Assembly: GCF_003860405.1 (NCBI RefSeq)
Contig: NZ_CP034170.1
Coordinates: forward strand, 2,728,001 to 2,792,000
Direction: 5' to 3'
Source: Nakamurella antarctica
Lineage (GTDB): Bacteria > Actinomycetota > Actinomycetes > Mycobacteriales > Nakamurellaceae
DNA length: 64,000 bases
Part shown: one piece after another, positions 1 to 64,000 of the stretch
Position numbering within the stretch: position 1 is the first letter of the stretch
How the letters are laid out: every line of letters begins with the position of its first letter
The notes under the pieces: model-generated
What the model was told of the DNA's origin: nothing
The model's input: the letters and a program-made list of their open reading frames with translations, nothing else
Database searches by the model: none
Program-made: the position numbers and the translations under genes

Positions 1-222
1 GAGCCGGAATTTGCGTCATAGCGCACCGCTCGGCGAAATCTAGCGCCGCTGCGAGTCTCGTTTGACGGCCGGCGCTACAACCGGGCCCGAGACTGGAATT
101 TGGTACCAATCACCCGCTCACAGCGGGCTAATGGTCCCAGATCTGAAACTTACCGACCCAGCCAACACAGCCAACCCAAACAACCCAGCGCACCCAGCCA
201 ACCCAGCCCCCCAGCCGCGCGC
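1..222. other. Non-coding stretch downstream of fbpC
   Basis: No convincing gene is visible here. Bases 150-215 are a cytosine-rich run with short imperfect repeats of the kind CCCAGCCAACCCAG, directly after the fbpC stop. No stem-loop terminator was recognised. Confidence 0.5.
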
Positions 223-1284
223 TCACTCCGGCGAATACGCGCTGACCGGTCCGATCACCTGCAGGTCCACGGACGTGCCGACGCCCGGCATCCCCGGGTG
301 GTCCAGCGCCCGGCAGGTGACGGTGAGCGAAGGATCGTCGGCGAGCTTGACCGTCATCAACGAGTCGTGCCCGCGATAGCTGAGCCCGGCCACTACGCCG
401 CGCGGGCATGGGTGCGATGCATCGCACGGCATCACGGCGATCTGCTCGGGCCGAATCATCACCGTGACATCACCTGCAGCGCAGGCCTTTTCGAGCTGTA
501 AGGCGCCGAGAGCACAGCGTACCGTACTCCCCGAGGCCACCCCGGGGAGTTGGACGGTGTCCCCCAGGAAACCGGCCGTCCACAGGTTCTTCGGGCCGTT
601 GTAAATATCGCGCGGCGCGCCCGCCTGCTGCACCTGGCCATTTCTCATCACCAGGACCTGGTCGGCGAACGACAGCGCTTCCTCTTGGTCGTGCGTCACC
701 AACACCGTGGTGACTCCTTCTTTTGCTAGCACCGCGGCCACGAGATCCCTGGTGGCGCTGCGTAAACCAGCGTCGAGGGCGGCGAACGGCTCATCCAGCA
801 GCATTAAACGGGGGCGGGTCGCGAGCGCCCGTGCCAGCGCCACGCGCTGTTGTTGCCCGCCGGACAGTTCGTGCGGGCGTCGGCCCAGAATCCCTAAGTC
901 CAAGCTAACAAGTTCCATTAGTTCCGTGATTCGAGCATCGCCGCGACGTTCCTTGCGGCCCAACGCGAATGCAACGTTTTGCCGGATCGTCAGGTGTGGG
1001 AACAACGCACCTTCCTGAGCGACGTAGCCAATCGCACGGCGTTCCGGCGGCACCCAGCGCGCCGCAGAAGTGCCTCCCACGGTAACCACTTCGCCGCCGA
1101 TCACGACGGAGCCAGCGTCGGGTCGCTCGAATCCGGCAATGATCCGCAGCAGTGTGGTTTTACCGCAGCCGGACGGACCCAGCAGCGCGGTGGTACTGCC
1201 GGCAGCCACCTGAAGGTCGACGCCGTCCAGTGCGCGGACGGCGCCAAAGCTCTTGTGCAGACCTGTTACGACGAGGTGGTTCAT
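223..1284 (-). CDS. fbpC: Ferric iron ABC transporter ATP-binding protein FbpC
   Basis: A 353-residue ABC ATPase that would energise uptake of Fe3+ delivered by FbpA through FbpB. Visible motifs are Walker A GPSGCGKTT near residue 37, the signature LSGGQQQR, Walker B LMLLDEPFAALD and the H-loop VLVTHDQEEAL. A C-terminal TOBE-like region of about 110 residues follows, giving the length usual for FbpC/PotA-type proteins. Its start overlaps the end of the permease gene by 4 bases, and it is last in a three-gene minus-strand operon. Iron specificity is inferred from the substrate-binding protein. Confidence 0.9.
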   Translation of the reverse strand: MNHLVVTGLHKSFGAVRALDGVDLQVAAGSTTALLGPSGCGKTTLLRIIAGFERPDAGSVVIGGEVVTVGGTSAARWVPPERRAIGYVAQEGALFPHLTIRQNVAFALGRKERRGDARITELMELVSLDLGILGRRPHELSGGQQQRVALARALATRPRLMLLDEPFAALDAGLRSATRDLVAAVLAKEGVTTVLVTHDQEEALSFADQVLVMRNGQVQQAGAPRDIYNGPKNLWTAGFLGDTVQLPGVASGSTVRCALGALQLEKACAAGDVTVMIRPEQIAVMPCDASHPCPRGVVAGLSYRGHDSLMTVKLADDPSLTVTCRALDHPGMPGVGTSVDLQVIGPVSAYSPE

Positions 1285-2828
1285 CGGCCGAGCACCCGCC
1301 GGGATTGTTGCAGCAGCAGGAAAGTCACAGGAACTGACACTCCAATCATTAAAGCCGCATACGGGGCGGCGGCCACATAGTCAATACTGCCCGTCAAACT
1401 CCAAAAGCGCGTAGCGAGCGTTCTAAAACCTGTAGGACCCAACATCAGCGTCGCGGTCAATTCAGTGGTCACCGCGAGAAACACCAATGACGCCGCCGTG
1501 GCGATCCCCGGCGCGGCGAGCGGGAGCGTCACGCGCCATAACGTCACGAATGACGCCTTACCCAAGGCGCGGGAGGCCTCTTCCAGTTCCACCCGAGACT
1601 GGGCGAGGCCCGCGCGGATAGACACCATTGCCCGCGGCAGAAACAGCAGCAAGTAGGCCACGAGCAGGGTGAACTGTGTCTGATAGATGGGCTTGAGGTA
1701 GTGCACGGTCACGGTGACCAACGCCAGCGAGATGACGAGTGAGGGCATCGAACCGGCCAGGTAGCTGATGCGTTCGGTGGTCGCGCTAACCACGCCGCGA
1801 CGGCGCACAGCCAGGTAGGAGGCGGGGAAGGCCAGCACCGTCACCATCAATGCCGCGATCGCGCCGATTTTGAGGGTCGCCGCAGCGGCAGACCACACGG
1901 AGCTGGTCCAGACGGCGGGCCCACCGAGCCCCAGCCAGTAAGCCACACTCGACAGCGGCACCACGAGTGCGCCGATGACGACGGTCGACAGCGCCAGTAG
2001 CGCTGGCGCCATCCAGCGGCCCAGCCGAATCGGTTCCTGGACCCGGGGACTCCCCGCGCCCACTCGCGCTGTTCGGCGGCGGGAGAGCAGATACTCCCCC
2101 ACGACGAGAATCAAGCAGCAGCCGACTAAAACGATGGCCAACATGTTGCCTGCGGTGCTGGCGAATGACGACTGGAACTGTTCGTAAATAGCTGTTGTAA
2201 AGGTGGAGAAGCGCAGTGTTTGAAAAGCGCCGAACTCTGCCAGCACGTGGATACCGACGAGCAGGCAACCACCGAGCAGCGCCGGTCGCAGCTGTGGGAG
2301 CGTGACGGATACGAACGACCGAATCGAGCCCATTCCGAGCGAACGCGCCTGTTCGCGCCAAGCGGGGTCGATGGTCCGAAGTGCCCCGGCGACCGGCAGG
2401 TACACGAGCGGGAAATAGGCCAATGTCAGGATCAGCGTGGAGCCGCTGAGGCCGTCGATGCTGGGGACCACCGACACCCAGCCGTAGCTGGTGACGAACG
2501 CGGGAATAGCAAGGGGCGCCACCAGCAACGGGCCCCAGATCCGTCTGCCAACAACGTTGGTGCGCTCCACCAGCAGCGCGCAGCCCAAGCCCAGGAAGGT
2601 GCAGGCCAACATCGTCAGGATGGTGAGAAAGCCGGTGTTGAGCAACAATTCGCCAACGCGGGGCCGAAAGATCAGCGCGCGCGCACGTTCTGGGCCGGCT
2701 TGAATCAGCGACCACACCACGAACCCGATCGGCACTAGCGAGACGAGGGCCACCAACCCCGCTAACGACATCAAGACCGGCGACGCTCCCCCGAGGGAGA
2801 ATCTAGCCGGCCTGATGCGAGGGGCCAA
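1281..2828 (-). CDS. fbpB: Ferric iron ABC transporter permease FbpB
   Basis: A 515-residue inner-membrane permease with about twelve hydrophobic segments and two binding-protein-dependent transport domains. Two EAA-type loops, the contact sites for the ATPase, are seen: one around WREQARSLGMGSIRSF and one around LEEASRALGKASFVTLW. The duplicated layout is typical of FbpB/ThiP-class permeases. The start appears to be TTG at 2828, 23 bases after the fbpA stop. The gene overlaps fbpC, so the two are probably translationally coupled. Confidence 0.9.
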   Translation of the reverse strand: MAPRIRPARFSLGGASPVLMSLAGLVALVSLVPIGFVVWSLIQAGPERARALIFRPRVGELLLNTGFLTILTMLACTFLGLGCALLVERTNVVGRRIWGPLLVAPLAIPAFVTSYGWVSVVPSIDGLSGSTLILTLAYFPLVYLPVAGALRTIDPAWREQARSLGMGSIRSFVSVTLPQLRPALLGGCLLVGIHVLAEFGAFQTLRFSTFTTAIYEQFQSSFASTAGNMLAIVLVGCCLILVVGEYLLSRRRTARVGAGSPRVQEPIRLGRWMAPALLALSTVVIGALVVPLSSVAYWLGLGGPAVWTSSVWSAAAATLKIGAIAALMVTVLAFPASYLAVRRRGVVSATTERISYLAGSMPSLVISLALVTVTVHYLKPIYQTQFTLLVAYLLLFLPRAMVSIRAGLAQSRVELEEASRALGKASFVTLWRVTLPLAAPGIATAASLVFLAVTTELTATLMLGPTGFRTLATRFWSLTGSIDYVAAAPYAALMIGVSVPVTFLLLQQSRRVLGR

Positions 2829-2851
2829 CGATGTTGACCCCGATTTCTCGG

Positions 2852-3958
2852 TCAGAGCAACCCAACTTCCGTCATCAGGTCCGTGACGGCAACGCTGTTG
2901 AGCGAAGCCGGGTCCACTACTGGCGCTTCGAGGCTGGACAGCGGTTTGAGCGCCTTGTTCGTCTCAGACGTGATGTCTGCCAACGGGTATTCCAGCACGT
3001 TGTTCGCCACGATCTCCTGGCCCTTTTTACTGGTCAAGAATTTCAGGAACTTTTGGGCCAGCTCCTTCTTGTCGCTGGAGGCCAGCACTCCGGCCCCGGA
3101 AACACTGACGAAGGCTCCCGGGTCTTGGTTACCAAAGAAGTGCAGCGCGGTGTTCGAACTGTTTTCTTTCGTCTTCGCTTGATCGCCGTACCAGTAGTAG
3201 TGGTAGATCACGCCGCCGTCGACTTCGCCGGCGTTGACCGCTTTCATGACGGTCGAATTGCCCTTGTAAATCGCAGCGTCGTTCTTCATCGCGGTCAACC
3301 ACGTTTTAGTAGCGTCGGCGCCCTTCAATTCATATAGCGCGCTAATGATGGCTTGGAAGTCGGCGCCACTGGGCGATGCGGCCCAACGGCCCTTCCACGC
3401 CGGGTCGGCGAGATCGATGAGGGACTTGGGCAGCTGCGCCTGCGTGAGCTTCGAGGTGTTGTAGACGAAAACAGTTGACCGGGCGGCAACTCCCACCCAC
3501 TTACCGGTACTTGGCGAATACTGGGCCGGGATCTGCGAGGTGGTGCCTGGATCTACCGGTGCGAACAGGCCGGCCTGCTCCACGAGGTTCATCCCTGGCG
3601 AGTTTTCGGTGATGAACACGTCGGCAGGCGAGTCTGCACCTTCGGCAACTATCTGGTTCGCCATCTCCAAGTCGCTGCCGTTGCGCAACTGGACCTTGAC
3701 GCCACCGTTTTCTTTACTGAACTCGTCGGCCCACGCTTGGGTCAGGTTCTCATGCTGCGCGTTGTAAATCACGAGCGCTGACGGGTCCAGAGGCTGTTCT
3801 TCGTCGGTCGGCGCTGCGCCACTGGCCGTAGGTGCATTCGAAGTGTTTGATCCAGAACCGCCCTGGGCAGCCGGGGTGGATGTGGAGCCGCACGCTGCGA
3901 GCACGACCAAGGCAGTGATGCTGGAAGTGACCAGCACCAGATGACGTTTGGTGAACAT
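2852..3958 (-). CDS. fbpA: Iron(III)-binding lipoprotein FbpA
   Basis: A 368-residue extracytoplasmic solute-binding protein. The N-terminus is a lipoprotein signal peptide with lipobox LVVLAAC, followed by a Ser/Thr/Ala-rich linker. The body matches FbpA/FutA-type ferric-binding proteins: a VYNAQHE-type first strand, PADVFITENSPG, and a tyrosine cluster YHYYWYGDQ that in this family holds iron. It is first in the fbpABC operon and faces a divergent response regulator. A DtxR/IdeR-like box lies about 100 bases upstream, which suggests iron repression. Confidence 0.9.
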   Translation of the reverse strand: MFTKRHLVLVTSSITALVVLAACGSTSTPAAQGGSGSNTSNAPTASGAAPTDEEQPLDPSALVIYNAQHENLTQAWADEFSKENGGVKVQLRNGSDLEMANQIVAEGADSPADVFITENSPGMNLVEQAGLFAPVDPGTTSQIPAQYSPSTGKWVGVAARSTVFVYNTSKLTQAQLPKSLIDLADPAWKGRWAASPSGADFQAIISALYELKGADATKTWLTAMKNDAAIYKGNSTVMKAVNAGEVDGGVIYHYYWYGDQAKTKENSSNTALHFFGNQDPGAFVSVSGAGVLASSDKKELAQKFLKFLTSKKGQEIVANNVLEYPLADITSETNKALKPLSSLEAPVVDPASLNSVAVTDLMTEVGLL

Positions 3959-4061
3959 TAGAAGATTTCCTCTTTCGATCCAACGACGGCGCTAGCCGTG
4001 AAATGTGTGTAGCTTCGAATTGCAGCCAGGCAACCTTGCAGTTTCTGACGGGCTTAGGTAC

Positions 4062-4080
4062 TGAGGTAAGGCTACCCTTT
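4062..4080. promoter_or_regulatory. DtxR/IdeR-like iron box, fbpA-proximal
   Basis: The 19-base sequence TGAGGTAAGGCTACCCTTT agrees at 14 of 19 positions with the DtxR/IdeR consensus TTAGGTTAGSCTAACCTAA (counted by eye). It lies in the divergent spacer 104 bases before the fbpA start. Iron-dependent repression is an inference from the match and the neighbour. Confidence 0.6.
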
Positions 4081-4169
4081 GCAAGACGTGGTCGGCAATC
4101 AAAACTGAGAGCAACCTGAGTGATTGGCGTTACAGCAAGCGCTCCCCCACCGCACCAGGGATACTTGCT

Positions 4170-4188
4170 ACAGGTAGGGCTAGCCTTT
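4170..4188. promoter_or_regulatory. Second DtxR/IdeR-like box, before the response regulator
   Basis: ACAGGTAGGGCTAGCCTTT matches about 12 of 19 positions of the DtxR/IdeR consensus, including the central GGCTA and flanking AGGT/CCT. It ends 14 bases before the GTG start of the response regulator, so a bound regulator could block that gene. Weaker than the first box. Confidence 0.45.
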
Positions 4189-4202
4189 CAACGGGGGAAA
4201 TC

Positions 4203-4871
4203 GTGCGCATTTTAGTAGTCGAAGACGAGCCCTTATTGGCCAAAACCATTGAGCGGGGCTTACGTGCCGAGGGCTTTGTGGTGGAGCTCGCCGCCGACGG
4301 CGAGGTAGGGCTCGAAATGGCCCTGGTAGGGGCGTTTGACGTCATCGTGCTCGACATCATGCTGCCAAAGCTGAACGGATACAACGTTCTGCGCGGTCTC
4401 CGCAAAGCCGAGGTGTGGTCGGCCGTCCTCATGCTGACGGCGAAGGACGGGGAGTACGACCAAACCGACGCATTCGATTTCGGCGCCGACGATTACTTGA
4501 CGAAGCCATTCTCGTTCCCCATTTTGCTGGCGCGGCTTCGCGCGCTGGCACGCCGAGGCGCCCCTGCACGCCCGACTGTGTTGACTGCGGGCGAATTGAC
4601 GTTGGACCCTTCTCGCCATCTCGTGACCAAGCGGGGAGAGGTAGTAGCGGTGACTCCGCGCGAGTTCGGGGTGCTGGAATTCCTGATCCGGCACCAAGAT
4701 TCGGTAGTGACGAAAAATGCTTTGCTGCAGGGCGTCTGGGACGCGAACTACGAGGGCGACGACAATGTTGTAGAGGTGTACATCGGCTATTTAAGACGCA
4801 AAATTGATGTGCCGTTCGATACCAAAACCATTGAAACAGTGCGCGGTGTCGGTTACCGACTCTTGGGTTGA
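4203..4871 (+). CDS. OmpR/PhoB-family response regulator
   Basis: A 222-residue two-component response regulator. The receiver domain (about 1-115) has the acidic pair at ED8, the phospho-acceptor D51 in VLDIMLP, a conserved T near 79 and K101 in LTKPF. A winged-helix DNA-binding domain follows (about 125-220), ending GVGYRLLG. GTG start at 4203 behind a G/A-rich GGGGGAAA. It is divergent from fbpABC and convergent with the histidine kinase 11 bases downstream, its likely partner. Control of iron uptake is suggested by position only. Confidence 0.9.
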   Translation: MRILVVEDEPLLAKTIERGLRAEGFVVELAADGEVGLEMALVGAFDVIVLDIMLPKLNGYNVLRGLRKAEVWSAVLMLTAKDGEYDQTDAFDFGADDYLTKPFSFPILLARLRALARRGAPARPTVLTAGELTLDPSRHLVTKRGEVVAVTPREFGVLEFLIRHQDSVVTKNALLQGVWDANYEGDDNVVEVYIGYLRRKIDVPFDTKTIETVRGVGYRLLG

Positions 4872-4882
4872 ACCAAGGTTAG

Positions 4883-6286
4883 CTACCGGCTGGTTGGTTG
4901 CGTACGGGGCAGCAACAGTGTGACTTTCGCGCCGCCCCATTCGGATTCGTCGATCACCACGCGGCCATGGTGAGCGGCGACGATCTCCTGGGTAATGGCC
5001 AGTCCCAGCCCCGTCCCGCCGCCGCTGCGCGCCCGGTCATCATCCAAGCGTACGAAGCGAGCCAAGGCGCGCTCTCGGTCGACGGTTGCGATACCAGGGC
5101 CATCGTCGCTGACGCTGACTGCTACGTGCTCAGCTAGTTCTTCGACGACGATGTGAACGCGAGACCTACTGTGGCGCAGCGCATTATCCGAAATATTGCG
5201 GATCGCTCGGGTCAGTTGGGACGCATCGCCGACAACCTGCACTGCAGCGATGCTATGCGTAATGGCCACCGCCGGCGCATCAGGACCGCGGTGGTGCACA
5301 TCTTTGATGCGACGAAGTTCGGAATGCAACAGGTCGTCGATATCGACGTCGGCGAAACGGGGATGTAGACCACGTTCGTCCGCGCTGGCGAGCAAAAGAA
5401 GGTCAGATACCAACTGTTGCATTCGCCGTGCCTCCGGCAAAAGCGTGCCGGCAACCATCTCTTTATCCAACAGTGCAGGCCGGTATTGCACCAGTTCAAG
5501 CCCTGCCACGATGGTCGACAGCGGACTCCTGAGCTCATGCGAGGCATCACCGACAAACCTGCGCTGAGCCAGCTGCCCGGACTCCAACCGCGCCAACATA
5601 TCGTTCATTGTTGTTGCTAATTGGGCTATCTCATCCGATGCAGCCGGCACCGGCACGCGTTCGGAAAGGTCGGCGCTGCTGATCTCCGAGACACGTCGGC
5701 GAATCGATTCGACCGGCCGCAATGATCGCCCCACCAACCAAAAGTTCGCCACGCCCGTCACGGCGAGTATCAGTGGGATTCCACCCACCAGAAACAGTGC
5801 GACGGTGTGCAGCACGGATTCCGTGGCTTCTTGGGACGAGCCGACGATGACGACGTAATTCCCGTCAATTCCAGCGGCCCCTTGGGCGACGACCAAAAAT
5901 CTACCGAGGTCATCCCCCAGTTCGGTTCGGCCGGCATCAACGTACTCGCCGACGCTGGGCCGCTCGGGCGTCATGGGAATGGCTGGCGCCCCTGCTGATG
6001 CTTGGACGATGGCTCCCGAGCTGTCCAGGATCTGGGTGAGAAGGGTGTTCCCGTCGTTGGCCAGCAGTATCTGATCCAGCTGCGCTGCGGGTTCGGTGCG
6101 TAGAGCCGCCACCAGTTGTTGCGTCCGTGTTTGGGCGTCAGCTCGTCCGGCATTTTCCAGCGAGTGTTTAAGCAGAAACAGGAGCAGTCCGGATGCTGCC
6201 ACCAACGCAAAACCCACGACAACGACGGAGGCAAACGCCGAGCGGAGTCGAACATTCCACCGCTCGGGGTTCAGTTCCACCCGCAT
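4883..6286 (-). CDS. Sensor histidine kinase
   Basis: A 467-residue membrane histidine kinase. Two transmembrane segments (about 17-39 and 160-184) flank a sensor loop of about 120 residues. A HAMP linker, a HisKA domain with the phospho-accepting H250 in DASHELRSP, and a HATPase_c domain with NISDNALRH, DDGPGIA and GGTGLGLAI follow. The ATG start is at 6286. It lies tail-to-tail with the response regulator at 4203-4871 instead of in the usual co-directional operon, but no other partner is adjacent. Confidence 0.9.
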   Translation of the reverse strand: MRVELNPERWNVRLRSAFASVVVVGFALVAASGLLLFLLKHSLENAGRADAQTRTQQLVAALRTEPAAQLDQILLANDGNTLLTQILDSSGAIVQASAGAPAIPMTPERPSVGEYVDAGRTELGDDLGRFLVVAQGAAGIDGNYVVIVGSSQEATESVLHTVALFLVGGIPLILAVTGVANFWLVGRSLRPVESIRRRVSEISSADLSERVPVPAASDEIAQLATTMNDMLARLESGQLAQRRFVGDASHELRSPLSTIVAGLELVQYRPALLDKEMVAGTLLPEARRMQQLVSDLLLLASADERGLHPRFADVDIDDLLHSELRRIKDVHHRGPDAPAVAITHSIAAVQVVGDASQLTRAIRNISDNALRHSRSRVHIVVEELAEHVAVSVSDDGPGIATVDRERALARFVRLDDDRARSGGGTGLGLAITQEIVAAHHGRVVIDESEWGGAKVTLLLPRTQPTSR

Positions 6287-6408
6287 TCAGCGCCTGCCTC
6301 TCGCTCGCTACGTTCGCTACAAATGCCGAGGTTCGCCTCCGCCGACGATGTCGATCCAACCAGACAAACTGTCAGCACAGGAGATGCGACAACGAATGTC
6401 GTAGTCGG

Positions 6409-6894
6409 CTAGTTATCGCCCTGGTTTTCGACGCTGCCCTGGTTTTCGACGCTGCCCTGGTTATCGCCGCTGCCCTGGTTGTCGACGCTGCCCTGATTAC
6501 TGTCACTGCCCTGGTTGTCGCCGCGTTCGGACTGCGAGGACTCCCTGGAGTCCCCGTGGCCGCCTTCGCCCTCCGCTACCAGCGCGAGTGTGCCTGCGCC
6601 AATACCTACCCCGATGATGAGGGTTACAACGAGTTGGGTGGCACGATGCCGGACGAAACCTCCTACCCGGGTGGCCGTTTTCCCCCGGACCTTTTCCGGC
6701 GAGCCGGCCACAGGGGCAGGGTCATCCACAGCCGCACTGCCGCCGGTCGCGAAGGCTCCGCTTGTCTGAGGCTCCGACGCCTGCGCAGCGGGCACTTCTT
6801 CGGCTACTTCAGGGTGCACCGCATTCACGTCTTGGTGGTACTGCTGTGATGCCGAACGGTCGTCCATGGGTGATGAGGAATCTGGGGTCGTCAT
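6409..6894 (-). CDS. Small membrane protein with NQGS-repeat tail
   Basis: About 161 residues, family not recognised. The start at 6894 is chosen because AAGGAG lies 6 bases upstream; a longer reading from 6924 lacks this. The acidic/Ser-rich N-terminus of about 85 residues is followed by one transmembrane helix (LVVTLIIGVGIGAGTLAL) and then a low-complexity tail of five imperfect repeats of the type DNQGS/ENQGS. The topology suggests a cytosolic N-terminus and an exported repetitive tail. The DNA of the tail is a tandem 18-base repeat (6410-6520) that may vary in copy number. Confidence 0.6.
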   Translation of the reverse strand: MTTPDSSSPMDDRSASQQYHQDVNAVHPEVAEEVPAAQASEPQTSGAFATGGSAAVDDPAPVAGSPEKVRGKTATRVGGFVRHRATQLVVTLIIGVGIGAGTLALVAEGEGGHGDSRESSQSERGDNQGSDSNQGSVDNQGSGDNQGSVENQGSVENQGDN

Positions 6895-6979
6895 GTGGCT
6901 CCTTAATTGATGAAGTGCGAACAACCCAAGCCTGGCAAGCCAACTTCAGGGCTGGGTCAGAGTTCTTCGGTGAAAAGAC

Positions 6980-7699
6980 CTAATTTGCAGGATGTTTGGG
7001 GTGAGCATCTTGCCAGCGCACGAGCAGGGGCGCCGATAAAATCCACAGTGCGGTCGTGAAGAGCAACAACGCGGCACCTAATGTGATCGACCCAGCGAGG
7101 TCGCTCAGCCAGTGCACTCCGAGGTACAGGCGGTCCCACGCAACAACGAGCATTGCGACAACAGCAACGACAGCGGTGAGCACTGTGGTGCGAACACTTC
7201 GTGCCGAGGAGATCAGTACCAGGGCGATGCTTCCGTACACCATCACCGCGCCTGTCATGTGACCCGAGGGAAACGATCCGTTGGTCTCGAGAACGAGTTG
7301 AGTGGCTAGCGGCGGCCGGACCCTGCTCACCATAGCCTTCGCGACCACGATGCCGAACCCTGCGACGCCGAGGGTCACCATGATGTAGGCGGCATTGACC
7401 CATTGCCGACGGCGCCACCAGAGCCAGGCGGCGAATAGTGTGGCCGTGAGCGCGGCGCCGACCGGATCGGCAATCAGCGAGATCAGCCGAGCGAGCACCG
7501 TCAGAAAGTCATGACGGGCTGAGACGAACCACGTCAAAGTTGGTTGATCGAGGCTGCCGGTGGGTCCGCTGACGGACACCGAAGTCGCAAGAACCACAAA
7601 AGCAATCAGCGGGACAACCGCGACACCGACAAGAATCCCAGCCCTGCGGTAAGCGGGATCGTGATGAAGGCGGGGCCTCTCCCGCTGGATCATATTCAT
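6980..7699 (-). CDS. PAP2-superfamily membrane phosphatase
   Basis: A 239-residue integral membrane phosphatase of the PAP2 (type 2 phosphatidic acid phosphatase/BacA-like) family. All three motifs are present: K-x6-RP in KAMVSRVRPP, PSGH in FPSGHMTGA, and R-x5-H-x3-D in RLYLGVHWLSD. About six hydrophobic segments are visible. Likely substrates are lipid pyrophosphates or phosphatidylglycerol phosphate, which the sequence cannot decide. ATG at 7699 is chosen because upstream sequence overlaps the DedA gene; a GTG 6 bases earlier is possible. Confidence 0.85.
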   Translation of the reverse strand: MNMIQRERPRLHHDPAYRRAGILVGVAVVPLIAFVVLATSVSVSGPTGSLDQPTLTWFVSARHDFLTVLARLISLIADPVGAALTATLFAAWLWWRRRQWVNAAYIMVTLGVAGFGIVVAKAMVSRVRPPLATQLVLETNGSFPSGHMTGAVMVYGSIALVLISSARSVRTTVLTAVVAVVAMLVVAWDRLYLGVHWLSDLAGSITLGAALLLFTTALWILSAPLLVRWQDAHPKHPAN

Positions 7700-7764
7700 G
7701 ACCACATCATGAACTTTTGATGCTGAAGGGAAGCTGAGAACTTCGGGAGCTGCTGGCCAACCGG

Positions 7765-8391
7765 CTATCGCGCCGGCTGGCGAAGGCGCTGCCGAATCAG
7801 GTGTGCCAACACAGGTAGGACGGAGACTGCAACGATCGAAACAAGAATCAACTCGATGTGGTCTCGAACAAACGGCACGCCGCCCAGCGAATATCCCAGC
7901 AGCGTCACTCCCGTACCCCAGAGGACACCGCCAAGGAGGTTGTAGATCACAAAGGTGCGGGGGCGCATTCCGGACGCGCCGGCGACCGTCGGGGTGAAGG
8001 TGCGCACGATGGGGACAAAGCGGGCCAGCGCAACGGTTCTCGCCCCGTACTTCTCGAAGAACGCCTGCGCCTTTTCCACATGGCTTCGGCGGAAAAACTT
8101 CGAGTCCTCGCGCTTGTACAGGCTCGGCCCTGCCCGACGTCCGATCTGGTAGCCAACCTGATCTCCGAGTACCGCCGCCACCGGAATAGTCACGAGGAGC
8201 AGCCATAACGGTGCAAATGGCGCGGCCCCGGCGGCGAGAAGTCCAGCAGTGAAGAGCAACGAGTCGCCCGGCAGAAAGAAGCCGAGCAGTAGTGCGGTTT
8301 CAGCGAAGACAATTATTAAGACTCCGAGGAGACCAAAGGCCCCTAGCAAAGTAGTGGAATCCATGAAGGCGGGCAGGGCAGCAGTCGTCAT
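7765..8391 (-). CDS. DedA-family membrane protein
   Basis: About 208 residues with the DedA/SNARE-associated signature: a hydrophobic N-terminal hairpin, LLGFFLPGDSLLF, GDQVGYQIGRRAGP, then FxRRSHVEKAQAFFEKYGARTVALARFVP and the proline/glycine-rich TPTVAGASGM. DedA proteins are bacterial lipid scramblases or flippases with roles in envelope homeostasis. The start at 8391 is preferred by family length; an in-frame start at 8451 would add 20 residues. Next gene (PAP2, 65 bases on) also handles lipid phosphates, so the pair may act together on undecaprenyl-type lipids. Confidence 0.85.
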   Translation of the reverse strand: MTTAALPAFMDSTTLLGAFGLLGVLIIVFAETALLLGFFLPGDSLLFTAGLLAAGAAPFAPLWLLLVTIPVAAVLGDQVGYQIGRRAGPSLYKREDSKFFRRSHVEKAQAFFEKYGARTVALARFVPIVRTFTPTVAGASGMRPRTFVIYNLLGGVLWGTGVTLLGYSLGGVPFVRDHIELILVSIVAVSVLPVLAHLIRQRLRQPAR

Positions 8392-8664
8392 CGGCGGAAG
8401 CCGGACTTGACTGGTCCACTGCGTGCAACACGCACGAGCTCGCACGAACATACTGCCTGCGCTATAACAACTCTCGAATCGGGTGTGGCCATATTTTGAT
8501 CCATGTACCCCAGTATGACGAGTGATTACTGTGGGGACGCTGAGATTTAATGCTGTCCGTCGAACATGAGTAGCCGCACATCTTCGCTCAGGAACATCTC
8601 AGGTCTAGTCCGCCACAGTTGTTGCCAGGAGCCACATTCGGTGGTTTCACGGAAGGGACAGACC

Positions 8665-9015
8665 ATGAAGCTCAACAGGAAGATTGTTTTCCCACTGCTG
8701 GCAGCATCCGCCATTGCTCTGGGCGGGTCCGGTATTGCCGTAGCTAATGCGGCATCCGCTCCAGAAACCGGGAACGTTCAAGACGCACCAGGCGCCGCCG
8801 ACACCCCCGAAGCAGGCGACACCCCCGACGCACCAGGCGCCGTTGACACCCCCGAAGCAGGCGACACCCCCGACGCACCAGGCGCCGCCGACACCCCCGA
8901 AGCAGGCGACACCCCCGACGCACCAGGCGCCGCCGACGCACCAGGCGCCGCCGACACCCCCGAAGCAGGCGACACCCCCGACGCACCAGGCGCCGCCGAC
9001 ACCGCCGGCAACTGA
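8665..9015 (+). CDS. Secreted repeat protein, 15-residue acidic Pro/Ala repeats
   Basis: About 116 residues. The start at 8665 has a GGAAGGGA ribosome binding site. Residues 1-27 form a Sec signal peptide (MKLNRKIVFPLLAASAIALG, then AVANA-A). The mature part is almost wholly a tandem repeat of DAPGAADTPEAGDTP (15 residues), four full copies with one A-to-V change plus partial copies. It has no cysteines or hydrophobic stretches and is strongly acidic, so it is probably a disordered envelope or extracellular protein. Family not recognised. A strong terminator follows. Confidence 0.65.
   Translation: MKLNRKIVFPLLAASAIALGGSGIAVANAASAPETGNVQDAPGAADTPEAGDTPDAPGAVDTPEAGDTPDAPGAADTPEAGDTPDAPGAADAPGAADTPEAGDTPDAPGAADTAGN
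8782..9003 (+). repeat. 45-base coding tandem repeat
   Basis: In-frame tandem repeats of 45 bases (units beginning GACGCACCAGGCGCC) make up most of the mature secreted protein. One truncated 18-base unit sits before the last full unit, consistent with slippage or recombination between repeats. Confidence 0.85.
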
Positions 9016-9060
9016 TCTGGGCCGCAGAGCCGGCTCACACGGAACCAGTCCTTGCCATTG

Positions 9061-9101
9061 AGCGGGGTGCTCGAACGATACGTTCGAGCACCCCGCTTTC
9101 T
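9061..9101 (+). terminator. Rho-independent-like terminator
   Basis: A perfect 17-base inverted repeat, AGCGGGGTGCTCGAACG at 9061-9077 and its complement at 9081-9097, with a 3-base loop. It begins 46 bases after the repeat-protein stop and is followed by a short T-containing tail (TTTCTCT), so it should end that transcript. Confidence 0.8.
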
Positions 9102-9260
9102 CTGTATGGACCGGCGCTTGATTTCAGTGCCGATCCGGCGGTTGACCACCGCTGAGAAAGAGTGGCAGCCGCGGCAGCGAGGGCGAACGCGGCGACGATG
9201 CCCCCGAGAAGCCTCCCTCTGGTGCGACCCTCGCCGATTCTGATAGCGCCGCTCCCGGCG

Positions 9261-11807
9261 TCAGGACCGAAGCTTGCGCAGCAGAACTGAGCCTTGCCGT
9301 GGGCTGAAGTCCGGGAGGTAAGACTTTGTAATGGCATTGGCGATTCCGGGGAGCGCTGCTGATTCGGGGTAGGCCATCCAAAGCGGCTGATACGTGGGCT
9401 GAAACTTTGCTTTGAAGTCCAGTAACGACCGGAATCCGTACACCGGCTCCAGGATTCGACCGAGCATGTCGAGGAGTCGTTGAACCGAGTCCGGATTATC
9501 GCCGCGGTCGATACGGGCTAAGGGCGCTCCCGAGAGGCTCAGAAATTCAGCTCCTTCGTCGCGGAATTGCAGAGCAGCTGTCGCTATCAGGTATTCCATA
9601 ACACCGGAAAAGCCGGTAGTTCGACGGCGCATGAAATCCAGTGTCCAGCCAACTATTTCCTCGTCGCGGTACACGGGCAAAAAGCTGGTGATCCCGTGCA
9701 CCGTGTGATCGCCGTCAATGGCAACGAGGCACCGCACCTCAGGGTCATCCAACTCGTCCAGACCGCCAAGGGTGAAACCCATTTCCGGCAAACCTTTGTC
9801 GGCTACCCATTCCTCGGAGATGGCCTTGATTTGCTCAGTGACGTGAAGCGGGGTGTTCGGGTAGGCCCACCACTGAGCGGTGATGCCGGTTTTGGAAGCC
9901 TTGTTCAAAGCCGTCCGGATGTCCTGCCACTTCTTGCCAGTGAATGCGAGATCCGGCAGGTGCAGCATCGTTTCCTCGGCGACCTGCACGGCCCGCCAGG
10001 CCAACTGGGTTTCGGCAACCGATTTGACGTCATCATCGATGCTGTAAAGGCAGGGCGTGATGCCCTGATCCGCGCAGAACTCGGCAAATGCAACTACTGC
10101 CGCTGGTCGCTCCTGCCGCGCGCCGACCGGGCCGGTAACGCTCACTGCCACCGTTCCCACGAGCCGGTAGGCGACGAAGGCTTGCCTATCAGAGGTGAAA
10201 AAGTAGCTGTTCCCCGGCCATAGCGTCATGTAGGCCAGCGAGGACCCGCCGTGTTTCTTGAGCAGGGATCGGGCGCGCGCAATGTCCGTCGCTGGATCCG
10301 CAGGCCGGTTCCGCCGGAACGACACCATGAGCGCCCCCGCCAGTACTGCGAGGAACAACACTCCCGTCCACTCGGACAGTAGGGTGGCGATAGGCCCACT
10401 AGGCAAGAACGGGAGCTCGATTTCTCCGAGGTAGCCCGGGGGAACCAACCGAATGGGGAACAACCCGATCAATTGCCAGATAGTCGGAGCCTGATCAAAT
10501 TGGCCGCGTGCTGCATAGCCACCGACAACATAGATGGCACACAGTAAAAGCAGTGTTCCGCCCGCCAACAAACCCAGTCTGCGGTAGGTGCCGGTGGGCG
10601 CGCGCACAGTAAACGAAGTGCGGGTTGCCACGAGAAGTCCGGCCACCACAAGCGGCAGGGTGAGCGGGAGCAGAATCGCCAGCAGGGTCTGAGTAGCGCC
10701 AAGCCCGCCAAAAACTACCAACTGTTCGCGGGGCGTGCCAAACAGCTCAGTAGCCAAAAGGACGGCCATTGCCGCCAGAGCCAGATTTACCACCAGTGCT
10801 GCCCACCAAGCAGCTCGCCTGCCCCGACGCAAGCCTGCAGCGCTAACCACCAGGAGGATCACTGGCATCAGCGCCATAATCGCGGGACCAAAACCGGACA
10901 GTCGAAGTTGTGCGCGGAGAGTGCGGCAATCGTCCAGCGTGGTGGGGTCGAGGCAGATTTGCTGCACCGCACTTGCATCCGGTGGCGTAGTAAGCAGCAA
11001 ATACCGAAGCACGGAAAGGGGCCCGATGGGCGTATCTGATAGCGCTGCGATCACCGGCCCCACTGCCGTGCCTGCAACGATCAGTGCGACCAAAACGCGC
11101 CGCTCAGATTGAGAGGTGCGCACACCTGCAGCCCGCGGGGATCGTCCGAGGAGAAGCGGACCAGCCACGAGCCCGACGAGGCCCGCTGCGAGGCGGAGCA
11201 CGTCCAGCAGGGTCCCCGAATAGGCAACCAGAAGCAACAACGCCATCAACGTCAGCAAACGCACTCGCCTACGCCACAGTGCCGAGAGCCTGCTCGTCAT
11301 CGCCAATCCGACCCCCACAGCGGCGGGGCTGGCGCCGACGGTAACAACCGTCGTCAGCTGTTCGGTCCATTCGTCCCCCGCGCGCGAGGCGAGGTAGACG
11401 ATTGCGGAACCTGCGAGTGTGCCAGTGATGTGGGTGAGCAGCAGAAGCGAGAAAGTTTTTGCCACCCCGAATCGGTGTTCAGCGGGAGCAACAAATGCGA
11501 ACAGCAGAAGGGTGCTGAAAATGTATGACGTCAGGTCGTCGCACCACAGCAGTGAGCTCGCGGGAGTCCACCAAAGCCCAGCGCCTAAGCTGCCCGGTCC
11601 CACTCCCACAGATGACAGCAGCGATGCGGGTGGACCGTTGAGAAGGCTGCCGGAGATAATTCCCACGACCCACAGCAACACCACAAATGCAAGGGTGAAC
11701 GGGGCGCGCCGCAGGAGGGCCTTGGCTTGATTCGCTGCTTCTGTCAGGCGCGGTATCCACTTTTGATAGCGAATGTATTCGTCGGATTTTGCAGCGTTGC
11801 TCACCAC
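9261..11807 (-). CDS. MprF-like / DUF2156 membrane protein (Rv1619-like)
   Basis: An 848-residue protein. The first 230 residues hold about six transmembrane segments reminiscent of a rhomboid-like fold (LLLFAFVAPAEHRFG, LLTHITGTLAGS), but no catalytic GxSG serine motif was seen. More membrane helices follow to about residue 500. The C-terminal 330 residues match DUF2156 (phosphatidylglycerol lysyltransferase C-terminal type): LKKHGGSSLAYMTLW, AYRLVGTVAVSVTGPVG, then WTLDFMRRR. MprF proteins aminoacylate phosphatidylglycerol. No lysyl-tRNA synthetase domain is attached, so the donor and substrate are unknown. Confidence 0.75.
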   Translation of the reverse strand: MVSNAAKSDEYIRYQKWIPRLTEAANQAKALLRRAPFTLAFVVLLWVVGIISGSLLNGPPASLLSSVGVGPGSLGAGLWWTPASSLLWCDDLTSYIFSTLLLFAFVAPAEHRFGVAKTFSLLLLTHITGTLAGSAIVYLASRAGDEWTEQLTTVVTVGASPAAVGVGLAMTSRLSALWRRRVRLLTLMALLLLVAYSGTLLDVLRLAAGLVGLVAGPLLLGRSPRAAGVRTSQSERRVLVALIVAGTAVGPVIAALSDTPIGPLSVLRYLLLTTPPDASAVQQICLDPTTLDDCRTLRAQLRLSGFGPAIMALMPVILLVVSAAGLRRGRRAAWWAALVVNLALAAMAVLLATELFGTPREQLVVFGGLGATQTLLAILLPLTLPLVVAGLLVATRTSFTVRAPTGTYRRLGLLAGGTLLLLCAIYVVGGYAARGQFDQAPTIWQLIGLFPIRLVPPGYLGEIELPFLPSGPIATLLSEWTGVLFLAVLAGALMVSFRRNRPADPATDIARARSLLKKHGGSSLAYMTLWPGNSYFFTSDRQAFVAYRLVGTVAVSVTGPVGARQERPAAVVAFAEFCADQGITPCLYSIDDDVKSVAETQLAWRAVQVAEETMLHLPDLAFTGKKWQDIRTALNKASKTGITAQWWAYPNTPLHVTEQIKAISEEWVADKGLPEMGFTLGGLDELDDPEVRCLVAIDGDHTVHGITSFLPVYRDEEIVGWTLDFMRRRTTGFSGVMEYLIATAALQFRDEGAEFLSLSGAPLARIDRGDNPDSVQRLLDMLGRILEPVYGFRSLLDFKAKFQPTYQPLWMAYPESAALPGIANAITKSYLPDFSPRQGSVLLRKLRS

Positions 11808-11881
11808 GCGAGTTTACTCGAAACTCGGCGTGCTCCCTCGCGCCTTGGGAGGTGCCGGGTGGGGTTGGCTAGGGTGATGGC

Positions 11882-12610
11882 ATGGCAACTGTACTGGTGG
11901 TCGAGGATGACGAGACAATCGGACAGACCCTGATTTCGAGCTTGCGGATCCACGGCCATACTGCGCAATGGTGCACAACAGGTTCTGCTGCAATCGATTC
12001 CGCCAAAAATCAGCCATTCGATCTGGCGTTGCTTGATCTGGGCTTGCCGGACATGGACGGTATCGACGTATGTCGGCGCTTGCGGGCGGCACTGCCGGTG
12101 TGCGTCTTGGTAGTACTGACCGCGAGGGCCGACGAGATCGACGTGCTGGTCGGGTTGGAGGCCGGCGCGGACGACTATCTGACGAAGCCGTTTCGGCTCG
12201 CAGAGCTGTTGGCCCGAGTACAGGCGCACCTGCGCCGTGGGCCCGCTACACCCTCGGCCAGCACCAGCGCAACAAGCCCATTCGGATTGGATGAGTTGCA
12301 GATCGATACTGCGGCTCGAAGGGCCTACCTCGGCGATTCCGAGATGGTTTTGCGAGCAAAAGAATTCGACCTGCTCTCGAGGCTGGCAGCCGATCCGGGT
12401 GTAGCAATCACCCGCTCGACGTTGATGGCAGAGGTCTGGGATCAGAACTGGTACGGCTCGACCAAAACATTGGACGTCCATATCGCTGCCCTGCGACGCA
12501 AACTTGCGGCCGCAGCCGCAGCGAGCGGATGCCGAGCTCCGGAAATCGTGACTCTGCGCGGGCACGGTTTTCGCTTGGAACCTTCCGTGGCGGTTGACGA
12601 CTCGATGTAA
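11882..12610 (+). CDS. OmpR/PhoB-family response regulator (ABC exporter associated)
   Basis: A 242-residue response regulator: acidic pair ED9-D10, phospho-acceptor D52 in LLDLGLPDMDG, T80 and K102 in LTKPF, then a winged-helix domain from about 135 ending LRGHGFRLEP. It lies just beyond the end of a convergent ABC exporter operon whose other side carries an orphan-looking histidine kinase (17709-18977). The pair probably senses an envelope or antibiotic signal and controls the exporter. It is divergent from the MprF-like gene with a 74-base spacer. Confidence 0.88.
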   Translation: MATVLVVEDDETIGQTLISSLRIHGHTAQWCTTGSAAIDSAKNQPFDLALLDLGLPDMDGIDVCRRLRAALPVCVLVVLTARADEIDVLVGLEAGADDYLTKPFRLAELLARVQAHLRRGPATPSASTSATSPFGLDELQIDTAARRAYLGDSEMVLRAKEFDLLSRLAADPGVAITRSTLMAEVWDQNWYGSTKTLDVHIAALRRKLAAAAAASGCRAPEIVTLRGHGFRLEPSVAVDDSM

Positions 12611-12681
12611 GCACCAGTCCCGAGCGGCCGCCTTGTATCTCACTGCTACCAGCCCACTCCTGGGGCGTGTTCTGGACATCG

Positions 12682-15341
12682 TCACAACTCCCGAAGTATT
12701 CCGACGGCCGGCCGACTCGCAGCTCGAGTGGCACCTACAGCGACGACGGCAAGTGCGACAATGGTTACCGCTACAACGATTCCGAGGTAGCCCCAGGGAA
12801 CGGCGATCGTCGAGGGGGGCGGGTCAAACACCCCAGTGAGCACGGTGACGAGCATGACGGAAAGACCAGTGCCCGCCAAAGCTCCCGCTGCCAGCCCAAC
12901 GATGGCAAGCACCACGGCATCGCTGCTGATCATTGCTCTGAGGTGTCTGCGACTGGCTCCGAGGGCCGTAGCGATAGCAAACGTACGCCGCCGCTCGGTC
13001 AGGCCGAGACCGAGGACAAGCCCGCCAGCAGCGGCAGCAAGCAGGAGCGCAAAACTGAGTTCGACACGGGTCAGTCCGGTCAGGTCCACAGCGGTGAGAC
13101 TCGATCCGATGGTGTTCCTGGTGCTGGTGATGTCGGTGACGGTGGTGTTCGGACCGAGCTGGCTCTGCAGTTGCTGCGCAACCGCCGATTCGTTCTGCCC
13201 GCCGGTATCAACTAGAAAAGTGCCCGGGGCATCGCTCCCGGTCTGGGCGGTGATGTAGGAGGAGTTTGCGACGAAGAAACTGTCCTTCGGGGCGGTGGGG
13301 AATTCACTGACCACTCCCACGTAGTGAAACGGCACAGCGGTCAGTTGGTTAGTCCTTCCGTCAACCAGCCTCAGGTTGATCTGATCACCCACCTGCAGTT
13401 GATAGTCTTTGACGGTCTCAGCCGAAACAAGGATGGAATCCGGTTGCGTAGCAAGAGTTTTCATCAAATCGGAAGCGGTGCCACCGGAAAAATACGTGTC
13501 CTGAAGAGCGGTTGCCGCAGTGATCGTACCCGGACGAATACCGTAGAGATCTTGCAGGTCGGTGCCGATGTAAGCGAAGCGATGCTGCACCGGTTCTACG
13601 GCCCGGACACCGGAAGCAGCCCCGATTGCGCCCAGCTGGGCGGCAGCCAATTGTGTCCCAGGGGCCAATGTGACGGTCACATCGGCGCCGTTAGTCAGCT
13701 GCGCGTCTGCCTCTGCTTGTTGGGCATACGTTGCGTTAAAAGTGGCAGTGGATGCGGCGAATGCAATGGCGAGGGCAAGCAGCACAATCGCCCTCACCAA
13801 CGGGCGGCGTTGCCGAGACATCCCGGCCGCGACCGGGCTGGACAACCCACGGGTCAAAGGGCGAAGGAGCAGCTGCAGCAGCGGCCGGCCACGTCCGAGC
13901 AGAAGATCCGCCAATCGCCAGATGAGCAAACCAGCGCCGACCCACAAGAGCGCGGGTCCAGCAAGCGCCCAATAAGACACCGCAATGGTGGGGACGCCTT
14001 CGGGGCGAGGACCAGTTGGTAGTTGGTGCCGCTGGTGGCGGTAAAGACCAAGCCCGCCATAATCAGTAGGATCGCGTCCAAACCGTACCGCGCCCACGTT
14101 GGGTAGACCTGTGCTGCAATGGTCGCTCGGCCCGAAGATACGGTGGCCCTGCGTAAGTCGCGCCTGGCAGGGACCAGTATCGTAGCGGCAGCAATGGCCA
14201 TTCCAGCAGCGGCAGAAGCACCCGCCCAGATCACTGCAGCACTCGACGTTGTACCGAAACTGGCCGTACCAAAAGCGATTTGGCCAACGAGCGCAGCCCC
14301 CGTCAACCCGAGGGCCGAGCCGAGAAGCCCAGTCGCAAGTGCCTCGGCACCGGCAAGCCGGGTAAGCTGCGCGGCGGATGCACCACGCGTGCGGAGTAGC
14401 GCCTGCTCACTGCGGCGGCGCGTGGCGGCGGATGAAGCAATGGTTGCCGTGAGCAAAGCGGCCAACACTGCACCCGGCAAACCGAGGAATCCAAACAGCG
14501 CCAGCGCATAGGCTGCATCGGCGCGGGCCGCGTCCAGCGCAGCGCCAAGATTGTTCCCGACGGTGGCGCCGCCCGTGGTAGTGGCCTCGAAATTATGCGC
14601 CGCAGCAGTCACGTCGGTGTAGGCGGCGGCCGGGTCGGCGGGGAGCTGATGGGCGAGTTGGACGTGGATCTGAGTGGTGACAAGGTCCGGGCGGGCTGTG
14701 GCAAGCGAATCGAATATTTTGTGCCACACCGAGGTGGGCACCAACAGCACGTTGTCCGGAGGGGCTGTTCGCTGGGCACCAGCAGGGGCGCCAATTTTCC
14801 TGAACAAGCTGTCCGCCTGGGGCAGGTCTACGATCCCGTCAACGGTCACGGTAACCGGCGCTAGGCCAGTGCGGCCGAGGGTGATGCTATCGCCTGGGGC
14901 GGCATGCAGGTTTGCGGCAGTCTGCTGCGCCAGTAAAACGCCTGTTTCGGCGCCCGCAAGGGTGCGAATCTCGGTGGGGAATAGTGCGCGATATTCGGTA
15001 GGAATCCCTAGAACTACTGCGGCACCTGTGGTTTGGGTGCTGGTACCGGTAGTGCTCGACAAGCCGCTACTGGCGCCGAACCCCACGGTTGCACTCCCTG
15101 TGATGCCGGCGGTGCCGCGCACTGCATCGGCGATCATGGTGGGGTCAGTGCCTGGCTGAATCTGAACCTGCCAATCAATGCCGACCCCACGAACAGCTCT
15201 GTCGGTCATAGTGGCCTGAGAGTGAGCAAGGAAGGCACCCAAAGACGCAAGCAACGCCACTGCAACCGAGATCCCAGCCGCCGCTGAGAGAAGCCGACCT
15301 GGGCGGCGGCGAAGCAGTCCCTGCATCCAGAGAATGATCAC
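12682..15341 (-). pseudogene. FtsX/MacB-type ABC permease, broken by a frameshift
   Basis: Two overlapping reading frames together spell one permease of about 885 residues: N-terminal transmembrane helix, a periplasmic MacB-like domain, FtsX helices, then a second such unit ending near 12682. The first frame reads through LVLAP and then shifts; the other resumes with EGVPTIAVSYWAL. The join lies in the run of four G at 14002-14005 (C on the coding strand), where one extra base would restore a single frame. The start is GTG at 15341, overlapping the ATPase stop (GTGA) with GGAGG 7 bases upstream. Either a real inactivation or a homopolymer sequencing error. Confidence 0.8.
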
Positions 15342-16078
15342 AACAGACCTCCAGGAGTTGGGATGGTTGTAGCTGGCGCGAGCATGCGGCCATCCCGCAT
15401 TCTCCATATTTCGGGCAGTCGAGCAGCGACGACCGGATCATGCGTGGAGACCACTAGGCCGGCACCAAGCTCGTCGGCAGCCTGCAGGAGTAGGTCCATG
15501 ACCAACGAAGCGGCGTGATGATCGAGTTGTCCCGTGGGTTCGTCTGCCAGAATCAGCGATGGATTGGCCGCGATAACCCGCGCGACTGCCACCCGTTGCG
15601 ACTGTCCGCCGGACAATTCCTGGGGAAGCTTGGCAGCGAGATCAGCGATCCTGAGGCGCTGCAGGGCGGCGAGGGCTAACTCGCGTGCGTCCAAGTCGGA
15701 AGTACCAGCCAGCAGGAGTGGAAACGCAACATTCTCCATGGCGTCTAGGGCCGGAAGCAGGCTAGGACCCTGAAAAACGATGCCGATTCGGCCGGGGCGA
15801 GCGAGTGGACGTCCGCCCAGGCCAGGCCACTCCATCACCCCGGCGGTTGCAATCTCCAGCCCGGCCATCAAATGCAGCAGAGTGGATTTACCAGACCCCG
15901 AGGGTCCGGTAATCGCTACTCGCGTGGAAGTGGTGACCAGACAGCTGATGTCTGTGACGGCTTCAACCGCGGTTACCCCGGTGCCGTAGGTGTGCGCCAC
16001 CTTGGAGCAGCACACCAAGACATCTGGCTCATTCTGCGGGCTCGCTTCAGGTTCCGTGGACGGAAGTGCAGCGTTCAC
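15338..16078 (-). CDS. ABC exporter ATP-binding protein (LolD/MacB type) A
   Basis: A 246-residue ATPase: Walker A GPSGSGKST (about 58-66), signature LSGGQSQRVAVAR, Walker B LILADEPTGQLD and H-loop VVSTHD. This DEPTG form is typical of MacB/LolD exporters. It overlaps the upstream ATPase gene by 4 bases and the permease start by 4 bases. Two different ATPases with one long permease suggest a heterodimeric engine. Confidence 0.9.
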   Translation of the reverse strand: MNAALPSTEPEASPQNEPDVLVCCSKVAHTYGTGVTAVEAVTDISCLVTTSTRVAITGPSGSGKSTLLHLMAGLEIATAGVMEWPGLGGRPLARPGRIGIVFQGPSLLPALDAMENVAFPLLLAGTSDLDARELALAALQRLRIADLAAKLPQELSGGQSQRVAVARVIAANPSLILADEPTGQLDHHAASLVMDLLLQAADELGAGLVVSTHDPVVAARLPEIWRMRDGRMLAPATTIPTPGGLL

Positions 16079-16800
16079 CGGACAACCTCGCCGTCACTGA
16101 GGGTGATGACCCGATCCGCAGCAGCTGCAACAGCGGGGCTATGGCTAGCCACGAGGATGGCCACGCCTGTACCGGAGAGATCGGTTAACAATTCGAGCAC
16201 TTGGGATTCTGTGTGGGCATCAAGCTCGCCAGTGGGTTCGTCGGCCAACAGGACCACCGGGTTGTTGGCGAGCGCAACGGCCAGTCCAGCTCGGGCGAGT
16301 TCCCCACCTGAAAGCTCGCCAGGGTAGGCGGCAGCCCGGCTGCGAAGACTCAACCCGGCCAACAGTTCAGCGATGTCGCGCCTCACCGCGTGGTCGGAAA
16401 GACGTTGTGCGATCTCGATGTTCCCGGTGACTGTCAGATGGGGAAGCAGGTTGCCAGCTTGGAGCAGCACTCCGATCATGCGACCCCGCAGCCTGGCTCG
16501 CGCCTGTTCACTCTGGTGGCTCAGCCGTTGACCATGGACGAAGACAGCGCCACCGTCAGGCTCGTCCAATCCGGCGAGTAACGACAATAAAGTTGACTTG
16601 CCCGAGCCTGACGGCCCGACGACGGCCACCATTTCGCCAGCGGCCACACCGAGTGACACACCTCGCAGCGCAAGAGTTTCTTCATTTCCGGCGCGAAAAA
16701 ACCGGTAGAGGGACTCGGCCTCCAGCGCATCTCGCGAGATTCTTCCACTCGCATCGGAAGGGTTGACGGCGACGCTGCCGTGCAAGGCTTGGGCGTTCAT
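16075..16800 (-). CDS. ABC exporter ATP-binding protein (LolD/MacB type) B
   Basis: A 241-residue ATPase: Walker A GPSGSGKST, a variant signature LSGGELARAGLA without the usual second Q, Walker B VVLLADEPTGELD and H-loop VASHSPA. ATG at 16800 overlaps the lipoprotein stop (ATGA), which decides the start. The H-loop is degenerate relative to partner A, so one of the two composite ATP sites may be weak. Confidence 0.88.
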   Translation of the reverse strand: MNAQALHGSVAVNPSDASGRISRDALEAESLYRFFRAGNEETLALRGVSLGVAAGEMVAVVGPSGSGKSTLLSLLAGLDEPDGGAVFVHGQRLSHQSEQARARLRGRMIGVLLQAGNLLPHLTVTGNIEIAQRLSDHAVRRDIAELLAGLSLRSRAAAYPGELSGGELARAGLAVALANNPVVLLADEPTGELDAHTESQVLELLTDLSGTGVAILVASHSPAVAAAADRVITLSDGEVVR

Positions 16801-17483
16801 CGTGAGAATCGGAAAGAGTCTGTGACTGTGCGCCACGGATCGACGTTGTCAGACCCCAGCGGCGCAGACAGCGTGAGTGCCACTGTTTTTCCACTGCTAA
16901 AGAACTCGTACCGTTGGATGTCCTGAGCGACGACCTTCCCGGTCACCGCGTTCGCGGCGGAGTCTGCTTGATAGGTAATCAGGACAGCCGGACCGGCTTT
17001 GCGCTGTTCGAGGGTCACTTTCCCTGGTGTGAAACCTGTTGCTGCTGAACTGATCGAGGTCAGTTCAGACTCGCCGGATTGAACTGTCGGGGCTGCAGCC
17101 GCAGCCGTTGTATCAATCCGAATGCTGTTGTACTTGTCGCTGAACAGCGTTGACGCACCACCGTTTTGGGTTGGGGTGTCGGTTCTCGCCCATCCCTCCG
17201 GCACCTTCACGGTGTAGCCGCCCTGAGCAGGGGTGTACTCAACGAATGCCTGAGTATCGGGGATGTCTCCGACGGGGTTGGACTCTGTCGCCGGTGCGGC
17301 GCCAGGGGTTACACCTGCGCTGCCAGGTATTCCGGGAGCCAGGGACGACGCCGGCGACTGCGGGGGCTTGCTTGACGCAGAGGCGGTCGCTGGAGCGGCA
17401 GCACCGCTGGAGCAGGCCGTCAGGACACCGACCCCGATTAGCAGTGCCATGCCGGTGCGGAAGATCCGATTTCTGACTGTCAT
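16797..17483 (-). CDS. Exporter-associated lipoprotein
   Basis: A 228-residue lipoprotein with signal peptide and lipobox VLTAC (cysteine about residue 24), a Pro/Ala/Ser-rich linker to about residue 80, and a compact C-terminal domain (FVEYTPAQGGYTVKVPEGW to DSFRFSR) resembling the LpqN/PsbP-like fold of actinobacterial lipoproteins. ATG at 17483 follows GGGAGCC. It is first in the exporter operon, so it may deliver or sense the transported molecule outside the membrane. Confidence 0.75.
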   Translation of the reverse strand: MTVRNRIFRTGMALLIGVGVLTACSSGAAAPATASASSKPPQSPASSLAPGIPGSAGVTPGAAPATESNPVGDIPDTQAFVEYTPAQGGYTVKVPEGWARTDTPTQNGGASTLFSDKYNSIRIDTTAAAAAPTVQSGESELTSISSAATGFTPGKVTLEQRKAGPAVLITYQADSAANAVTGKVVAQDIQRYEFFSSGKTVALTLSAPLGSDNVDPWRTVTDSFRFSR

Positions 17484-17708
17484 AGTTGGCTCCCTGCCGT
17501 TGTCATTTTCGTGAGCTCGAGCGCAATTGATCTGTTTCACCGACGGTAGAAGGTGTTCGGACAACTGCGATGTCGGGAATGGTTAACGCACGGCAAAACA
17601 CCAGCCGGCGCGTGCGAGATAGCTGGTTCAACTTTTGTTTCGTGCACACTGGTTCGAGCACATTACTGCGACCGGCAGCAGTAATTCAGTGGCAGTGAGG
17701 GGTGTGAA

Positions 17709-18977
17709 GTGCGAAAACGAATTGTGCGGCTCACGGTGACACTCGCTGCTGTCACCATTGCGATTTTTGGCGTGCCACTTGCGGTGGGGCTTGCACAGTA
17801 TTTGGTGACTAACCAGTACAACGATTTGGAGCGGGTAGCCGACTCGGTCGCTCTGGCGGTGTCGGGCGATCTCACCGCCGTACCCGCAGCGACTGGCTCG
17901 CCGCTGGTCGCGGTGTACGACAGCGCCGGGGTAAAAGTTAGCGGTAGTGGACCGAATGGTGGGGCGTTGGTCACTGCTGCGTTGAGCGGGGTAAGCAGCC
18001 GTGGCAGAGTGGACTCGCGCCTCGGCGTCGCCGTTCCCGTGTCCGACGGCGACGCAATAGTTGGATCCGTATTGGTGACTGAGGAAGGTTCTGCGGTCTA
18101 CCTGCAGATTGCCCTTCTCTGGTCGTTGATGTGTGCGCTCGCAGCTGCTTCGCTAGCGGTTGCGTGGCTGCTCGCGCGACGCCAGACTCGCAAGTTGGTG
18201 GGTCCCTTGCAGTCGTTAACAACGGTTGCCGAGCGACTGGGCTCTGGCGACTTCACGGTGCGCACCATGCCGGTCGGCATAGCCGAAATCGACTCCGTCG
18301 GTGAGTCAGTGAACCGTACCGCCGTTCGTCTCGGAGATTTGGTGACCCGCGAACGAGCCTTTTCCGCCGACGCCTCGCACCAGCTGCGCACCCCGCTTAC
18401 CGGACTACGCCTGCAACTAGAGACTGCGCTGGATCTGCCGGAAGTAAGTTGGCGGACAGCAATTACGGAAGCACTGGTCACCACCGATCGGCTCCAAGCC
18501 ACCATCGATGAACTTCTCTCCCTAGCCCGGGACGTCTCCGCTCCAACTGACCCGCTGGACGTGGCACTGGCCATACACCAAGTCGGACTCCGGTGGGAGC
18601 CGATACTGCTAGCCCGCGGACGTCAGCTACGCATTGTCAACGCCTGCCACCTGCACACGCGCATAGCCCCTGCGGCACTGACCCAAATCCTCGATGTCCT
18701 GATAGACAACGCCGAACGACACGGCGCCGGGACTATCACCGTCACCCTCCGCGGCTTTGGCGACTTGATTGCCGTGGACGTCGCCGACGAGGGGCCGCCG
18801 CTACTGGCGGACCCGGCTGCCTTGTTCGAACGCCGAAGCCAGCAGGCCGCCGGTCATGGAATTGGACTAGCTCTGGCCCGTCGACTCGCAGAGTCGCAGG
18901 GTGGTCGCCTGCGACTGACAGCGTCTGCGCCGCCCACGTTCACGCTCTTGCTTCTGGGAGCAGAGTCCGACAGCTGA
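17709..18977 (+). CDS. Sensor histidine kinase (ABC exporter associated)
   Basis: A 422-residue histidine kinase: transmembrane helices at about 8-30 and 132-155 with a loop of about 100 residues, HAMP, HisKA with H224 in DASHQLRTPL, and a HATPase_c domain with VLIDNAERHG, DVADEGPP and GHGIGLALARR. GTG start at 17709 after GAGGGG. It is divergent from the lipoprotein/ATPase/permease operon; the best partner is the response regulator at 11882-12610 on the far side of that operon. Confidence 0.9.
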   Translation: MRKRIVRLTVTLAAVTIAIFGVPLAVGLAQYLVTNQYNDLERVADSVALAVSGDLTAVPAATGSPLVAVYDSAGVKVSGSGPNGGALVTAALSGVSSRGRVDSRLGVAVPVSDGDAIVGSVLVTEEGSAVYLQIALLWSLMCALAAASLAVAWLLARRQTRKLVGPLQSLTTVAERLGSGDFTVRTMPVGIAEIDSVGESVNRTAVRLGDLVTRERAFSADASHQLRTPLTGLRLQLETALDLPEVSWRTAITEALVTTDRLQATIDELLSLARDVSAPTDPLDVALAIHQVGLRWEPILLARGRQLRIVNACHLHTRIAPAALTQILDVLIDNAERHGAGTITVTLRGFGDLIAVDVADEGPPLLADPAALFERRSQQAAGHGIGLALARRLAESQGGRLRLTASAPPTFTLLLLGAESDS

Positions 18978-18999
18978 AGTGCAAACGCCAGAATGCCTC

Positions 19000-20217
19000 C
19001 TAGCCAAGTACTTTCAGCAACTCCTGCAATGCCGTAGTTTCAGTCACCGGATTGGGGGTAGTCGAGCGGAATTCGCGCAGCACGGTGTCAATCCGCTTGT
19101 CCACGACGGTCCACTCGGCCTGATCCTTCGCTTTGAGCAAGGACGCCGCAGCGTCCCACTCGAACTCCAGATCAGCGATCCGGGTGGTGGCCCCGGCTTG
19201 ATCGCCGGCGGTGAGCATGGTTAATGAATCTTGGGTGATATCGCGGAACACCGAAAGGTCGCCCAACACTGACACTGGAACCCCAGAGCTGGCCGATTGT
19301 GCTGCTTCCATTGCTCTTTCGTTATTCAGGGTGTTGGTCCGCAGGTAGTACCCCGACGTGCCAGCAATGACGAATAGGCTCACCACCAGCAACGTCTGCC
19401 AGCGACCGCCGCGCTCGACAGTTTCGGTTTCAGGAGCTGCCTGATCGATAGCGGAGACGTCAATCTTTTTGACCGCTAAGTAGGCGACGGTGGCTCCGAT
19501 GGCGGTGAAAAAAATGACGCTCGTCAGGGGCGCTCCGAGGCCCAGGCCGCCGTGCTTGGCCGGTTGGGACAGGTAGTCGCCGATGGCCGCACCCAGCGGT
19601 CTGGTGAGAACGTAGATGATCCAGAACGACAGGATCGAGTGCAATCCAAAACGCCAGGCCACGGCAACAAGAGTGATGATGGACGCCACGATCACACCTG
19701 TCAGGGAGTAGCCCAAACCAAGTTTTTCGGCCAGCAGGTCCCCGGTGGCGGTACCCAGCGCAAAGGTGAAAAGGATTGTGAGCCAATAGAATGCCTCGCG
19801 GCGGGTGGTGAAGATGGAGTGCATCGACAGCGTTCTTTCAGCCCTGTACCAGGCAAAAAATGTCGCCCCGAGCAGTGTCGCAAATATCAGTGTGCTCGTT
19901 TCGAGGGGTAGCCCCGCCTTGTCTGTCAGGTTGTCGGTGACGAGGGTTCCGAAGACACTGACCAGAGCCACCGCCAACCAGTACAGGGCTGGCACATAGC
20001 GACGCGACTTGAATTGCAACACCAGCACGACCGCCAGCAGCAGGCCCATCACCACCGAGGTAGCCGACAGCCCAAGGTTTAAGTTCACATTCAGGTAGTC
20101 CGCGGCGGTCTCACCGACGGTGGTGCAGAGGATCTTGATGATCCAGAAGTACACGGTAATTTCCGGCACTTTGTTTAAACGCTGCAGGGTCGCAGGTTCG
20201 GTAGAAAGACGAGTCAC
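19000..20217 (-). CDS. COG4705-type multi-repeat membrane protein
   Basis: A 405-residue membrane protein of the COG4705 type. Four homologous helix-pair repeats are visible, each with a W-x(5)-L-x(3)-G-x(4)-D-x-L core: near VGETAADYLN, FGTLVTDNLT, LGTATGDLLA and LGAAIGDYLS. A further transmembrane helix (about 298-315) leads to a C-terminal extracytoplasmic or cytosolic domain of about 85 charged, helical residues. GTG start at 20217 with AAAGGAA upstream. Function not established; conserved acidic residues in each repeat suggest a cation path, as an inference. Confidence 0.7.
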   Translation of the reverse strand: MTRLSTEPATLQRLNKVPEITVYFWIIKILCTTVGETAADYLNVNLNLGLSATSVVMGLLLAVVLVLQFKSRRYVPALYWLAVALVSVFGTLVTDNLTDKAGLPLETSTLIFATLLGATFFAWYRAERTLSMHSIFTTRREAFYWLTILFTFALGTATGDLLAEKLGLGYSLTGVIVASIITLVAVAWRFGLHSILSFWIIYVLTRPLGAAIGDYLSQPAKHGGLGLGAPLTSVIFFTAIGATVAYLAVKKIDVSAIDQAAPETETVERGGRWQTLLVVSLFVIAGTSGYYLRTNTLNNERAMEAAQSASSGVPVSVLGDLSVFRDITQDSLTMLTAGDQAGATTRIADLEFEWDAAASLLKAKDQAEWTVVDKRIDTVLREFRSTTPNPVTETTALQELLKVLG

Positions 20218-20487
20218 TGTGTTTGTTCCTTTTCATCGAGATGACGGCGACCCGCCAAGGCACACCGCTGGTGCAGATGCCCCATGCCGCACGGAGGGTG
20301 AGGTTATCCAGGGCAAGCTGAGATTTTGCTGAGTACGCGCTGCCAGGTTCGCGGTGCAGGGCTGCGAAAAACTCCCGCAGCGAGGCAGGAGCATGATGGG
20401 AATAACGCTCGTGCCTCCGGGTCCAACGGACTTGGGGCTTGTCGCGCGGCCCTTATCTGCCGCCCTTTTCGAACCTGGAGTGAAGCT

Positions 20488-21726
20488 ATGGAATCTGACA
20501 AGGTATTTGTCGTCATCGGCGGCGGCGAAGCTGGTGGCAAGGCCGTTCAAACCCTGCGCGAAGAGGGATTCGGCGGGAAAATAGTGCTGGTCGCTGCTGA
20601 GGACCGCCTCCCCTACGAGCGGCCGCCGCTGTCAAAGTCCTATCTTCAGGGTGAGCCGTACAAGTCCGAAGGGTCGCTCCAGGACGAGCAGTGGTACCAA
20701 GACCACGACATTGACCTTCGGCTGGGTTGCCGCGCGGTGTCCGTGAACAGGGCAGACCACGAGGTGCAGCTTGATGACGGGACGAGGCTGGCCTACGACA
20801 AACTTCTTATTGCCACCGGTGCGCAGCCTCGCACCCTTGACGTTCCTGGCGCAGACCTTGCTGGCGTGCACTATCTGCGCACGATGAAAGATGCTGATGC
20901 ACTTGGTAATTCGCTGGAATCAAAGCCGCGAGTCGTCATCGTCGGTGCTGGCTGGATCGGCCTCGAAGTAGCCGCCGTCGCCCGCCAGCGGGGCTGCGAC
21001 GTCACCGTCATCGAACCGAATGACATCCCGCTGCAGGCATCCATGGGGTCTCGGATCGGCAAGTTTTTTGCGCAGGTGCACCGCGAGCACGGGGTCAGCT
21101 TCAGCTTCGGCCAGGGCGTCACGGCCTTCACAGGAACCAGCACGGTGGCTGCGGTCGTGACCGAGGACGGTACTGAAACTCCTGCACACGTAGTGGTTGT
21201 CGGGGTCGGAGTGCGCCCAGACGTCGCCCTGGTCGATGCTGATCTGCTCGCAGACGACGGCGGCGTGCTGGTCGATGAGCAGATGCGGACCGCGGACCCG
21301 GACGTTTTTGCCGCTGGTGACATCGCCAGCGTCGACAATGCGCTGTACGGCCACCGAATCCGAGTCGAACACTGGGCCAACGCGTTGATGGGCGGCAAGA
21401 TTGCTGCCCAGTCGATGCTGGGACGCGATTCCGAGTTCGACCCTGCACCGTTCTTCTTCACCGACCAGTACGACCTCGGGATGGAATACGCCGGATGGGT
21501 CGACGCTCAGGCCGCGGGCGACCCCGTCATCCGCGGCGATATGGACGCGTCCAGCTTCCACGCATTCTGGCTCACCGACGGCGTCGTGGTGGCAGGCATG
21601 CATGTGAACAGCTGGGACGAGGGCATCGCGCCGGTGCAGAAGCTGATCCGCGGCAAGGTCCGGGTCGACCCCACTCGACTTGCGGACACGTCGGTGCCGC
21701 TTTCCGACCTGATCCCGAAAGACTGA
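20488..21726 (+). CDS. NAD(P)H:ferredoxin reductase-like FAD oxidoreductase
   Basis: A 412-residue flavoprotein of the rhodocoxin/putidaredoxin reductase family: FAD-binding GGGEAGGKA at the N-terminus, the PYERPPLSKSYL motif, a NAD-binding GAGWIGLEVAA in the middle, and the second FAD motif VFAAGDIASV. The C-terminal reductase domain ends near 412. ATG at 20488 with GGAG upstream is chosen over longer readings. No ferredoxin or P450 gene is adjacent, so the electron acceptor is unknown. Confidence 0.88.
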   Translation: MESDKVFVVIGGGEAGGKAVQTLREEGFGGKIVLVAAEDRLPYERPPLSKSYLQGEPYKSEGSLQDEQWYQDHDIDLRLGCRAVSVNRADHEVQLDDGTRLAYDKLLIATGAQPRTLDVPGADLAGVHYLRTMKDADALGNSLESKPRVVIVGAGWIGLEVAAVARQRGCDVTVIEPNDIPLQASMGSRIGKFFAQVHREHGVSFSFGQGVTAFTGTSTVAAVVTEDGTETPAHVVVVGVGVRPDVALVDADLLADDGGVLVDEQMRTADPDVFAAGDIASVDNALYGHRIRVEHWANALMGGKIAAQSMLGRDSEFDPAPFFFTDQYDLGMEYAGWVDAQAAGDPVIRGDMDASSFHAFWLTDGVVVAGMHVNSWDEGIAPVQKLIRGKVRVDPTRLADTSVPLSDLIPKD

Positions 21727-21759
21727 CAGCTGCAACGGGTCCCTGACGGCGCAAATCCC

Positions 21760-22905
21760 TTAGTGCGACGGGACTCTGCGTGATGCCCCAGCGTCATGCG
21801 GTCGCTGGGGCAAAATCAGCGTCCGAGCAAGATGCACCAGCATGGCGCCGAACGTCAGCGTCCACACGCCGAGGGCGATCCAACTCTCGCCAGCCCCGAT
21901 CGCCTTCACGATGGGAAGGTGGTCGGCCTGGCCGAGAAAATATCCGCCCACGCCGTACATACCGAGCGGGAACACCACGCTCCACAGGGCCGCCTCGTAC
22001 CTGAGCGGAATGCGGTGGACCAGGTGCCGCCAGATCCCGGCTGCGAGAAGCGGTGGGATCAGCCATGTTCCGAACGCCCAGAAGAGGACAGAGACACCGG
22101 CCACGAGGCCACGGGTGGCGGACACGATCGGGGCATCGGCCATCTGCACGATGCGCGCTCCGGCGACCACGGTGATCGCGGTGGCGCCCATCGACACCCA
22201 ATAGGGCGGGGTCAGGTCGGCCGGACGCAGGTCGTACAGCAGCATCCGCGCGGCCACAAAGATCGCTGCTGCCGCGTACAGGAAGGTGCCGACCGACCAG
22301 GAGAATACTGCTAACAAGGCGATCTCGCTCCGCCCTAGGGCAACGGACGGTTCCAGGGTCGCGGCCAACACTGCAATTGATTGGCTGGCTACCACCCAGA
22401 TAAACCACGTGCCGTTGGCATGCTGCAGCATGGGTCGGCGCGGGTTGGACAGCAAGGCGGTCCACGGCACGACGTAGCCGAGAATGAGCCACGAAACGGC
22501 GCCCACTCCCAGCAGCATCAGGGCGGATCTGTGGTGTTGATCGATCGCCAGCCGCGCGCCCAGCACATCGGTCGCTGCCACGAAAGTGAAGAACCCGAAC
22601 GCTCGGGTCGGGTCTGCGACGTCGGCGCGCACTGCGGCCGCAAAAGCAGCGAGTCGCCAACCGTACGCTGCCACCAGTACGACATATTCGATACCGGTCA
22701 GCCAGAGTAGCGCGACCGAGAGCGGTTGCACGCCATGGTCGACCATCGCGATAGACACGATTCCGGTTGCCATCACCAGCGCAAAGTATCCCGGGCTGAG
22801 GGTTTCTACAGCCGCCCGAACTCTGCCACCAGGTGCGGTCTCCGCGGGGGTGGGATTTCTCGCGCTCAGCACGATGCGGCCTCGAAAACGTGCAACCGGC
22901 CACAC
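21760..22905 (-). CDS. TDT-family transporter (TehA/SLAC1-like)
   Basis: A 381-residue membrane protein with about ten hydrophobic helices and the family opening LSPGYFALVMATGIVS and PPLLAAGIWRH. The tellurite-resistance/dicarboxylate transporter family includes TehA and Mae1. The substrate here (organic acid, sulfite or anion) cannot be told. The N-terminal 20 residues are poorly conserved and a GTG start about 33 bases in is possible. It follows ndh on the same strand. Confidence 0.82.
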   Translation of the reverse strand: MWPVARFRGRIVLSARNPTPAETAPGGRVRAAVETLSPGYFALVMATGIVSIAMVDHGVQPLSVALLWLTGIEYVVLVAAYGWRLAAFAAAVRADVADPTRAFGFFTFVAATDVLGARLAIDQHHRSALMLLGVGAVSWLILGYVVPWTALLSNPRRPMLQHANGTWFIWVVASQSIAVLAATLEPSVALGRSEIALLAVFSWSVGTFLYAAAAIFVAARMLLYDLRPADLTPPYWVSMGATAITVVAGARIVQMADAPIVSATRGLVAGVSVLFWAFGTWLIPPLLAAGIWRHLVHRIPLRYEAALWSVVFPLGMYGVGGYFLGQADHLPIVKAIGAGESWIALGVWTLTFGAMLVHLARTLILPQRPHDAGASRRVPSH

Positions 22906-22941
22906 TGTGGCTGGAGCGCAGATTCGCCTGCCGGGGGGCGT

Positions 22942-24294
22942 CTACCGCCCATCGAGACCGCTGGTGCGCGTGCGGTCCAACGTGATCTTCGGCGTCTCGC
23001 CCACAATCGCATTGTGGCTGCGGTGCCAGAAGAGGTACTTCGCACTCAGGTTGAGCATCGTGGCAAAACGATTGCGGTTGCCCAGGAGCGAGAAAACGTG
23101 CACGACGATCCAGATGATCCAGGCGGGGAAACCCGTCAGGTTGGGGAGTCCCTTCACCTGGGCCACCGCCGCATTACGTCCGATCGTCGCGAGCGTGCCC
23201 TTGTCGCGGTAGCGGAACGGCGTGGTTTCTGTTCCGGACAGCGCCGCCTTTACTTGGTTCGCGACATAGGCCCCGCCCTGTTGAGCGGGCTGCGCGAGTT
23301 GCGGCAACGCCCTGTCGCCTGGTTCGACCGCAATATCACCCACTGCAAACACGCCGTCGAGTCCATTGACCCGCAAATGGTCGTCGATGACGATGCGCCC
23401 ACCCCGACCCTGCGGAAGATTCCACTGTGCCACCTGTTCATGCACCGTGACTCCACTGGCCCAGATGACGATGTCGGCGGGCAACTCCACCTCACCTGCT
23501 CCTTTCGCATCCCCGAGGATCACGCTGCGCGGGCGCACTTCCTTCACCGAGGTGGACATCCGCAGGTCCACGCCACGTTTTTCGAGCGAGGCATACGCGT
23601 AGTCCCGCAGCTTCGGATCGAACGGCTTGATCAGTACAGGTTCTCGCTCGATCAAGGTGATATGCACCCGTCCGGGGGAGATCTCGGGGTAGTTGACGGG
23701 CAAGTCGTTGTTACGCATCTCGGCCAACGTCCCCGCTGTCTCCACCCCGGTGGCGCCGCCGCCGACCACCACCACCCGCAGGTCGCGGTCCCGTCCATTG
23801 ACCACTGCCTCTTCAAGTTCGGCAAACACCTTGTCGCGCAGGGCAAGCGCTTGCGACCGGAGGTAGAGCGGCATCGAGATCTCTGCGGCCCCGGGGATAC
23901 CGAAAAAATTCGCCGTGACACCGGCCGCAATGATCAGGAAGTCGTAGCCAACTACTTGGCCACCGTCGAGGGCAATCGTCTTAGCCTCGTGATCCATGCT
24001 GACGACGGTGCCCTTCAGGAACTCAACGTTGTCTTGGTGGGCGCGGATTGACCGCAGAAACCACGTGATGTCTCCCGGGTTCAAAGTCGCGGTGGCCACC
24101 TGATAGAGGAGAGGCTGAAACGTGTTGTAGGTATGGCGATCGATCAGCGTGATGTCGACGTCTGCGCCGCGTAATCCGTGCACCGCAGCCAGCCCGCCGA
24201 AACCGCCGCCGACGACAACAACGTGTGGGCGGGCACGCTTCTCGGGAGTGACATCAGGATTGCTCTTATCGGCTCCGTCAGCTGAGACTCTCAT
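22942..24294 (-). CDS. ndh: Type II NADH dehydrogenase (NDH-2)
   Basis: A 450-residue membrane-associated flavoprotein that passes electrons from NADH to quinone without pumping protons. Seen are the FAD motif GGGFGGLAAVHGL, the NADH motif VVGGGATGVETAG, FAVGDIA and the quinone-site motif AQPAQQGG. The C-terminal hydrophobic/amphipathic segment (FPAWIIWIVVHVFSLLG) is the membrane anchor usual for this family. ATG start at 24294. The three pyruvate-type dehydrogenase genes, which produce NADH, lie directly upstream on the same strand. Confidence 0.92.
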   Translation of the reverse strand: MRVSADGADKSNPDVTPEKRARPHVVVVGGGFGGLAAVHGLRGADVDITLIDRHTYNTFQPLLYQVATATLNPGDITWFLRSIRAHQDNVEFLKGTVVSMDHEAKTIALDGGQVVGYDFLIIAAGVTANFFGIPGAAEISMPLYLRSQALALRDKVFAELEEAVVNGRDRDLRVVVVGGGATGVETAGTLAEMRNNDLPVNYPEISPGRVHITLIEREPVLIKPFDPKLRDYAYASLEKRGVDLRMSTSVKEVRPRSVILGDAKGAGEVELPADIVIWASGVTVHEQVAQWNLPQGRGGRIVIDDHLRVNGLDGVFAVGDIAVEPGDRALPQLAQPAQQGGAYVANQVKAALSGTETTPFRYRDKGTLATIGRNAAVAQVKGLPNLTGFPAWIIWIVVHVFSLLGNRNRFATMLNLSAKYLFWHRSHNAIVGETPKITLDRTRTSGLDGR

Positions 24295-24355
24295 GTCACT
24301 TCATCACCTTTCGAAATGTCGTGCATCCGCGACAACCGTTGCTAACAGAAAGTGT

Positions 24356-25714
24356 TCACACGACGATGCGTAGTGGCTCTTCGAGTACGTGCGTCAAGTC
24401 GCGCAGGAACGCCGCAGCCGTGGCGCCGTCCAGAACGCGGTGGTCCACCGTCAGCGTGATCTTCATGGTGGGCACGTTGATGAGTTGCCCGTCACGGAGG
24501 GTTGGTTGCGGGCTAGCCGCGCCCACTGCCAAGATCGCCGCCTCCGGCGGATTGATCACGGCGGTGAACTCGTCGATACCAAACATTCCGAGATTACTGA
24601 TCGTGAATGTACCGCCGCTAAATTCGTCCGGCTTCAGCTTTCCTGCTCGCGCGCGAGCCGCCAACGCCCTTGTCTCGGTGGATATCTCGCTCAGCGTCTT
24701 TCGGTCTGCATCAGTGACGACGGGAACCATTAAGCCGTCTTCGATTGCCACCGCGAAGCCAACATTGATCCGCCCGTGCCGCACAATGCTGTCCCCTGCC
24801 CAGGATGAGTTGACGTGGGGGTGCGCGCGAATGGTGAGCGCTGCCGCACGCATCAGCAGGTCGTTCACGCTGATTTTCGCCCCTCCGGTTGTGGCTTCGC
24901 CGGTTGTGGCCCCGCCAGCCGCCGCCAACGTCGCGTTGACCTGCGACCGAAACGCGAGCAGTTTCTCCGCGTCCACCACCATAGTGAGCGAGAAGTGCGG
25001 CACCGCTTGGCTTTCGGTGAGCCGCGCGGCCGTGATGCGACGGATGTTGTTCAGCGGAATCCGCTCATCCCCCTCCGTGGTGTGGGGAGTCGGCGCCGGA
25101 GCGGCTCCGCCAACTGAGCTCGTCGGGTGCGCCCGGGTTTGCCCAGGAAATTCAGGGTGCGCAGCGGATTCAGGGTGCGCAGCGGCATGGGCATCTCGAG
25201 CGGCTGCGATGGCATCGGTGATATCCGCGCGCACCACCCTGCCCTCTGGTCCTGTTCCGGTCACGGTCGCCAGGTCGATTCCGTTGTCTCGAGCGACCTT
25301 TCGCGCTAGCGGAGAGGCCCGGAACCTTCCATCCTGAGCGGTCGGCACCGGGGCGGCTGGAGGTTTCAGCGCCGACGTTTGTGCTTGCGCGGGCAGGGGT
25401 TGAGCTAGTTGCACGCTCGGGGGCGAGCTGAGATCAGGCGCCGAAGAGTCGTCTCGCGCCGCAGGCTCGTCGGCGCCACTCCCATCACCCACCAGGGCTA
25501 CCGCCGTCCCGATCGACACCGTGGAGCCCGCCTCTACGAGCAGCCGCTCCAGGACGCCCTCCTCAAACGACTCCAAGTCCATCGTGGCCTTGTCGGTTTC
25601 AATCTCGGCGAGTACATCCCCCTTGTGAACTTGGTCCCCCACCTTTTTCAGCCACCGGCTGAGTACGCCCTCTTCCATCGTGTCGGACAAGCGCGGCATC
25701 ACTATCTCGGCCAT
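24356..25714 (-). CDS. pdhC: 2-oxo acid dehydrogenase E2 (dihydrolipoamide acyltransferase)
   Basis: A 452-residue E2 with one lipoyl domain (lipoylated K42 in ETDKATMD), a Pro/Ala linker, a peripheral-subunit-binding domain (RASPLARKVARDNGIDL to VRADI, about 133-172) and the trimeric catalytic domain with the DHRVLDGATAA active-site motif near the end. It transfers the acyl group to CoA. Single lipoyl domain and E1alpha/E1beta neighbours fit the pyruvate or acetoin/branched-chain type. E3 is not encoded nearby. Confidence 0.9.
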   Translation of the reverse strand: MAEIVMPRLSDTMEEGVLSRWLKKVGDQVHKGDVLAEIETDKATMDLESFEEGVLERLLVEAGSTVSIGTAVALVGDGSGADEPAARDDSSAPDLSSPPSVQLAQPLPAQAQTSALKPPAAPVPTAQDGRFRASPLARKVARDNGIDLATVTGTGPEGRVVRADITDAIAAARDAHAAAHPESAAHPEFPGQTRAHPTSSVGGAAPAPTPHTTEGDERIPLNNIRRITAARLTESQAVPHFSLTMVVDAEKLLAFRSQVNATLAAAGGATTGEATTGGAKISVNDLLMRAAALTIRAHPHVNSSWAGDSIVRHGRINVGFAVAIEDGLMVPVVTDADRKTLSEISTETRALAARARAGKLKPDEFSGGTFTISNLGMFGIDEFTAVINPPEAAILAVGAASPQPTLRDGQLINVPTMKITLTVDHRVLDGATAAAFLRDLTHVLEEPLRIVV

Positions 25715-25723
25715 GGCATTCTC

Positions 25724-26767
25724 CTATCGGGCAAACCGGGTGGCATCGAGGATTTCTCGGATCACCTTGCTCAGCGCCGCTGCATCGGGAAGAGCCGCAC
25801 GTTCGAGTGGTTTGGAGTACGGCAACGGCACCTCAGCGGCCGCGACCCGGCGAACAGCCGCGTCCAAGTAGTCAAAAGCGCCCTCGCCGATGGTTGCCGC
25901 GATCTCGGCGCCGATCCCGTAGGAAAGCCAGTCCTCTTCGAACACGACCGCGCGGCTTGTCTTCCGCACGGACTCGCAGATGGTGTCCCGATCGAGCGGG
26001 CGCAGGCTCCGAAGGTCCACAACCTCCACCGAGACGCCTTCCTCCTCAAGCTTGTGGGCAACCTCGAGGGCAATGACGGTGCCGTGGGAGTAAGAGACGA
26101 CGGTGAGGTCGGTTCCCGGCTTCACCACCGCTGCCTTGCCGATCTCGGCTGCTTCGTCCCCCGCGGGAACCGGGCCTTTCGTGTTGTAGAGGCCGAGGTT
26201 TTCGAGAAAGATCACCGGATCGTCGTCCCGGATGGCCGCGAGTAAGAGGGCCTTGGCATCCGCCGGCGTCGACGGCGCCACCACCTTCAGTCCGGGGATA
26301 TGCGCGTACCAGACCTCGAGGTTCTGCGAATGGGTCGCAGCGAGCTGCTGGCCCCCGCCGCCAGGGGTGCGGATCACCATGGGCACCGAGGCCTGCCCAC
26401 CGAACATGGAGTGGATCTTTGCTGCGTGGTTGACGATTTGATCGACTGCTTTGAGGCTGAAGTTGATCGTCATAATTTCCACCACTGGGCGCATGCCCAG
26501 CATGGCGGCGCCGATGGCTGCGCCGGTGAAACCCTCCTCAGCGATCGGGGTGTCTACCACTCGCTTGGGGCCGAACTCGGCAAGAAGTCCCGCGGTGATC
26601 TTGTACGAGCCTTCGAAGACGCCGATCTCTTCGCCCATGAGGAATACGTCGGGGTCGCGAATCATTTCCGCGCGGAGGGTCTCGTTCAGCGCCTGCCGAT
26701 AGGTGATGATGGGAGCGTTCTGTTCCGCAGCGGGCGCGACCGTCTCTGGAGCGTGATCGTTTGTCAT
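25724..26767 (-). CDS. pdhB: 2-oxo acid dehydrogenase E1 beta subunit
   Basis: A 347-residue E1beta. Family features include ITYRQALNETLRAEM, VDTPIAEEGFTGAAIGAAM, and the C-terminal transketolase domain with VVDLRSLRPLDRDTI. It overlaps the E1alpha stop by 4 bases (ATGA) and ends 9 bases before the E2 start, so the three form an operon. Substrate probably pyruvate; a branched-chain 2-oxo acid cannot be excluded by sequence alone. Confidence 0.9.
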   Translation of the reverse strand: MTNDHAPETVAPAAEQNAPIITYRQALNETLRAEMIRDPDVFLMGEEIGVFEGSYKITAGLLAEFGPKRVVDTPIAEEGFTGAAIGAAMLGMRPVVEIMTINFSLKAVDQIVNHAAKIHSMFGGQASVPMVIRTPGGGGQQLAATHSQNLEVWYAHIPGLKVVAPSTPADAKALLLAAIRDDDPVIFLENLGLYNTKGPVPAGDEAAEIGKAAVVKPGTDLTVVSYSHGTVIALEVAHKLEEEGVSVEVVDLRSLRPLDRDTICESVRKTSRAVVFEEDWLSYGIGAEIAATIGEGAFDYLDAAVRRVAAAEVPLPYSKPLERAALPDAAALSKVIREILDATRFAR

Positions 26768-27870
26768 GACATTTGCCCCGGTCCGGTTTGTGCTGCGAGT
26801 AACGGGTCTCCGGGGAACGCCAGAGGTGCGTTGGCCACCGGCGTCGCATAGGCGTTGTCGAACAGGGCTTTTGGCTCCGGATCCGGGCTTTCCTGCGCGA
26901 ACTTCACCGCCGCGTTTACCCGCTCATCGGCTTCAACATCGATCTCACTTGCCTGCTCCGCGTCGAGAGCGCCGTCTGCGATGAGCTTCGCCCGGAACGC
27001 CGGAACCGGATCCAATCGCTGCGCCTGCTGCGTGTCCGCCTCGCTACGGTAGCGGGCGGGGTCCACGACCGAATGGCCCCGCAACCGATAGCTCATCGCT
27101 TCGATAAGGCCGGGTTCGCGGGTGGTGCGGGCGCGCGTCAATGCTGCTCGGGCCGCGTCGCGCACCGCCACCACATCGTCGCCATCGACGCGGACGCCGT
27201 CGATCCGGTAGGACGCCCCCCGTTTGTACAGGTCCGGTTCGGCGGCGGCGTGCTCCACCGAAGTGCCCATTCCGAGTCGGTTGTTGATGATGACGTAGAC
27301 GATCGGGAGCTTCCACAGACCGGCCAAGTTCAGGGACTCGTGGAATGCACCGATGTTGGTGGTCCCGTCGCCGAGCAAACACATGACGGCCTCGGCATCC
27401 GGCCCGGCTTCCGCGCGCAATTTCAGTGCCAGCGCGGCGCCGGTGGCGGGTGGGATCTGACCGCCGACGATGCCGTAACCACCGAGGGTCCGGCGAACGG
27501 CATCGAACATATGCATTGACCCCCCGCGCCCGCGGGAGACCCCGGTGGACTTGCCGAACAGCTCTGCCATTACCCGCCCCGGTTCCATTCCCCTGGCGAG
27601 GGAGTAGCCGTGGTCGCGGTAGGTCATGAACAGGTAATCCTTCTCGCCCAACGCATCCATCAATCCGACGACTGTCGCTTCCTCACCGAGATTGAGATGG
27701 CAGTAGCCCCCAATTTTTGCTCTGGCATACATTTCGCTGGCCCGCAGTTCGAAGGCCCGGATAAACGACATTTGCCGATAGAAATCGATCAAAACTTCCG
27801 GCGACTCATCGCTCGGCGCTTCCGGCAGGCTGTCTGTGGCACTCGGGCTTGCTGAGGCGGTGTTGGTCAT
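26764..27870 (-). CDS. pdhA: 2-oxo acid dehydrogenase E1 alpha subunit
   Basis: A 368-residue E1alpha. The TPP/Mg motif GDGTTNIGAFHESLN...INN is present, as are RGMEPGRVMAELFGKSTG, RGRGGSMHMFD and the phosphorylation-loop region YRLRGHSVVDPARYR. ATG at 27870 is chosen for its AGGGAGGT ribosome binding site 6 bases upstream; an in-frame ATG at 27924 has none. First gene of the pdhABC operon. Confidence 0.9.
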   Translation of the reverse strand: MTNTASASPSATDSLPEAPSDESPEVLIDFYRQMSFIRAFELRASEMYARAKIGGYCHLNLGEEATVVGLMDALGEKDYLFMTYRDHGYSLARGMEPGRVMAELFGKSTGVSRGRGGSMHMFDAVRRTLGGYGIVGGQIPPATGAALALKLRAEAGPDAEAVMCLLGDGTTNIGAFHESLNLAGLWKLPIVYVIINNRLGMGTSVEHAAAEPDLYKRGASYRIDGVRVDGDDVVAVRDAARAALTRARTTREPGLIEAMSYRLRGHSVVDPARYRSEADTQQAQRLDPVPAFRAKLIADGALDAEQASEIDVEADERVNAAVKFAQESPDPEPKALFDNAYATPVANAPLAFPGDPLLAAQTGPGQMS

Positions 27871-28031
27871 CGCGCACCTCCCTGTGGGTATCGGTGGATT
27901 TGACCCTACGCCCCGCCAATTCACGCAATCGATGACGGTGGTTTCCTTTACACTCAGTCAGCTGCCCGCTTCACTGTGGACATCCAAACTCCGCCATAAA
28001 GGCTACTGTGCAACAAATCTCGCTGAGAGCA

Positions 28032-28916
28032 TTACCGAGCGCCCGGGGTGCTTTGCAGTGCCTCGCGCACGCGGGTGCGGAGCTCCGGCAGTACCTCGGC
28101 GGCGAACCACGGATTCTTGGTCTGCCACCGAAAGTTCAGCGGCGACGGGTGGACGAGAGGGAATTGACGGGGGCCGAATTCGGCGAAATTGCGCACGGTC
28201 TCCGTCAGCGAATCACGCCGAGACTCGGGCAGGTAATAGTTTTGCGCGTACCTGCCAATCAGCAACGTGAGCCTGATATTGGGCATCAGGGTGAGCAGCG
28301 GCGGGTGCCATCGTTGCGCAAAACCCCTGCGCGGCGGCAGGTCTCCGCTGCGCCCGGGGCCGGGGAAGTAGAAGTCCATCGGCAGTAGCGAGAACAGTGC
28401 CGGGTCGCGGAACTGCGCCGGCGTCACCCCCAGCCACTCCATCAGGTTCTTCCCGCTGGCGTCATCCCATGGCACACCGCTGGTTTGTGCCTTGATCCCG
28501 GGGGCCTGCCCGATCACCGCAATGCGGGCCGTTGCCGACGCCGTGTAGATGGGGTGCCACCCGCGCTCCCGCATGACGGCGTTGGGTTCATCATCGGCTA
28601 TGGCGCTGCGGATCGCGTCGAAGGATGCGAGGGCCTCGGCTCTGTGGACTCTGCGCATATCGACTCGATCGCCACGAAATGGCACCCACTCAGATTCCAA
28701 TAAAGCTCGGGCTGCGCCGTCATGGCACATTGCAGGGGTGCCGTCGGCGTAGAGAACACGCCACCACGGTGCGCCGTCCTCCAGCAGCGACACGGCCTTG
28801 CCCGCCTGTCTGGGACCAATTCCGACCGCTTGGCCGATCTCGCCGTACGTAGCGACGCATCCCGTCGGAATGGCCATCACGAAAGCGCGCACCTCGGCCA
28901 CGATGTCTGGGCTCAT
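28032..28916 (-). CDS. Alkyltransferase-like / uracil-DNA glycosylase fusion
   Basis: A 294-residue two-domain DNA-repair protein. Residues 1-85 are an ATL/MGMT DNA-binding domain (YGEIGQAVGIGPRQAGKAV) in which the catalytic PCHRV is replaced by PWWRVL, so it should flag alkylated bases but not remove the group. Residues 100-290 resemble the uracil-DNA glycosylase superfamily: GQAPGIKAQTSG, a PMDFYFPGPGRSGDLPPR segment, and a C-terminal HPSPLNFRW. ATG at 28916 overlaps the DUF488 stop. Domain assignments are from memory; substrate of the glycosylase half is unknown. Confidence 0.75.
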   Translation of the reverse strand: MSPDIVAEVRAFVMAIPTGCVATYGEIGQAVGIGPRQAGKAVSLLEDGAPWWRVLYADGTPAMCHDGAARALLESEWVPFRGDRVDMRRVHRAEALASFDAIRSAIADDEPNAVMRERGWHPIYTASATARIAVIGQAPGIKAQTSGVPWDDASGKNLMEWLGVTPAQFRDPALFSLLPMDFYFPGPGRSGDLPPRRGFAQRWHPPLLTLMPNIRLTLLIGRYAQNYYLPESRRDSLTETVRNFAEFGPRQFPLVHPSPLNFRWQTKNPWFAAEVLPELRTRVREALQSTPGAR

Positions 28917-29476
28917 GATCCTGCTTCAGCTGTTGCGGGATAGGTGATCTCACCGTTTCGCACCTGCGCGAACGGTGTCAGTTCCGCAGGCTTGGTCGAG
29001 GTCAGGGACATGATGTTAAATACCGCCGCCCCCGCCACGATCAGTGCGTCGGTGATCAGCCGCCGGTGGCAGCGCCACGGTACTGCCTCGCTGCACATGA
29101 TCGCCGGCACCGATCCCTGCGCAAGTTCGAGCAACTCCACTAGCCCGGCGGCGAACTCCGGAGTCGTCATATAGTCCGCGTAGTGACTGAAAGCCCTGAC
29201 GCGCCAACCGGTGTTCGGACTTACTACCCCGACCGGGGTGTGCCTGCGACCGCCCAAGTCCTTTATCCACCGGTACCCGATATCGGAGGGTAGGGCCTGC
29301 TCGATCGCGTCCTGGTTCCACTGCGGGTACTTACGCGATGACGGAAACGAACGCACATCCACCAGGGAAGTCACGTTGTTTGCGCGCAGCATTGCCACCA
29401 CCTCATCGAACTCCCGGGTGGAGTGGCCAAGAGTGAAAACCGTTGGCGCCAAGTCCGTTGTCTGCTTTTTCGTCAT
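28913..29476 (-). CDS. DUF488 domain protein
   Basis: A 187-residue DUF488 protein: FTLGHSTREFDEVVAML, LVDVRSFPSSRKYPQW, GYRWIKDLGGRR, and a C-terminal CSEAVPWRCHRRLIADAL-like motif (here CHRRLITDALI). The Cys/His-rich end may bind metal. ATG at 29476 gives the family's usual length. Coupled by a 4-base overlap to the ATL-UDG gene, which hints at a role in DNA repair or damage response; the biochemical role of DUF488 is not settled. Confidence 0.8.
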   Translation of the reverse strand: MTKKQTTDLAPTVFTLGHSTREFDEVVAMLRANNVTSLVDVRSFPSSRKYPQWNQDAIEQALPSDIGYRWIKDLGGRRHTPVGVVSPNTGWRVRAFSHYADYMTTPEFAAGLVELLELAQGSVPAIMCSEAVPWRCHRRLITDALIVAGAAVFNIMSLTSTKPAELTPFAQVRNGEITYPATAEAGS

Positions 29477-29486
29477 AGGAGCGAGG

Positions 29487-29699
29487 TCAATCCACCTGGG
29501 TGAGCGCTTCGCCCTTGTGCATCGCCAAGTGGTCGGTCTTGTCGCTCTTGATCTCGTATTGCGGCTCGTCTTCGCTGCAGCGCCGAGTGCGACCCATAAA
29601 CTCCACATCCTTGGTGTGGACCTTCGTGATCACACCCTGCGTTCGGCCGGATTCGTAATTCCACCGCACGGCGTCACCGACTGAGAACTTCTTCGTCAT
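29487..29699 (-). CDS. DUF2945 small protein
   Basis: A 70-residue protein (MTKKFSVGDAVRWNYESG to EALTQVD) of the DUF2945/hypervirulence-associated TUDOR-like family: a small basic beta barrel with a GDxVxWN start and an YEIKSDKTDHLAMHKGEAL end. Start at 29699 with AGAAGGAGA upstream. It ends 10 bases before the DUF488 start on the same strand. Confidence 0.82.
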   Translation of the reverse strand: MTKKFSVGDAVRWNYESGRTQGVITKVHTKDVEFMGRTRRCSEDEPQYEIKSDKTDHLAMHKGEALTQVD

Positions 29700-29761
29700 C
29701 AGGCTTCTCCTTCTTCTTTCTTGTTTCTTCCCCGTCTGGAACGTTCGGCAAACGTCCCGGG

Positions 29762-30589
29762 CTAGGAAGCGAGCGCGATGATGTTTTCGCTGGCAACAAA
29801 GGCGGCGATCGCGATCAACATTCCGGCGAACGCTCTGGTGAGCGATACGTCGGGCAGCTTGCTGGCGATAGCTTTTCCGGCCAGCGAGGCGACCATCGCA
29901 GCGACGGCGAACGGGATGATGACGTGCCATTCGACATGTACGTGACCCGCTCTGGCGATGAGTGATGCGGTGGAGTTGAGTGTGACGATCAGCAGTGAGG
30001 TGCCCGCGGCCGTGGCCATGGACAGGCCGAAGATCAATACCAACACGGGAACGATGACGAAACCGCCGCCGACTCCGAAGAACCCGGTCAAAAATCCGAC
30101 GCCTAGACCGGCCAGCAAGACGCGCACGCCAGTGGTGAGATCCCAGCTAGTGACGAACGGTGCGGGGCCCGGGCCACCCGCGGGGGTGGGCACTTTTGTT
30201 GTGGCTAACGCGGTCTTGGCAGCGGCGTCATTGCGCGCCCGGATCAACATGGCGACTGCAGCGAGCACCATGACGACGGCGAAACTGAGCAGCAGCCAGC
30301 GTTGGTCAACCTGTGCGTTGAGGGCAGTGCCAGCGACAGCCGCCCCAATACCGGCGATTCCGAACAGGACGCCGAGGCGCCACATCACGTGGTGGCTACG
30401 CGCGTATCCGCTCATGCCGGTGATGGACGCGGCGCCCACGATAACCAGGCTGCCAGTGGTCGCCTCCTGCGCGGTCTGACCCAACAGATAGATCAAGGCT
30501 GGGACGGTGAGAATCGCGCCGCCGCCGCCAAGCGCGCCCAGGAAGGCGCCGATCAGCAGACCTAGGCCGATGGCCGCCGCGACTATCAA
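29762..30589 (-). CDS. TauE/SafE (TSUP) family permease
   Basis: A 275-residue membrane protein with about eight hydrophobic segments and the TSUP repeats GAFLGALGGGGAILTVPAL and GFLTGFFGVGGGFVIVPVL, each a G-rich hairpin. Members move sulfite, sulfoacetate, taurine-derived or other organosulfur anions. The start appears to be TTG at 30589, overlapping (TTGA) the stop of a truncated upstream reading frame, which suggests former translational coupling. Confidence 0.85.
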   Translation of the reverse strand: MIVAAAIGLGLLIGAFLGALGGGGAILTVPALIYLLGQTAQEATTGSLVIVGAASITGMSGYARSHHVMWRLGVLFGIAGIGAAVAGTALNAQVDQRWLLLSFAVVMVLAAVAMLIRARNDAAAKTALATTKVPTPAGGPGPAPFVTSWDLTTGVRVLLAGLGVGFLTGFFGVGGGFVIVPVLVLIFGLSMATAAGTSLLIVTLNSTASLIARAGHVHVEWHVIIPFAVAAMVASLAGKAIASKLPDVSLTRAFAGMLIAIAAFVASENIIALAS

Positions 30590-30749
30590 GGTTGGACTCC
30601 GGCTTTGAAGATGCTGTTGCTGAAAAGGATGACTGCCTCCGTGCGCTCGCTGCCAAGGTCTGGGCTCTCCAGGGCAACGCTTGCCTGGCTTGCGGTGGCG
30701 GTGATTGCGCGGGAGACCCCGTACTCAGCTTGCCACTCCCCACAAGCGA
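30586..30749 (-). pseudogene. 3' tail of an unrecognised upstream gene
   Basis: An open frame of about 50 codons (EWQAEYGVSRAITATASQAS to FSNSIFKAGVQP) ends in a TGA that overlaps the TauE/SafE start. It looks like the last part of a protein once coupled to that gene. Its 5' side is replaced at about 30750 by a fragment of the acyl-CoA dehydrogenase gene. Family not recognised. Confidence 0.4.
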
Positions 30750-30935
30750 CAACCGCACCACCGACCGAGTTAGCGAAAAGCCGACAGCCCCGTGATCGCC
30801 TGCCCAACAACCAGAGTGTGCATCTCCACCGTGCCCTCATATGTGAGCAGCCCTCATATGTGAGCAGCCCTCATATGTGAGCACCGATTCGGGGTTGTTC
30901 ATGTGCCGGATCACCGGGTACTCCAGGCTGACGCC
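30750..30935 (-). pseudogene. Remnant of acyl-CoA dehydrogenase 3' end (left direct repeat)
   Basis: This stretch repeats, in the same orientation, the last ~45 codons and trailer of the intact acyl-CoA dehydrogenase gene (57239-57390). By eye the 152 alignable bases differ at about 9 positions, and the left copy has gained two extra copies of a 17-base unit. It cannot be expressed as protein. It marks the left edge of the accessory region. Confidence 0.85.
30833..30883. repeat. Three tandem copies of a 17-base unit
   Basis: GCCCTCATATGTGAGCA occurs three times in a row; the intact dehydrogenase gene has it once (with two changes) at about 57323. The expansion lies within the gene remnant and shifts its frame. 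Confidence 0.9.
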
Positions 30936-30992
30936 ACCCTACTCCGAGCGTTCGTATAAATGGCGGGCCCCAAACACCAAGCGGAAAATCCG

Positions 30993-32030
30993 GGCTCTTC
31001 CGACTTAGCAGGGGCGTAGGCGTTTGACCCTGGATGGCACTGGCCTGGTTTGGCGGGTGCAGGCCCACCGTACGCGGCGGCGTTGGTTGTCCTGGTTTCG
31101 GAAGCCGAATGCGATCCGGCCGATCATGGAGCCGTCGCTGTGGGGCGTAGCCGCGATGGGGTTCACGATTCGGTTCTCGCCTTCACTTTTTGCATTTGAC
31201 AGATTCGTTTCGATCGCGGTGATCATCGGTTCCTGCCAGGTATCGACGGTGGTAGCCAGTCGGTGAATCTCGGGGGTCGAGCACCGGGCGGCGAAGGTGT
31301 AGAACTCGTCGAGGCGCCGCCAGATCTCATACCGAAGGCCGCCGTTATCTTTGCAGGCCAACACATCACGAAGAAGTTCTTTGGCGATCCAGGCGGCCGC
31401 AACATCGCCGTTGACATCCAGGTCCATGACTTTGTCGAACAGGTTCTGCCGCTGCTGGGCGGTCAACCTCTCAGCCTCGCGCAGCAACCGTCGGCGGCTG
31501 AGCCACTCCGGATCTGCCTTACGGCCGCGTCGCCCACGCAGTTCCTGAGTGGTCCTACGCCGAACTTCGTCGACCATCTCCTTCGCCAGCCGGACAAGAT
31601 GAAACCGATCCACGACGATCTTCGCGTGCGGCAACGCCTCCCGGATCGCTTTCGCATACGAGGCAGACATATCGATCGCGACATGAGTGATACCGGCCTT
31701 AAACGCGGCGCCGCACCCATCGAGCCATCCCACCACCGCCTTAGCGTCCCGGCCGTTGACCTGAGCCAATAGGCCCTGATTCCCGCTGATACCGACGAAT
31801 CCGGTATCGAAGGGGTCAACCCACCGGCGGAGCCCAGTGACCGGGTCGGTAACCCATTTCGGTTTACCCCGCCTGGTTTCGTCGATCCCGAGAACGAACA
31901 CCGGATCAGGGTCAACACCTAAAACCGGGTCCAACAATTTCGAGAAGGACGGCAGAGACAAGATAGCAAGGAAAAGTTTCCAGAAGGCGCCCCCAGCACT
32001 GCCCGCTGCTGCCTGCGCCACGGACCGTGG
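30993..32030 (-). mobile_element. ISL3-family insertion sequence, 5'-truncated and decayed
   Basis: The minus-strand frame (about 31005-31990) encodes an ISL3-type transposase C-terminal two thirds: VLGIDETRRGKPKW, VAIDMSASYAKAI, VVDRFHLVRLAKEMV, the WIAKELLRD region and NAKSEGENRIV. The N-terminal zinc-finger part is missing, and residues just before the terminal FGFRNQDNQRRR show an insertion. GGCTCTTCCGACTTAG at 30993-31008 looks like the 3' terminal inverted repeat. The broken 5' end abuts the XRE gene. Confidence 0.75.
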
Positions 32031-32060
32031 ACAGGATATCCGATGTTGTATCGTTGAAGT

Positions 32061-32414
32061 ATGGCGAAACCTGGACCCACGACATCGGGCTACCACGAAC
32101 GGCTGCCTGGCAACATCCTGAAACTGGCCCGAGCACAAAAAGGATTGTCGCAGCGGCAGCTTGCTAACGCAGCTGGAACCGCGCAGTCCTACATCGCCCG
32201 CATTGAATCTGGCACAGTGCAACCATCCATGCTGGCACTGTGCAAAATTCTCGCTGCGGCGGATCTGGAACTACGACCGCAACTCGCCTCGTATGACGAT
32301 CACGATGATGTTCTCGACCGCCGACGTTCAGCACTGACCGACGACCAGCGTAGCGAAGCCGACGGCCGCCACCAGTCAATGGTCAATCTGTTCACGTCGG
32401 GCCCTGCAGCATGA
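32061..32414 (+). CDS. XRE-family HTH regulator / putative antitoxin
   Basis: A 117-residue protein with an XRE helix-turn-helix at about 15-70 (LARAQKGLSQRQLANAAGTA, YIARIESGTVQPSML). The C-terminal 45 residues are charged and probably contact the partner or a target. It overlaps the nucleotidyltransferase gene by 4 bases (ATGA), an arrangement common in toxin-antitoxin operons. It sits beside the broken end of an ISL3 element. Confidence 0.8.
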   Translation: MAKPGPTTSGYHERLPGNILKLARAQKGLSQRQLANAAGTAQSYIARIESGTVQPSMLALCKILAAADLELRPQLASYDDHDDVLDRRRSALTDDQRSEADGRHQSMVNLFTSGPAA

Positions 32415-32935
32415 GCGAACCATTCGACGCCGAAGCTATCTTCCGGGTCCTCAACCAGCACCACGTGCAGTACGTCGTCATCGGTGGATACGCCGCACTA
32501 CTCCACGGCGGGACAAAACCAACTGTCGACGTCGATGTCACCCCCGCAACCGACACTCAAAACCTCACCAACCTCACCGCGGCGTTGGTCCATCTGCAGG
32601 CCCGCATTAGGGTCGACGGAATCCACGGCGGCCTTCCTTTTGCAACCGACGCGAACGCGCTAGCAGGAATGACTGCGTTAAACCTGGTAACTGCCTACGG
32701 TGAACTCGACCTGAGCCTCTCTCCGTCAGGCACGCAGGGCTACCCCGATCTAATCCGCGCCGCTGCCCCGCATCAAGTCGGAAATCTGGCCGTCCAAGTC
32801 GCCTCGCTACGAGACGTCATCCGCTCCAAAACAGCCGCGGGACGGCCGAAAGATTTCGATGCCCTACCCGAACTGATCACTATCGCCAATCGTCAACGCC
32901 CCCACGACCAGGTCCAAAACTTTCGCGGGGACTGA
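32411..32935 (+). CDS. Minimal nucleotidyltransferase-like protein, putative toxin
   Basis: A 174-residue protein with a nucleotidyltransferase core: FRVLNQHHVQYVVIGGYAAL, then TVDVDVTP, where the GG...D-x-D pattern marks the polymerase-beta-like active site. A third acidic strand is ELDLSLSP. Helix at the end includes RDVIRSKTAAGRPKDFDAL, typical of this family. With the upstream XRE gene it may form a toxin-antitoxin module that modifies tRNA or a protein; this is an inference from the architecture. Confidence 0.7.
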   Translation: MSEPFDAEAIFRVLNQHHVQYVVIGGYAALLHGGTKPTVDVDVTPATDTQNLTNLTAALVHLQARIRVDGIHGGLPFATDANALAGMTALNLVTAYGELDLSLSPSGTQGYPDLIRAAAPHQVGNLAVQVASLRDVIRSKTAAGRPKDFDALPELITIANRQRPHDQVQNFRGD

Positions 32936-32998
32936 TGCACTTATGGTGTGCGTGATCGGAGTTGACATTCTGGCAAGTGGACGTTTTGGATTGTTCTT

Positions 32999-33484
32999 AT
33001 GACGACTTCTGATGGCCCCGCCCACCCGGTTTCCTCGCTCACCATTCGAACTGTCGATGGCGACGTTTTCAGGGAATGGCGCACCCCTGACGGCGAACTC
33101 CATGACGGGCCAAATGGGGAGCCTGCTCAGACGGAAATTTGGCCGGAGGGCAACCAGATCACTAGGTATTACACCGCTGGCGTGGCGACCAATGGGCGTG
33201 GGGGCAAGCCTGCCACTTCGTGGTTTTCCGGCGACGGCTCCTTTGGCTTTGAGAGGTGGACGGACGGCAAACTCACCGACGGACCTCAAGGCGAACCCGC
33301 CCGGGTGAACGTGGCCGAAGACGGCGCGATCATCGTGGAACGGTGGAATGACAGCCTGCGCAACAACGGATCCAGCGGTGAACCAGCCTGGCTGGAACTC
33401 AACATGGACGGAAGTGTGACGCGAAGCAACAGCCCGGTTCAGGGCGGTGCGGAGTCACTTGATCTGAAATGGGTGCTGGGTTGA
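32999..33484 (+). CDS. Small protein with four GEPA-type repeats
   Basis: A 161-residue protein, family not recognised. It is made of four imperfect repeats of about 35 residues, each with a W or YY, a polar strand and a D/N-G-x-x-G-E/K-P-A turn: DGPNGEPA, NGRGGKPA, DGPQGEPA, NGSSGEPA. No signal peptide. The fold is probably a small beta-repeat sheet like those in polymorphic toxin or immunity proteins. It stands alone on the plus strand next to the toxin cassette array, so an immunity or toxin-linked role is possible. Confidence 0.55.
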   Translation: MTTSDGPAHPVSSLTIRTVDGDVFREWRTPDGELHDGPNGEPAQTEIWPEGNQITRYYTAGVATNGRGGKPATSWFSGDGSFGFERWTDGKLTDGPQGEPARVNVAEDGAIIVERWNDSLRNNGSSGEPAWLELNMDGSVTRSNSPVQGGAESLDLKWVLG

Positions 33485-33485
33485 T

Positions 33486-33677
33486 GCGCAGGGCTGTGAC
33501 TTTGAGGATCGAGCGGAGATCTCTGCGGGGCTGAAGGCGGGCTGGTCTCTCACCCAGATCGCGCAGGACCTGGTCGGTCGAAGTCGGAGATCATTCGAGA
33601 GGTCAAGCGCAACAACGTATCCGGCGTCGGTGGGTATCGGCCGGTGGCAGACGATCAGCGGGCTACGGCAGCGTAAA
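33486..33677 (+). mobile_element. IS30-family transposase remnant
   Basis: Two short frames spell the N-terminal HTH of an IS30-type transposase: DRAEISAGLKAGWSLTQIAQ followed, one frame over, by SEIIREVKRNNVSGVGGYRP. A frameshift lies near 33575-33590 and the rest of the gene is missing, so the element is dead. Confidence 0.65.
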
Positions 33678-33748
33678 AAAACAAATTCCGCTGTCCGAAA
33701 TCCACGCGGCGGATCAGATCGAGGCTAGCGCGTAAATATCCGCACTAC

Positions 33749-34207
33749 CTACTGGGCGAACTGCGGGAATTTAGCTAACCACTGCTGCTCAGTAAATTCC
33801 GACCTAACAGGATGCCACTCAGGAATCTCCGCGTACGGACGAGGGAAATGTTCTAAGTCATCAATGTATGTCTCGTCATACGGTTCTACTGCCCATTCCG
33901 GTCGGTCATCGTAGTTGTAAGCGATCTCCAATGAATTGAGGTCTCTATCAAGAACGGTCTTGCAACTAAACCAAACCCCATGATTCGGCGTGGCCATTGC
34001 TTCCCTGAGACTTATTAACGCTCTCACTGTCCTGGACGGCACTTTCACGCTTCGCTCCTCGCCTTCACTGCTGAAGCTGGTGACTAAAAACTCCGACGCG
34101 CCTTGCGTACTATTCATTTGCACTACGAAGCGAACCCATCCATCGCTGTACTCATCGAGAATAGAATTCTGAATTTCGGTCTGTAATTCTTGAACTTCCT
34201 GATCCAT
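33749..34207 (-). CDS. YezG/DUF600-family immunity protein
   Basis: A 152-residue cytosolic protein with the DUF600 pattern: LREAMATPNHGVWFS, a DRDLNSLEIAYNYDDRPEW strand pair, then DDLEHFPRPYAEIPEWHPV. YezG in Bacillus subtilis neutralises the nuclease toxin YeeF. It starts 9 bases after the end of a DNA/RNA non-specific endonuclease tip, its presumed target. Codon use is A/T-richer than the backbone. Paralogues occur at 39207-39662 and in the C-terminal half of 44163-45152. Confidence 0.8.
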   Translation of the reverse strand: MDQEVQELQTEIQNSILDEYSDGWVRFVVQMNSTQGASEFLVTSFSSEGEERSVKVPSRTVRALISLREAMATPNHGVWFSCKTVLDRDLNSLEIAYNYDDRPEWAVEPYDETYIDDLEHFPRPYAEIPEWHPVRSEFTEQQWLAKFPQFAQ

Positions 34208-34215
34208 AATATCTC

Positions 34216-34776
34216 CTAATTTGCTAAATATCTAAAAAATTCTTGTCCGTTGATTGTATAGGCAATGTCGTATCCAGCGGGACGCGTACTATTGCCCTTA
34301 TAGCTAAACTCTATCTTAACGTTCACAGGTGTGCCCGCATCTGCCGCTTTTTTCCAAATGTCCTCTAACTTTCCGTATTCTCTCGTCCCCACAGCATTAA
34401 GTTCCGCCTTCATTCCAGTTATGTTGATATCCTCGTCAGGGCCACCGTATTGCGTCCCATAAATATGACCCCCTTGATCGCCGGGTTGACGGTCATTCCG
34501 TCCCCCTCGATTACCTGCTGTGCGTTGCTGGTGTGTGTTCCTCACCCCGCCAGATGTTGAATCCAGAACCGCTTCGCTTTTTACTACCCGCCCGGATGAA
34601 TCGGTATGGTACACGAACTTGTTATCGACAACGTAGGTGGTATTCGGTTTAGGTGCGTTGAGTTCGGAATTCCATTGGCCAGGTTTGCCAGCCGCAGTAC
34701 GGACAACCGGCAATTGGGTTTCCACAGCAAGAGGCTTCGGTCCCTGCGGAACACTTGGCTCACCATGCGGAGCCAC
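34216..34776 (-). CDS. Orphan toxin tip: DNA/RNA non-specific endonuclease
   Basis: About 186 residues. A Pro-rich linker leads to PKPNTTYVVDNKFVYHTD, the pretoxin strand of YeeF-type nucleases, then the nuclease core: QQRTAGNRGGRN, DQGGHIYGTQYGGPDED with the catalytic GGH, NITGMKAELN, and VNVKIEFSYKG near STRPAGYDIAYTI. There is no T7SS secretion domain. The frame continues upstream into the edge of an IS3 fragment near 34780, so it is a displaced C-terminal tip. The M at 34776 is only the first available start. Its immunity gene follows. Confidence 0.75.
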   Translation of the reverse strand: MAPHGEPSVPQGPKPLAVETQLPVVRTAAGKPGQWNSELNAPKPNTTYVVDNKFVYHTDSSGRVVKSEAVLDSTSGGVRNTHQQRTAGNRGGRNDRQPGDQGGHIYGTQYGGPDEDINITGMKAELNAVGTREYGKLEDIWKKAADAGTPVNVKIEFSYKGNSTRPAGYDIAYTINGQEFFRYLAN

Positions 34777-34782
34777 GCCAGG

Positions 34783-35262
34783 TGTATCTGGCTGTGGTGT
34801 CGGACTGCTTCACCAAACAGGTGGTGGGTTACGCGATGGCCGATCACATACGCACCGAGCTGGTGATGCAAGCGATGATGATGGCGCACAAACGGAAGGC
34901 TTTCATTCCTGGAATAACCATATTTCACAGCGACCGCGGCTGCCAATACACCTCCACGGAACTGAAAGTAGCAGCGAAGGTATATGGACTGCGGCTTTCC
35001 CTTGGGCGTACCGGGACTTATTATGATAATGCGTGGGCGGAATCGTGGAATGGGACACTCAAAAACGAACGCGTTAACCGAACCGAATACCCCACACGTA
35101 AACACGCTCAAATTGACATTACCCAGTATATCGAACTAAGATGCAACCAGATTCGGCTTCACTCAGCACTCGGGTACCGAACCCCAAACGAAGCCGAAAC
35201 CGAATGGCACCAACAGAACACGGCAGCATAAAACCCACCCAAAACACTGTCCGAAACAGCAA
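34783..35262 (+). mobile_element. IS3-family transposase (OrfB) 3' fragment, copy A
   Basis: Codes for the C-terminal part of an IS3 OrfB: YLAVVSDCFTKQVVGYAM, FHSDRGCQYTS with the second catalytic D, and DNAWAESWNG with the E. It ends at a stop at 35229-35231. The first catalytic region and orfA are missing. Nearly identical to copy B (40138-40964), but in frame where B carries a one-base insertion. It is fused at its left edge to the nuclease tip. Confidence 0.8.
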
Positions 35263-35291
35263 GGCTCCTCAGTGTTGCCTGCGTTATCCAT

Positions 35292-35840
35292 TTAAAAATC
35301 GAACGGCTTCGTCTTACCACTTTTAAAGTCTTCCAGCGTGCCTTGATGAAGCATAACGATAAAGTTGAATGCGTAAATAAAGGACGGAAATGTCTCGACA
35401 TCTCCGTCACCGAACCAATAAGCACGCGGGTCTGTAGGGTCAGCTGAAACTAGGAGACGGGCACCACTATCTGGGCTACTCCCTACAACGAACAGTAAAT
35501 CAGGGTCAAAATCTGGCTCAAACTCTAACGCCACTTCTAAGCATACGTCGCTTTCCATCGCCTCGCTAGCGCGCTTAATTTCAGAAAGTGGCAGTAAGGA
35601 GAATGAGAAATAAACCTCATGCCAACCGTTAAATTGCCTGATCCATTCGTTAAATTCAAAGGGTGTATTCGCGTAAATCGCTGAATATTGCTCTAATTCT
35701 TCACTGGTCGCACCAAGCTCCGGCAGAGAGTCACCTATGAGCGAAGGGTTTTCGAACTCAAGAATTTGGCGTTTGAGAATGATGAGAAAGCCGACGAGAT
35801 TTCGCCATCCCGCCTTAGTATTATCAAATTCCATAACCAT
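35292..35840 (-). CDS. SUKH-like (SMI1/KNR4) immunity protein, copy 1
   Basis: About 182 residues. LPELGATSEELEQYSAIYA, EFNEWIRQFNGWHEVYFSFS, LLFVVGSSPDSGARLLVSA and TFPSFIYAFNFIVMLH resemble the SUKH superfamily of toxin immunity proteins. ATG at 35840 matches the start of the paralogues (FDNTKAGWRNLVGF next). It lies directly downstream of the toxin at 35924-37453 and probably protects against its C-terminal domain. It is A/T-rich. SUKH assignment is by motif only. Confidence 0.65.
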   Translation of the reverse strand: MVMEFDNTKAGWRNLVGFLIILKRQILEFENPSLIGDSLPELGATSEELEQYSAIYANTPFEFNEWIRQFNGWHEVYFSFSLLPLSEIKRASEAMESDVCLEVALEFEPDFDPDLLFVVGSSPDSGARLLVSADPTDPRAYWFGDGDVETFPSFIYAFNFIVMLHQGTLEDFKSGKTKPFDF

Positions 35841-35923
35841 TATCTGCAGCGCTCGCCTTCGCTTGATAATTCTCTTCACATGAATCAGAGTTAACCTATC
35901 ATTATATTAGCACGTTGGGATCT

Positions 35924-37453
35924 TCAGGACCCTCTCTCGTACCGGAATTCGGTAGGCTTGAAGTGCTCGGGATATTTAGAACCCTGACTGCCCATTGTTA
36001 AATTTACCTTGGCGTCTTGACGGAGCCAAGGACCCACAGATTCGCCTTTACCTGTCCACATAGCATCCGGATTGTGCCCCACATGTTGGCCGGGCAAGTA
36101 AGGGTCGCCCTCACTGGCTTTCAATTTCTTCTCAGCAGCCACTGCGTGATCCTTTGCCCGCAAAAGCTCTTGGTCTTTGCTGGTTGCGACCCGCCCTTCA
36201 GACGCTACTTGCCCGTTTTTCAGCGCCTTATTGGCTCCATCTACTGCTTCTTGAGCCTGCACATGCTGCGCCTCGGTGTAGCCAGAGCGAGGCGGACGAA
36301 ACACCACCGGCCCCGTCAACGCATCATCAATGGCAGAAGCACGCGCCGCCGAAGCCCCCGACCTGATTTCGCTCATCGTAGTACCCACCGAGGCGCTCCC
36401 TCCCCCAGGAAGAGCACCCGCCCGCGACGTCACCAAACCAGACGCTTCATCCAACACCGTCCTGCCATAAGCCCTCGCACCAGCAACCTGAGCGTTCGCC
36501 GAAATAGTGGTCCTCGAAGCCCAAGCCGACGCCGCATCACGCGCCGAACCGGCTCTCGCCTGCGTCAACCCAGCCGCAGCGTCCTCCGCCGCAGCACCAG
36601 CCTTCAAACCCCTCGCAGCATCACCAAAATACTTCAACCCCTTCAACGCCACCCCAGGACCCAACTGCCACAAAGCCTCCACACCCACATCCGCCCACGA
36701 CGCCTCACCCCGCACCGCCTGCACCGAATGCACCCCCAACGCAGCAGCCCCCACCACCGTCATCGCAGTCCCCACACCAGCCATCGCCGCCCCCGCCGCC
36801 GCAGCCCCAGCCGCCGCAGAAGCAACAAAACCAGAAGCAGCCCCCGCCGCCGCCCACGCCGCAGGACCAGCCACCACAAACAACACCACCACAGCAACCA
36901 CCAACAAAACAATCGTGATCACCGCCAAAACACTCGACAAATCCTCCCAAAAATGGGACCACGCCGACCTGTTCTGCATCCCCACCTGATGAGCAGCCTC
37001 CAACGACCCCTGCACCCGATCATCAGCAGACCTACGCTCACCCCCCAACTCATGAAGACTGTCCGTCGCCGCCTGCAACCTCGCCGCAGCCACCCGCACA
37101 GCCTCATCATGCGGATTCACCCCAGCAACAACAGGAACCGGCGCCACCAAAACACCCCCAGCCGCCGCATTCGCAACCACAGCAGCATTCACCGCAACCA
37201 CAGGATCAACCCACGCCCCCTGCGCCGAAACAGCACGCGACTTGTCCCTGTCAGCCGACGCACCAGCCGCCCGAAACCCCTCCGCACGCACAGCAATATC
37301 GGCCACCACAGCGGCATAAGTTACAAACCCATCCCCCGCAACCTGATACGAAGACCCCAACTGATCCAAATGCACCGGCAACTCCAAAATCCGCGCACGA
37401 AAAGCATCCGCCGAATCCCCACGCCACACAGCGTCAGACGCACCATCAGACAA
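35924..37453 (-). CDS. T7SS polymorphic toxin, N-truncated, type-17-like tip (copy 1)
   Basis: A 509-residue protein. It aligns with the full-length toxin at 45593-47191 from DAVWRGDSADAF onward but lacks the first ~40 residues of the T7SS secretion-signal domain, so export is doubtful. An Ala/Val-rich hydrophobic centre (about 165-240) follows. The tip (about 375-509) has QHVGHNPDAMWTGKGESVG, PWLRQDAKVN and KYPEHFKPTEFRYE; from memory this resembles polymorphic toxin type 17 (Ntox17). The 5' junction is near 37455. A SUKH immunity gene follows. Confidence 0.7.
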   Translation of the reverse strand: MSDGASDAVWRGDSADAFRARILELPVHLDQLGSSYQVAGDGFVTYAAVVADIAVRAEGFRAAGASADRDKSRAVSAQGAWVDPVVAVNAAVVANAAAGGVLVAPVPVVAGVNPHDEAVRVAAARLQAATDSLHELGGERRSADDRVQGSLEAAHQVGMQNRSAWSHFWEDLSSVLAVITIVLLVVAVVVLFVVAGPAAWAAAGAASGFVASAAAGAAAAGAAMAGVGTAMTVVGAAALGVHSVQAVRGEASWADVGVEALWQLGPGVALKGLKYFGDAARGLKAGAAAEDAAAGLTQARAGSARDAASAWASRTTISANAQVAGARAYGRTVLDEASGLVTSRAGALPGGGSASVGTTMSEIRSGASAARASAIDDALTGPVVFRPPRSGYTEAQHVQAQEAVDGANKALKNGQVASEGRVATSKDQELLRAKDHAVAAEKKLKASEGDPYLPGQHVGHNPDAMWTGKGESVGPWLRQDAKVNLTMGSQGSKYPEHFKPTEFRYERGS

Positions 37454-37455
37454 CT
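36571..37455 (-). repeat. Toxin core repeat, copy 1
   Basis: About 885 bases encoding the shared secretion-domain/hydrophobic core; aligns without gaps to 46192-47076 (offset 9621) and to 42600-43409 (offset 6029), with only scattered base changes by eye. Confidence 0.9.
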
Positions 37456-37615
37456 ACTAGTCGGCAAACAACCCGAATCCGACCGCAACCGGGCTACTTC
37501 TAGGCTAATTCTCGCAGAAGCCGTCGCCAACTGCATCTGGATTGGACCAGACCGCCCCAAATCCTCCCCCGCTTTGAAACACATCATCTAGCAGCCGCAA
37601 TTGCACAAGAATACT

Positions 37616-38173
37616 TCAAGTTCCAGACTGAACTGGCTTTGCCCCTGCGGTTTTGAAGTCTTCTAAATCTACCTGATGGAGCATAGCAATCCAGTTAAAG
37701 GCGTAAATAAAGGACGGAAACTCGTTGATGTCACCATCACCAACCCAGTAAGCACGCGGGTCTCCTGGATTGGATGAAACTAAAAGGTACTCTCCATCCA
37801 TCGGATCCCGTCCTACGACAAATAGTAAACTGGGATCCAACTCAGGTTCTTCATCAAGAAGAACTTCCAAAACCTCGTCGAATTTTATTGCTTCGCTGGC
37901 GCGTATTACCTCCGAAAGCGAAAATAGCGAAAAGTTGAAGCATATATTGTACCAACCATTTGACAGGGTTATCCATTCGTTGAATTCAGCCGGAGTATTA
38001 TCACAGATGCTCGCGAACTGCTTTAGATCATCACTAGTCGCGCCTAACTCCGGTAGCGTGTCACCTATCAGCAAGGGGTTCTCAAATTTAAGAATCTCAC
38101 GCTTGAGAATTATGAGGAAACCAATCAGATTCTTCCAACCGGCCTTCGTGTTGTCAAATATTTCGGTTGCCAC
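37616..38173 (-). CDS. SUKH-like immunity protein, copy 2
   Basis: About 185 residues and closely related to copies 1 and 3 (ATEIFDNTKAGWKNLIGFLI, ITLSNGWYNICFNFS, LLFVVGRDPMDGEYLLVSS, EFPSFIYAFNWIAMLHQ). The start is GTG at 38173 with GGAGG 6 bases upstream. It follows a toxin of which only the tip remains (38257-38668), so the immunity gene outlived its toxin. Confidence 0.65.
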   Translation of the reverse strand: MATEIFDNTKAGWKNLIGFLIILKREILKFENPLLIGDTLPELGATSDDLKQFASICDNTPAEFNEWITLSNGWYNICFNFSLFSLSEVIRASEAIKFDEVLEVLLDEEPELDPSLLFVVGRDPMDGEYLLVSSNPGDPRAYWVGDGDINEFPSFIYAFNWIAMLHQVDLEDFKTAGAKPVQSGT

Positions 38174-38256
38174 CAGTTGCCTCCAGCTTCGCCCAGACAA
38201 TACTTCCTAATAGTAACAGGAAATACCACTGCCAATGAAGGCAGCTTCGTCGATAT

Positions 38257-38668
38257 TTATCGCGTGGGTTCGTACCGGAATTGAGTCGGCTTGTAATTTT
38301 TAGGATACTTCGAGCCTTGACTGCCAAGGGTTGAGTTCACCTTTCCATCCTGACGGAGCCATGGGCCAACTGACTCTGCCTTCCCGGTCCACATCGAATC
38401 TGGATTGTGACCTGCATGCTGACTCGGAAGATAGGGGTCACCCTCACTCGCAGCCCGCGTCCGCTCAACCTCTCTTGCTTTTTTGCTGGCTTTAGTCAGA
38501 ACTGGGTCCTTCGACGTCTCGACGCGTCCGGTACGCGACAATTGACCGTTCTGCAAAGCCTTATTGGCTCCATCTACTGCCTCCTGCGCCTCCACATGCT
38601 GCACCTCGGTGTAGCCAGAGCGAGGCGGACGAAACACCACCGGCCCCGTCAACGCATCATCAATGGGG
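38257..38668 (-). pseudogene. Type-17-like toxin tip, orphan fragment (copy 4)
   Basis: About 137 codons from IDDALTGPVVFRPPRSG to NYKPTQFRYEPTR, nearly identical to the end of the toxin at 41953-43409 but with a few changes (for example SQHAGHNPDSMWTG). Upstream of about 38668 the sequence has no similarity to the toxin, so it is a displaced 3' end without start or secretion domain. Confidence 0.75.
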
Positions 38669-39206
38669 ATTGCCCGCAGGATCCCCAGCCGCCCAGCGCT
38701 TGCCCCCGCAACCAAACAAACAGCAGCCTGATGAACCAACGAGCCGAAAAGGCTGGACAGCACCTTGACCTCCACGTGTTGACCCCACCCGGCCAGCTCC
38801 CGATGCCCGCATCTTTGCCGGTCAGTACAGCCACCCGCACCACCGCCGAATCCGCACATGCAGCAACAGACGACCTGGAGATCCGCGCCACTAGTCAATT
38901 CGCAGCCCAGACAAAACACCCTCAACGTCCCAGCGCAGTGGCACTCCACCACGATGACGGCTCAACGAACAAACTCTCTGACCAACGCAGCATCGCCTGA
39001 ATGCTGAAGACCCAACACCACGCACCCCTAAGACCGGTACACGCACTCGAAGAAAAAGAACGACCGCACCATCTCGGCCGACAGGCCACCACCAAGGCCA
39101 GGTCGCCGCCGACCCAGTTACCTGGAACGTGGACTGTCCTGTCGGGCACGTCTCGTGGTGGGCTCCTGCCAGCCACCGCCGGCCAACGCACAAATATCCG
39201 CGCTCT
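38669..39206. other. Unrecognised stretch between cassettes
   Basis: About 540 bases of junction DNA between the toxin tip and a YezG gene. Minus-strand frames are Cys/Trp/Gly-rich and look non-functional; no transposase motif was identified. It may be debris of an element or of a third toxin. Confidence 0.35.
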
Positions 39207-39662
39207 TTACTGGGCAAACTGCGGGAACTTCGCCAACCACTGCTGCTCAGTGAATTGTTTACGCACCGCATGCCACTCCGGGATCTCCCCATAAGGCCGC
39301 GGGAACCTTTCCATATCAGCAATGTCCCCATCCGGCCCAGGCGAGATGTGCCAAACAGGCTCACGATCATAATTATACTTAATATCGAACGAATTCCGAT
39401 CACGATCAACAATCGCCACCGCGCTAAGCCATGTCCCGTGCTCGGGGGTAACCATTAGCTTCCGCAACTTAATAAAAGCGTGCACAGCAGTCGACGGCAC
39501 CTCGAGGCTCTGTTCAAGACCAGCCTCATCGAAACTCGTGCAGTATGGCTCGTACACCGCCTCGTTCGCATTGACAAGCATTTCAATCCGACTGCACTCC
39601 TGGGCAGCAGCGCCCAACATAGCCTGCGCAATCACGCTCTGCAGTTCCTGCATATCCGACAT
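39207..39662 (-). CDS. YezG/DUF600-family immunity protein, copy 2
   Basis: A 151-residue relative of 33749-34207: LRKLMVTPEHGTWLS, DRDRNSFDIKYNYDREPVW, DMERFPRPYGEIPEWHAV and an identical end FTEQQWLAKFPQFAQ. It lies 72 bases downstream of the second, degenerate endonuclease tip, its presumed former target. The first half differs more than the second half. Confidence 0.78.
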   Translation of the reverse strand: MSDMQELQSVIAQAMLGAAAQECSRIEMLVNANEAVYEPYCTSFDEAGLEQSLEVPSTAVHAFIKLRKLMVTPEHGTWLSAVAIVDRDRNSFDIKYNYDREPVWHISPGPDGDIADMERFPRPYGEIPEWHAVRKQFTEQQWLAKFPQFAQ

Positions 39663-39734
39663 GGCAGTAGCTTTCTATTGATAGAACATTCGGGGCGGTC
39701 TTGGTGCTTCTCCGCTTATTGTGAAGTTTACCTC

Positions 39735-40096
39735 CTAACTGGAAGGCCTGAGACTAGCGCCATCATAATTAACTTTCACCGACACCTCAACAGACTTCCC
39801 TTGACGAATAGCATCGGCCCACTCTCGTTCCATATCCCCATATTGGCCCTTCCCGCCTCCGTTGAGACTGGCCTTCATCGCCCGGTCATCGCCGCCAGCT
39901 TTCGTCTGCTGGCCTGGGTGTCTTGCACCAGCCACCAGTTCATCGAGCTTTGCGCTGCTGTCCCTGACCCGGCCCAAATCGTCAGTGTGATAAACGAACT
40001 TGTTGTCAACAATGTAGGTGGTGTTGGGTTTCGGCGTGTACAGCTCTTTATTCCACCCACCCTTACCACCAGACTGGGTACGGACAACCGGCAATT
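39735..40096 (-). pseudogene. Degenerate DNA/RNA non-specific endonuclease tip (copy 2)
   Basis: Related to 34216-34776 (LPVVRT, PKPNTTYIVDNKFVYHTD, then HPGQQTKAGGDDRAMKASLN). About 35 residues, including the catalytic D-x-GGH segment, are missing between GQQTKAGG and DDRAMKASLN, and the C-terminus stops early at SLRPSS. It should have no nuclease activity. Its 5' edge meets a short inverted toxin fragment and then an IS3 element. Confidence 0.7.
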
Positions 40097-40137
40097 GGAA
40101 TTCCGAACTCAACGCACCTAAACCGAATACCACCTAT
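40097..40137 (+). repeat. Inverted 41-base piece of the endonuclease tip
   Basis: GGAATTCCGAACTCAACGCA and the following bases to ACCACCTA repeat, in opposite orientation, about 41 bases of the nuclease gene at 34637-34678 (encoding NSELNAPKPNTTY). Here the piece points right and runs straight into an IS3 fragment, marking an inversion breakpoint. Confidence 0.75.
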
Positions 40138-40964
40138 GTGCCGGTGGGCGAAGGTTTCCCGTTCCGGGTACTCGGATTGGCGTGATCGTGCACCATCAGC
40201 GACTGCGCTGTGGCGGCGTGATCTGGCCAGTGTCATCCAGTTCCTGTTTGAGCAGTCCGATAGTACTTACGGTTATCGAAGGATCCACGCTGACCTGGCC
40301 AGGCGTTGTAACCACTGCCACCCTGAGACGGTGCGGGTGCTGATGCGGGAAATGAACTTGGTGACGTGCCAGCCAAAACCGTTCCGGCCGACCACCACCA
40401 TCGCCGGTGACAGTTCCACGACCGCGGACTTGGTCAACCGTGATTTCACCGCCGAGGCGCCGGCGCAGAAGTTGGTCTCCGACATCACCTACATCCAGAC
40501 GTGGGAGGGATGGATGTATCTGGCTGTGGTGTCGGACTGCTTCACCAAACAGGTGGTGGGTTACGCGATGGCCGATCACATGCGCACCGAACTGGTCCTG
40601 CAAGCAATAGATGATGGCGCACAAACAGAAGGCTTTCATTCCTGGAATAACCATATTTCACAGCGACCGCGGCTGCCAATACACCTCCACGGAACTGAAA
40701 GCAGCAGCGAAGCTATATGGGCTACGGCTTTCCCTTGGGCGTACCGGGACTTATTATGATAATGCGTGGGCGGAATCGTGGAATGGGGCTCTCAAAAACG
40801 AACGCGTTAACCGAACCGAATACCCCACACGTAAACACGCACAAATTGACATTACCCAATACATCGAACTAAGATACAACCAGATTCGGCTTCACTCAGC
40901 ACTCGGATACCGAACCCCAAACGAAGCCGAAACCGAATGGCACCAACAGAACACGGCAGCATAA
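40138..40964 (+). mobile_element. IS3-family transposase (OrfB), copy B, frameshifted
   Basis: Covers most of OrfB: VSRSGYSDWRDRAPSA, YGYRRIHADLARR, VSDITYIQTWEGWMYLAVV with the first catalytic D, FHSDRGCQYTS with the second, and WAESWNG with the E. A one-base insertion near 40605 (GCAATAGATGATGG versus GCGATGATGATGG in copy A) breaks the frame. The orfA part and first OrfB codons are missing at the left. Transposition-incompetent. Confidence 0.8.
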
Positions 40965-41317
40965 AACCCACCCAAAAACTGTCCGAGAACAGCAGGGCTG
41001 CTCACACGCCAACCCTGGTCCCTTTGGGCGAGCCATTGCTTAAACGCCTGCTTGGAGCGTCCTTCAACGATTTTCTTCAGCGCAGTCCCGAGGACACGTT
41101 TGGATAGGCAGCCATACAATTCGGAGCTCACCAAATCTAATTAACGCACTTTGACATAACGCGCTGCCCGGCTAACAATACGAACTCGCCAGTGCCGCGG
41201 ACTGCTTAGAAGCACCAAACGTCGTCTACCGCCTCTGGATTGGGACAGGCTGACCTCAATCCTCCCCACATTTATTATTCACCCTCCACTAGTGCAATCG
41301 CATAGGAATGCGCATTT
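40965..41317 (-). mobile_element. IS3 right end and ISL3 remnant
   Basis: The first ~40 bases match the sequence after copy A and probably hold the IS3 terminal repeat. At about 41000-41130 the minus strand encodes LGTALKKIVEGRSKQAFKQW, resembling the ISL3-type GRSK-x-WLA region, without any flanking transposase. Nothing is recognised in 41135-41317. Confidence 0.5.
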
Positions 41318-41869
41318 TCAAGAATGAGCGGGTTTACTTCTCCCCGATTTAAAGCCTTCTAGCGCGCTTTGATGGAGCATCACAATCCAGTTGAAGGCAT
41401 AAATAAAGGATGGAAATTCGTTGGCGTCACCTTCGCCAACCCAGTAGGCACGCGGATCCGATGGATTAGCTGAAACCAGGAGATACTGCCCATCTAACGG
41501 ATCCCGTCCTACGACAAATAGCAACTTCGGATCCAGTTGAGGCTCTTCGTCTAGAATCACCTCCAGAATTTCATCGAATGCCATTGCTTCGCTTGCGCGT
41601 ATTACTTCAGGAAGTGAGAAAAGAGAAAAGTTGAAGTATATGTTGTGCCAACCGTTATACCGACCAATCCATTCGTTGAATTCAGCCGGAGCGGTCTCGC
41701 ATATCCTCGCGAACTCTCGAAGTTCGTCACTAGTTGCACCCAGCTCCGGTAGCGTCTCCCCAATCAGTGAGGGGCTCTCGAATTCAGCTATTTCACGCTT
41801 GATAATAATCAAGAAGCCGACAAGGTTCTTCCAACCGGCCTTCGTGTTGTCAAAGATTTCGGTTGCCAC
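41318..41869 (-). CDS. SUKH-like immunity protein, copy 3
   Basis: A 183-residue member of the three-copy set (ATEIFDNTKAGWKNLVGFLI, IGRYNGWHNIYFNFSLF, LLFVVGRDPLDGQYLLVSA, EFPSFIYAFNWIVMLHQ). GTG start at 41869 with GGAGG 6 bases upstream. It follows the toxin at 41953-43409. The intergenic DNA between the two is nearly identical to that before copy 2, so toxin tip, spacer and immunity gene were duplicated as one cassette. Confidence 0.68.
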   Translation of the reverse strand: MATEIFDNTKAGWKNLVGFLIIIKREIAEFESPSLIGETLPELGATSDELREFARICETAPAEFNEWIGRYNGWHNIYFNFSLFSLPEVIRASEAMAFDEILEVILDEEPQLDPKLLFVVGRDPLDGQYLLVSANPSDPRAYWVGEGDANEFPSFIYAFNWIVMLHQSALEGFKSGRSKPAHS

Positions 41870-41952
41870 CAGTTACCTCCAGCTTCGCCCAGACAATACT
41901 TGCCAATAGTAACAGGAAATACCACTGCCAATGAAGGCAGCTTCGTCGATAT

Positions 41953-43409
41953 TTATCGCGTGGGTTCGTACCGGAATTGAGTCGGCTTGTAATTTTTAGG
42001 ATACTTCGAGCCTTGACTGCCAAGGGTTGAGTTCACCTTTCCATCCTGACGGAGCCATGGGCCAACTGACTCTGCCTTCCCGGTCCACATCGCGTCTGGA
42101 TTGTGTCCTGCATGCTGACCCGGAAGATACGGGTCACCCTCACTCGCAGCCCGGCTCCGCTCAACCTCTCTTGCTTTTGCGCTTTCCTGCATAAGTTGTG
42201 GATCCTTGGACGTCTCGACGCGTCCGGTACGCGACAATTGGCTGTTCTGCAAAGCCTTATTGGCTCCATCTACTGCCTCCTGCGCCTCCACATGCTGCAC
42301 CTCGGTGTAGCCAGAGCGAGGCGGACGAAACACCACCGGCCCCGTCAACGCATCATCAATGGCAGAAGCACGCGCCGCCGAAGCCCCCGACCTGATTTCG
42401 CTCATCGTAGTACCCACCGAGGCGCTGCCTCCCCCAGGAAGAGCACCCGCCCGCGACGTCACCAAACCAGACGCTTCATCCAACACCGTCCTGCCATAAG
42501 CCCTCGCACCAGCAACCTGAGCGTTCGCCGAAATAGTGGTCCTCGAAGCCCAAGCCGACGCCGCATCACGCGCCGAACCGGCTCTCGCCTGCGTCAACCC
42601 AGCCGCAGCGTCCTCCGCCGCAGCACCAGCCTTCAAACCCCTCGCAGCATCACCAAAATACTTCAACCCCTTCAACGCCACCCCAGGACCCAACTGCCAC
42701 AAAGCCTCCACACCCACATCCGCCCACGACGCCTCACCCCGCACCGCCTGCACCGAATGCACCCCCAACGCAGCAGCCCCCACCACCGTCATCGCAGTCC
42801 CCACACCAGCCATCGCCGCCCCCGCCGCCGCAGCCCCAGCCGCCGCAGAAGCAACAAAACCAGAAGCAGCCCCCGCCGCCGCCCACGCCGCAGGACCAGC
42901 CACCACAAACAACACCACCACAGCAACCACCAACAAAACAATCGTGATCACCGCCAAAACACTCGACAAATCCTCCCAAAAATGGGACCACGCCGACCTG
43001 TTCTGCATCCCCACCTGATGAGCAGCCTCCAACGACCCCTGCACCCGATCATCAGCAGACCTACGCTTACCCCCCAACTCATGAAGACTCTCCGTCGCCG
43101 CCTGCAACCTCGCCGCAGCCACCCGCACAGCCTCATCATGCGGATTCACCCCAGCAACAACAGGAGCCGGCGCCACCAAAACACCCCCAGCCGCCGCATT
43201 CGCAACCACAGCAGCATTCACCGCAACCACAGGATCAACCCACGCCCCCTGCGCCGAAACAGCACGCGACTTGTCTCTGTCAGCCGACGCACCAGCCGCC
43301 CGAAACCCCTCCGCACGCACAGCAATATCGGCCACCACAGAGGCATAAGTTACAAACCCATCCCCCGCAACCTGATACGAAGACCCCAACTGATCCAAAT
43401 GCACCGGCA
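41953..43409 (-). pseudogene. T7SS polymorphic toxin, 5'-truncated by IS, type-17-like tip (copy 2)
   Basis: The frame holds about 486 toxin residues from LPVHLDQLGSSYQ to YKPTQFRYEPTR. About 65 residues of the secretion-signal domain are lost at 43409, where the sequence becomes an ISL3 transposase fragment; a chance GTG at 43443 in the IS could open the frame. Core and tip match copies 1 and 4 closely. Without its N-terminus it is unlikely to be secreted by the T7SS. Confidence 0.72.
42600..43409 (-). repeat. Toxin core repeat, copy 2
   Basis: Second copy of the shared toxin core (offset 6029 from copy 1). Copies 1 and 2 continue to match leftward through the pretoxin region to about 36250 and 42280. 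Confidence 0.9.
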
Positions 43410-43654
43410 GGGACTTGTCACCAACAAGATCGTCGGACGCCACCCGAACGGTTCACCGGACAGACGTCGCAGCAACGTATCTCGCGGAACACCCCGCCCA
43501 CCGCAGCTTGCGCATAGCCGGTCGACGGCCATTGACCGGCACAGAAGGATCGCCCGATCCGGTTCCAGGATCTGACCCGTCAACTCCAGGCCGAGCTTGT
43601 CGAGCCGGCAAAACGTGCTCAGATTAGGCACATCGAAAGTAGAGTCAGCCATGT
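43410..43654 (-). mobile_element. ISL3 transposase N-terminal remnant
   Basis: Encodes the missing N-terminal end of an ISL3 transposase: DVPNLSTFCRLDKLGLELTG, a CASCGGRGVPRDTLLRRLSG zinc-finger-like stretch and EPFGWRPTILLV. It is cut at 43410, where the toxin core begins. Confidence 0.65.
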
Positions 43655-43756
43655 CGGGGTCCTCTTGATGGAACGGTGTCAGAATCTCCATCTTGCGAGG
43701 ACCTCGACCCTCACCCAGGCAGCGACGCGCCCCCGACTACACCTTCAACTGGGAAG

Positions 43757-44084
43757 AGCCAGATAACGGCGGCCTTCGGTATGAGATCTGGCGGCGCCTC
43801 GACGAGTTCTACACCTTCGCCGCCCGGTGCGCGACCCCCGAGATTCACCGCCTGGCAACCACCGTCGACTCCCGGCAGGAACCGATGATCACCGCGATCG
43901 AGACGACCCTGTCAAATGCTAAGAGCGAGGGCGAGAACCGAAAAGTGAACCTATCGGCCGCATCGCATTCGGCTTCCGAAACCAAGACAACTAACGACGC
44001 CGCGTACAGTGGGCCTGCACCCGCCAAAAGCGGCGGGCGTCATCCAGTTCCAACCAGCAGTTCCACTGCTAATCCCGAAGAGCC
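43757..44084 (+). mobile_element. ISL3 transposase C-terminal remnant with inverted repeat
   Basis: On the plus strand: GLRYEIWRRLDEFYTFAARC, TPEIHRLATTVDSRQEPMIT and NAKSEGENRKVN, nearly identical to the left ISL3 element at 31005-31350, then a frameshift. It ends in CTAATCCCGAAGAGCC (44069-44084), the complement of a GGCTCTTC-type ISL3 terminal repeat. Opposite orientation to the N-terminal remnant beside it. Confidence 0.75.
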
Positions 44085-44162
44085 TGATAAGGCGACTTCC
44101 GCTGTCCGAAATGGACTGAGCAGATCAGCCTTAATAAGTTCGAGGAGCTTGAACTGTGGTGA

Positions 44163-45152
44163 CTACTGATTGGCCAGGGTGGTGGCCCATTCCTGCTCGG
44201 TGAAATTCTCCCGCACCGGATGCCACCGCGGGATCTGGGAATAAGGCCGAGGGAAGCTCACCTCATCATCAATAAAGTTCACATCGTACGGACGGTCCAC
44301 CCACACCGGATCGGCGTCATACTCAAAATCGATAGTGAACAAATCCTGCAACCTGTCCACCACCACCGTGGCAGTGAACCAAGCCCCGACCTCCGGCGTC
44401 GCCATCGCCGGCCGCATCAAAGCCAACGCCCGCACCACACCCCTAGACTCGGGCAACGTGTAGGCATCACCAGCGGCATCGAAACCCACCACCACCGACT
44501 CCTCCCACTGACCCAAAATGTTCGCCGTAATCTCCACCCGGCGCCACCCCAAGTCATAATCGGCCGCCACCGCCGCCGCCACCGCAGCACGCAACTCCTC
44601 CACCGACAACGGATCCTGCGTCGAACAGGCGCGCTCAATATCGGCCAGATCCGGGTTCTTCTTCTCCAGCACATCCATCAACGAATCAACGCTTTCGCTG
44701 TTAGCCAAAGCAACCTCGCCGCCCGTCACCGGCACCAACGTCAAAATCTCCACCGGCTGCCCACCTGGCTCCGCGGCAATCACATTGAAATGATCAGGCA
44801 TGAAGGGATGAGCGCTCAACAAAACACCCTCAATAAGAGTCCCCGTCAGCAAAACCTGACCACCGTTAGCCACAAGGTCGCCGGCCACAAAACCCCGACT
44901 CCCATCAAGCACCATCTGCAAACTCAGCCGCAGCAAATAATCAGCGGCCCCCTCCTGCCCAGCCTTCACCGAACACACCAGCTCCTGCGGAAACACAGCC
45001 GTCACCGGCGAATCGCATAAACCTACCGTCGAGAACGACACGAACTCCGGCCGAACCCACTTCCATAGCTCCACACCACCCACCACATCAACTCGGCTAC
45101 CCTCACCCAACAACCGAGAAAAATGCTCCACCACCGCACCCACACGCGTCAT
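44163..45152 (-). CDS. SUFU-YezG fusion immunity protein
   Basis: A 329-residue two-domain protein. Residues 1-180 resemble suppressor-of-fused (SUFU) immunity domains: VSFSTVGLCDSPV, FPQELVCSVKAG, and PVEILTLVPVTGGEVALANS. Residues 190-329 are a YezG/DUF600 domain (RPAMATPEVGAWFTATVVVD, FPRPYSQIPRWHPVRENFTE). It overlaps the ankyrin gene by 4 bases and lies in the operon of the GH-E toxin, so it probably helps neutralise that toxin or a former nuclease tip. Confidence 0.75.
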   Translation of the reverse strand: MTRVGAVVEHFSRLLGEGSRVDVVGGVELWKWVRPEFVSFSTVGLCDSPVTAVFPQELVCSVKAGQEGAADYLLRLSLQMVLDGSRGFVAGDLVANGGQVLLTGTLIEGVLLSAHPFMPDHFNVIAAEPGGQPVEILTLVPVTGGEVALANSESVDSLMDVLEKKNPDLADIERACSTQDPLSVEELRAAVAAAVAADYDLGWRRVEITANILGQWEESVVVGFDAAGDAYTLPESRGVVRALALMRPAMATPEVGAWFTATVVVDRLQDLFTIDFEYDADPVWVDRPYDVNFIDDEVSFPRPYSQIPRWHPVRENFTEQEWATTLANQ

Positions 45153-45556
45153 TTCAACAACTCCAGCAACTCCGGCGGAAACTCATACATATACCGGGCA
45201 ATCTCAAACGGGGTATCACCGTGATTGTCTTTCAATTCTAAATTGGCACCCCGATCGATAAGCAGCTGAATCATCGCCCCATCCGGCCGCAGTCTCCATC
45301 TTGACACGGCCAAATGCAACAGCGGTTGCTCAATTTTATCCACCCGCGTATTCACATCAGCACCAGCATCCAGAAGAACAACAGCCGACTCAACAACACC
45401 ATCTTGAACAGCAATAGCCAAAGGCGTATAACCGTGACGCATCCGCACCTCAACATCCTCCGGATGTTCCGCCACCAGCTTCTTCAACAACTCAATATTG
45501 CCCTTGCCCGCCGCATCATGAATGCCGTTCGAGCCAAACATATTCACTTCCAACAT
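45149..45556 (-). CDS. Ankyrin-repeat immunity protein
   Basis: A 135-residue protein of about three ankyrin repeats (GIHDAAGKGNIELLKKLVAE, HGYTPLAIAVQDGVVESAVV, HGDTPFEIARYMYE). ATG at 45556 follows AAGGA. Ankyrin proteins are common immunity partners of HNH-type toxins; this one is 36 bases downstream of the GH-E toxin and is the best candidate for its cognate immunity protein. Confidence 0.78.
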   Translation of the reverse strand: MLEVNMFGSNGIHDAAGKGNIELLKKLVAEHPEDVEVRMRHGYTPLAIAVQDGVVESAVVLLDAGADVNTRVDKIEQPLLHLAVSRWRLRPDGAMIQLLIDRGANLELKDNHGDTPFEIARYMYEFPPELLELLK

Positions 45557-45592
45557 TAAAGAATCCTTACGTTAAACTATCTGCCGACATGA

Positions 45593-47191
45593 CTAGGGCG
45601 TCTCGCCCGCGTGCGATCGATTCGACGACGGCGTCTCGAGCTGATATATTTCGGGGTTATTCTGGTCCTCAATCACTCTCGCTCTATCATAGCCGCCAGC
45701 AGCGGCTTCGTCCTGATATTTCCGCCATTCGTGATCTGGTCTATGTCCGAAGTCAAACTTCCCCTTCTGAGGAAAGGTTATCCCATTGGGGTCTGGCTTA
45801 CCAGTCTTAGGATCGAACCGAATCCGCTCCCCTTTCGCATTGACTTGGGCCGGAATGATGTCGTTCGAACTCGCACAAATGAAGTCGCCGTCAGAATTTC
45901 TGCGAGCGTTCGCGTAGATGTCTCGTTCTGTTTGGACCCGCAGTGTCACGCGGTTCCTGACCGCTTCATATGTTTGCTTGATCCTAGGCGTTTTGGGATT
46001 CGGAGCGGCAGGAGAGTCCACATTCGGCTTCGGAGCCGCGGGAGGATTTGGGCTGCTCGGTGGATTCGGACCTGCGGGCGGCTTCGGGGCATTCGTCGGC
46101 TTCGGCCCAGACGTCGAGCTCGGTTTTGGAGCAGTAGGCGGCTTCATTGGCCCGGCCGGTGTCGGAACAGCGTTCTTCACATTCTTGATACCAGCCGCAG
46201 CGTCCTCCGCCGCAGCACCAGCCTTCAAACCCCTCGCAGCATCACCAAAATACTTCAACCCCTTCAACGCCACCCCAGGACCCAACTGCCACAAAGCCTC
46301 CACACCCACATCCGCCCACGACGCCTCACCCCGCACCGCCTGCACCGAATGCACCCCCAACGCAGCAGCCCCCACCACCGTCATCGCAGTCCCCACACCA
46401 GCCATCGCCGCCCCCGCCGCCGCAGCCCCAGCCGCCGCAGAAGCAACAAAACCAGAAGCAGCCCCCGCCGCCGCCCACGCCGCAGGACCAGCCACCACAA
46501 ACAACACCACCACAGCAACTACCAACAAAACAATCGTGATCACCGCCAAAACACTCGACAAATCCTCCCAAAAATGGGACCACGCCGACCTGTTCTGCAT
46601 CCCCACCTGATGAGCAGCCTCCAACGACCCCTGCACCCGATCATCAGCAGACCTACGCTCACCCCCCAACTCATGAAGACTGTCCGTCGCCGCCTGCAAC
46701 CTCGCCGCAGCCACCCGCACAGCCTCATCATGCGGATTCACCCCAGCAACAACAGGAACCGGCGCCACCAAAACACCCCCAGCCGCCGCATTCGCAACCA
46801 CAGCAGCATTCACCGCAACCACAGGATCAACCCACGCCCCCTGCGCCGAAACAGCACGCGACTTGTCTCTGTCAGCCGACGCACCAGCCGCCCGAAACCC
46901 CTCCGCACGCACAGCAATATCGGCCACCACAGCGGCATAAGTTACAAACCCATCCCCCGCAACCTGATACGAAGACCCCAACTGATCCAAATGCACCGGC
47001 AACTCCAAAATCCGCGCACGAAAAGCATCCGCCGAATCCCCACGCCACACAGCGTCAGACGCACCATCGGACAACTTCTGCAAAAGAACAGCAGCAGCCG
47101 ACGCATCAGCACCCAAATCCTGCAACTGCGTACCCAACCAATGCACGCTATTCATATCCCCAGCACCAGGATCATCAACAGACCAGCTCAC
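45593..47191 (-). CDS. Full-length T7SS toxin with GH-E (HNH/Endo VII) nuclease tip
   Basis: A 532-residue effector. Residues 1-95 form a T7SS secretion-signal domain: SWSVDDPGAGDMNSVHWLG and AVWRGDSADAFRARILELP. The GTG start at 47191 is chosen because SWSVDDP fits the family's usual start; it overlaps the upstream gene by 17 bases. A hydrophobic Ala/Val centre (about 210-285) may insert in membranes. A Pro-rich linker (PAGPMKPPTAPKPS) leads to the tip (about 410-532): ICASSNDIIPAQ, KGKFDFGHRPDHEWRKYQDE and TPSSNRSHAGETP, the GH-E pattern of HNH/Endo VII nucleases. Immunity genes follow. Confidence 0.85.
   Translation of the reverse strand: MSWSVDDPGAGDMNSVHWLGTQLQDLGADASAAAVLLQKLSDGASDAVWRGDSADAFRARILELPVHLDQLGSSYQVAGDGFVTYAAVVADIAVRAEGFRAAGASADRDKSRAVSAQGAWVDPVVAVNAAVVANAAAGGVLVAPVPVVAGVNPHDEAVRVAAARLQAATDSLHELGGERRSADDRVQGSLEAAHQVGMQNRSAWSHFWEDLSSVLAVITIVLLVVAVVVLFVVAGPAAWAAAGAASGFVASAAAGAAAAGAAMAGVGTAMTVVGAAALGVHSVQAVRGEASWADVGVEALWQLGPGVALKGLKYFGDAARGLKAGAAAEDAAAGIKNVKNAVPTPAGPMKPPTAPKPSSTSGPKPTNAPKPPAGPNPPSSPNPPAAPKPNVDSPAAPNPKTPRIKQTYEAVRNRVTLRVQTERDIYANARRNSDGDFICASSNDIIPAQVNAKGERIRFDPKTGKPDPNGITFPQKGKFDFGHRPDHEWRKYQDEAAAGGYDRARVIEDQNNPEIYQLETPSSNRSHAGETP
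46192..47076 (-). repeat. Toxin core repeat, copy 3 (in the intact toxin)
   Basis: The likely donor copy of the shared core. It leaves the common sequence at 46192, where the GH-E linker begins, and continues past 47076 into an intact secretion-signal domain that the other copies lack. Confidence 0.9.
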
Positions 47192-47792
47192 CCCACACCC
47201 CCACCCGATCAGAACCTGCCACACCGAAACGAAACGACTCAACAATCGCATCGAACAACGACCCAAACTGCTCCCGCAACTCCAACACAGGCGAAGCCGC
47301 CGTCACTACCACCAGCCCTCCACGCTCTGGAACAGCAAAAAAGTACTGCCACACGGCAGACTTCGCCGCAGCCCCACCCAACGCCGGATCAGCAATCACA
47401 TCGACAAACGACGAACGCACCACCGGCCCGACACGATGCTCCACTGTCTCCACCAACGCTCCCTTACGACGTTGTAGATGCTCAGCGAGCACCTCGCGCT
47501 CCGACCCACGGACCGACTGCACAGACGCGGTCAACGACGCAGCTAACGGCAGGACATCATCCACCCACGTCGAAAGAACCGCACAAAAAGAGAGATTCGC
47601 TGCTCTCGCGCGGCGCATGGCCGACCGAACCTGCGACTCCACCCGCCCACGATGCGCAGCGACCCCGGGGTCGCGAAGCACAGCTTCATCTACTAAACGC
47701 TGCACCTGAGCAGGCACCCGATCCGACTTCATATCAAGGACAAACCAATCCGGCGGCAGACGCAAACTAAACTCAACACCCTGCGCCACCAC
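47175..47792 (-). CDS. Toxin partner protein in T7SS operon
   Basis: A 205-residue soluble protein (FSLRLPPDWFVLDM, a helical middle of about 80 residues, then a beta-rich VWQYFFAVPERGGLVVVTAA and a LFDAIVESFRFG end). GTG start at 47792 overlaps the upstream stop by one base (TAGTG). No family recognised with certainty; its place between WXG100 and toxin genes suggests a targeting or chaperone role comparable to EspG, which is only a positional inference. Confidence 0.6.
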   Translation of the reverse strand: MVAQGVEFSLRLPPDWFVLDMKSDRVPAQVQRLVDEAVLRDPGVAAHRGRVESQVRSAMRRARAANLSFCAVLSTWVDDVLPLAASLTASVQSVRGSEREVLAEHLQRRKGALVETVEHRVGPVVRSSFVDVIADPALGGAAAKSAVWQYFFAVPERGGLVVVTAASPVLELREQFGSLFDAIVESFRFGVAGSDRVGVWGELVC

Positions 47793-48118
47793 TAGACCTC
47801 TCCCCCAGGCCTATCCGCAGTTGTCACAGACCCCTGAGACCAAGCCGCCTCCAGCTGCGCCTCAGTGTTCGCATAGTCCTCCTTCACACCAACGATTGCC
47901 CCGTAGAGGGAGCCGATCTCCTCCACCATCGTCTTCCGGCCATCTTCCCAACCCGAGCAAAAACTCATCAGGGAGTCAGCTACCGCCGAAGAACCCAACG
48001 CCTCCGTGAAACTGGAAAACCCAGTCTCAGCATCGCCCAACTGCGCCTGAACCAAAGACAACTGGCCAGCAAGCACATCTAGCGCGCCCAAATCCGCAAA
48101 GAATTCAGCCATCGCCAC
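47792..48118 (-). CDS. WXG100-like partner protein
   Basis: A 108-residue helical-hairpin protein. LDVLAGQLSLVQAQLGDAE and a second long helix flank SFCSGWEDGRKTM, in the position of the WXG turn. It has no classic W-x-G but the size, hairpin and operon fit ESAT-6-like proteins. Probably co-secreted or a helper of the toxin; last of the WXG-type pair before the toxin module. Confidence 0.65.
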   Translation of the reverse strand: MAMAEFFADLGALDVLAGQLSLVQAQLGDAETGFSSFTEALGSSAVADSLMSFCSGWEDGRKTMVEEIGSLYGAIVGVKEDYANTEAQLEAAWSQGSVTTADRPGGEV

Positions 48119-48150
48119 CCCCTGTAATCACTTGTACTAATTGAGAAAGG

Positions 48151-48183
48151 CCGGCCTGTCGGCATGCTTTACCGACAGGCCGG
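48151..48183 (-). terminator. Hairpin between the two WXG100-type genes
   Basis: CCGGCCTGTCGG at 48151-48162 pairs with CCGACAGGCCGG at 48172-48183 (12 base pairs, 9-base loop). It lies between the WXG100 gene and the toxin module. On the minus strand it is followed by CTTTCTCAATT, so it could act as a partial terminator that favours WXG100 expression over the toxin. Confidence 0.6.
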
Positions 48184-48222
48184 ACGCCATTCGAGTTAAG
48201 AGAAGATCCCAGCCTGCAAGGA

Positions 48223-48516
48223 TCAACCGCGAAGCTGCGACGCCAACGAATCCTCAGTGTCCTGGTAGGCCTTGGCAGCCGCCTTCAGTTGAGCAGCAAT
48301 ACCGTCTAACGCAACCTTCAACTGGTCTGCCGACCTGTTCCACTCTTCGTAGAGCTCTTTGAAAGACAATGATGCGGCGCCCGCCCAACCCTCGTTCACC
48401 AAACCGTCGACGTGTCCCCTCGCGCTGGAAAGCTGCGTGGAGATATCCCCGGACGTGGCTGTGAGCTGCGTGGAAACCGCGTCAAGCTCGGTAGACGTCA
48501 CCTTAATCATGCTCAT
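48223..48516 (-). CDS. WXG100-family (ESAT-6-like) protein
   Basis: A 97-residue protein with the classic layout: helix 1 (STELDAVSTQLTATSGDIST), the W-x-G turn in NEGWAGAASLSF, helix 2 ending AAAKAYQDTEDSLASQLRG with a Y-x3-D/E secretion motif (YQDTE). ATG at 48516 has GGGAGGG 8 bases upstream. T7SS substrate and likely core component of the locus. Confidence 0.9.
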   Translation of the reverse strand: MSMIKVTSTELDAVSTQLTATSGDISTQLSSARGHVDGLVNEGWAGAASLSFKELYEEWNRSADQLKVALDGIAAQLKAAAKAYQDTEDSLASQLRG

Positions 48517-48620
48517 ACGAATGCCCTCCCAATATGTCTCGCCGGATAGCCCAGTCGAGTTAAACGAACAGTAGCACCATAAAATGTGTAGGCCAAAGGT
48601 GTCGAACAAACCTATTTCGA

Positions 48621-49610
48621 TCAGCCGGTGGCGGGAGCAGGCTGCCCCTCAGTGACATTAAATGTGGAGTCTATTTTCGGCGGGACTACTTCTACGTTCC
48701 AATCCTTCATCGTGAAATCCACCGAGCCCGTCGAGTCTGCAATCCGAACACGGAGAGGCCAGGGAACACCCCGAGAAGCCACGACCGCTGTACCCACCAA
48801 CAAGTTGTTCTCGGTAAGAAGCACCTGAACGCCAGTCCCTTCCGAAACCGTTGTTATCGAGCCGGTTGTGTAGGCCACTGACGGATCGGGGTTTTTCAGG
48901 ACCAAGCCGATAAGTCCAACCGGACTGGTCAAAGTTATGAAGTCTTTCGCGCGTTGATCACTCACTTTGAGATGCAGCCAAGATGTGACCATCCGGGGTA
49001 AAAGTAATCGTTGAGCAAATTCGTCGTTCGCCTTGAGGTAGACGTCTTCACCCTTTCGCACCACCGACGCAGAAAGGTTGCCGATTATCAGTTCCGCAAC
49101 GTAGGAATCGTCGGTCCCGCGGCTGTCGATGCTAATGGAATTGAGGGGGACCACCTGCGGCGGGTCTGTGACTGCTGAAACAAGGGCCGAGGGGGTCGTT
49201 ACGGAACCGGAAACACTCGAAGCCACTGAATCTTCCGAACTGCCCAGCGTGCGGGCGAACGCCTCGATAGAAGCTGTATATGTGCCGCTCACATGGACTG
49301 ACTTGGCTGCAGCTGCTGCGTCAAACGCCGCAGCCATCACGGCGGGGCCATCTTTGAGCTCGATGCCATTGCTGGGTTCATCGCTCGTCGAAGCGACTGT
49401 AGCGATGGGCAGCGCGCTCGCCGAAGGCACCTCAGCTCCCGAAGCGCTGTTAGTAGCCGCTGTTGATTCGGTCGCGGTGATGGTCACCGGCGCGACTTCA
49501 GCACCGGTGCACGCGCTGATCGAAGCCGCGATGACAAGTAGGCACACTGCGGTGCCTGTCTTCTTCAAAGTGATATTTTTGAACGACATTGTGTGATGGC
49601 TTTCTTTCAT
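48621..49610 (-). CDS. T7SS-locus lipoprotein
   Basis: About 329 residues. N-terminal lipoprotein signal with lipobox ISAC, a Ser/Thr/Ala/Val-rich linker, then a beta-rich domain (SVHVSGTYTASIEAF, YVAELIIGNLSASVVRKGED, VYLKANDEFAQRLL) reminiscent of LppX/LprG-like lipoproteins. ATG at 49610 overlaps the kinase stop (ATGA); an in-frame ATG at 49589 is an alternative. It may be the exterior part of the secretion machine or bind lipid at the membrane. Confidence 0.65.
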   Translation of the reverse strand: MKESHHTMSFKNITLKKTGTAVCLLVIAASISACTGAEVAPVTITATESTAATNSASGAEVPSASALPIATVASTSDEPSNGIELKDGPAVMAAAFDAAAAAKSVHVSGTYTASIEAFARTLGSSEDSVASSVSGSVTTPSALVSAVTDPPQVVPLNSISIDSRGTDDSYVAELIIGNLSASVVRKGEDVYLKANDEFAQRLLLPRMVTSWLHLKVSDQRAKDFITLTSPVGLIGLVLKNPDPSVAYTTGSITTVSEGTGVQVLLTENNLLVGTAVVASRGVPWPLRVRIADSTGSVDFTMKDWNVEVVPPKIDSTFNVTEGQPAPATG

Positions 49611-51169
49611 GACAGTCGGATGGCTTCGAATGTGGCCGCGCCTGAGCAAGCAACAGACCCGCCAGCCGCACTAATCTCCGCAGTGTTCTGAGGAATGGGA
49701 GCTGTGACAGGTGTTGTGGCTGGACGCACCAAGAAACAGGCGTCCGCGCTGGTAACGCTACTGGGAACAAATGCCAGTCGTCCCCGCACGTACAGCGTTG
49801 CATCCTTTGGCCCCGACTCCACGGACAGCAAGATCAGTGTGTAAGGGAGGTCTGGTCCATCCCAAGACAATTGCGTGTTCCCGTTGCCCGGAGTGATTCT
49901 CAAGGCGCTGAGCTGTTCGGCAACTTGAGCACTCGAACTCTGCGAGGGGCCGACGCTCGCAGAGTTAGCCGAAGGAGCAGCTTCGTCCACACCTGAGTCG
50001 CCAGAGCGGGCGAGCAACACGAATGCCAGAACTGCCATAGCAGCACCCGCAGCGACTGAAGAGATGAGTACCGGCGACCGCCACAGGGATCGATGCTTCG
50101 TGACCTGCTCCGGCTCAGGTGCCAGCGGAGGCAAAAGTGGAGGGCGGTCCAATGTAGGGGCATCCAGTGCTATCAAGCCCCAAGGGGAAATCGCGCTTAG
50201 GTCCGGTGTCGGCTCCGACCTCGTTGACGCCCCCGCGGCCATTTGCACGTGACTGCCGGGACGGGGTCGTTGAGCACTCGGCGCTCGTGCAGGCGCCTCA
50301 GGGGGTCCATCAATAACGACTAACGCGTCAGTACTGCCTGTTTCGGGCCGATCGAGGGGCACCGATGAGGGATGAGGTGGCAGCCGGGTCTCTGTATCTG
50401 GCTCTTGTTGTTCCCCAGCCGGGTTTGGGAATGCATCGAGGAGGTGGCGGGGCGAGATACGGCGACCCAACATTGGCGGGGACAGCGCCGCCAACAACTC
50501 GGTTTTCAACTGGGGATGAGCGGCTAGTAAGTCCTCGTCTAACGTGCTCGCCATCCATTCGGTATTACCTATCAAAGTCGTCACGATGGTTGCCGCGAGG
50601 CTATAGGTGTCTGTGGCAACGGTGATGAGGCCACCCTGATGGATCTCCGGAGCGGTAAAACCCGCCGTCGCCCGAGCCGAAACCTCACCAAGACGGCCCA
50701 CGTCACCAAGATCAGCAACCTGCAGGCAGGCGTCGTTCACCACAAGATTCGCCGGCTTCAGGTCAACGAACGCCCACCCGACTCCATGCAACGTTTCCAT
50801 CACTTCTACGATCGGAGCAAAGAGCGAAAAAAGCTCGTCAAGTCTGACCGGACGCTCATTCAGTCGGTCCAACAGAGTCTGCGGCTGATAGTCCCGAACC
50901 AAATACTTCACGTCTGAGTAACTGCCATGGCTGACCAACCTCACCACACCCGGAAGTCCCGTTAGTCGCTGATGGGCAGCGACTTCCTGGTCGATGAATT
51001 GAGCAAATCCACACTTGACTACCACAGACGTCTGATCGTCTCGGGTAACGGCGAAGACAGATCCGCGATTCGACTTGCCCAACAGCACAGCTCCTTGAGC
51101 GGTCGGCACTGCAGCCGCTATAAGCTTTTCAACCACCACATCCGGGTAACTGACGCTGAAGTCCGTCAC
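49607..51169 (-). CDS. Membrane Ser/Thr-kinase-like protein (EssB/YukC-like position)
   Basis: A 520-residue protein. Residues 20-260 are a protein kinase fold: SVVVK (ATP lysine), helix-C glutamate in DQEVAAHQRL, catalytic loop FVDLKPANLVV in which HRD has become FVD but D, K and N are kept, DLG for DFG, and APEIHQGG. A Pro-rich linker, one transmembrane helix (about 365-387) and an external domain with NTQLSWDGPDLPYTLILL, fibronectin-III-like, follow. In T7SSb, YukC/EssB has a pseudokinase, one helix and an outside domain; this may be its counterpart. Overlaps EssC and lipoprotein genes by 4 bases each. Confidence 0.75.
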   Translation of the reverse strand: MTDFSVSYPDVVVEKLIAAAVPTAQGAVLLGKSNRGSVFAVTRDDQTSVVVKCGFAQFIDQEVAAHQRLTGLPGVVRLVSHGSYSDVKYLVRDYQPQTLLDRLNERPVRLDELFSLFAPIVEVMETLHGVGWAFVDLKPANLVVNDACLQVADLGDVGRLGEVSARATAGFTAPEIHQGGLITVATDTYSLAATIVTTLIGNTEWMASTLDEDLLAAHPQLKTELLAALSPPMLGRRISPRHLLDAFPNPAGEQQEPDTETRLPPHPSSVPLDRPETGSTDALVVIDGPPEAPARAPSAQRPRPGSHVQMAAGASTRSEPTPDLSAISPWGLIALDAPTLDRPPLLPPLAPEPEQVTKHRSLWRSPVLISSVAAGAAMAVLAFVLLARSGDSGVDEAAPSANSASVGPSQSSSAQVAEQLSALRITPGNGNTQLSWDGPDLPYTLILLSVESGPKDATLYVRGRLAFVPSSVTSADACFLVRPATTPVTAPIPQNTAEISAAGGSVACSGAATFEAIRLS

Positions 51170-54100
51170 GTCGCACTCCGCGGGAGAGCCATCTGCGCCA
51201 AAACCAACCCAGCCCCCTCTTGGAGGTACGCGCGGCCGGGGGCCTGCCTTCCGATCTGGTTTCGCGGAACAACACCACCAATCAAGTCCGCCACCAGCGT
51301 ATTGGCTGGCGAGAGAATTACCCCACGCTTGTGCCGTTTGGCCTCTACAGCAATCCCGCGCAGCATGCTTCCCAGATCCTCTGCCACTGCCGCTACGACC
51401 AAGCCAAACGATCCCAGATGGCGCCCTTTGATGAGCTCTATCAGGGCCGCATCGACTTCAGTGCCGTGCACCATCTCAGCGTCGTCGACGAGCGCCACGA
51501 ACCGATCGGCGTGCTCGCCAGCCATCGCGCCGATACTGCTGCCGGACACCGCGGACAAATCGGTGAGGACCGTAATGCCGGCTCCCTTCGCCCATCTTGT
51601 AAGCGGAGACTCCTTGACTGCGATAACCACCATCGGCCACCCAGCAGCACGTAGACAGGACCCGATCGAAGCTAAGCCCGTACTCCGGCCGGATTGCCGC
51701 ATCCCCGCCACGAAAAAACTTGGGGTATCGGCGAAACTAGCCCGGTACTGCGAAAGTTCATCGCCTCCCACCCCGACAACAAACCCATCGGCAGGTCCAT
51801 AAGCGATCGGTAAAGATTCCGCTTCTTCCACCGAAATTTCGTCCGGCAGCACGTCCAACCGGAAGGGCTTTCCCGCGACTTCGGCAAGATCTCCAGCTTG
51901 TGCGACCGCAGCCACGGCTGCTCGAACAGCGGCTGTCTGTCCAGGCCCTGTCAGGTCATCGCTCATAGAAGCGAATTGCACCTCGCTGACGGGGTCGCCG
52001 AAGTAGGCTCGGCCCACAGGGATAGTTTCCGGAAGAGCTGACGGCTTGATGTTGACCGCTCGGTAATCCTCTCGATCTGCGAGTCGCAGCACATATTTAT
52101 TTTCGATCAACGCAGCCATCCGGTCATTCAGCAGACTCCGGTCGCCCGTCACAATTACGCGAACGCCGACGCTCGCCCCCTCACGCAACAGCTTGCTCAC
52201 GAGGTCGCGCCTTTCCATCAGCATGTCGCTCGTACTACTGGAAACGAGCCCCTCCCACTTGTCAATCAGCAGCACGAGATACGGCAGAGCTTGGCCAACC
52301 GCTGCGACTGCGCGTTGTTCATTAATGTCGCTGAAACCGCCGCGGCGTAGGGTCTGCTGCCGCTGACCGACCTGAGCATGAAGCTTCTTGAGTAAACGAT
52401 CGACTCGATCGATTTCAGTTCCAGCCACCACTGCGCCAGTGTGGGGAAACCCATCGAGTGGCATGAGTCCACCGCCAAAGTCGATGACGTACAGATGCAA
52501 ATCCCGAGGAGAGTACGACTGCGCGAGTCCCACTGCAACTGTTCGCAGCACGACCGTGCGCCCAGATCGCGGTGAACCAGCGATCAGCAGGTGCGACCCG
52601 GCTTCAACGTCAAAACGCAAAGCTCTTTGCGCCTGCTCAGCGGGGACATCAAGCAGCCCCATAATTACGCCCGCAGGTAGCTCCCCTACCACGCCCAGAG
52701 CCTCGCTTGCTGCTATTTGCCGAACGGTTAATAACGTCGGTAGGGCCGGAAGCCATGGGCTTGGATTCCGCCTGATTTTCAGTTGTTCACATGCCAAGCC
52801 AATAAGGTCAACAACACCTTGCAGGTCGGTTTCCGCCTTCGAATCCGAAGCTGCCGAAGGGCGCTCGAAGGTCACGGGCATCCCGAGCTCGTGCCAGCCC
52901 ACGCGTCTCACAACCGGAGGTTGAACGACTTCGACATGGGCTCCGCGACGACGACCAGCAACTCGGGCTGTTTGGAACGATGCCAAGGAAATGTTTCCCC
53001 CCTTTTTGGCGTAGCCGCGCCCTGGTGTCGAAGGAGAGATGAATGCAGCATCAGCAGCGCCCAATACTTCGGTGGAGTTTTCCTTGTCCGCCATCCGAAG
53101 CGCTACCCGCAAACTGACATTCGATTGCATTTCGGCGGTGATCACGCCAGCCGGGCGCTGTGTTGCCAAAATCAGATGGACGCCCAGTGAACGACCAACT
53201 CGCGCGATTCGGACCAGCCCTTTGACGAAGTTCGGCAGCTCATGGACGAGCTCAGCAAATTCGTCAATGACAATAACGAGTCTGGCCAAGCCTCGGCTAG
53301 CGGCTGCGGCTGAGTCCCGGTCCCAAGCACCATCGACGTCTGGGACGCCGATGTCCTTCAGTGCCTGTTCCCGCCGCTTCAGCTCGGCATCGAGTGAGAT
53401 CAGAGCCCGTTCAGTCTCACGATTGTCTAAATTAGTGACCATCCCGACCGTGTGCGGCAGGCGTGCACAGTCCGCGAACGCTGACGCACCCTTGTAATCG
53501 ACCAGCACAAAGTTCAAAGCGTCCGGCCGATTGGCCAGTGCTAAACCCGCCACCCATGTTTGTAAGAACTCCGATTTACCTGCCCCTGTCGTTCCCGAAA
53601 CCAATGCGTGGGGTCCGTCAAGTTTTAGGTCCAGAGAGAGCGCCCCGTCAACGCCCACCCCGATAGTCGCCCTCGTCGTGCGACCAGAAAGGCTCCATTG
53701 GGCAGCGAGCCGACCAGGGTCATCGAAGTCGATGTCCAACAAATCAACGAAGCGGACTGAACTTGGCAGGGCCCCCACATCTCCGTCCCCGCCAACATGA
53801 CGCAATGGGGTCATACAGCGGCTGGCGTTCTCGGCCGATGTCGGATCAACACCCTCAAGCAGGACCCCAGCGATCGGAAGCTCACCTGCAACTTCGAGCC
53901 GGGCGACTCCTACATCGGCCGGGTCAGCGGAGAGTTCGGCATTGGCTTCCTCTGGAAGCCGAGCCCGTTCTTCGTCCAATGCGATGACATACACGCCGAC
54001 CGCTGGGCCTTCACTAAGAACCTGAACCATGCCCGGAAGGGTGCGATAGCGCCTGGCGCCATCAATAAGAACCACCACTTCGCGGCTAAAGAGGACGCTG

Positions 54101-55476
54101 GCTCCACCACGGCTGGACAGGCCGTTCTTGCGTGAGTCGATCTCGCTCAGCAGTTCAGCGAGTCGGTCGGACCTACTATCCGGGGTGTTGCCAATAAGTG
54201 CCACCGGGGCATTGGCGACCTCACCGGCCGCATGAGGCAACCACCGGACCCACTGCCAGTCGTCCGCCTGCGCTTCATCGCAGATCACTTTGATTTGCAG
54301 ATCTCGTGGACTACGAAGGACCGCTAACTGCAACAGCGCCCAACGTCCGATCGATCGGGCTGTCGCTGCCGGGGCCGCGACACCAAACACGCCAGCACTC
54401 CGCAAGTTGATTCCAACGGGCAACGGCGAAGCCATGGGCTTGTACGAGCTGCCCCGTTCGAGGCCATCCAACGCCACGGGGAGCTCTACAGCAGCAACAC
54501 CTACACGGATCAAAAGACCATCTGGGTCAGTGAGCCGGCGCTCCCACAGGCGAGCAGTAGGTCCGCTTGCAATCTGAATGACCAATGCGACGTCGGGCAA
54601 ATCGCGCCAAGTGCGCTGACGCTCCGTCAAAGCGACCTCAGCCAGTTTTGTCGCAGCATTGTCTCGCGTTAGTTCCCAACGTTCGAGCGCCCTCTTACCC
54701 CTGCGAGTGGCAAGGCGCCGTTGAACGACCGAATTAAGAACGACCGCAACCGGTGACAAAAACCCAAACAGTAAAGCCATGGGATTGTGCAGGACAACAG
54801 CCGAGACTCCACCCATCACTAACGGCGCCGCCGCCATCGCCCACGGCATGGGGGCCTTTTCCTGTGGCTCGGGTGGGGCGCCAGCCATCAGAACGGAGTG
54901 CGCCGCCTGCTGTCCGCGGATTCGCGTCGTACGGTTGAATGCCAAACCGCCAGAATCATCTGGCTTAATGTCGGCGTCAGCCGTGGGCGGTCGGCCAACC
55001 TGAAACACAGAACGACCGATCTCCACCTTGTCGAATTCGGTCAGCTCACATTCTTCGGTGATGAGCTTGCCGTTTTGAAAAACGCCGATCCCAGGGTTGA
55101 CCCGACCGCTGTTACCCTCGACTGAAAACGTCGTCAAAGTTCGACTCACGCCCGGGTCAGGCAACTGCAAGTCTGCCGAAATGTTGCGTCCCACGGAAAC
55201 TGGCTCACACAGCTCCATAACTGTGCCAGCAAACGGACCGCCAACTACCTGCAGTTGCCACCCTGATTGCTTCGCTGAGAGTGCGCGTCGAGGCAATCGT
55301 AGGCCGCTCACTGGCCCCGCTACCCCGGCCTCATCATCAGCTTGAGACCCCGGGGCCACGTCTGCGAGCGCCATCCCCAACGCAGAAGCCAATTCACTCA
55401 CGGCAAGCAGAGGGTCGGCTTCGACTACTACGTCGTTCCAGTCCGCACCGTCAAATAAGGTCAGCTGTAACCGCAT
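51166..55476 (-). CDS. EssC/EccC-type FtsK/SpoIIIE ATPase with FHA domain
   Basis: A 1436-residue secretion motor. Residues 1-45 could be a ubiquitin-like start (WNDVVVEADPLLAVSELASA). An FHA domain follows (about 75-165; GRNISADLQLPDPGVSRTL), then two transmembrane helices (about 212-252). Three FtsK-type ATPase domains have Walker A GTTGAGKSE (about 628), GSPRSGRTVV (about 968) and the weaker GMRQSGRST (about 1262). Walker B IVIDEFAELV is intact in the first. FHA plus three ATPases in one chain is the EssC/YukB (T7SSb) plan, unlike mycobacterial EccC. No EccB, EccD, EccE or mycosin gene is present here. Confidence 0.88.
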   Translation of the reverse strand: MRLQLTLFDGADWNDVVVEADPLLAVSELASALGMALADVAPGSQADDEAGVAGPVSGLRLPRRALSAKQSGWQLQVVGGPFAGTVMELCEPVSVGRNISADLQLPDPGVSRTLTTFSVEGNSGRVNPGIGVFQNGKLITEECELTEFDKVEIGRSVFQVGRPPTADADIKPDDSGGLAFNRTTRIRGQQAAHSVLMAGAPPEPQEKAPMPWAMAAAPLVMGGVSAVVLHNPMALLFGFLSPVAVVLNSVVQRRLATRRGKRALERWELTRDNAATKLAEVALTERQRTWRDLPDVALVIQIASGPTARLWERRLTDPDGLLIRVGVAAVELPVALDGLERGSSYKPMASPLPVGINLRSAGVFGVAAPAATARSIGRWALLQLAVLRSPRDLQIKVICDEAQADDWQWVRWLPHAAGEVANAPVALIGNTPDSRSDRLAELLSEIDSRKNGLSSRGGASVLFSREVVVLIDGARRYRTLPGMVQVLSEGPAVGVYVIALDEERARLPEEANAELSADPADVGVARLEVAGELPIAGVLLEGVDPTSAENASRCMTPLRHVGGDGDVGALPSSVRFVDLLDIDFDDPGRLAAQWSLSGRTTRATIGVGVDGALSLDLKLDGPHALVSGTTGAGKSEFLQTWVAGLALANRPDALNFVLVDYKGASAFADCARLPHTVGMVTNLDNRETERALISLDAELKRREQALKDIGVPDVDGAWDRDSAAAASRGLARLVIVIDEFAELVHELPNFVKGLVRIARVGRSLGVHLILATQRPAGVITAEMQSNVSLRVALRMADKENSTEVLGAADAAFISPSTPGRGYAKKGGNISLASFQTARVAGRRRGAHVEVVQPPVVRRVGWHELGMPVTFERPSAASDSKAETDLQGVVDLIGLACEQLKIRRNPSPWLPALPTLLTVRQIAASEALGVVGELPAGVIMGLLDVPAEQAQRALRFDVEAGSHLLIAGSPRSGRTVVLRTVAVGLAQSYSPRDLHLYVIDFGGGLMPLDGFPHTGAVVAGTEIDRVDRLLKKLHAQVGQRQQTLRRGGFSDINEQRAVAAVGQALPYLVLLIDKWEGLVSSSTSDMLMERRDLVSKLLREGASVGVRVIVTGDRSLLNDRMAALIENKYVLRLADREDYRAVNIKPSALPETIPVGRAYFGDPVSEVQFASMSDDLTGPGQTAAVRAAVAAVAQAGDLAEVAGKPFRLDVLPDEISVEEAESLPIAYGPADGFVVGVGGDELSQYRASFADTPSFFVAGMRQSGRSTGLASIGSCLRAAGWPMVVIAVKESPLTRWAKGAGITVLTDLSAVSGSSIGAMAGEHADRFVALVDDAEMVHGTEVDAALIELIKGRHLGSFGLVVAAVAEDLGSMLRGIAVEAKRHKRGVILSPANTLVADLIGGVVPRNQIGRQAPGRAYLQEGAGLVLAQMALPRSAT

Positions 55477-55554
55477 TCGACTACCCTACTTCCGTCAAGA
55501 CAGACGAAGTCACCTCGCAGTGGAGGGTCTCACCGACGGTCAATATAGTCGTCG

Positions 55555-57057
55555 TCACCGGTGCGCTCGGTGACTTCCCGATCGTCGCTGCCGAACTGCG
55601 ATAAGGAACACGCACCCACTGACAAGCAGGCCGAGCGCCCACAGCACTGATGGTTGGATGGGCACGCCTGTGTATGCCAAGTCACCGGAGAGGCCCTCTG
55701 CTGCTTGGGCGCCGTCTGCTGTGTTGGACGAGCCTGACAGTGAACCGCTGGCATTTTCAACTGAACGAGACTCACGCGCTACAGCCGCGAGCGCGTCGTT
55801 CATTGCGTGAAACATTCCGTTGAGAGGCGGTGGGGCAAGAATCGGGCTTCCCAGTTTCGCGATACTTGGGACTGCCACCTGTTCGTTCTGAACCGTGATG
55901 GTGGTCGAAGTCGACACAGTTGACGTCACTGGTGCCCCTTGAACCGTGGTAGCCGGACCACTTACTGTCGTCGCTGGGCCGCTGACCGTTGTTGACAGAC
56001 CACTCACCGTTGTTGCAGGTCCAGTTACTGTCGTTCCAGGGCCAACTACAGTCGTTGCAGGTCCACTAACCGTTGCTGTCGCGGTGCTAGTGACGACCGC
56101 TCCATCCTTTGCAATCGCGACCTGCACCACCCCGTTTGCTTGGTCGCCCTTGCTGTTCACGACGTGATAACCAAACTGGTCAGTACCGGAGAAGCCTGCG
56201 GCGGCTGTGTAGACCATAGTCCCGTCGCTCTTGCACTGCACGGTCCCATTTTTCGGAGCGTCACAACTCACTAATTCGAGCTTTAGCCCTTGGGGATCAG
56301 AATCGTTGGCCAGCAGGTTGCCTTTTACCGGTGCTGCGCCGGTCGTGATGAAAATATCAGGTTGCACAATAGGCGCCGACGATGCAGCGGCAACCACCTC
56401 CACACGGATGGTGGCTCGTTGAGAACTATTTCCGTACGGGTCCGAAACCGTGTAACTCAGGCTGACCGATCCCGTGTAATCCGGTGACGGACCAAATTGA
56501 AGCACTCCGTTGCCGAGATCGCTGGGCGCTCCCCACACCCCGGCGGCCGCCGGAGAGACCGCGCCTGCGGAAAATAGCGGTGTCGCCCCAGCGCAGCCAA
56601 CGCACTGAATGTGGCTGGCAAACGTACTAGCAGGGAACAGTGTTACGGTGCCTTGGCTGACCGGGAACCCGAAGTCGAAGGAGTCTGCGGTCGGAGCGTC
56701 CGGAGGCGTCATCTGCACTGTGACCGTTAGCTGCATCGGGGTTACACCATCCGCCTGCAGAACAGTGATATCAAACGGCGCAGATTTCACATCCGGGTTG
56801 TAGCTGATGCTGCTCACGGCAACCGAGTCGCTACCTGCTTGGCACCCGATTGTGAAAAGGCCGGGCTGTGGGCTGCCTGCTGGACACGCTTGAATCACTG
56901 CGCCCGGGGCACCGATTGCTGAGAGTGATTTGGTGACCGTCTTACCGAACGGTAAGACTAGTGAGGCCGCATCGGCAGCGAGCGCTGTTCCCCCTCCCGC
57001 CATGCCTGATGCAACGAGAATGATGGCCGCTGCCACCCACATCCGATCAGCACGCAT
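55555..57057 (-). CDS. LAYTG-anchored Ig-like surface protein of the T7SS locus
   Basis: A 500-residue exported protein: signal peptide (about 1-28), an extracellular region with Ig/cadherin-like domains (YTGSVSLSYTVSDPYGNSSQ, FSGTDQFGYHVVNSKGDQ), a tandem tract of VSGPATTV-type octapeptides (about 335-375), then the cell-wall sorting signal LAYTG, a hydrophobic helix and a basic tail RQRRSGSHR. LAxTG is the class E sortase motif. First gene of the T7SS operon, 78 bases before the EssC-like gene; it may extend the secretion path to the cell surface. Confidence 0.8.
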   Translation of the reverse strand: MRADRMWVAAAIILVASGMAGGGTALAADAASLVLPFGKTVTKSLSAIGAPGAVIQACPAGSPQPGLFTIGCQAGSDSVAVSSISYNPDVKSAPFDITVLQADGVTPMQLTVTVQMTPPDAPTADSFDFGFPVSQGTVTLFPASTFASHIQCVGCAGATPLFSAGAVSPAAAGVWGAPSDLGNGVLQFGPSPDYTGSVSLSYTVSDPYGNSSQRATIRVEVVAAASSAPIVQPDIFITTGAAPVKGNLLANDSDPQGLKLELVSCDAPKNGTVQCKSDGTMVYTAAAGFSGTDQFGYHVVNSKGDQANGVVQVAIAKDGAVVTSTATATVSGPATTVVGPGTTVTGPATTVSGLSTTVSGPATTVSGPATTVQGAPVTSTVSTSTTITVQNEQVAVPSIAKLGSPILAPPPLNGMFHAMNDALAAVARESRSVENASGSLSGSSNTADGAQAAEGLSGDLAYTGVPIQPSVLWALGLLVSGCVFLIAVRQRRSGSHRAHR

Positions 57058-57238
57058 CGTTCAACACTCCCTCAGGTCCCGCCCCAGTAAATCTCCAAAA
57101 GCATAACTGCCGTCCGAAATCATTACAGCCAAATGGCCTAGTAACGCATGCCACTTTCTCCTACTCTTACACCCTCCCGGCCCTTTCGTCCCTGTCCAAA
57201 AGAAAGGTGTGGCAACCTGCAGGTGCCCTCCCGTGCGG

Positions 57239-57390
57239 CAACCGCACCACCGACCGAGTTAGCGAAAAGCCGACAGCCCCGTGATCGCCTGCCCAACAAC
57301 CAGCGTGTGCATCTCCACCGTGCCCTCATACGTCAGCACCGACTCGAGGTTGTTCATATGCCGAATCACCGGGTACTCCAGGCTGATTCC
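57239..57390 (-). repeat. Right direct repeat (acyl-CoA dehydrogenase 3' end)
   Basis: The last part of the intact acyl-CoA dehydrogenase gene plus its trailer; the same sequence, about 94% identical by eye, is found in the same orientation at 30750-30935. The two copies bracket 26.3 kb of accessory DNA. Confidence 0.85.
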
Positions 57391-58446
57391 GCTGGCGCCC
57401 AGGATTGTCCTTGCGGTGCGGCAGATTTCGAGGGACTCACGGACGTTATTGAGTTTGCCGAGACTCACTTGATCAGGCCGCAGGGTGCCGCCGTCTTTGC
57501 GCCGACCCAAGTGCAGGGCAAGAAGTTGACCCTTAATGAGCTCAAGCGTCATATCGGCCAACTTCTGCTGGGTGAGCTGGAACGCCGCGATCGGCTTACC
57601 GAACTGTTCCCGCGCCAGCGAATAACGACGAGCTGTCTCGAGCGACGACCGCGCCGCCCCCAACGAACCCCACACAATCCCGTACCGCGCCTCGTTCAGG
57701 CACGACAGCGGGCCGCGCAAACCCCGCACCTCGGGGAACATCGCACCCGCGGGGACCCGCACGCCGTCCAACACCAACTCGCTGGTGACCGAGGCGCGAA
57801 GGGACATCTTGTGCTTGATCAGCGGAGCACTGAACCCGAGGGTGTCCGTGGGCACCACGAAACCGCGAATGCCGTCGCCTGTGTGGGCCCAGACCACCGC
57901 CACGTCGGCGATGGAACCGTTGGTAATCCACATCTTTCGGCCATCGATTATCCAATCGCTGCCGTCGCGGCGTGCACGAGTTGTCATCGCTGCCGGGTCG
58001 GAGCCAGCATCGGGCTCCGTCAAACCGAAACACCCGATGGCATCTCCGCTGGCCATCCGCGGCAGCCACTGTTGTTTGTGTTCTTCAGTTCCGAAGCGCC
58101 AGATCGCGAACATCGCCAGCGAACCTTGAACAGAAACCAGCGAACGAATCCCGGAGTCGCTCGCCTCCAACTCCAGACACGCCAACCCGTAATCCACCGC
58201 AGACATCCCCGCACAGCCATAGCCGCTCAGATGCATACCGAATAAACCCAGCGCACCCAGATCCTTCGCCAAGGCGCGGATGTCTCGAATCTCACCCTTC
58301 TCGAACCAATCGGCCACATACGGGTCGATCTTCTTCTCACAGAGCGCGCGCACGCTGGCGCGGACTTCCCGCTCTTGGACGCTGAGAAGATCGTCGATAC
58401 CCGCCAAGTCGGCGGGGTCTGGCGTTGCGTCGCGGGAGCCGCTCAT
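57259..58446 (-). CDS. Acyl-CoA dehydrogenase, glutaryl-CoA dehydrogenase-like
   Basis: About 395 residues. Typical family motifs: GCFGLTEPDAGSDPAAMTT, KMWITNGSIADVAVVWA, EQFGKPIAAFQLTQQKLADM and the C-terminal SLEYPVIRHMNNLESVLTYEG-type end with the catalytic glutamate in YEGT. The LNNVRESLEICRTARTILG segment is characteristic of glutaryl-CoA dehydrogenases. FAD enzyme; substrate glutaryl-CoA is likely but not certain. ATG at 58446 gives family length; 58497 is possible. Its 3' end is the apparent target of the island. Confidence 0.85.
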   Translation of the reverse strand: MSGSRDATPDPADLAGIDDLLSVQEREVRASVRALCEKKIDPYVADWFEKGEIRDIRALAKDLGALGLFGMHLSGYGCAGMSAVDYGLACLELEASDSGIRSLVSVQGSLAMFAIWRFGTEEHKQQWLPRMASGDAIGCFGLTEPDAGSDPAAMTTRARRDGSDWIIDGRKMWITNGSIADVAVVWAHTGDGIRGFVVPTDTLGFSAPLIKHKMSLRASVTSELVLDGVRVPAGAMFPEVRGLRGPLSCLNEARYGIVWGSLGAARSSLETARRYSLAREQFGKPIAAFQLTQQKLADMTLELIKGQLLALHLGRRKDGGTLRPDQVSLGKLNNVRESLEICRTARTILGASGISLEYPVIRHMNNLESVLTYEGTVEMHTLVVGQAITGLSAFR

Positions 58447-58672
58447 GTCATCTCTTTTCTTGGTACCGGCACTGAAAGCGTCAATGGCGATCATCATGCC
58501 CGCAACTATGCTCCGATGGCCTTGGGTACCTTGTCCACAGCGAGGATGACGGGATCTTGATGGACCGGCCCAGCCTCAGGAAGCATCCATCCGTGTGGCA
58601 AGGTTCTGAGAACTGCGGTCGAACCCCGCGAGGTACTACGGTTCAGATTTGCTCAAGGGGGAGGGCCCGAAA

Positions 58673-59631
58673 ATGAACGTCGTCGAAATCAGTGGCGCCA
58701 ACAAGACCTATCGGCGCTGGCGCAAGCCCCGCAGCACGCCGTTCGGGGGCTGGACCTAGAGGTCCAAGCCGGCGGCGTATTCGGCTTCCTGGGGCCCAAC
58801 GGATCCGGGAAGACCACGACCATCCGGCTGCTGCTGGGCTTGGCCCGAGCCGATAGCGGGTCGATGAGACTCCTCGGGCACAGCGTCCCGGACGACCTGC
58901 CCGCGGTGATCGGCCGGGTCGGTTCGTTGGTCGAAACACCGCTGTTCTTCCCGACATTCACTGGGCGACAGAATCTTTCGATGTTGGCCCAGGCCAGCGG
59001 GATCGGCAACACCAAGGTTGATGAAATGCTCGAACTGGTGGACCTGACCGGGCGCGCCGACGACAAAGTCAAGGGCTACTCCCTCGGGATGAAGCAACGG
59101 CTGGGTATCGCCGCGGCGTTGCTGAAGAGCCCCGAACTGCTGATTCTTGACGAGCCCGGCAATGGCCTGGACGCCGCCGGTATCCGCGAGGTGCGGGAAC
59201 TCATCACCCGGCTGGGTTCCTCCGGGTGCACGGTATTGCTGTCCTCCCACCAACTTTCCGAAGTGCAGCAGGTGTGCGATCGGGTCGCGATCATGTCCCG
59301 CGGCCAGGTGATAGCCACCGGATCGGTAGCCGAACTCCTCGCCTCGGGCGTCCACGGCGAATACCGGGTGCGAGTCGCGGACCCCGATGACGTTGGCCGG
59401 GATGCGTTGCAGCGCAACGGCTTTACCGTCACCGGGGAAGCCGGGCAGTGGCAAGTGACTGGCGTGGACGACCCGGCACGCGTGACGAAAGTGCTCACCG
59501 ATGTGGGGCTGTATTTGACGGAGCTGACACCGATCGGGACGGACCTGGAGAGCGTCTTCCTATCCATCACCGGCGACGTTGACTCGCCGCAGGCTGGCGC
59601 CCACAGCATCACAGGAGGGACAACGGTATGA
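58673..59631 (+). pseudogene. ABC-2 exporter ATP-binding protein, N-terminal frameshift
   Basis: Two frames join to one ATPase of about 318 residues. ATG at 58673 (MNVVEISGANKTYR) leads to a stop after 28 codons; the other frame continues as LAQAPQHAVRGLDLEVQAGG, LGPNGSGKTTTIR (Walker A), SLGMKQRLGIAAALL and LLILDEPGNGLD. The shift lies near 58711-58720. Without repair translation could begin only after Walker A (ATG 58840), giving a dead ATPase. The last four bases overlap the permease start. Either a true mutation or a sequencing error. Confidence 0.75.
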
Positions 59632-60686
59632 CGAGAATCGACGCACCGGGGCGGCACTCGCTAGAGCCTGCGGCGGAGCCCGTCCTGGCCCCCACCTTCC
59701 CCCGCCTCGTGCGGGTGGAGCTACGGCGGTTGCTAGCCAGGCGTTTCTTCCTGATCTTGGTCGGAGTGGGGGTCCTTGCCTACGTTGCCGGGACGCTGTT
59801 CGCCTTCACCAAGTACGAGGCAGTGACCCCCGAAGCGATGGCGCGGGCGACGGTAGTTCGGGACGCCAACATGGCGCAAAATCAGCAGTTTTACCAGCAG
59901 TGCCTCGCTGACACCACGATTCCGGACAACTCGACGCCAGAACAGTTTTGTGGATCAGACCCGGCCACCTACCCGATGGAAGCCGAATGGTTTCTCGATG
60001 TCACTCCCTTCACCGGGCGCGACTTTGAAAACTTGGCGGTCGGGGCTGGAGTAGGCGTCGCCATGCTGGGGCTGCTACTGGGCGCAACCTTTATCGGAGC
60101 CGAGTGGTCGAGCAAAAACCTCGTGGCGTGGTTGTTCTGGGAACCGCGCAGGCTCCGGCTGCTGGGCGCAAAGATTATTGCGCTGCTCGGGGTCCTGCTC
60201 GTGTTGGCCGTGCTGGCTCAGGTGATCTGCTTCTTTACCGGCAAGGTCCTGCTGGCCACCAAGGGGATGCCGATCGCGCAGATGGACCCACCCAGGCCCG
60301 AATTCTGGTCAGACCTTTTCGGTCTGCAGCTACGGGCGGCGCTGTTCGTCATTCCCGCCGGATTGCTCGGATTCGGGTTGGCCAACTTAATGCGGAACAC
60401 CGCCGCCACCCTGGGCGTCGCCGTCGTATACATCATCGCGGAGCCAATACTTGCCTGGCTGAACCCTTCACTCATCCCCTACCAACTCACCAGCGCGGCG
60501 CTGGCATGGATTACCCCGGGCGGTTTCGAATATCCCGGAAAGCTGGTCTACAGCTCCCAATACGGCGGCATGGTGCGCGAAACGCTCACGTTCACCAACC
60601 AACAGGGAGGCTTCGTCCTCTTGGCCTACGCCGTGGTGGTCACCGCAGTGTCAGCCATTCTGTTCCGGCGCCGCGACATCACCTAG
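59628..60686 (+). CDS. ABC-2 type exporter permease
   Basis: A 352-residue membrane protein with about six helices (LARRFFLILVGVGVLAYV, GVAMLGLLLGATFIGAEWSS, ALFVIPAGLLGFGLANLM and a C-terminal AYAVVVTAVSAILFRRRDI) and one large external loop (about 60-130). The GAEW-x(4)-NLVAWLFWEPRR stretch is typical of this permease class. ATG overlaps the ATPase stop (ATGA). Substrate unknown; its partner ATPase is frameshifted. Confidence 0.8.
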   Translation: MTRIDAPGRHSLEPAAEPVLAPTFPRLVRVELRRLLARRFFLILVGVGVLAYVAGTLFAFTKYEAVTPEAMARATVVRDANMAQNQQFYQQCLADTTIPDNSTPEQFCGSDPATYPMEAEWFLDVTPFTGRDFENLAVGAGVGVAMLGLLLGATFIGAEWSSKNLVAWLFWEPRRLRLLGAKIIALLGVLLVLAVLAQVICFFTGKVLLATKGMPIAQMDPPRPEFWSDLFGLQLRAALFVIPAGLLGFGLANLMRNTAATLGVAVVYIIAEPILAWLNPSLIPYQLTSAALAWITPGGFEYPGKLVYSSQYGGMVRETLTFTNQQGGFVLLAYAVVVTAVSAILFRRRDIT

Positions 60687-61616
60687 GCGGACATCACCTA
60701 GTCGCGGCATCGCCGCTGGGATGCGTCGCCGCATTCTGGTGATTGCCACCCCCACGAGACAGATGCTGCCGCCGACAAATGCCAGCGCAGCTGGAACTTC
60801 GCCGAGGAAGGCCCACGCGAGGAGGGTCGCGATGATGGGCGTGAGGTACGTGGTCGCGCCCAATCGGCCGGCCGGCATCCGGCTCAGCGCGTAGGCCCAC
60901 GTGGTGAAGGCGATCGCAGTGGGAAACACGCCCAAGTACACCAGCCCTAGGACCGCTGACGTGGGCGCCTCCGACACTGCGGTCCACAGCGCGGGCGCGA
61001 ACGGCAGCGTCACGATCGCGCCGACACTGCACCCCAAAAACGTTGCTTGCAACGCGTTAACCCGCTTCAACACCGGCTTTTGCACCGTGACGCCGGCGGC
61101 ATAGAAGACAGCAGCCAAGACAGCCAGAAACGCTCCGTTGACGTCGGTGGTCCTATCCGCCGTCGACCCGAATGCGACCAGCGCGGCCCCCACCAACGCC
61201 ACGGCCGACCCGATCAACAGTGGCCTCGGGAACCCCTCGTGCAAGAAAATGCCGGCCAAGATAGCGATCAAGATGGGGCCGATGTTGACCAGGAGCGCGG
61301 TGGTGCCGGCGTCCAGGTGTTGCTCGGCGGCGTTAAGCGCAAGGTTGTACCCGGCGAACCACAGCACGCCGTAGCCGATGATGAAAAGCAGGTCTCGGCG
61401 CGCTGGCCACGGCCCGCGTTTGACGGCAACCACCACCCCCAGCGCGGTACAGCCCACCAACAGCCGCCCCAGCGTGAGCGGCCCGGGGCCGAAACTTGTT
61501 GCCACCGCGCGGATACCAACAAAGGCCGACGCCCAGAGCACGACGGTTACCCCGACGGCGACGAAAGCCATCCGGGAGCTGCGCCGGTCGTCATCCGGAC
61601 TCACTGAGCTGGTCAT
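60651..61616 (-). CDS. EamA/DMT-family transporter
   Basis: A 321-residue protein with about ten hydrophobic helices in two EamA halves (VGVTVVLWASAFVGIRAV, FIGYGVLWFAGYNLALNAAE; VLGLVYLGVFPTAIAFTTWA, GATTYLTPIIATLLAW). Drug/metabolite exporter superfamily; substrate unknown. ATG at 61616 is preferred; 61667 is an alternative. Its 3' end overlaps the convergent permease gene by 36 bases, around a short direct repeat GACATCACCTAG. Confidence 0.82.
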   Translation of the reverse strand: MTSSVSPDDDRRSSRMAFVAVGVTVVLWASAFVGIRAVATSFGPGPLTLGRLLVGCTALGVVVAVKRGPWPARRDLLFIIGYGVLWFAGYNLALNAAEQHLDAGTTALLVNIGPILIAILAGIFLHEGFPRPLLIGSAVALVGAALVAFGSTADRTTDVNGAFLAVLAAVFYAAGVTVQKPVLKRVNALQATFLGCSVGAIVTLPFAPALWTAVSEAPTSAVLGLVYLGVFPTAIAFTTWAYALSRMPAGRLGATTYLTPIIATLLAWAFLGEVPAALAFVGGSICLVGVAITRMRRRIPAAMPRLGDVRLGDVAAPEQNG

Positions 61617-61744
61617 TGGGTTGACTTCGAGGCCATAGGCCCGTTTCGCGCGGGTACACGGCCCCATAACCAGCGGAAATCAGCGTTCAGGACTTGTCCG
61701 GCTACTGCACTGACGATCACCGAGACAGTCTAGGTCGACGCCTA

Positions 61745-62674
61745 TCAGCTCCCCAGTAGAGCCTCGGGGACACAGTCCCGAACGGCTGGGTCGAGCAAAG
61801 ACTCCTGAAGCCACCGCATGTGCTGGCGTCCCCCCACGACCCGACTCTCAAGCACGCCCACCTCGTCGATTTCGATGCGAACAAGGTCGTGAGGCTCCAG
61901 CGTAAATGGAAGCTCCGGGACAAGGCTGGTTCCGGTAGAAAGAATCACACCGTCCGGAAAATAGTCTTCCCGTCCCAAGTATTGGGCAAGATCGCCGAGC
62001 TTGCGGTGGAGTCCGCTTGTGTTGGCCCTATCCTCCCAGACCGTCTGCCCAGCGCGCTCAATGCGGATGTGGATACCCAGCCGATACGGGTCGTTGACTT
62101 CCCATGCGGGCCGAATTGCCGGGCCGACCGCGCAGGCACCCAGGTAGACCTTCGCCTGCGGCAGATAGAGCGGGTTCAGCCCCTCAATGGACCGTGAGCT
62201 GACGTCGTTACAGACGGTGTAGCCCACGATCTCGCCGCGACTATTGAGCACCAGGGCTAACTCTGGCTCCGGGACGTTTATTGCGGAGTCCTGTCGCACA
62301 GAAACGGTCTCTCCGTGCCCGGTCACCCGCCACGCGACCGATTTGAAGAACAACTCGGGGCGCTCTGCGTCATACACACGCTCGTAGACGTCCGCCGATT
62401 GATCGCTTTCCAGCACCCGCGCCTCGCGAGAGCGCCGGTAGGTGACTCCCGCTGCCCATACCTCCATCAGCGAGTCGATCGGGGGCAGGAGCGTGAAATC
62501 AGGCTCCAGCACCGGGCTGACGGCAGGCTGCGTGCACACCGAGCGGATGTCTGCTGCAGACATCCGGAGCAACTGGCCGATAGATGCGACGCCGACGAGG
62601 GGGCGCAGGCCCTCCTCACGGTGGAGGCCGACTGCGGGTTTGCCACCGCGGTCAAGATAGCGCGTGATCAGCAT
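61745..62674 (-). CDS. Fumarylacetoacetate hydrolase-family protein
   Basis: A 309-residue FAH-family protein: EVWAAGVTYRRSREAR, INVPEPELALVLN with metal-binding acidic residues, GYTVCNDVSSRSIEG and LSTGTSLVPELPFTLEPHD. Relatives include 2-keto-3-deoxy-D-arabinonate dehydratase and other sugar-acid dehydratases/hydrolases. Next to an SMP-30 lactonase and an enolase-superfamily dehydratase, it fits a sugar-acid pathway, not aromatic catabolism; the exact substrate is unknown. Confidence 0.8.
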   Translation of the reverse strand: MLITRYLDRGGKPAVGLHREEGLRPLVGVASIGQLLRMSAADIRSVCTQPAVSPVLEPDFTLLPPIDSLMEVWAAGVTYRRSREARVLESDQSADVYERVYDAERPELFFKSVAWRVTGHGETVSVRQDSAINVPEPELALVLNSRGEIVGYTVCNDVSSRSIEGLNPLYLPQAKVYLGACAVGPAIRPAWEVNDPYRLGIHIRIERAGQTVWEDRANTSGLHRKLGDLAQYLGREDYFPDGVILSTGTSLVPELPFTLEPHDLVRIEIDEVGVLESRVVGGRQHMRWLQESLLDPAVRDCVPEALLGS

Positions 62675-62796
62675 GTGTATTCACTTTCGGATCGGGTGAG
62701 GTGTGTGCGTTCGTGGGCTACTGCTCACAGTGTGTTGCTGGGGTCTGAATTCAGGGTGTGACGTGGTGATGCCGTTGACATCGGCGGGGCGCAGCG

Positions 62797-63672
62797 TCAC
62801 CCACCAAATGTTGGCTCGGGGATCCCGCGCACCGAGGTCTGGAGAGAGAACAGCGACCCGGAGAGCGGAGCTTGCGTCAACTCCTGCGGTGTCAGCCCGT
62901 CGCGCGCGGACGTGATGTAGAGGGTGGTGAGATCCGGCCCGCCGAAAGCGCAACTCGTGGGTCGGGGCACGGGCACCGAGATCTCCTTGGCCAGCACACC
63001 GTTCGGCGAGTATTTGCGGATCGCCCAGCCATCCCACAGCGCAACCCACACGTTGCCTTCGGAGTCCACGGTCAGTCCATCGGGAAACCCGTCACGCTCG
63101 GCAATTTCGGCGAACACACGCTGCTCCCCCATCTCGCCACGTTCGAGGTCGTACTCGAAGGCGAAGACGCGGCGTTGCCCCGAGTCGATAAAATACATGG
63201 TCGAGTTATCGGGGCTCCAGCCGATGCCGTTCGCAAGGATCAGGCCCGAAAGCATTCGCGTGCAGTGCAAGTCGGTGCCGAGGCGATACAGCGAGCCGAG
63301 CGGGTCGGTTTCATCCTGGTGCACTGTGCCCGCCCAGAACCTCCCCGCTCGGTCGCATGCCCCGTCGTTGAACAAGTTCTCCGGCAGCTCCGCCTCGGGA
63401 TCATGGATGGCAGCGAGGTCACCGGTCTCGAAGTCCAAGATGGTGAAACCGCTCCGCAGAGCGACAAGAGCCCCACCGGAGCGGCGCAGTGCCAGAGCGC
63501 CGATAGTGCTCGGCATGCTCCAGTCGCTGCGCCGTCCGGTGGAAGGGGACAACGAACGTGCCACTCGACCGACAATGTCGACCCAGTAAAGGGTCTGATC
63601 CGCTACCGACCACACCGGGCTCTCGCCCAGCAGGTCGATGCCGGCGATCACGCATCGCAGGTCGTTCGTCAT
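62797..63672 (-). CDS. SMP-30/gluconolactonase-family protein
   Basis: A 291-residue six-bladed beta-propeller lactonase. LGESPVWSVADQTLYWVDI carries the first metal glutamate, ILANGIGWSPDNSTMYFIDS the asparagine/aspartate ligands, and FPDGLTVDSEGNVWVALWD the later aspartate. It would hydrolyse an aldonolactone to the sugar acid. 42 bases separate it from the dehydratase upstream; 122 bases lie before the FAH gene. Confidence 0.87.
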   Translation of the reverse strand: MTNDLRCVIAGIDLLGESPVWSVADQTLYWVDIVGRVARSLSPSTGRRSDWSMPSTIGALALRRSGGALVALRSGFTILDFETGDLAAIHDPEAELPENLFNDGACDRAGRFWAGTVHQDETDPLGSLYRLGTDLHCTRMLSGLILANGIGWSPDNSTMYFIDSGQRRVFAFEYDLERGEMGEQRVFAEIAERDGFPDGLTVDSEGNVWVALWDGWAIRKYSPNGVLAKEISVPVPRPTSCAFGGPDLTTLYITSARDGLTPQELTQAPLSGSLFSLQTSVRGIPEPTFGG

Positions 63673-63714
63673 GGAGCCCCTTGCTAGTGAAATGTCCTTA
63701 GGGTGAACGTGTTT

Positions 63715-64000
63715 TTAGGCGATCAGATCGCGACTACCCGTGTACTTCTCGAGAGCCTCCGGGTCCAGGGTGATGCCGAGCCCCGGGGTGGTCGGAATCT
63801 TGAGCATTCCGTTCTCGTCGAGCTTCCACGGGTCGGTCACCAGATCGTCGATGTAGGCGGAACCGGAGATGTACTCGACCAAGTCGGTGTTGGGCAGCGC
63901 CGCCGCCAGATGCAAGTCGGCAGCGAGCCCGACCGCGGTGTTCCACCCATGCGGGATCATCTGGATGCCGCGGTCCTCAGCTGCCCAGCCGATCCGCCGC
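63715..64000 (-). CDS. Enolase-superfamily dehydratase, C-terminal part
   Basis: Only the last ~95 residues are in the window; the gene begins beyond base 64000. IPHGWNTAVGLAADLHLAAA and LGITLDPEALEKYTG are the C-terminal capping features of mandelate racemase/muconate lactonizing enzymes of the sugar-acid dehydratase type. First in the minus-strand catabolic cluster with the lactonase and the FAH protein. Confidence 0.75.
   Translation of the reverse strand, partial: RRIGWAAEDRGIQMIPHGWNTAVGLAADLHLAAALPNTDLVEYISGSAYIDDLVTDPWKLDENGMLKIPTTPGLGITLDPEALEKYTGSRDLIA

Follow-up and report, generated by a model that had tools for sequence, protein, structure and literature searches.

A T7SSd-like locus of Nakamurella antarctica encodes a non-RD kinase with a retained catalytic set beside an ATPase whose FHA domain is half-eroded

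The stretch studied, hereafter the window, comprises 64,000 nucleotides of Nakamurella antarctica (NZ_CP034170.1, positions 2,728,001 to 2,792,000), and all feature coordinates are relative to it. It carries a block of T7SS genes that runs from a Big_9 surface protein through an EssC-like ATPase, a kinase, a lipoprotein, a WXG100 protein, a second WXG-like protein and a 205-aa protein to a protein with a GH-E nuclease domain (Table 1). The kinase gene is an intact open reading frame encoding 520 aa, with a GTG start at position 51169. This start overlaps the EssC stop codon by 4 nt (GTGA), and the kinase stop overlaps the lipoprotein start by another 4 nt (ATGA), so EssC, the kinase and the lipoprotein are probably co-translated. 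Third-codon GC is 0.58-0.70 within the block (45593-57057), compared with 0.74-0.80 in flanking genes, and the EssC lineage of the window is absent from other members of the genus among the genomes searched. Together, these two features suggest that the block was probably acquired horizontally.

To place the locus, we surveyed 161 loci with EssC relatives, taken with long flanks from a sample of genomes centred on that of the window, from a class-level sample and from named genomes. In an EssC tree (FastTree, FHA columns left out), the window locus pairs with a locus that we call L090 (support 96), and the two are sister to 21 Microbacteriaceae and Demequina loci (support 100). When 399 order-level and 396 phylum-level genomes were searched for a closer kinase orthologue, only the genome of L090 was returned, and no plasmid-borne orthologue covered 80% of the query. 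The lipoprotein has no Pfam match; a homologue is also encoded 3' of the ectodomain gene in Microbacteriaceae and Demequina, and none was found in L090, whose kinase likewise lacks the ectodomain. These relatives bear on whether the kinase belongs to the secretion system at all. In Streptomyces loci, canonical kinases lie convergent to EssC beside a degenerate FHA domain, as would be expected of a general signalling kinase (PknB or PknG type) that is a mere neighbour of the locus and has unlinked targets. Such a reading is very improbable for the window protein given the coupled overlaps on both sides of its gene, the orthologue in the same place in L090 and the T7SS loci of Microbacteriaceae and Demequina, which encode homologues of its ectodomain and of the lipoprotein.

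Table 1. Features of the T7SS block, in window coordinates
Feature	Position	Strand	Evidence or remark
Secreted Ig-like (Big_9) protein, C-terminal TM, possible TsdI counterpart	55555..57057	-	PF17963 3.5e-21
EssC/TsdC-like FtsK ATPase	51166..55476	-	PF01580 4e-49; TIGR03928 EssC 1.5e-160, below its cut-off
GTGA overlap, EssC stop/kinase start	51166..51169	-	Sequence; translational coupling
T7SS kinase (TsdD-like)	49607..51169	-	Kinase domain ~11-250, Pro-rich linker, TM helix ~366-388, beta-rich ectodomain ~420-508
Catalytic loop AFVDLKPANL	50744..50773	-	FVD in place of HRD; D136, K138, N141 retained; aligned with canonical kinases
DLG form of DFG motif, ADLGDV, D153	50699..50716	-	Same DLG in PknG
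Lipoprotein gene	48621..49610	-	ATGA start overlaps kinase stop
WXG100 protein (EsxA/TsdA-like)	48223..48516	-	PF06013 4.5e-20; TIGR03930
Second small WXG-like protein	47792..48118	-	Homologue in L090
205-aa T7SS-locus protein	47175..47792	-	Homologues in L090, L117, L137, others
Putative effector, GH-E nuclease domain	45593..47266	-	PF14410 1.8e-13

The GH-E gene is one of three minus-strand genes for effector-like proteins whose N-terminal halves are very similar (35927-37453, 41956-43452 and 45596-47302), at least two of which have differing C-termini. Interspersed among them are an IS3-like transposase (40136-40964) and a SUFU-domain protein (44163-45152), an arrangement that resembles a polymorphic toxin cassette array.

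Control of secretion by a kinase and an FHA domain is known for T6SS. Among type VII systems, Garrett, Higginson and Palmer (2024) defined T7SSd in Actinomycetota by TsdA, TsdC with an FHA domain, the TsdD kinase, TsdH, TsdI and no ubiquitin-like gene, and a phospho-switch between the kinase and the TsdC FHA was proposed since the pocket is conserved (PMC11217815). The window locus appears T7SSd-like when set against this published description. It encodes a WXG100 protein (PF06013, as TsdA), an FtsK ATPase with an N-terminal FHA domain (as TsdC) and a predicted membrane Ser/Thr kinase with an extracellular C-terminus (as TsdD), and its genome lacks a separate ubiquitin-like gene (YukD/EsaB; no PF08817 match at E 1). 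Two features differ: the phosphothreonine pocket that is well conserved in TsdC is partly lost in the window (H to L, N to I), and the ectodomain is predicted to be a beta-sandwich, whereas the TsdD C-terminus is described as helical. TsdI is a large secreted Ig-like protein of 1654 aa with a C-terminal TM; the Big_9 protein upstream of EssC has 500 aa and a C-terminal TM. The first-pass annotation had suggested that the kinase might act on the FHA domain of the neighbouring ATPase, a hypothesis thus already published for the class; the window locus appears to add a case in which kinase and FHA domain are each at an intermediate stage.

The only Pfam domain in the 520-aa protein is PF00069 (Pkinase; E=2.1e-16, 60.6 bits against a cut-off of 31.7). 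Motif reading and alignment with canonical kinases placed each residue where it had first been read: the ATP lysine is K52 (VVVK), the helix-C glutamate is E62 (QEV), and with D136, K138, N141 and D153 all six catalytic residues (K, E, D, K, N and D) are present. The HRD motif is not; its position reads F134-V135-D136, with H changed to F and R to V. A Gly-rich loop (GKSNRGSV, residues 31-38), the APE glutamate (E175) and the alpha-F aspartate (D187) are also retained.

Another close known architecture is that of EssB/YukC, which shares a cytoplasmic kinase fold, one TM helix, an extracellular domain and a neighbouring ATPase whose FHA has an unconserved phospho-pocket. In T7SSb, this FHA domain of EssC binds the pseudokinase EssB without phosphorylation (PMC11217815); YukC does not bind ATP, and in E. 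coli it binds the FHA region of YukB, again without phosphorylation (Tassinari et al. 2022, PMC9600267). The window kinase differs in its intact ATP and catalytic motifs and in its beta ectodomain, which is not a helical stalk, and PF10140 has no match in the protein at E 0.1 or in the genome at E 1. We therefore rejected EssB/YukC membership, and the earlier view that the protein is unlike the pseudokinase EssB is borne out. The defence-kinase families MAD6 and PD-T4-6 match the window protein merely as kinases and were set aside.

Structural modelling, proposed in the first-pass annotation as a check on the active site, predicts a complete Hanks-type kinase fold. The AlphaFold2 model, built from 34 sequences, is confident over the kinase domain and the beta-rich ectodomain (pLDDT ~90 over most), is of low confidence in the Pro-rich linker (~250-360) and places a TM helix at 366-388. 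Its kinase domain matches the active kinases Wee1, PKR, Myt1 and Aurora A, with Z ~20 over 220-240 aligned residues (VIA-align). By sequence, the closest PDB entry is PknG (2.8e-11), which has the loop LVYNDLKPEN (non-RD) and DLG; the two proteins share the non-RD xxDLKPxN loop, DLG and a short activation segment. PknG is an active kinase. Its activation loop is reported to be open and substrate-permissive without phosphorylation (PMC8546545), so a non-RD loop is no argument against activity. The likeness stops short of membership, which we rejected: Pfam found only kinase families, with no rubredoxin or TPR domain detected, the window kinase is predicted to be membrane-anchored, and in a kinase tree with long branches it groups with the L090 kinase and falls outside the PknG clade.

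Since PknG, an active kinase, combines a non-RD loop with DLG in the same way, we consider it likely that the window kinase is catalytically active. The earlier suggestion to this effect gains from the complete catalytic set and the complete predicted fold as well as from the match to PknG. Counted against activity are the loss of both the His and the Arg of HRD, the short, low-confidence end of the modelled C-lobe (208-250) and the nearest homologue, that of L090, which is a clear pseudokinase.

The other side of the proposed pair is the N-terminus of EssC. In the model, residues 1-65 form a beta-grasp-like part and residues ~72-162 an FHA domain, ahead of the FtsK/SpoIIIE domains. The FHA fold scores Z 15.4 to the GarA chain of 6i2r and Z ~15 to the FHA domains of GarA, OdhI and DgcB. 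Measured against the phospho-pocket consensus (R, S-R-x-H and N-G), the predicted FHA domain is half-eroded: R, S and R are kept, His is changed to Leu, and the NG Asn is changed to Ile (RSR-L..I versus RSRH..N). This state makes phospho-dependent docking on EssC uncertain. Residues 1-65 (about 55282-55476) have a beta-beta-alpha, ubiquitin-like (beta-grasp) look that is kept in many actinobacterial loci, and the model raises the idea that the ATPase might carry, in fused form, the ubiquitin-like component that T7SSd lacks. In a second T7SS-like locus of the same genome (L238, 966500-984500), the FHA pocket is intact, and a canonical HRD kinase that has a TM helix and an fn3-like ectodomain is transcribed divergently.

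Across the 161 loci, kinase and FHA states fall into a series. At one end, canonical HRD kinases with a TM helix and ectodomain adjoin EssC in ten loci (L092, L094, L099, L108, L109, L126, L131, L187, L190 and L201); L094, L108, L109, L126 and others have the same kinase-linker-TM-ectodomain layout beside an FHA-bearing EssC as the window but, unlike it, a canonical HRD and FHA. The window locus comes next. In L090, the kinase gene is in the same place, the loop reads FGALAVSALVL with D, K and N lost, the H-to-F change is common to L090 and the window, and the FHA is degenerate too. Microbacteriaceae and Demequina have lost the kinase domain; the gene starts at the linker, keeps the TM helix and ectodomain and still has the lipoprotein gene next to it, and the EssC FHA is again degenerate. 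By sequence, the window protein thus looks like an intermediate between a regulated kinase form and a structural pseudokinase form. A second group of degenerate kinases (L122, L123, L163 and L175) has HLDVRPAN or HGDVRPAN loops and an altered DFG beside degenerate FHA domains; the catalytic-loop Lys is lost in all four, and the DFG Asp or the Asn in part of the group. This group is apparently a separate case of kinase decay.

To ask whether the retained residues exceed chance, we aligned the window kinase to 50 HRD kinases and scored it at columns conserved at >=90% and at the remaining 222 poorly conserved columns. It carries the majority residue at 19/31 conserved columns, as against 38/222 (17%) elsewhere, and at that background rate the expectation of keeping 6/6 catalytic residues is ~2e-5. 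The L090 homologue is equally diverged (39/222) but has the majority residue at 9/31 conserved columns and 1/6 catalytic residues, while a PknG homologue scores 18/31. We infer from these counts that selection preserved the active site through most of the history of the protein. They also bear on the view that the protein is a young EssB-like scaffold, with catalytic residues that are relics and no role beyond docking between EssC and the envelope. That L090 encodes a clear pseudokinase, that the kinases of L122, L123, L163 and L175 are degenerate, that Microbacteriaceae manage without a kinase domain and that T7SSb employs a pseudokinase all point this way; six of six catalytic residues kept over a 17% background, together with the Gly-rich loop, APE Glu and alpha-F Asp, point the other way, and we regard a pure scaffold as rather unlikely.

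We then compared kinase and FHA states across loci. Of 114 loci with enough flank, 20 have an intact phospho-pocket (R, S and N present). A co-directional canonical kinase lies within 1.1 kb in 11/20 of these versus 3/94 others (Fisher 7e-8), with only two or three independent transitions beneath this figure; a phylogenetically independent pair test had 2-3 informative pairs, and its sign test was not significant. Strictly adjacent kinases are canonical in 13/13 cases beside an intact FHA versus 3/7 beside a non-canonical one (hypergeometric 35/4845 = 0.007, uncorrected for kinship). We used this stricter value and set aside a looser count (p 0.001) that included kinases as distant as 7 kb on a single side. 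When kinases are counted out to 3 kb whatever their orientation, the association with FHA state is weak (p 0.015), and in 20 further, more distant loci, 18 FHA domains are intact and just two co-directional canonical kinases lie within 1.1 kb. Coupling between kinase and FHA is therefore suggestive, not proven, across these loci.

Within the window, a working phospho-switch would have the kinase phosphorylate itself, a partner or EssC on a threonine, which the EssC FHA would then bind, thereby controlling secretion. Such a switch is favoured by the retained phosphate-pocket Arg and Ser, the 13/13 versus 3/7 split and an FHA fold whose nearest matches are GarA and further FHA domains of the phospho-dependent type, but the FHA His and NG Asn are lost here, the tree holds so few independent transitions, and many intact-FHA loci lack an adjacent kinase; a working switch is unlikely in this locus. 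The original proposal of a link between the kinase and the EssC FHA stands in part: it is plausible for the system, has been published, and finds an EssC N-terminus predicted to fold as FHA, whereas its phospho-dependent form is weakened by the two pocket changes. With His and Asn lost, and with nearest relatives in which the active site of the kinase or its entire domain is missing, control of secretion through phosphorylation may be residual here.

We suggest that the window protein is a membrane-anchored Hanks-type kinase (TsdD-like) of a T7SSd-like system. It would consist of a kinase domain in the cytoplasm, a single TM helix and a beta-sandwich ectodomain, and it probably shares its mRNA with the FHA-bearing EssC and the lipoprotein. 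Most likely it has kept ATP binding and phosphotransfer and, as a non-RD, PknG-like enzyme, would not need activation-loop phosphorylation. By the precedent of YukC and YukB in T7SSb, its cytoplasmic domain probably docks on the N-terminus of EssC. Reading of phospho-threonine by EssC is likely in the intact-FHA relatives and would be weakened or lost in the window. Taken as a whole, an active TsdD-like, PknG-style kinase that docks on EssC with weakened phospho-reading, as an intermediate form, is the best explanation, and we give it somewhat better than even standing.

More tentatively, decay of the kinase in actinobacterial T7SS may go together, and repeatedly, with decay of the phospho-pocket in the FHA domain of the ATPase, turning a phospho-switch into a constitutive scaffold, with the window locus as a living intermediate. 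If so, the window locus would show how EssB-type secretion pseudokinases can arise. The role of the pseudokinase EssB/YukC and of EssC FHA domains is a standing question in T7SS biology. Intact, half-eroded, dead and deleted kinase states with matching FHA states in one lineage offer natural test constructs, which bear on whether phosphorylation once controlled secretion and on what a pseudokinase retained after catalysis was lost.
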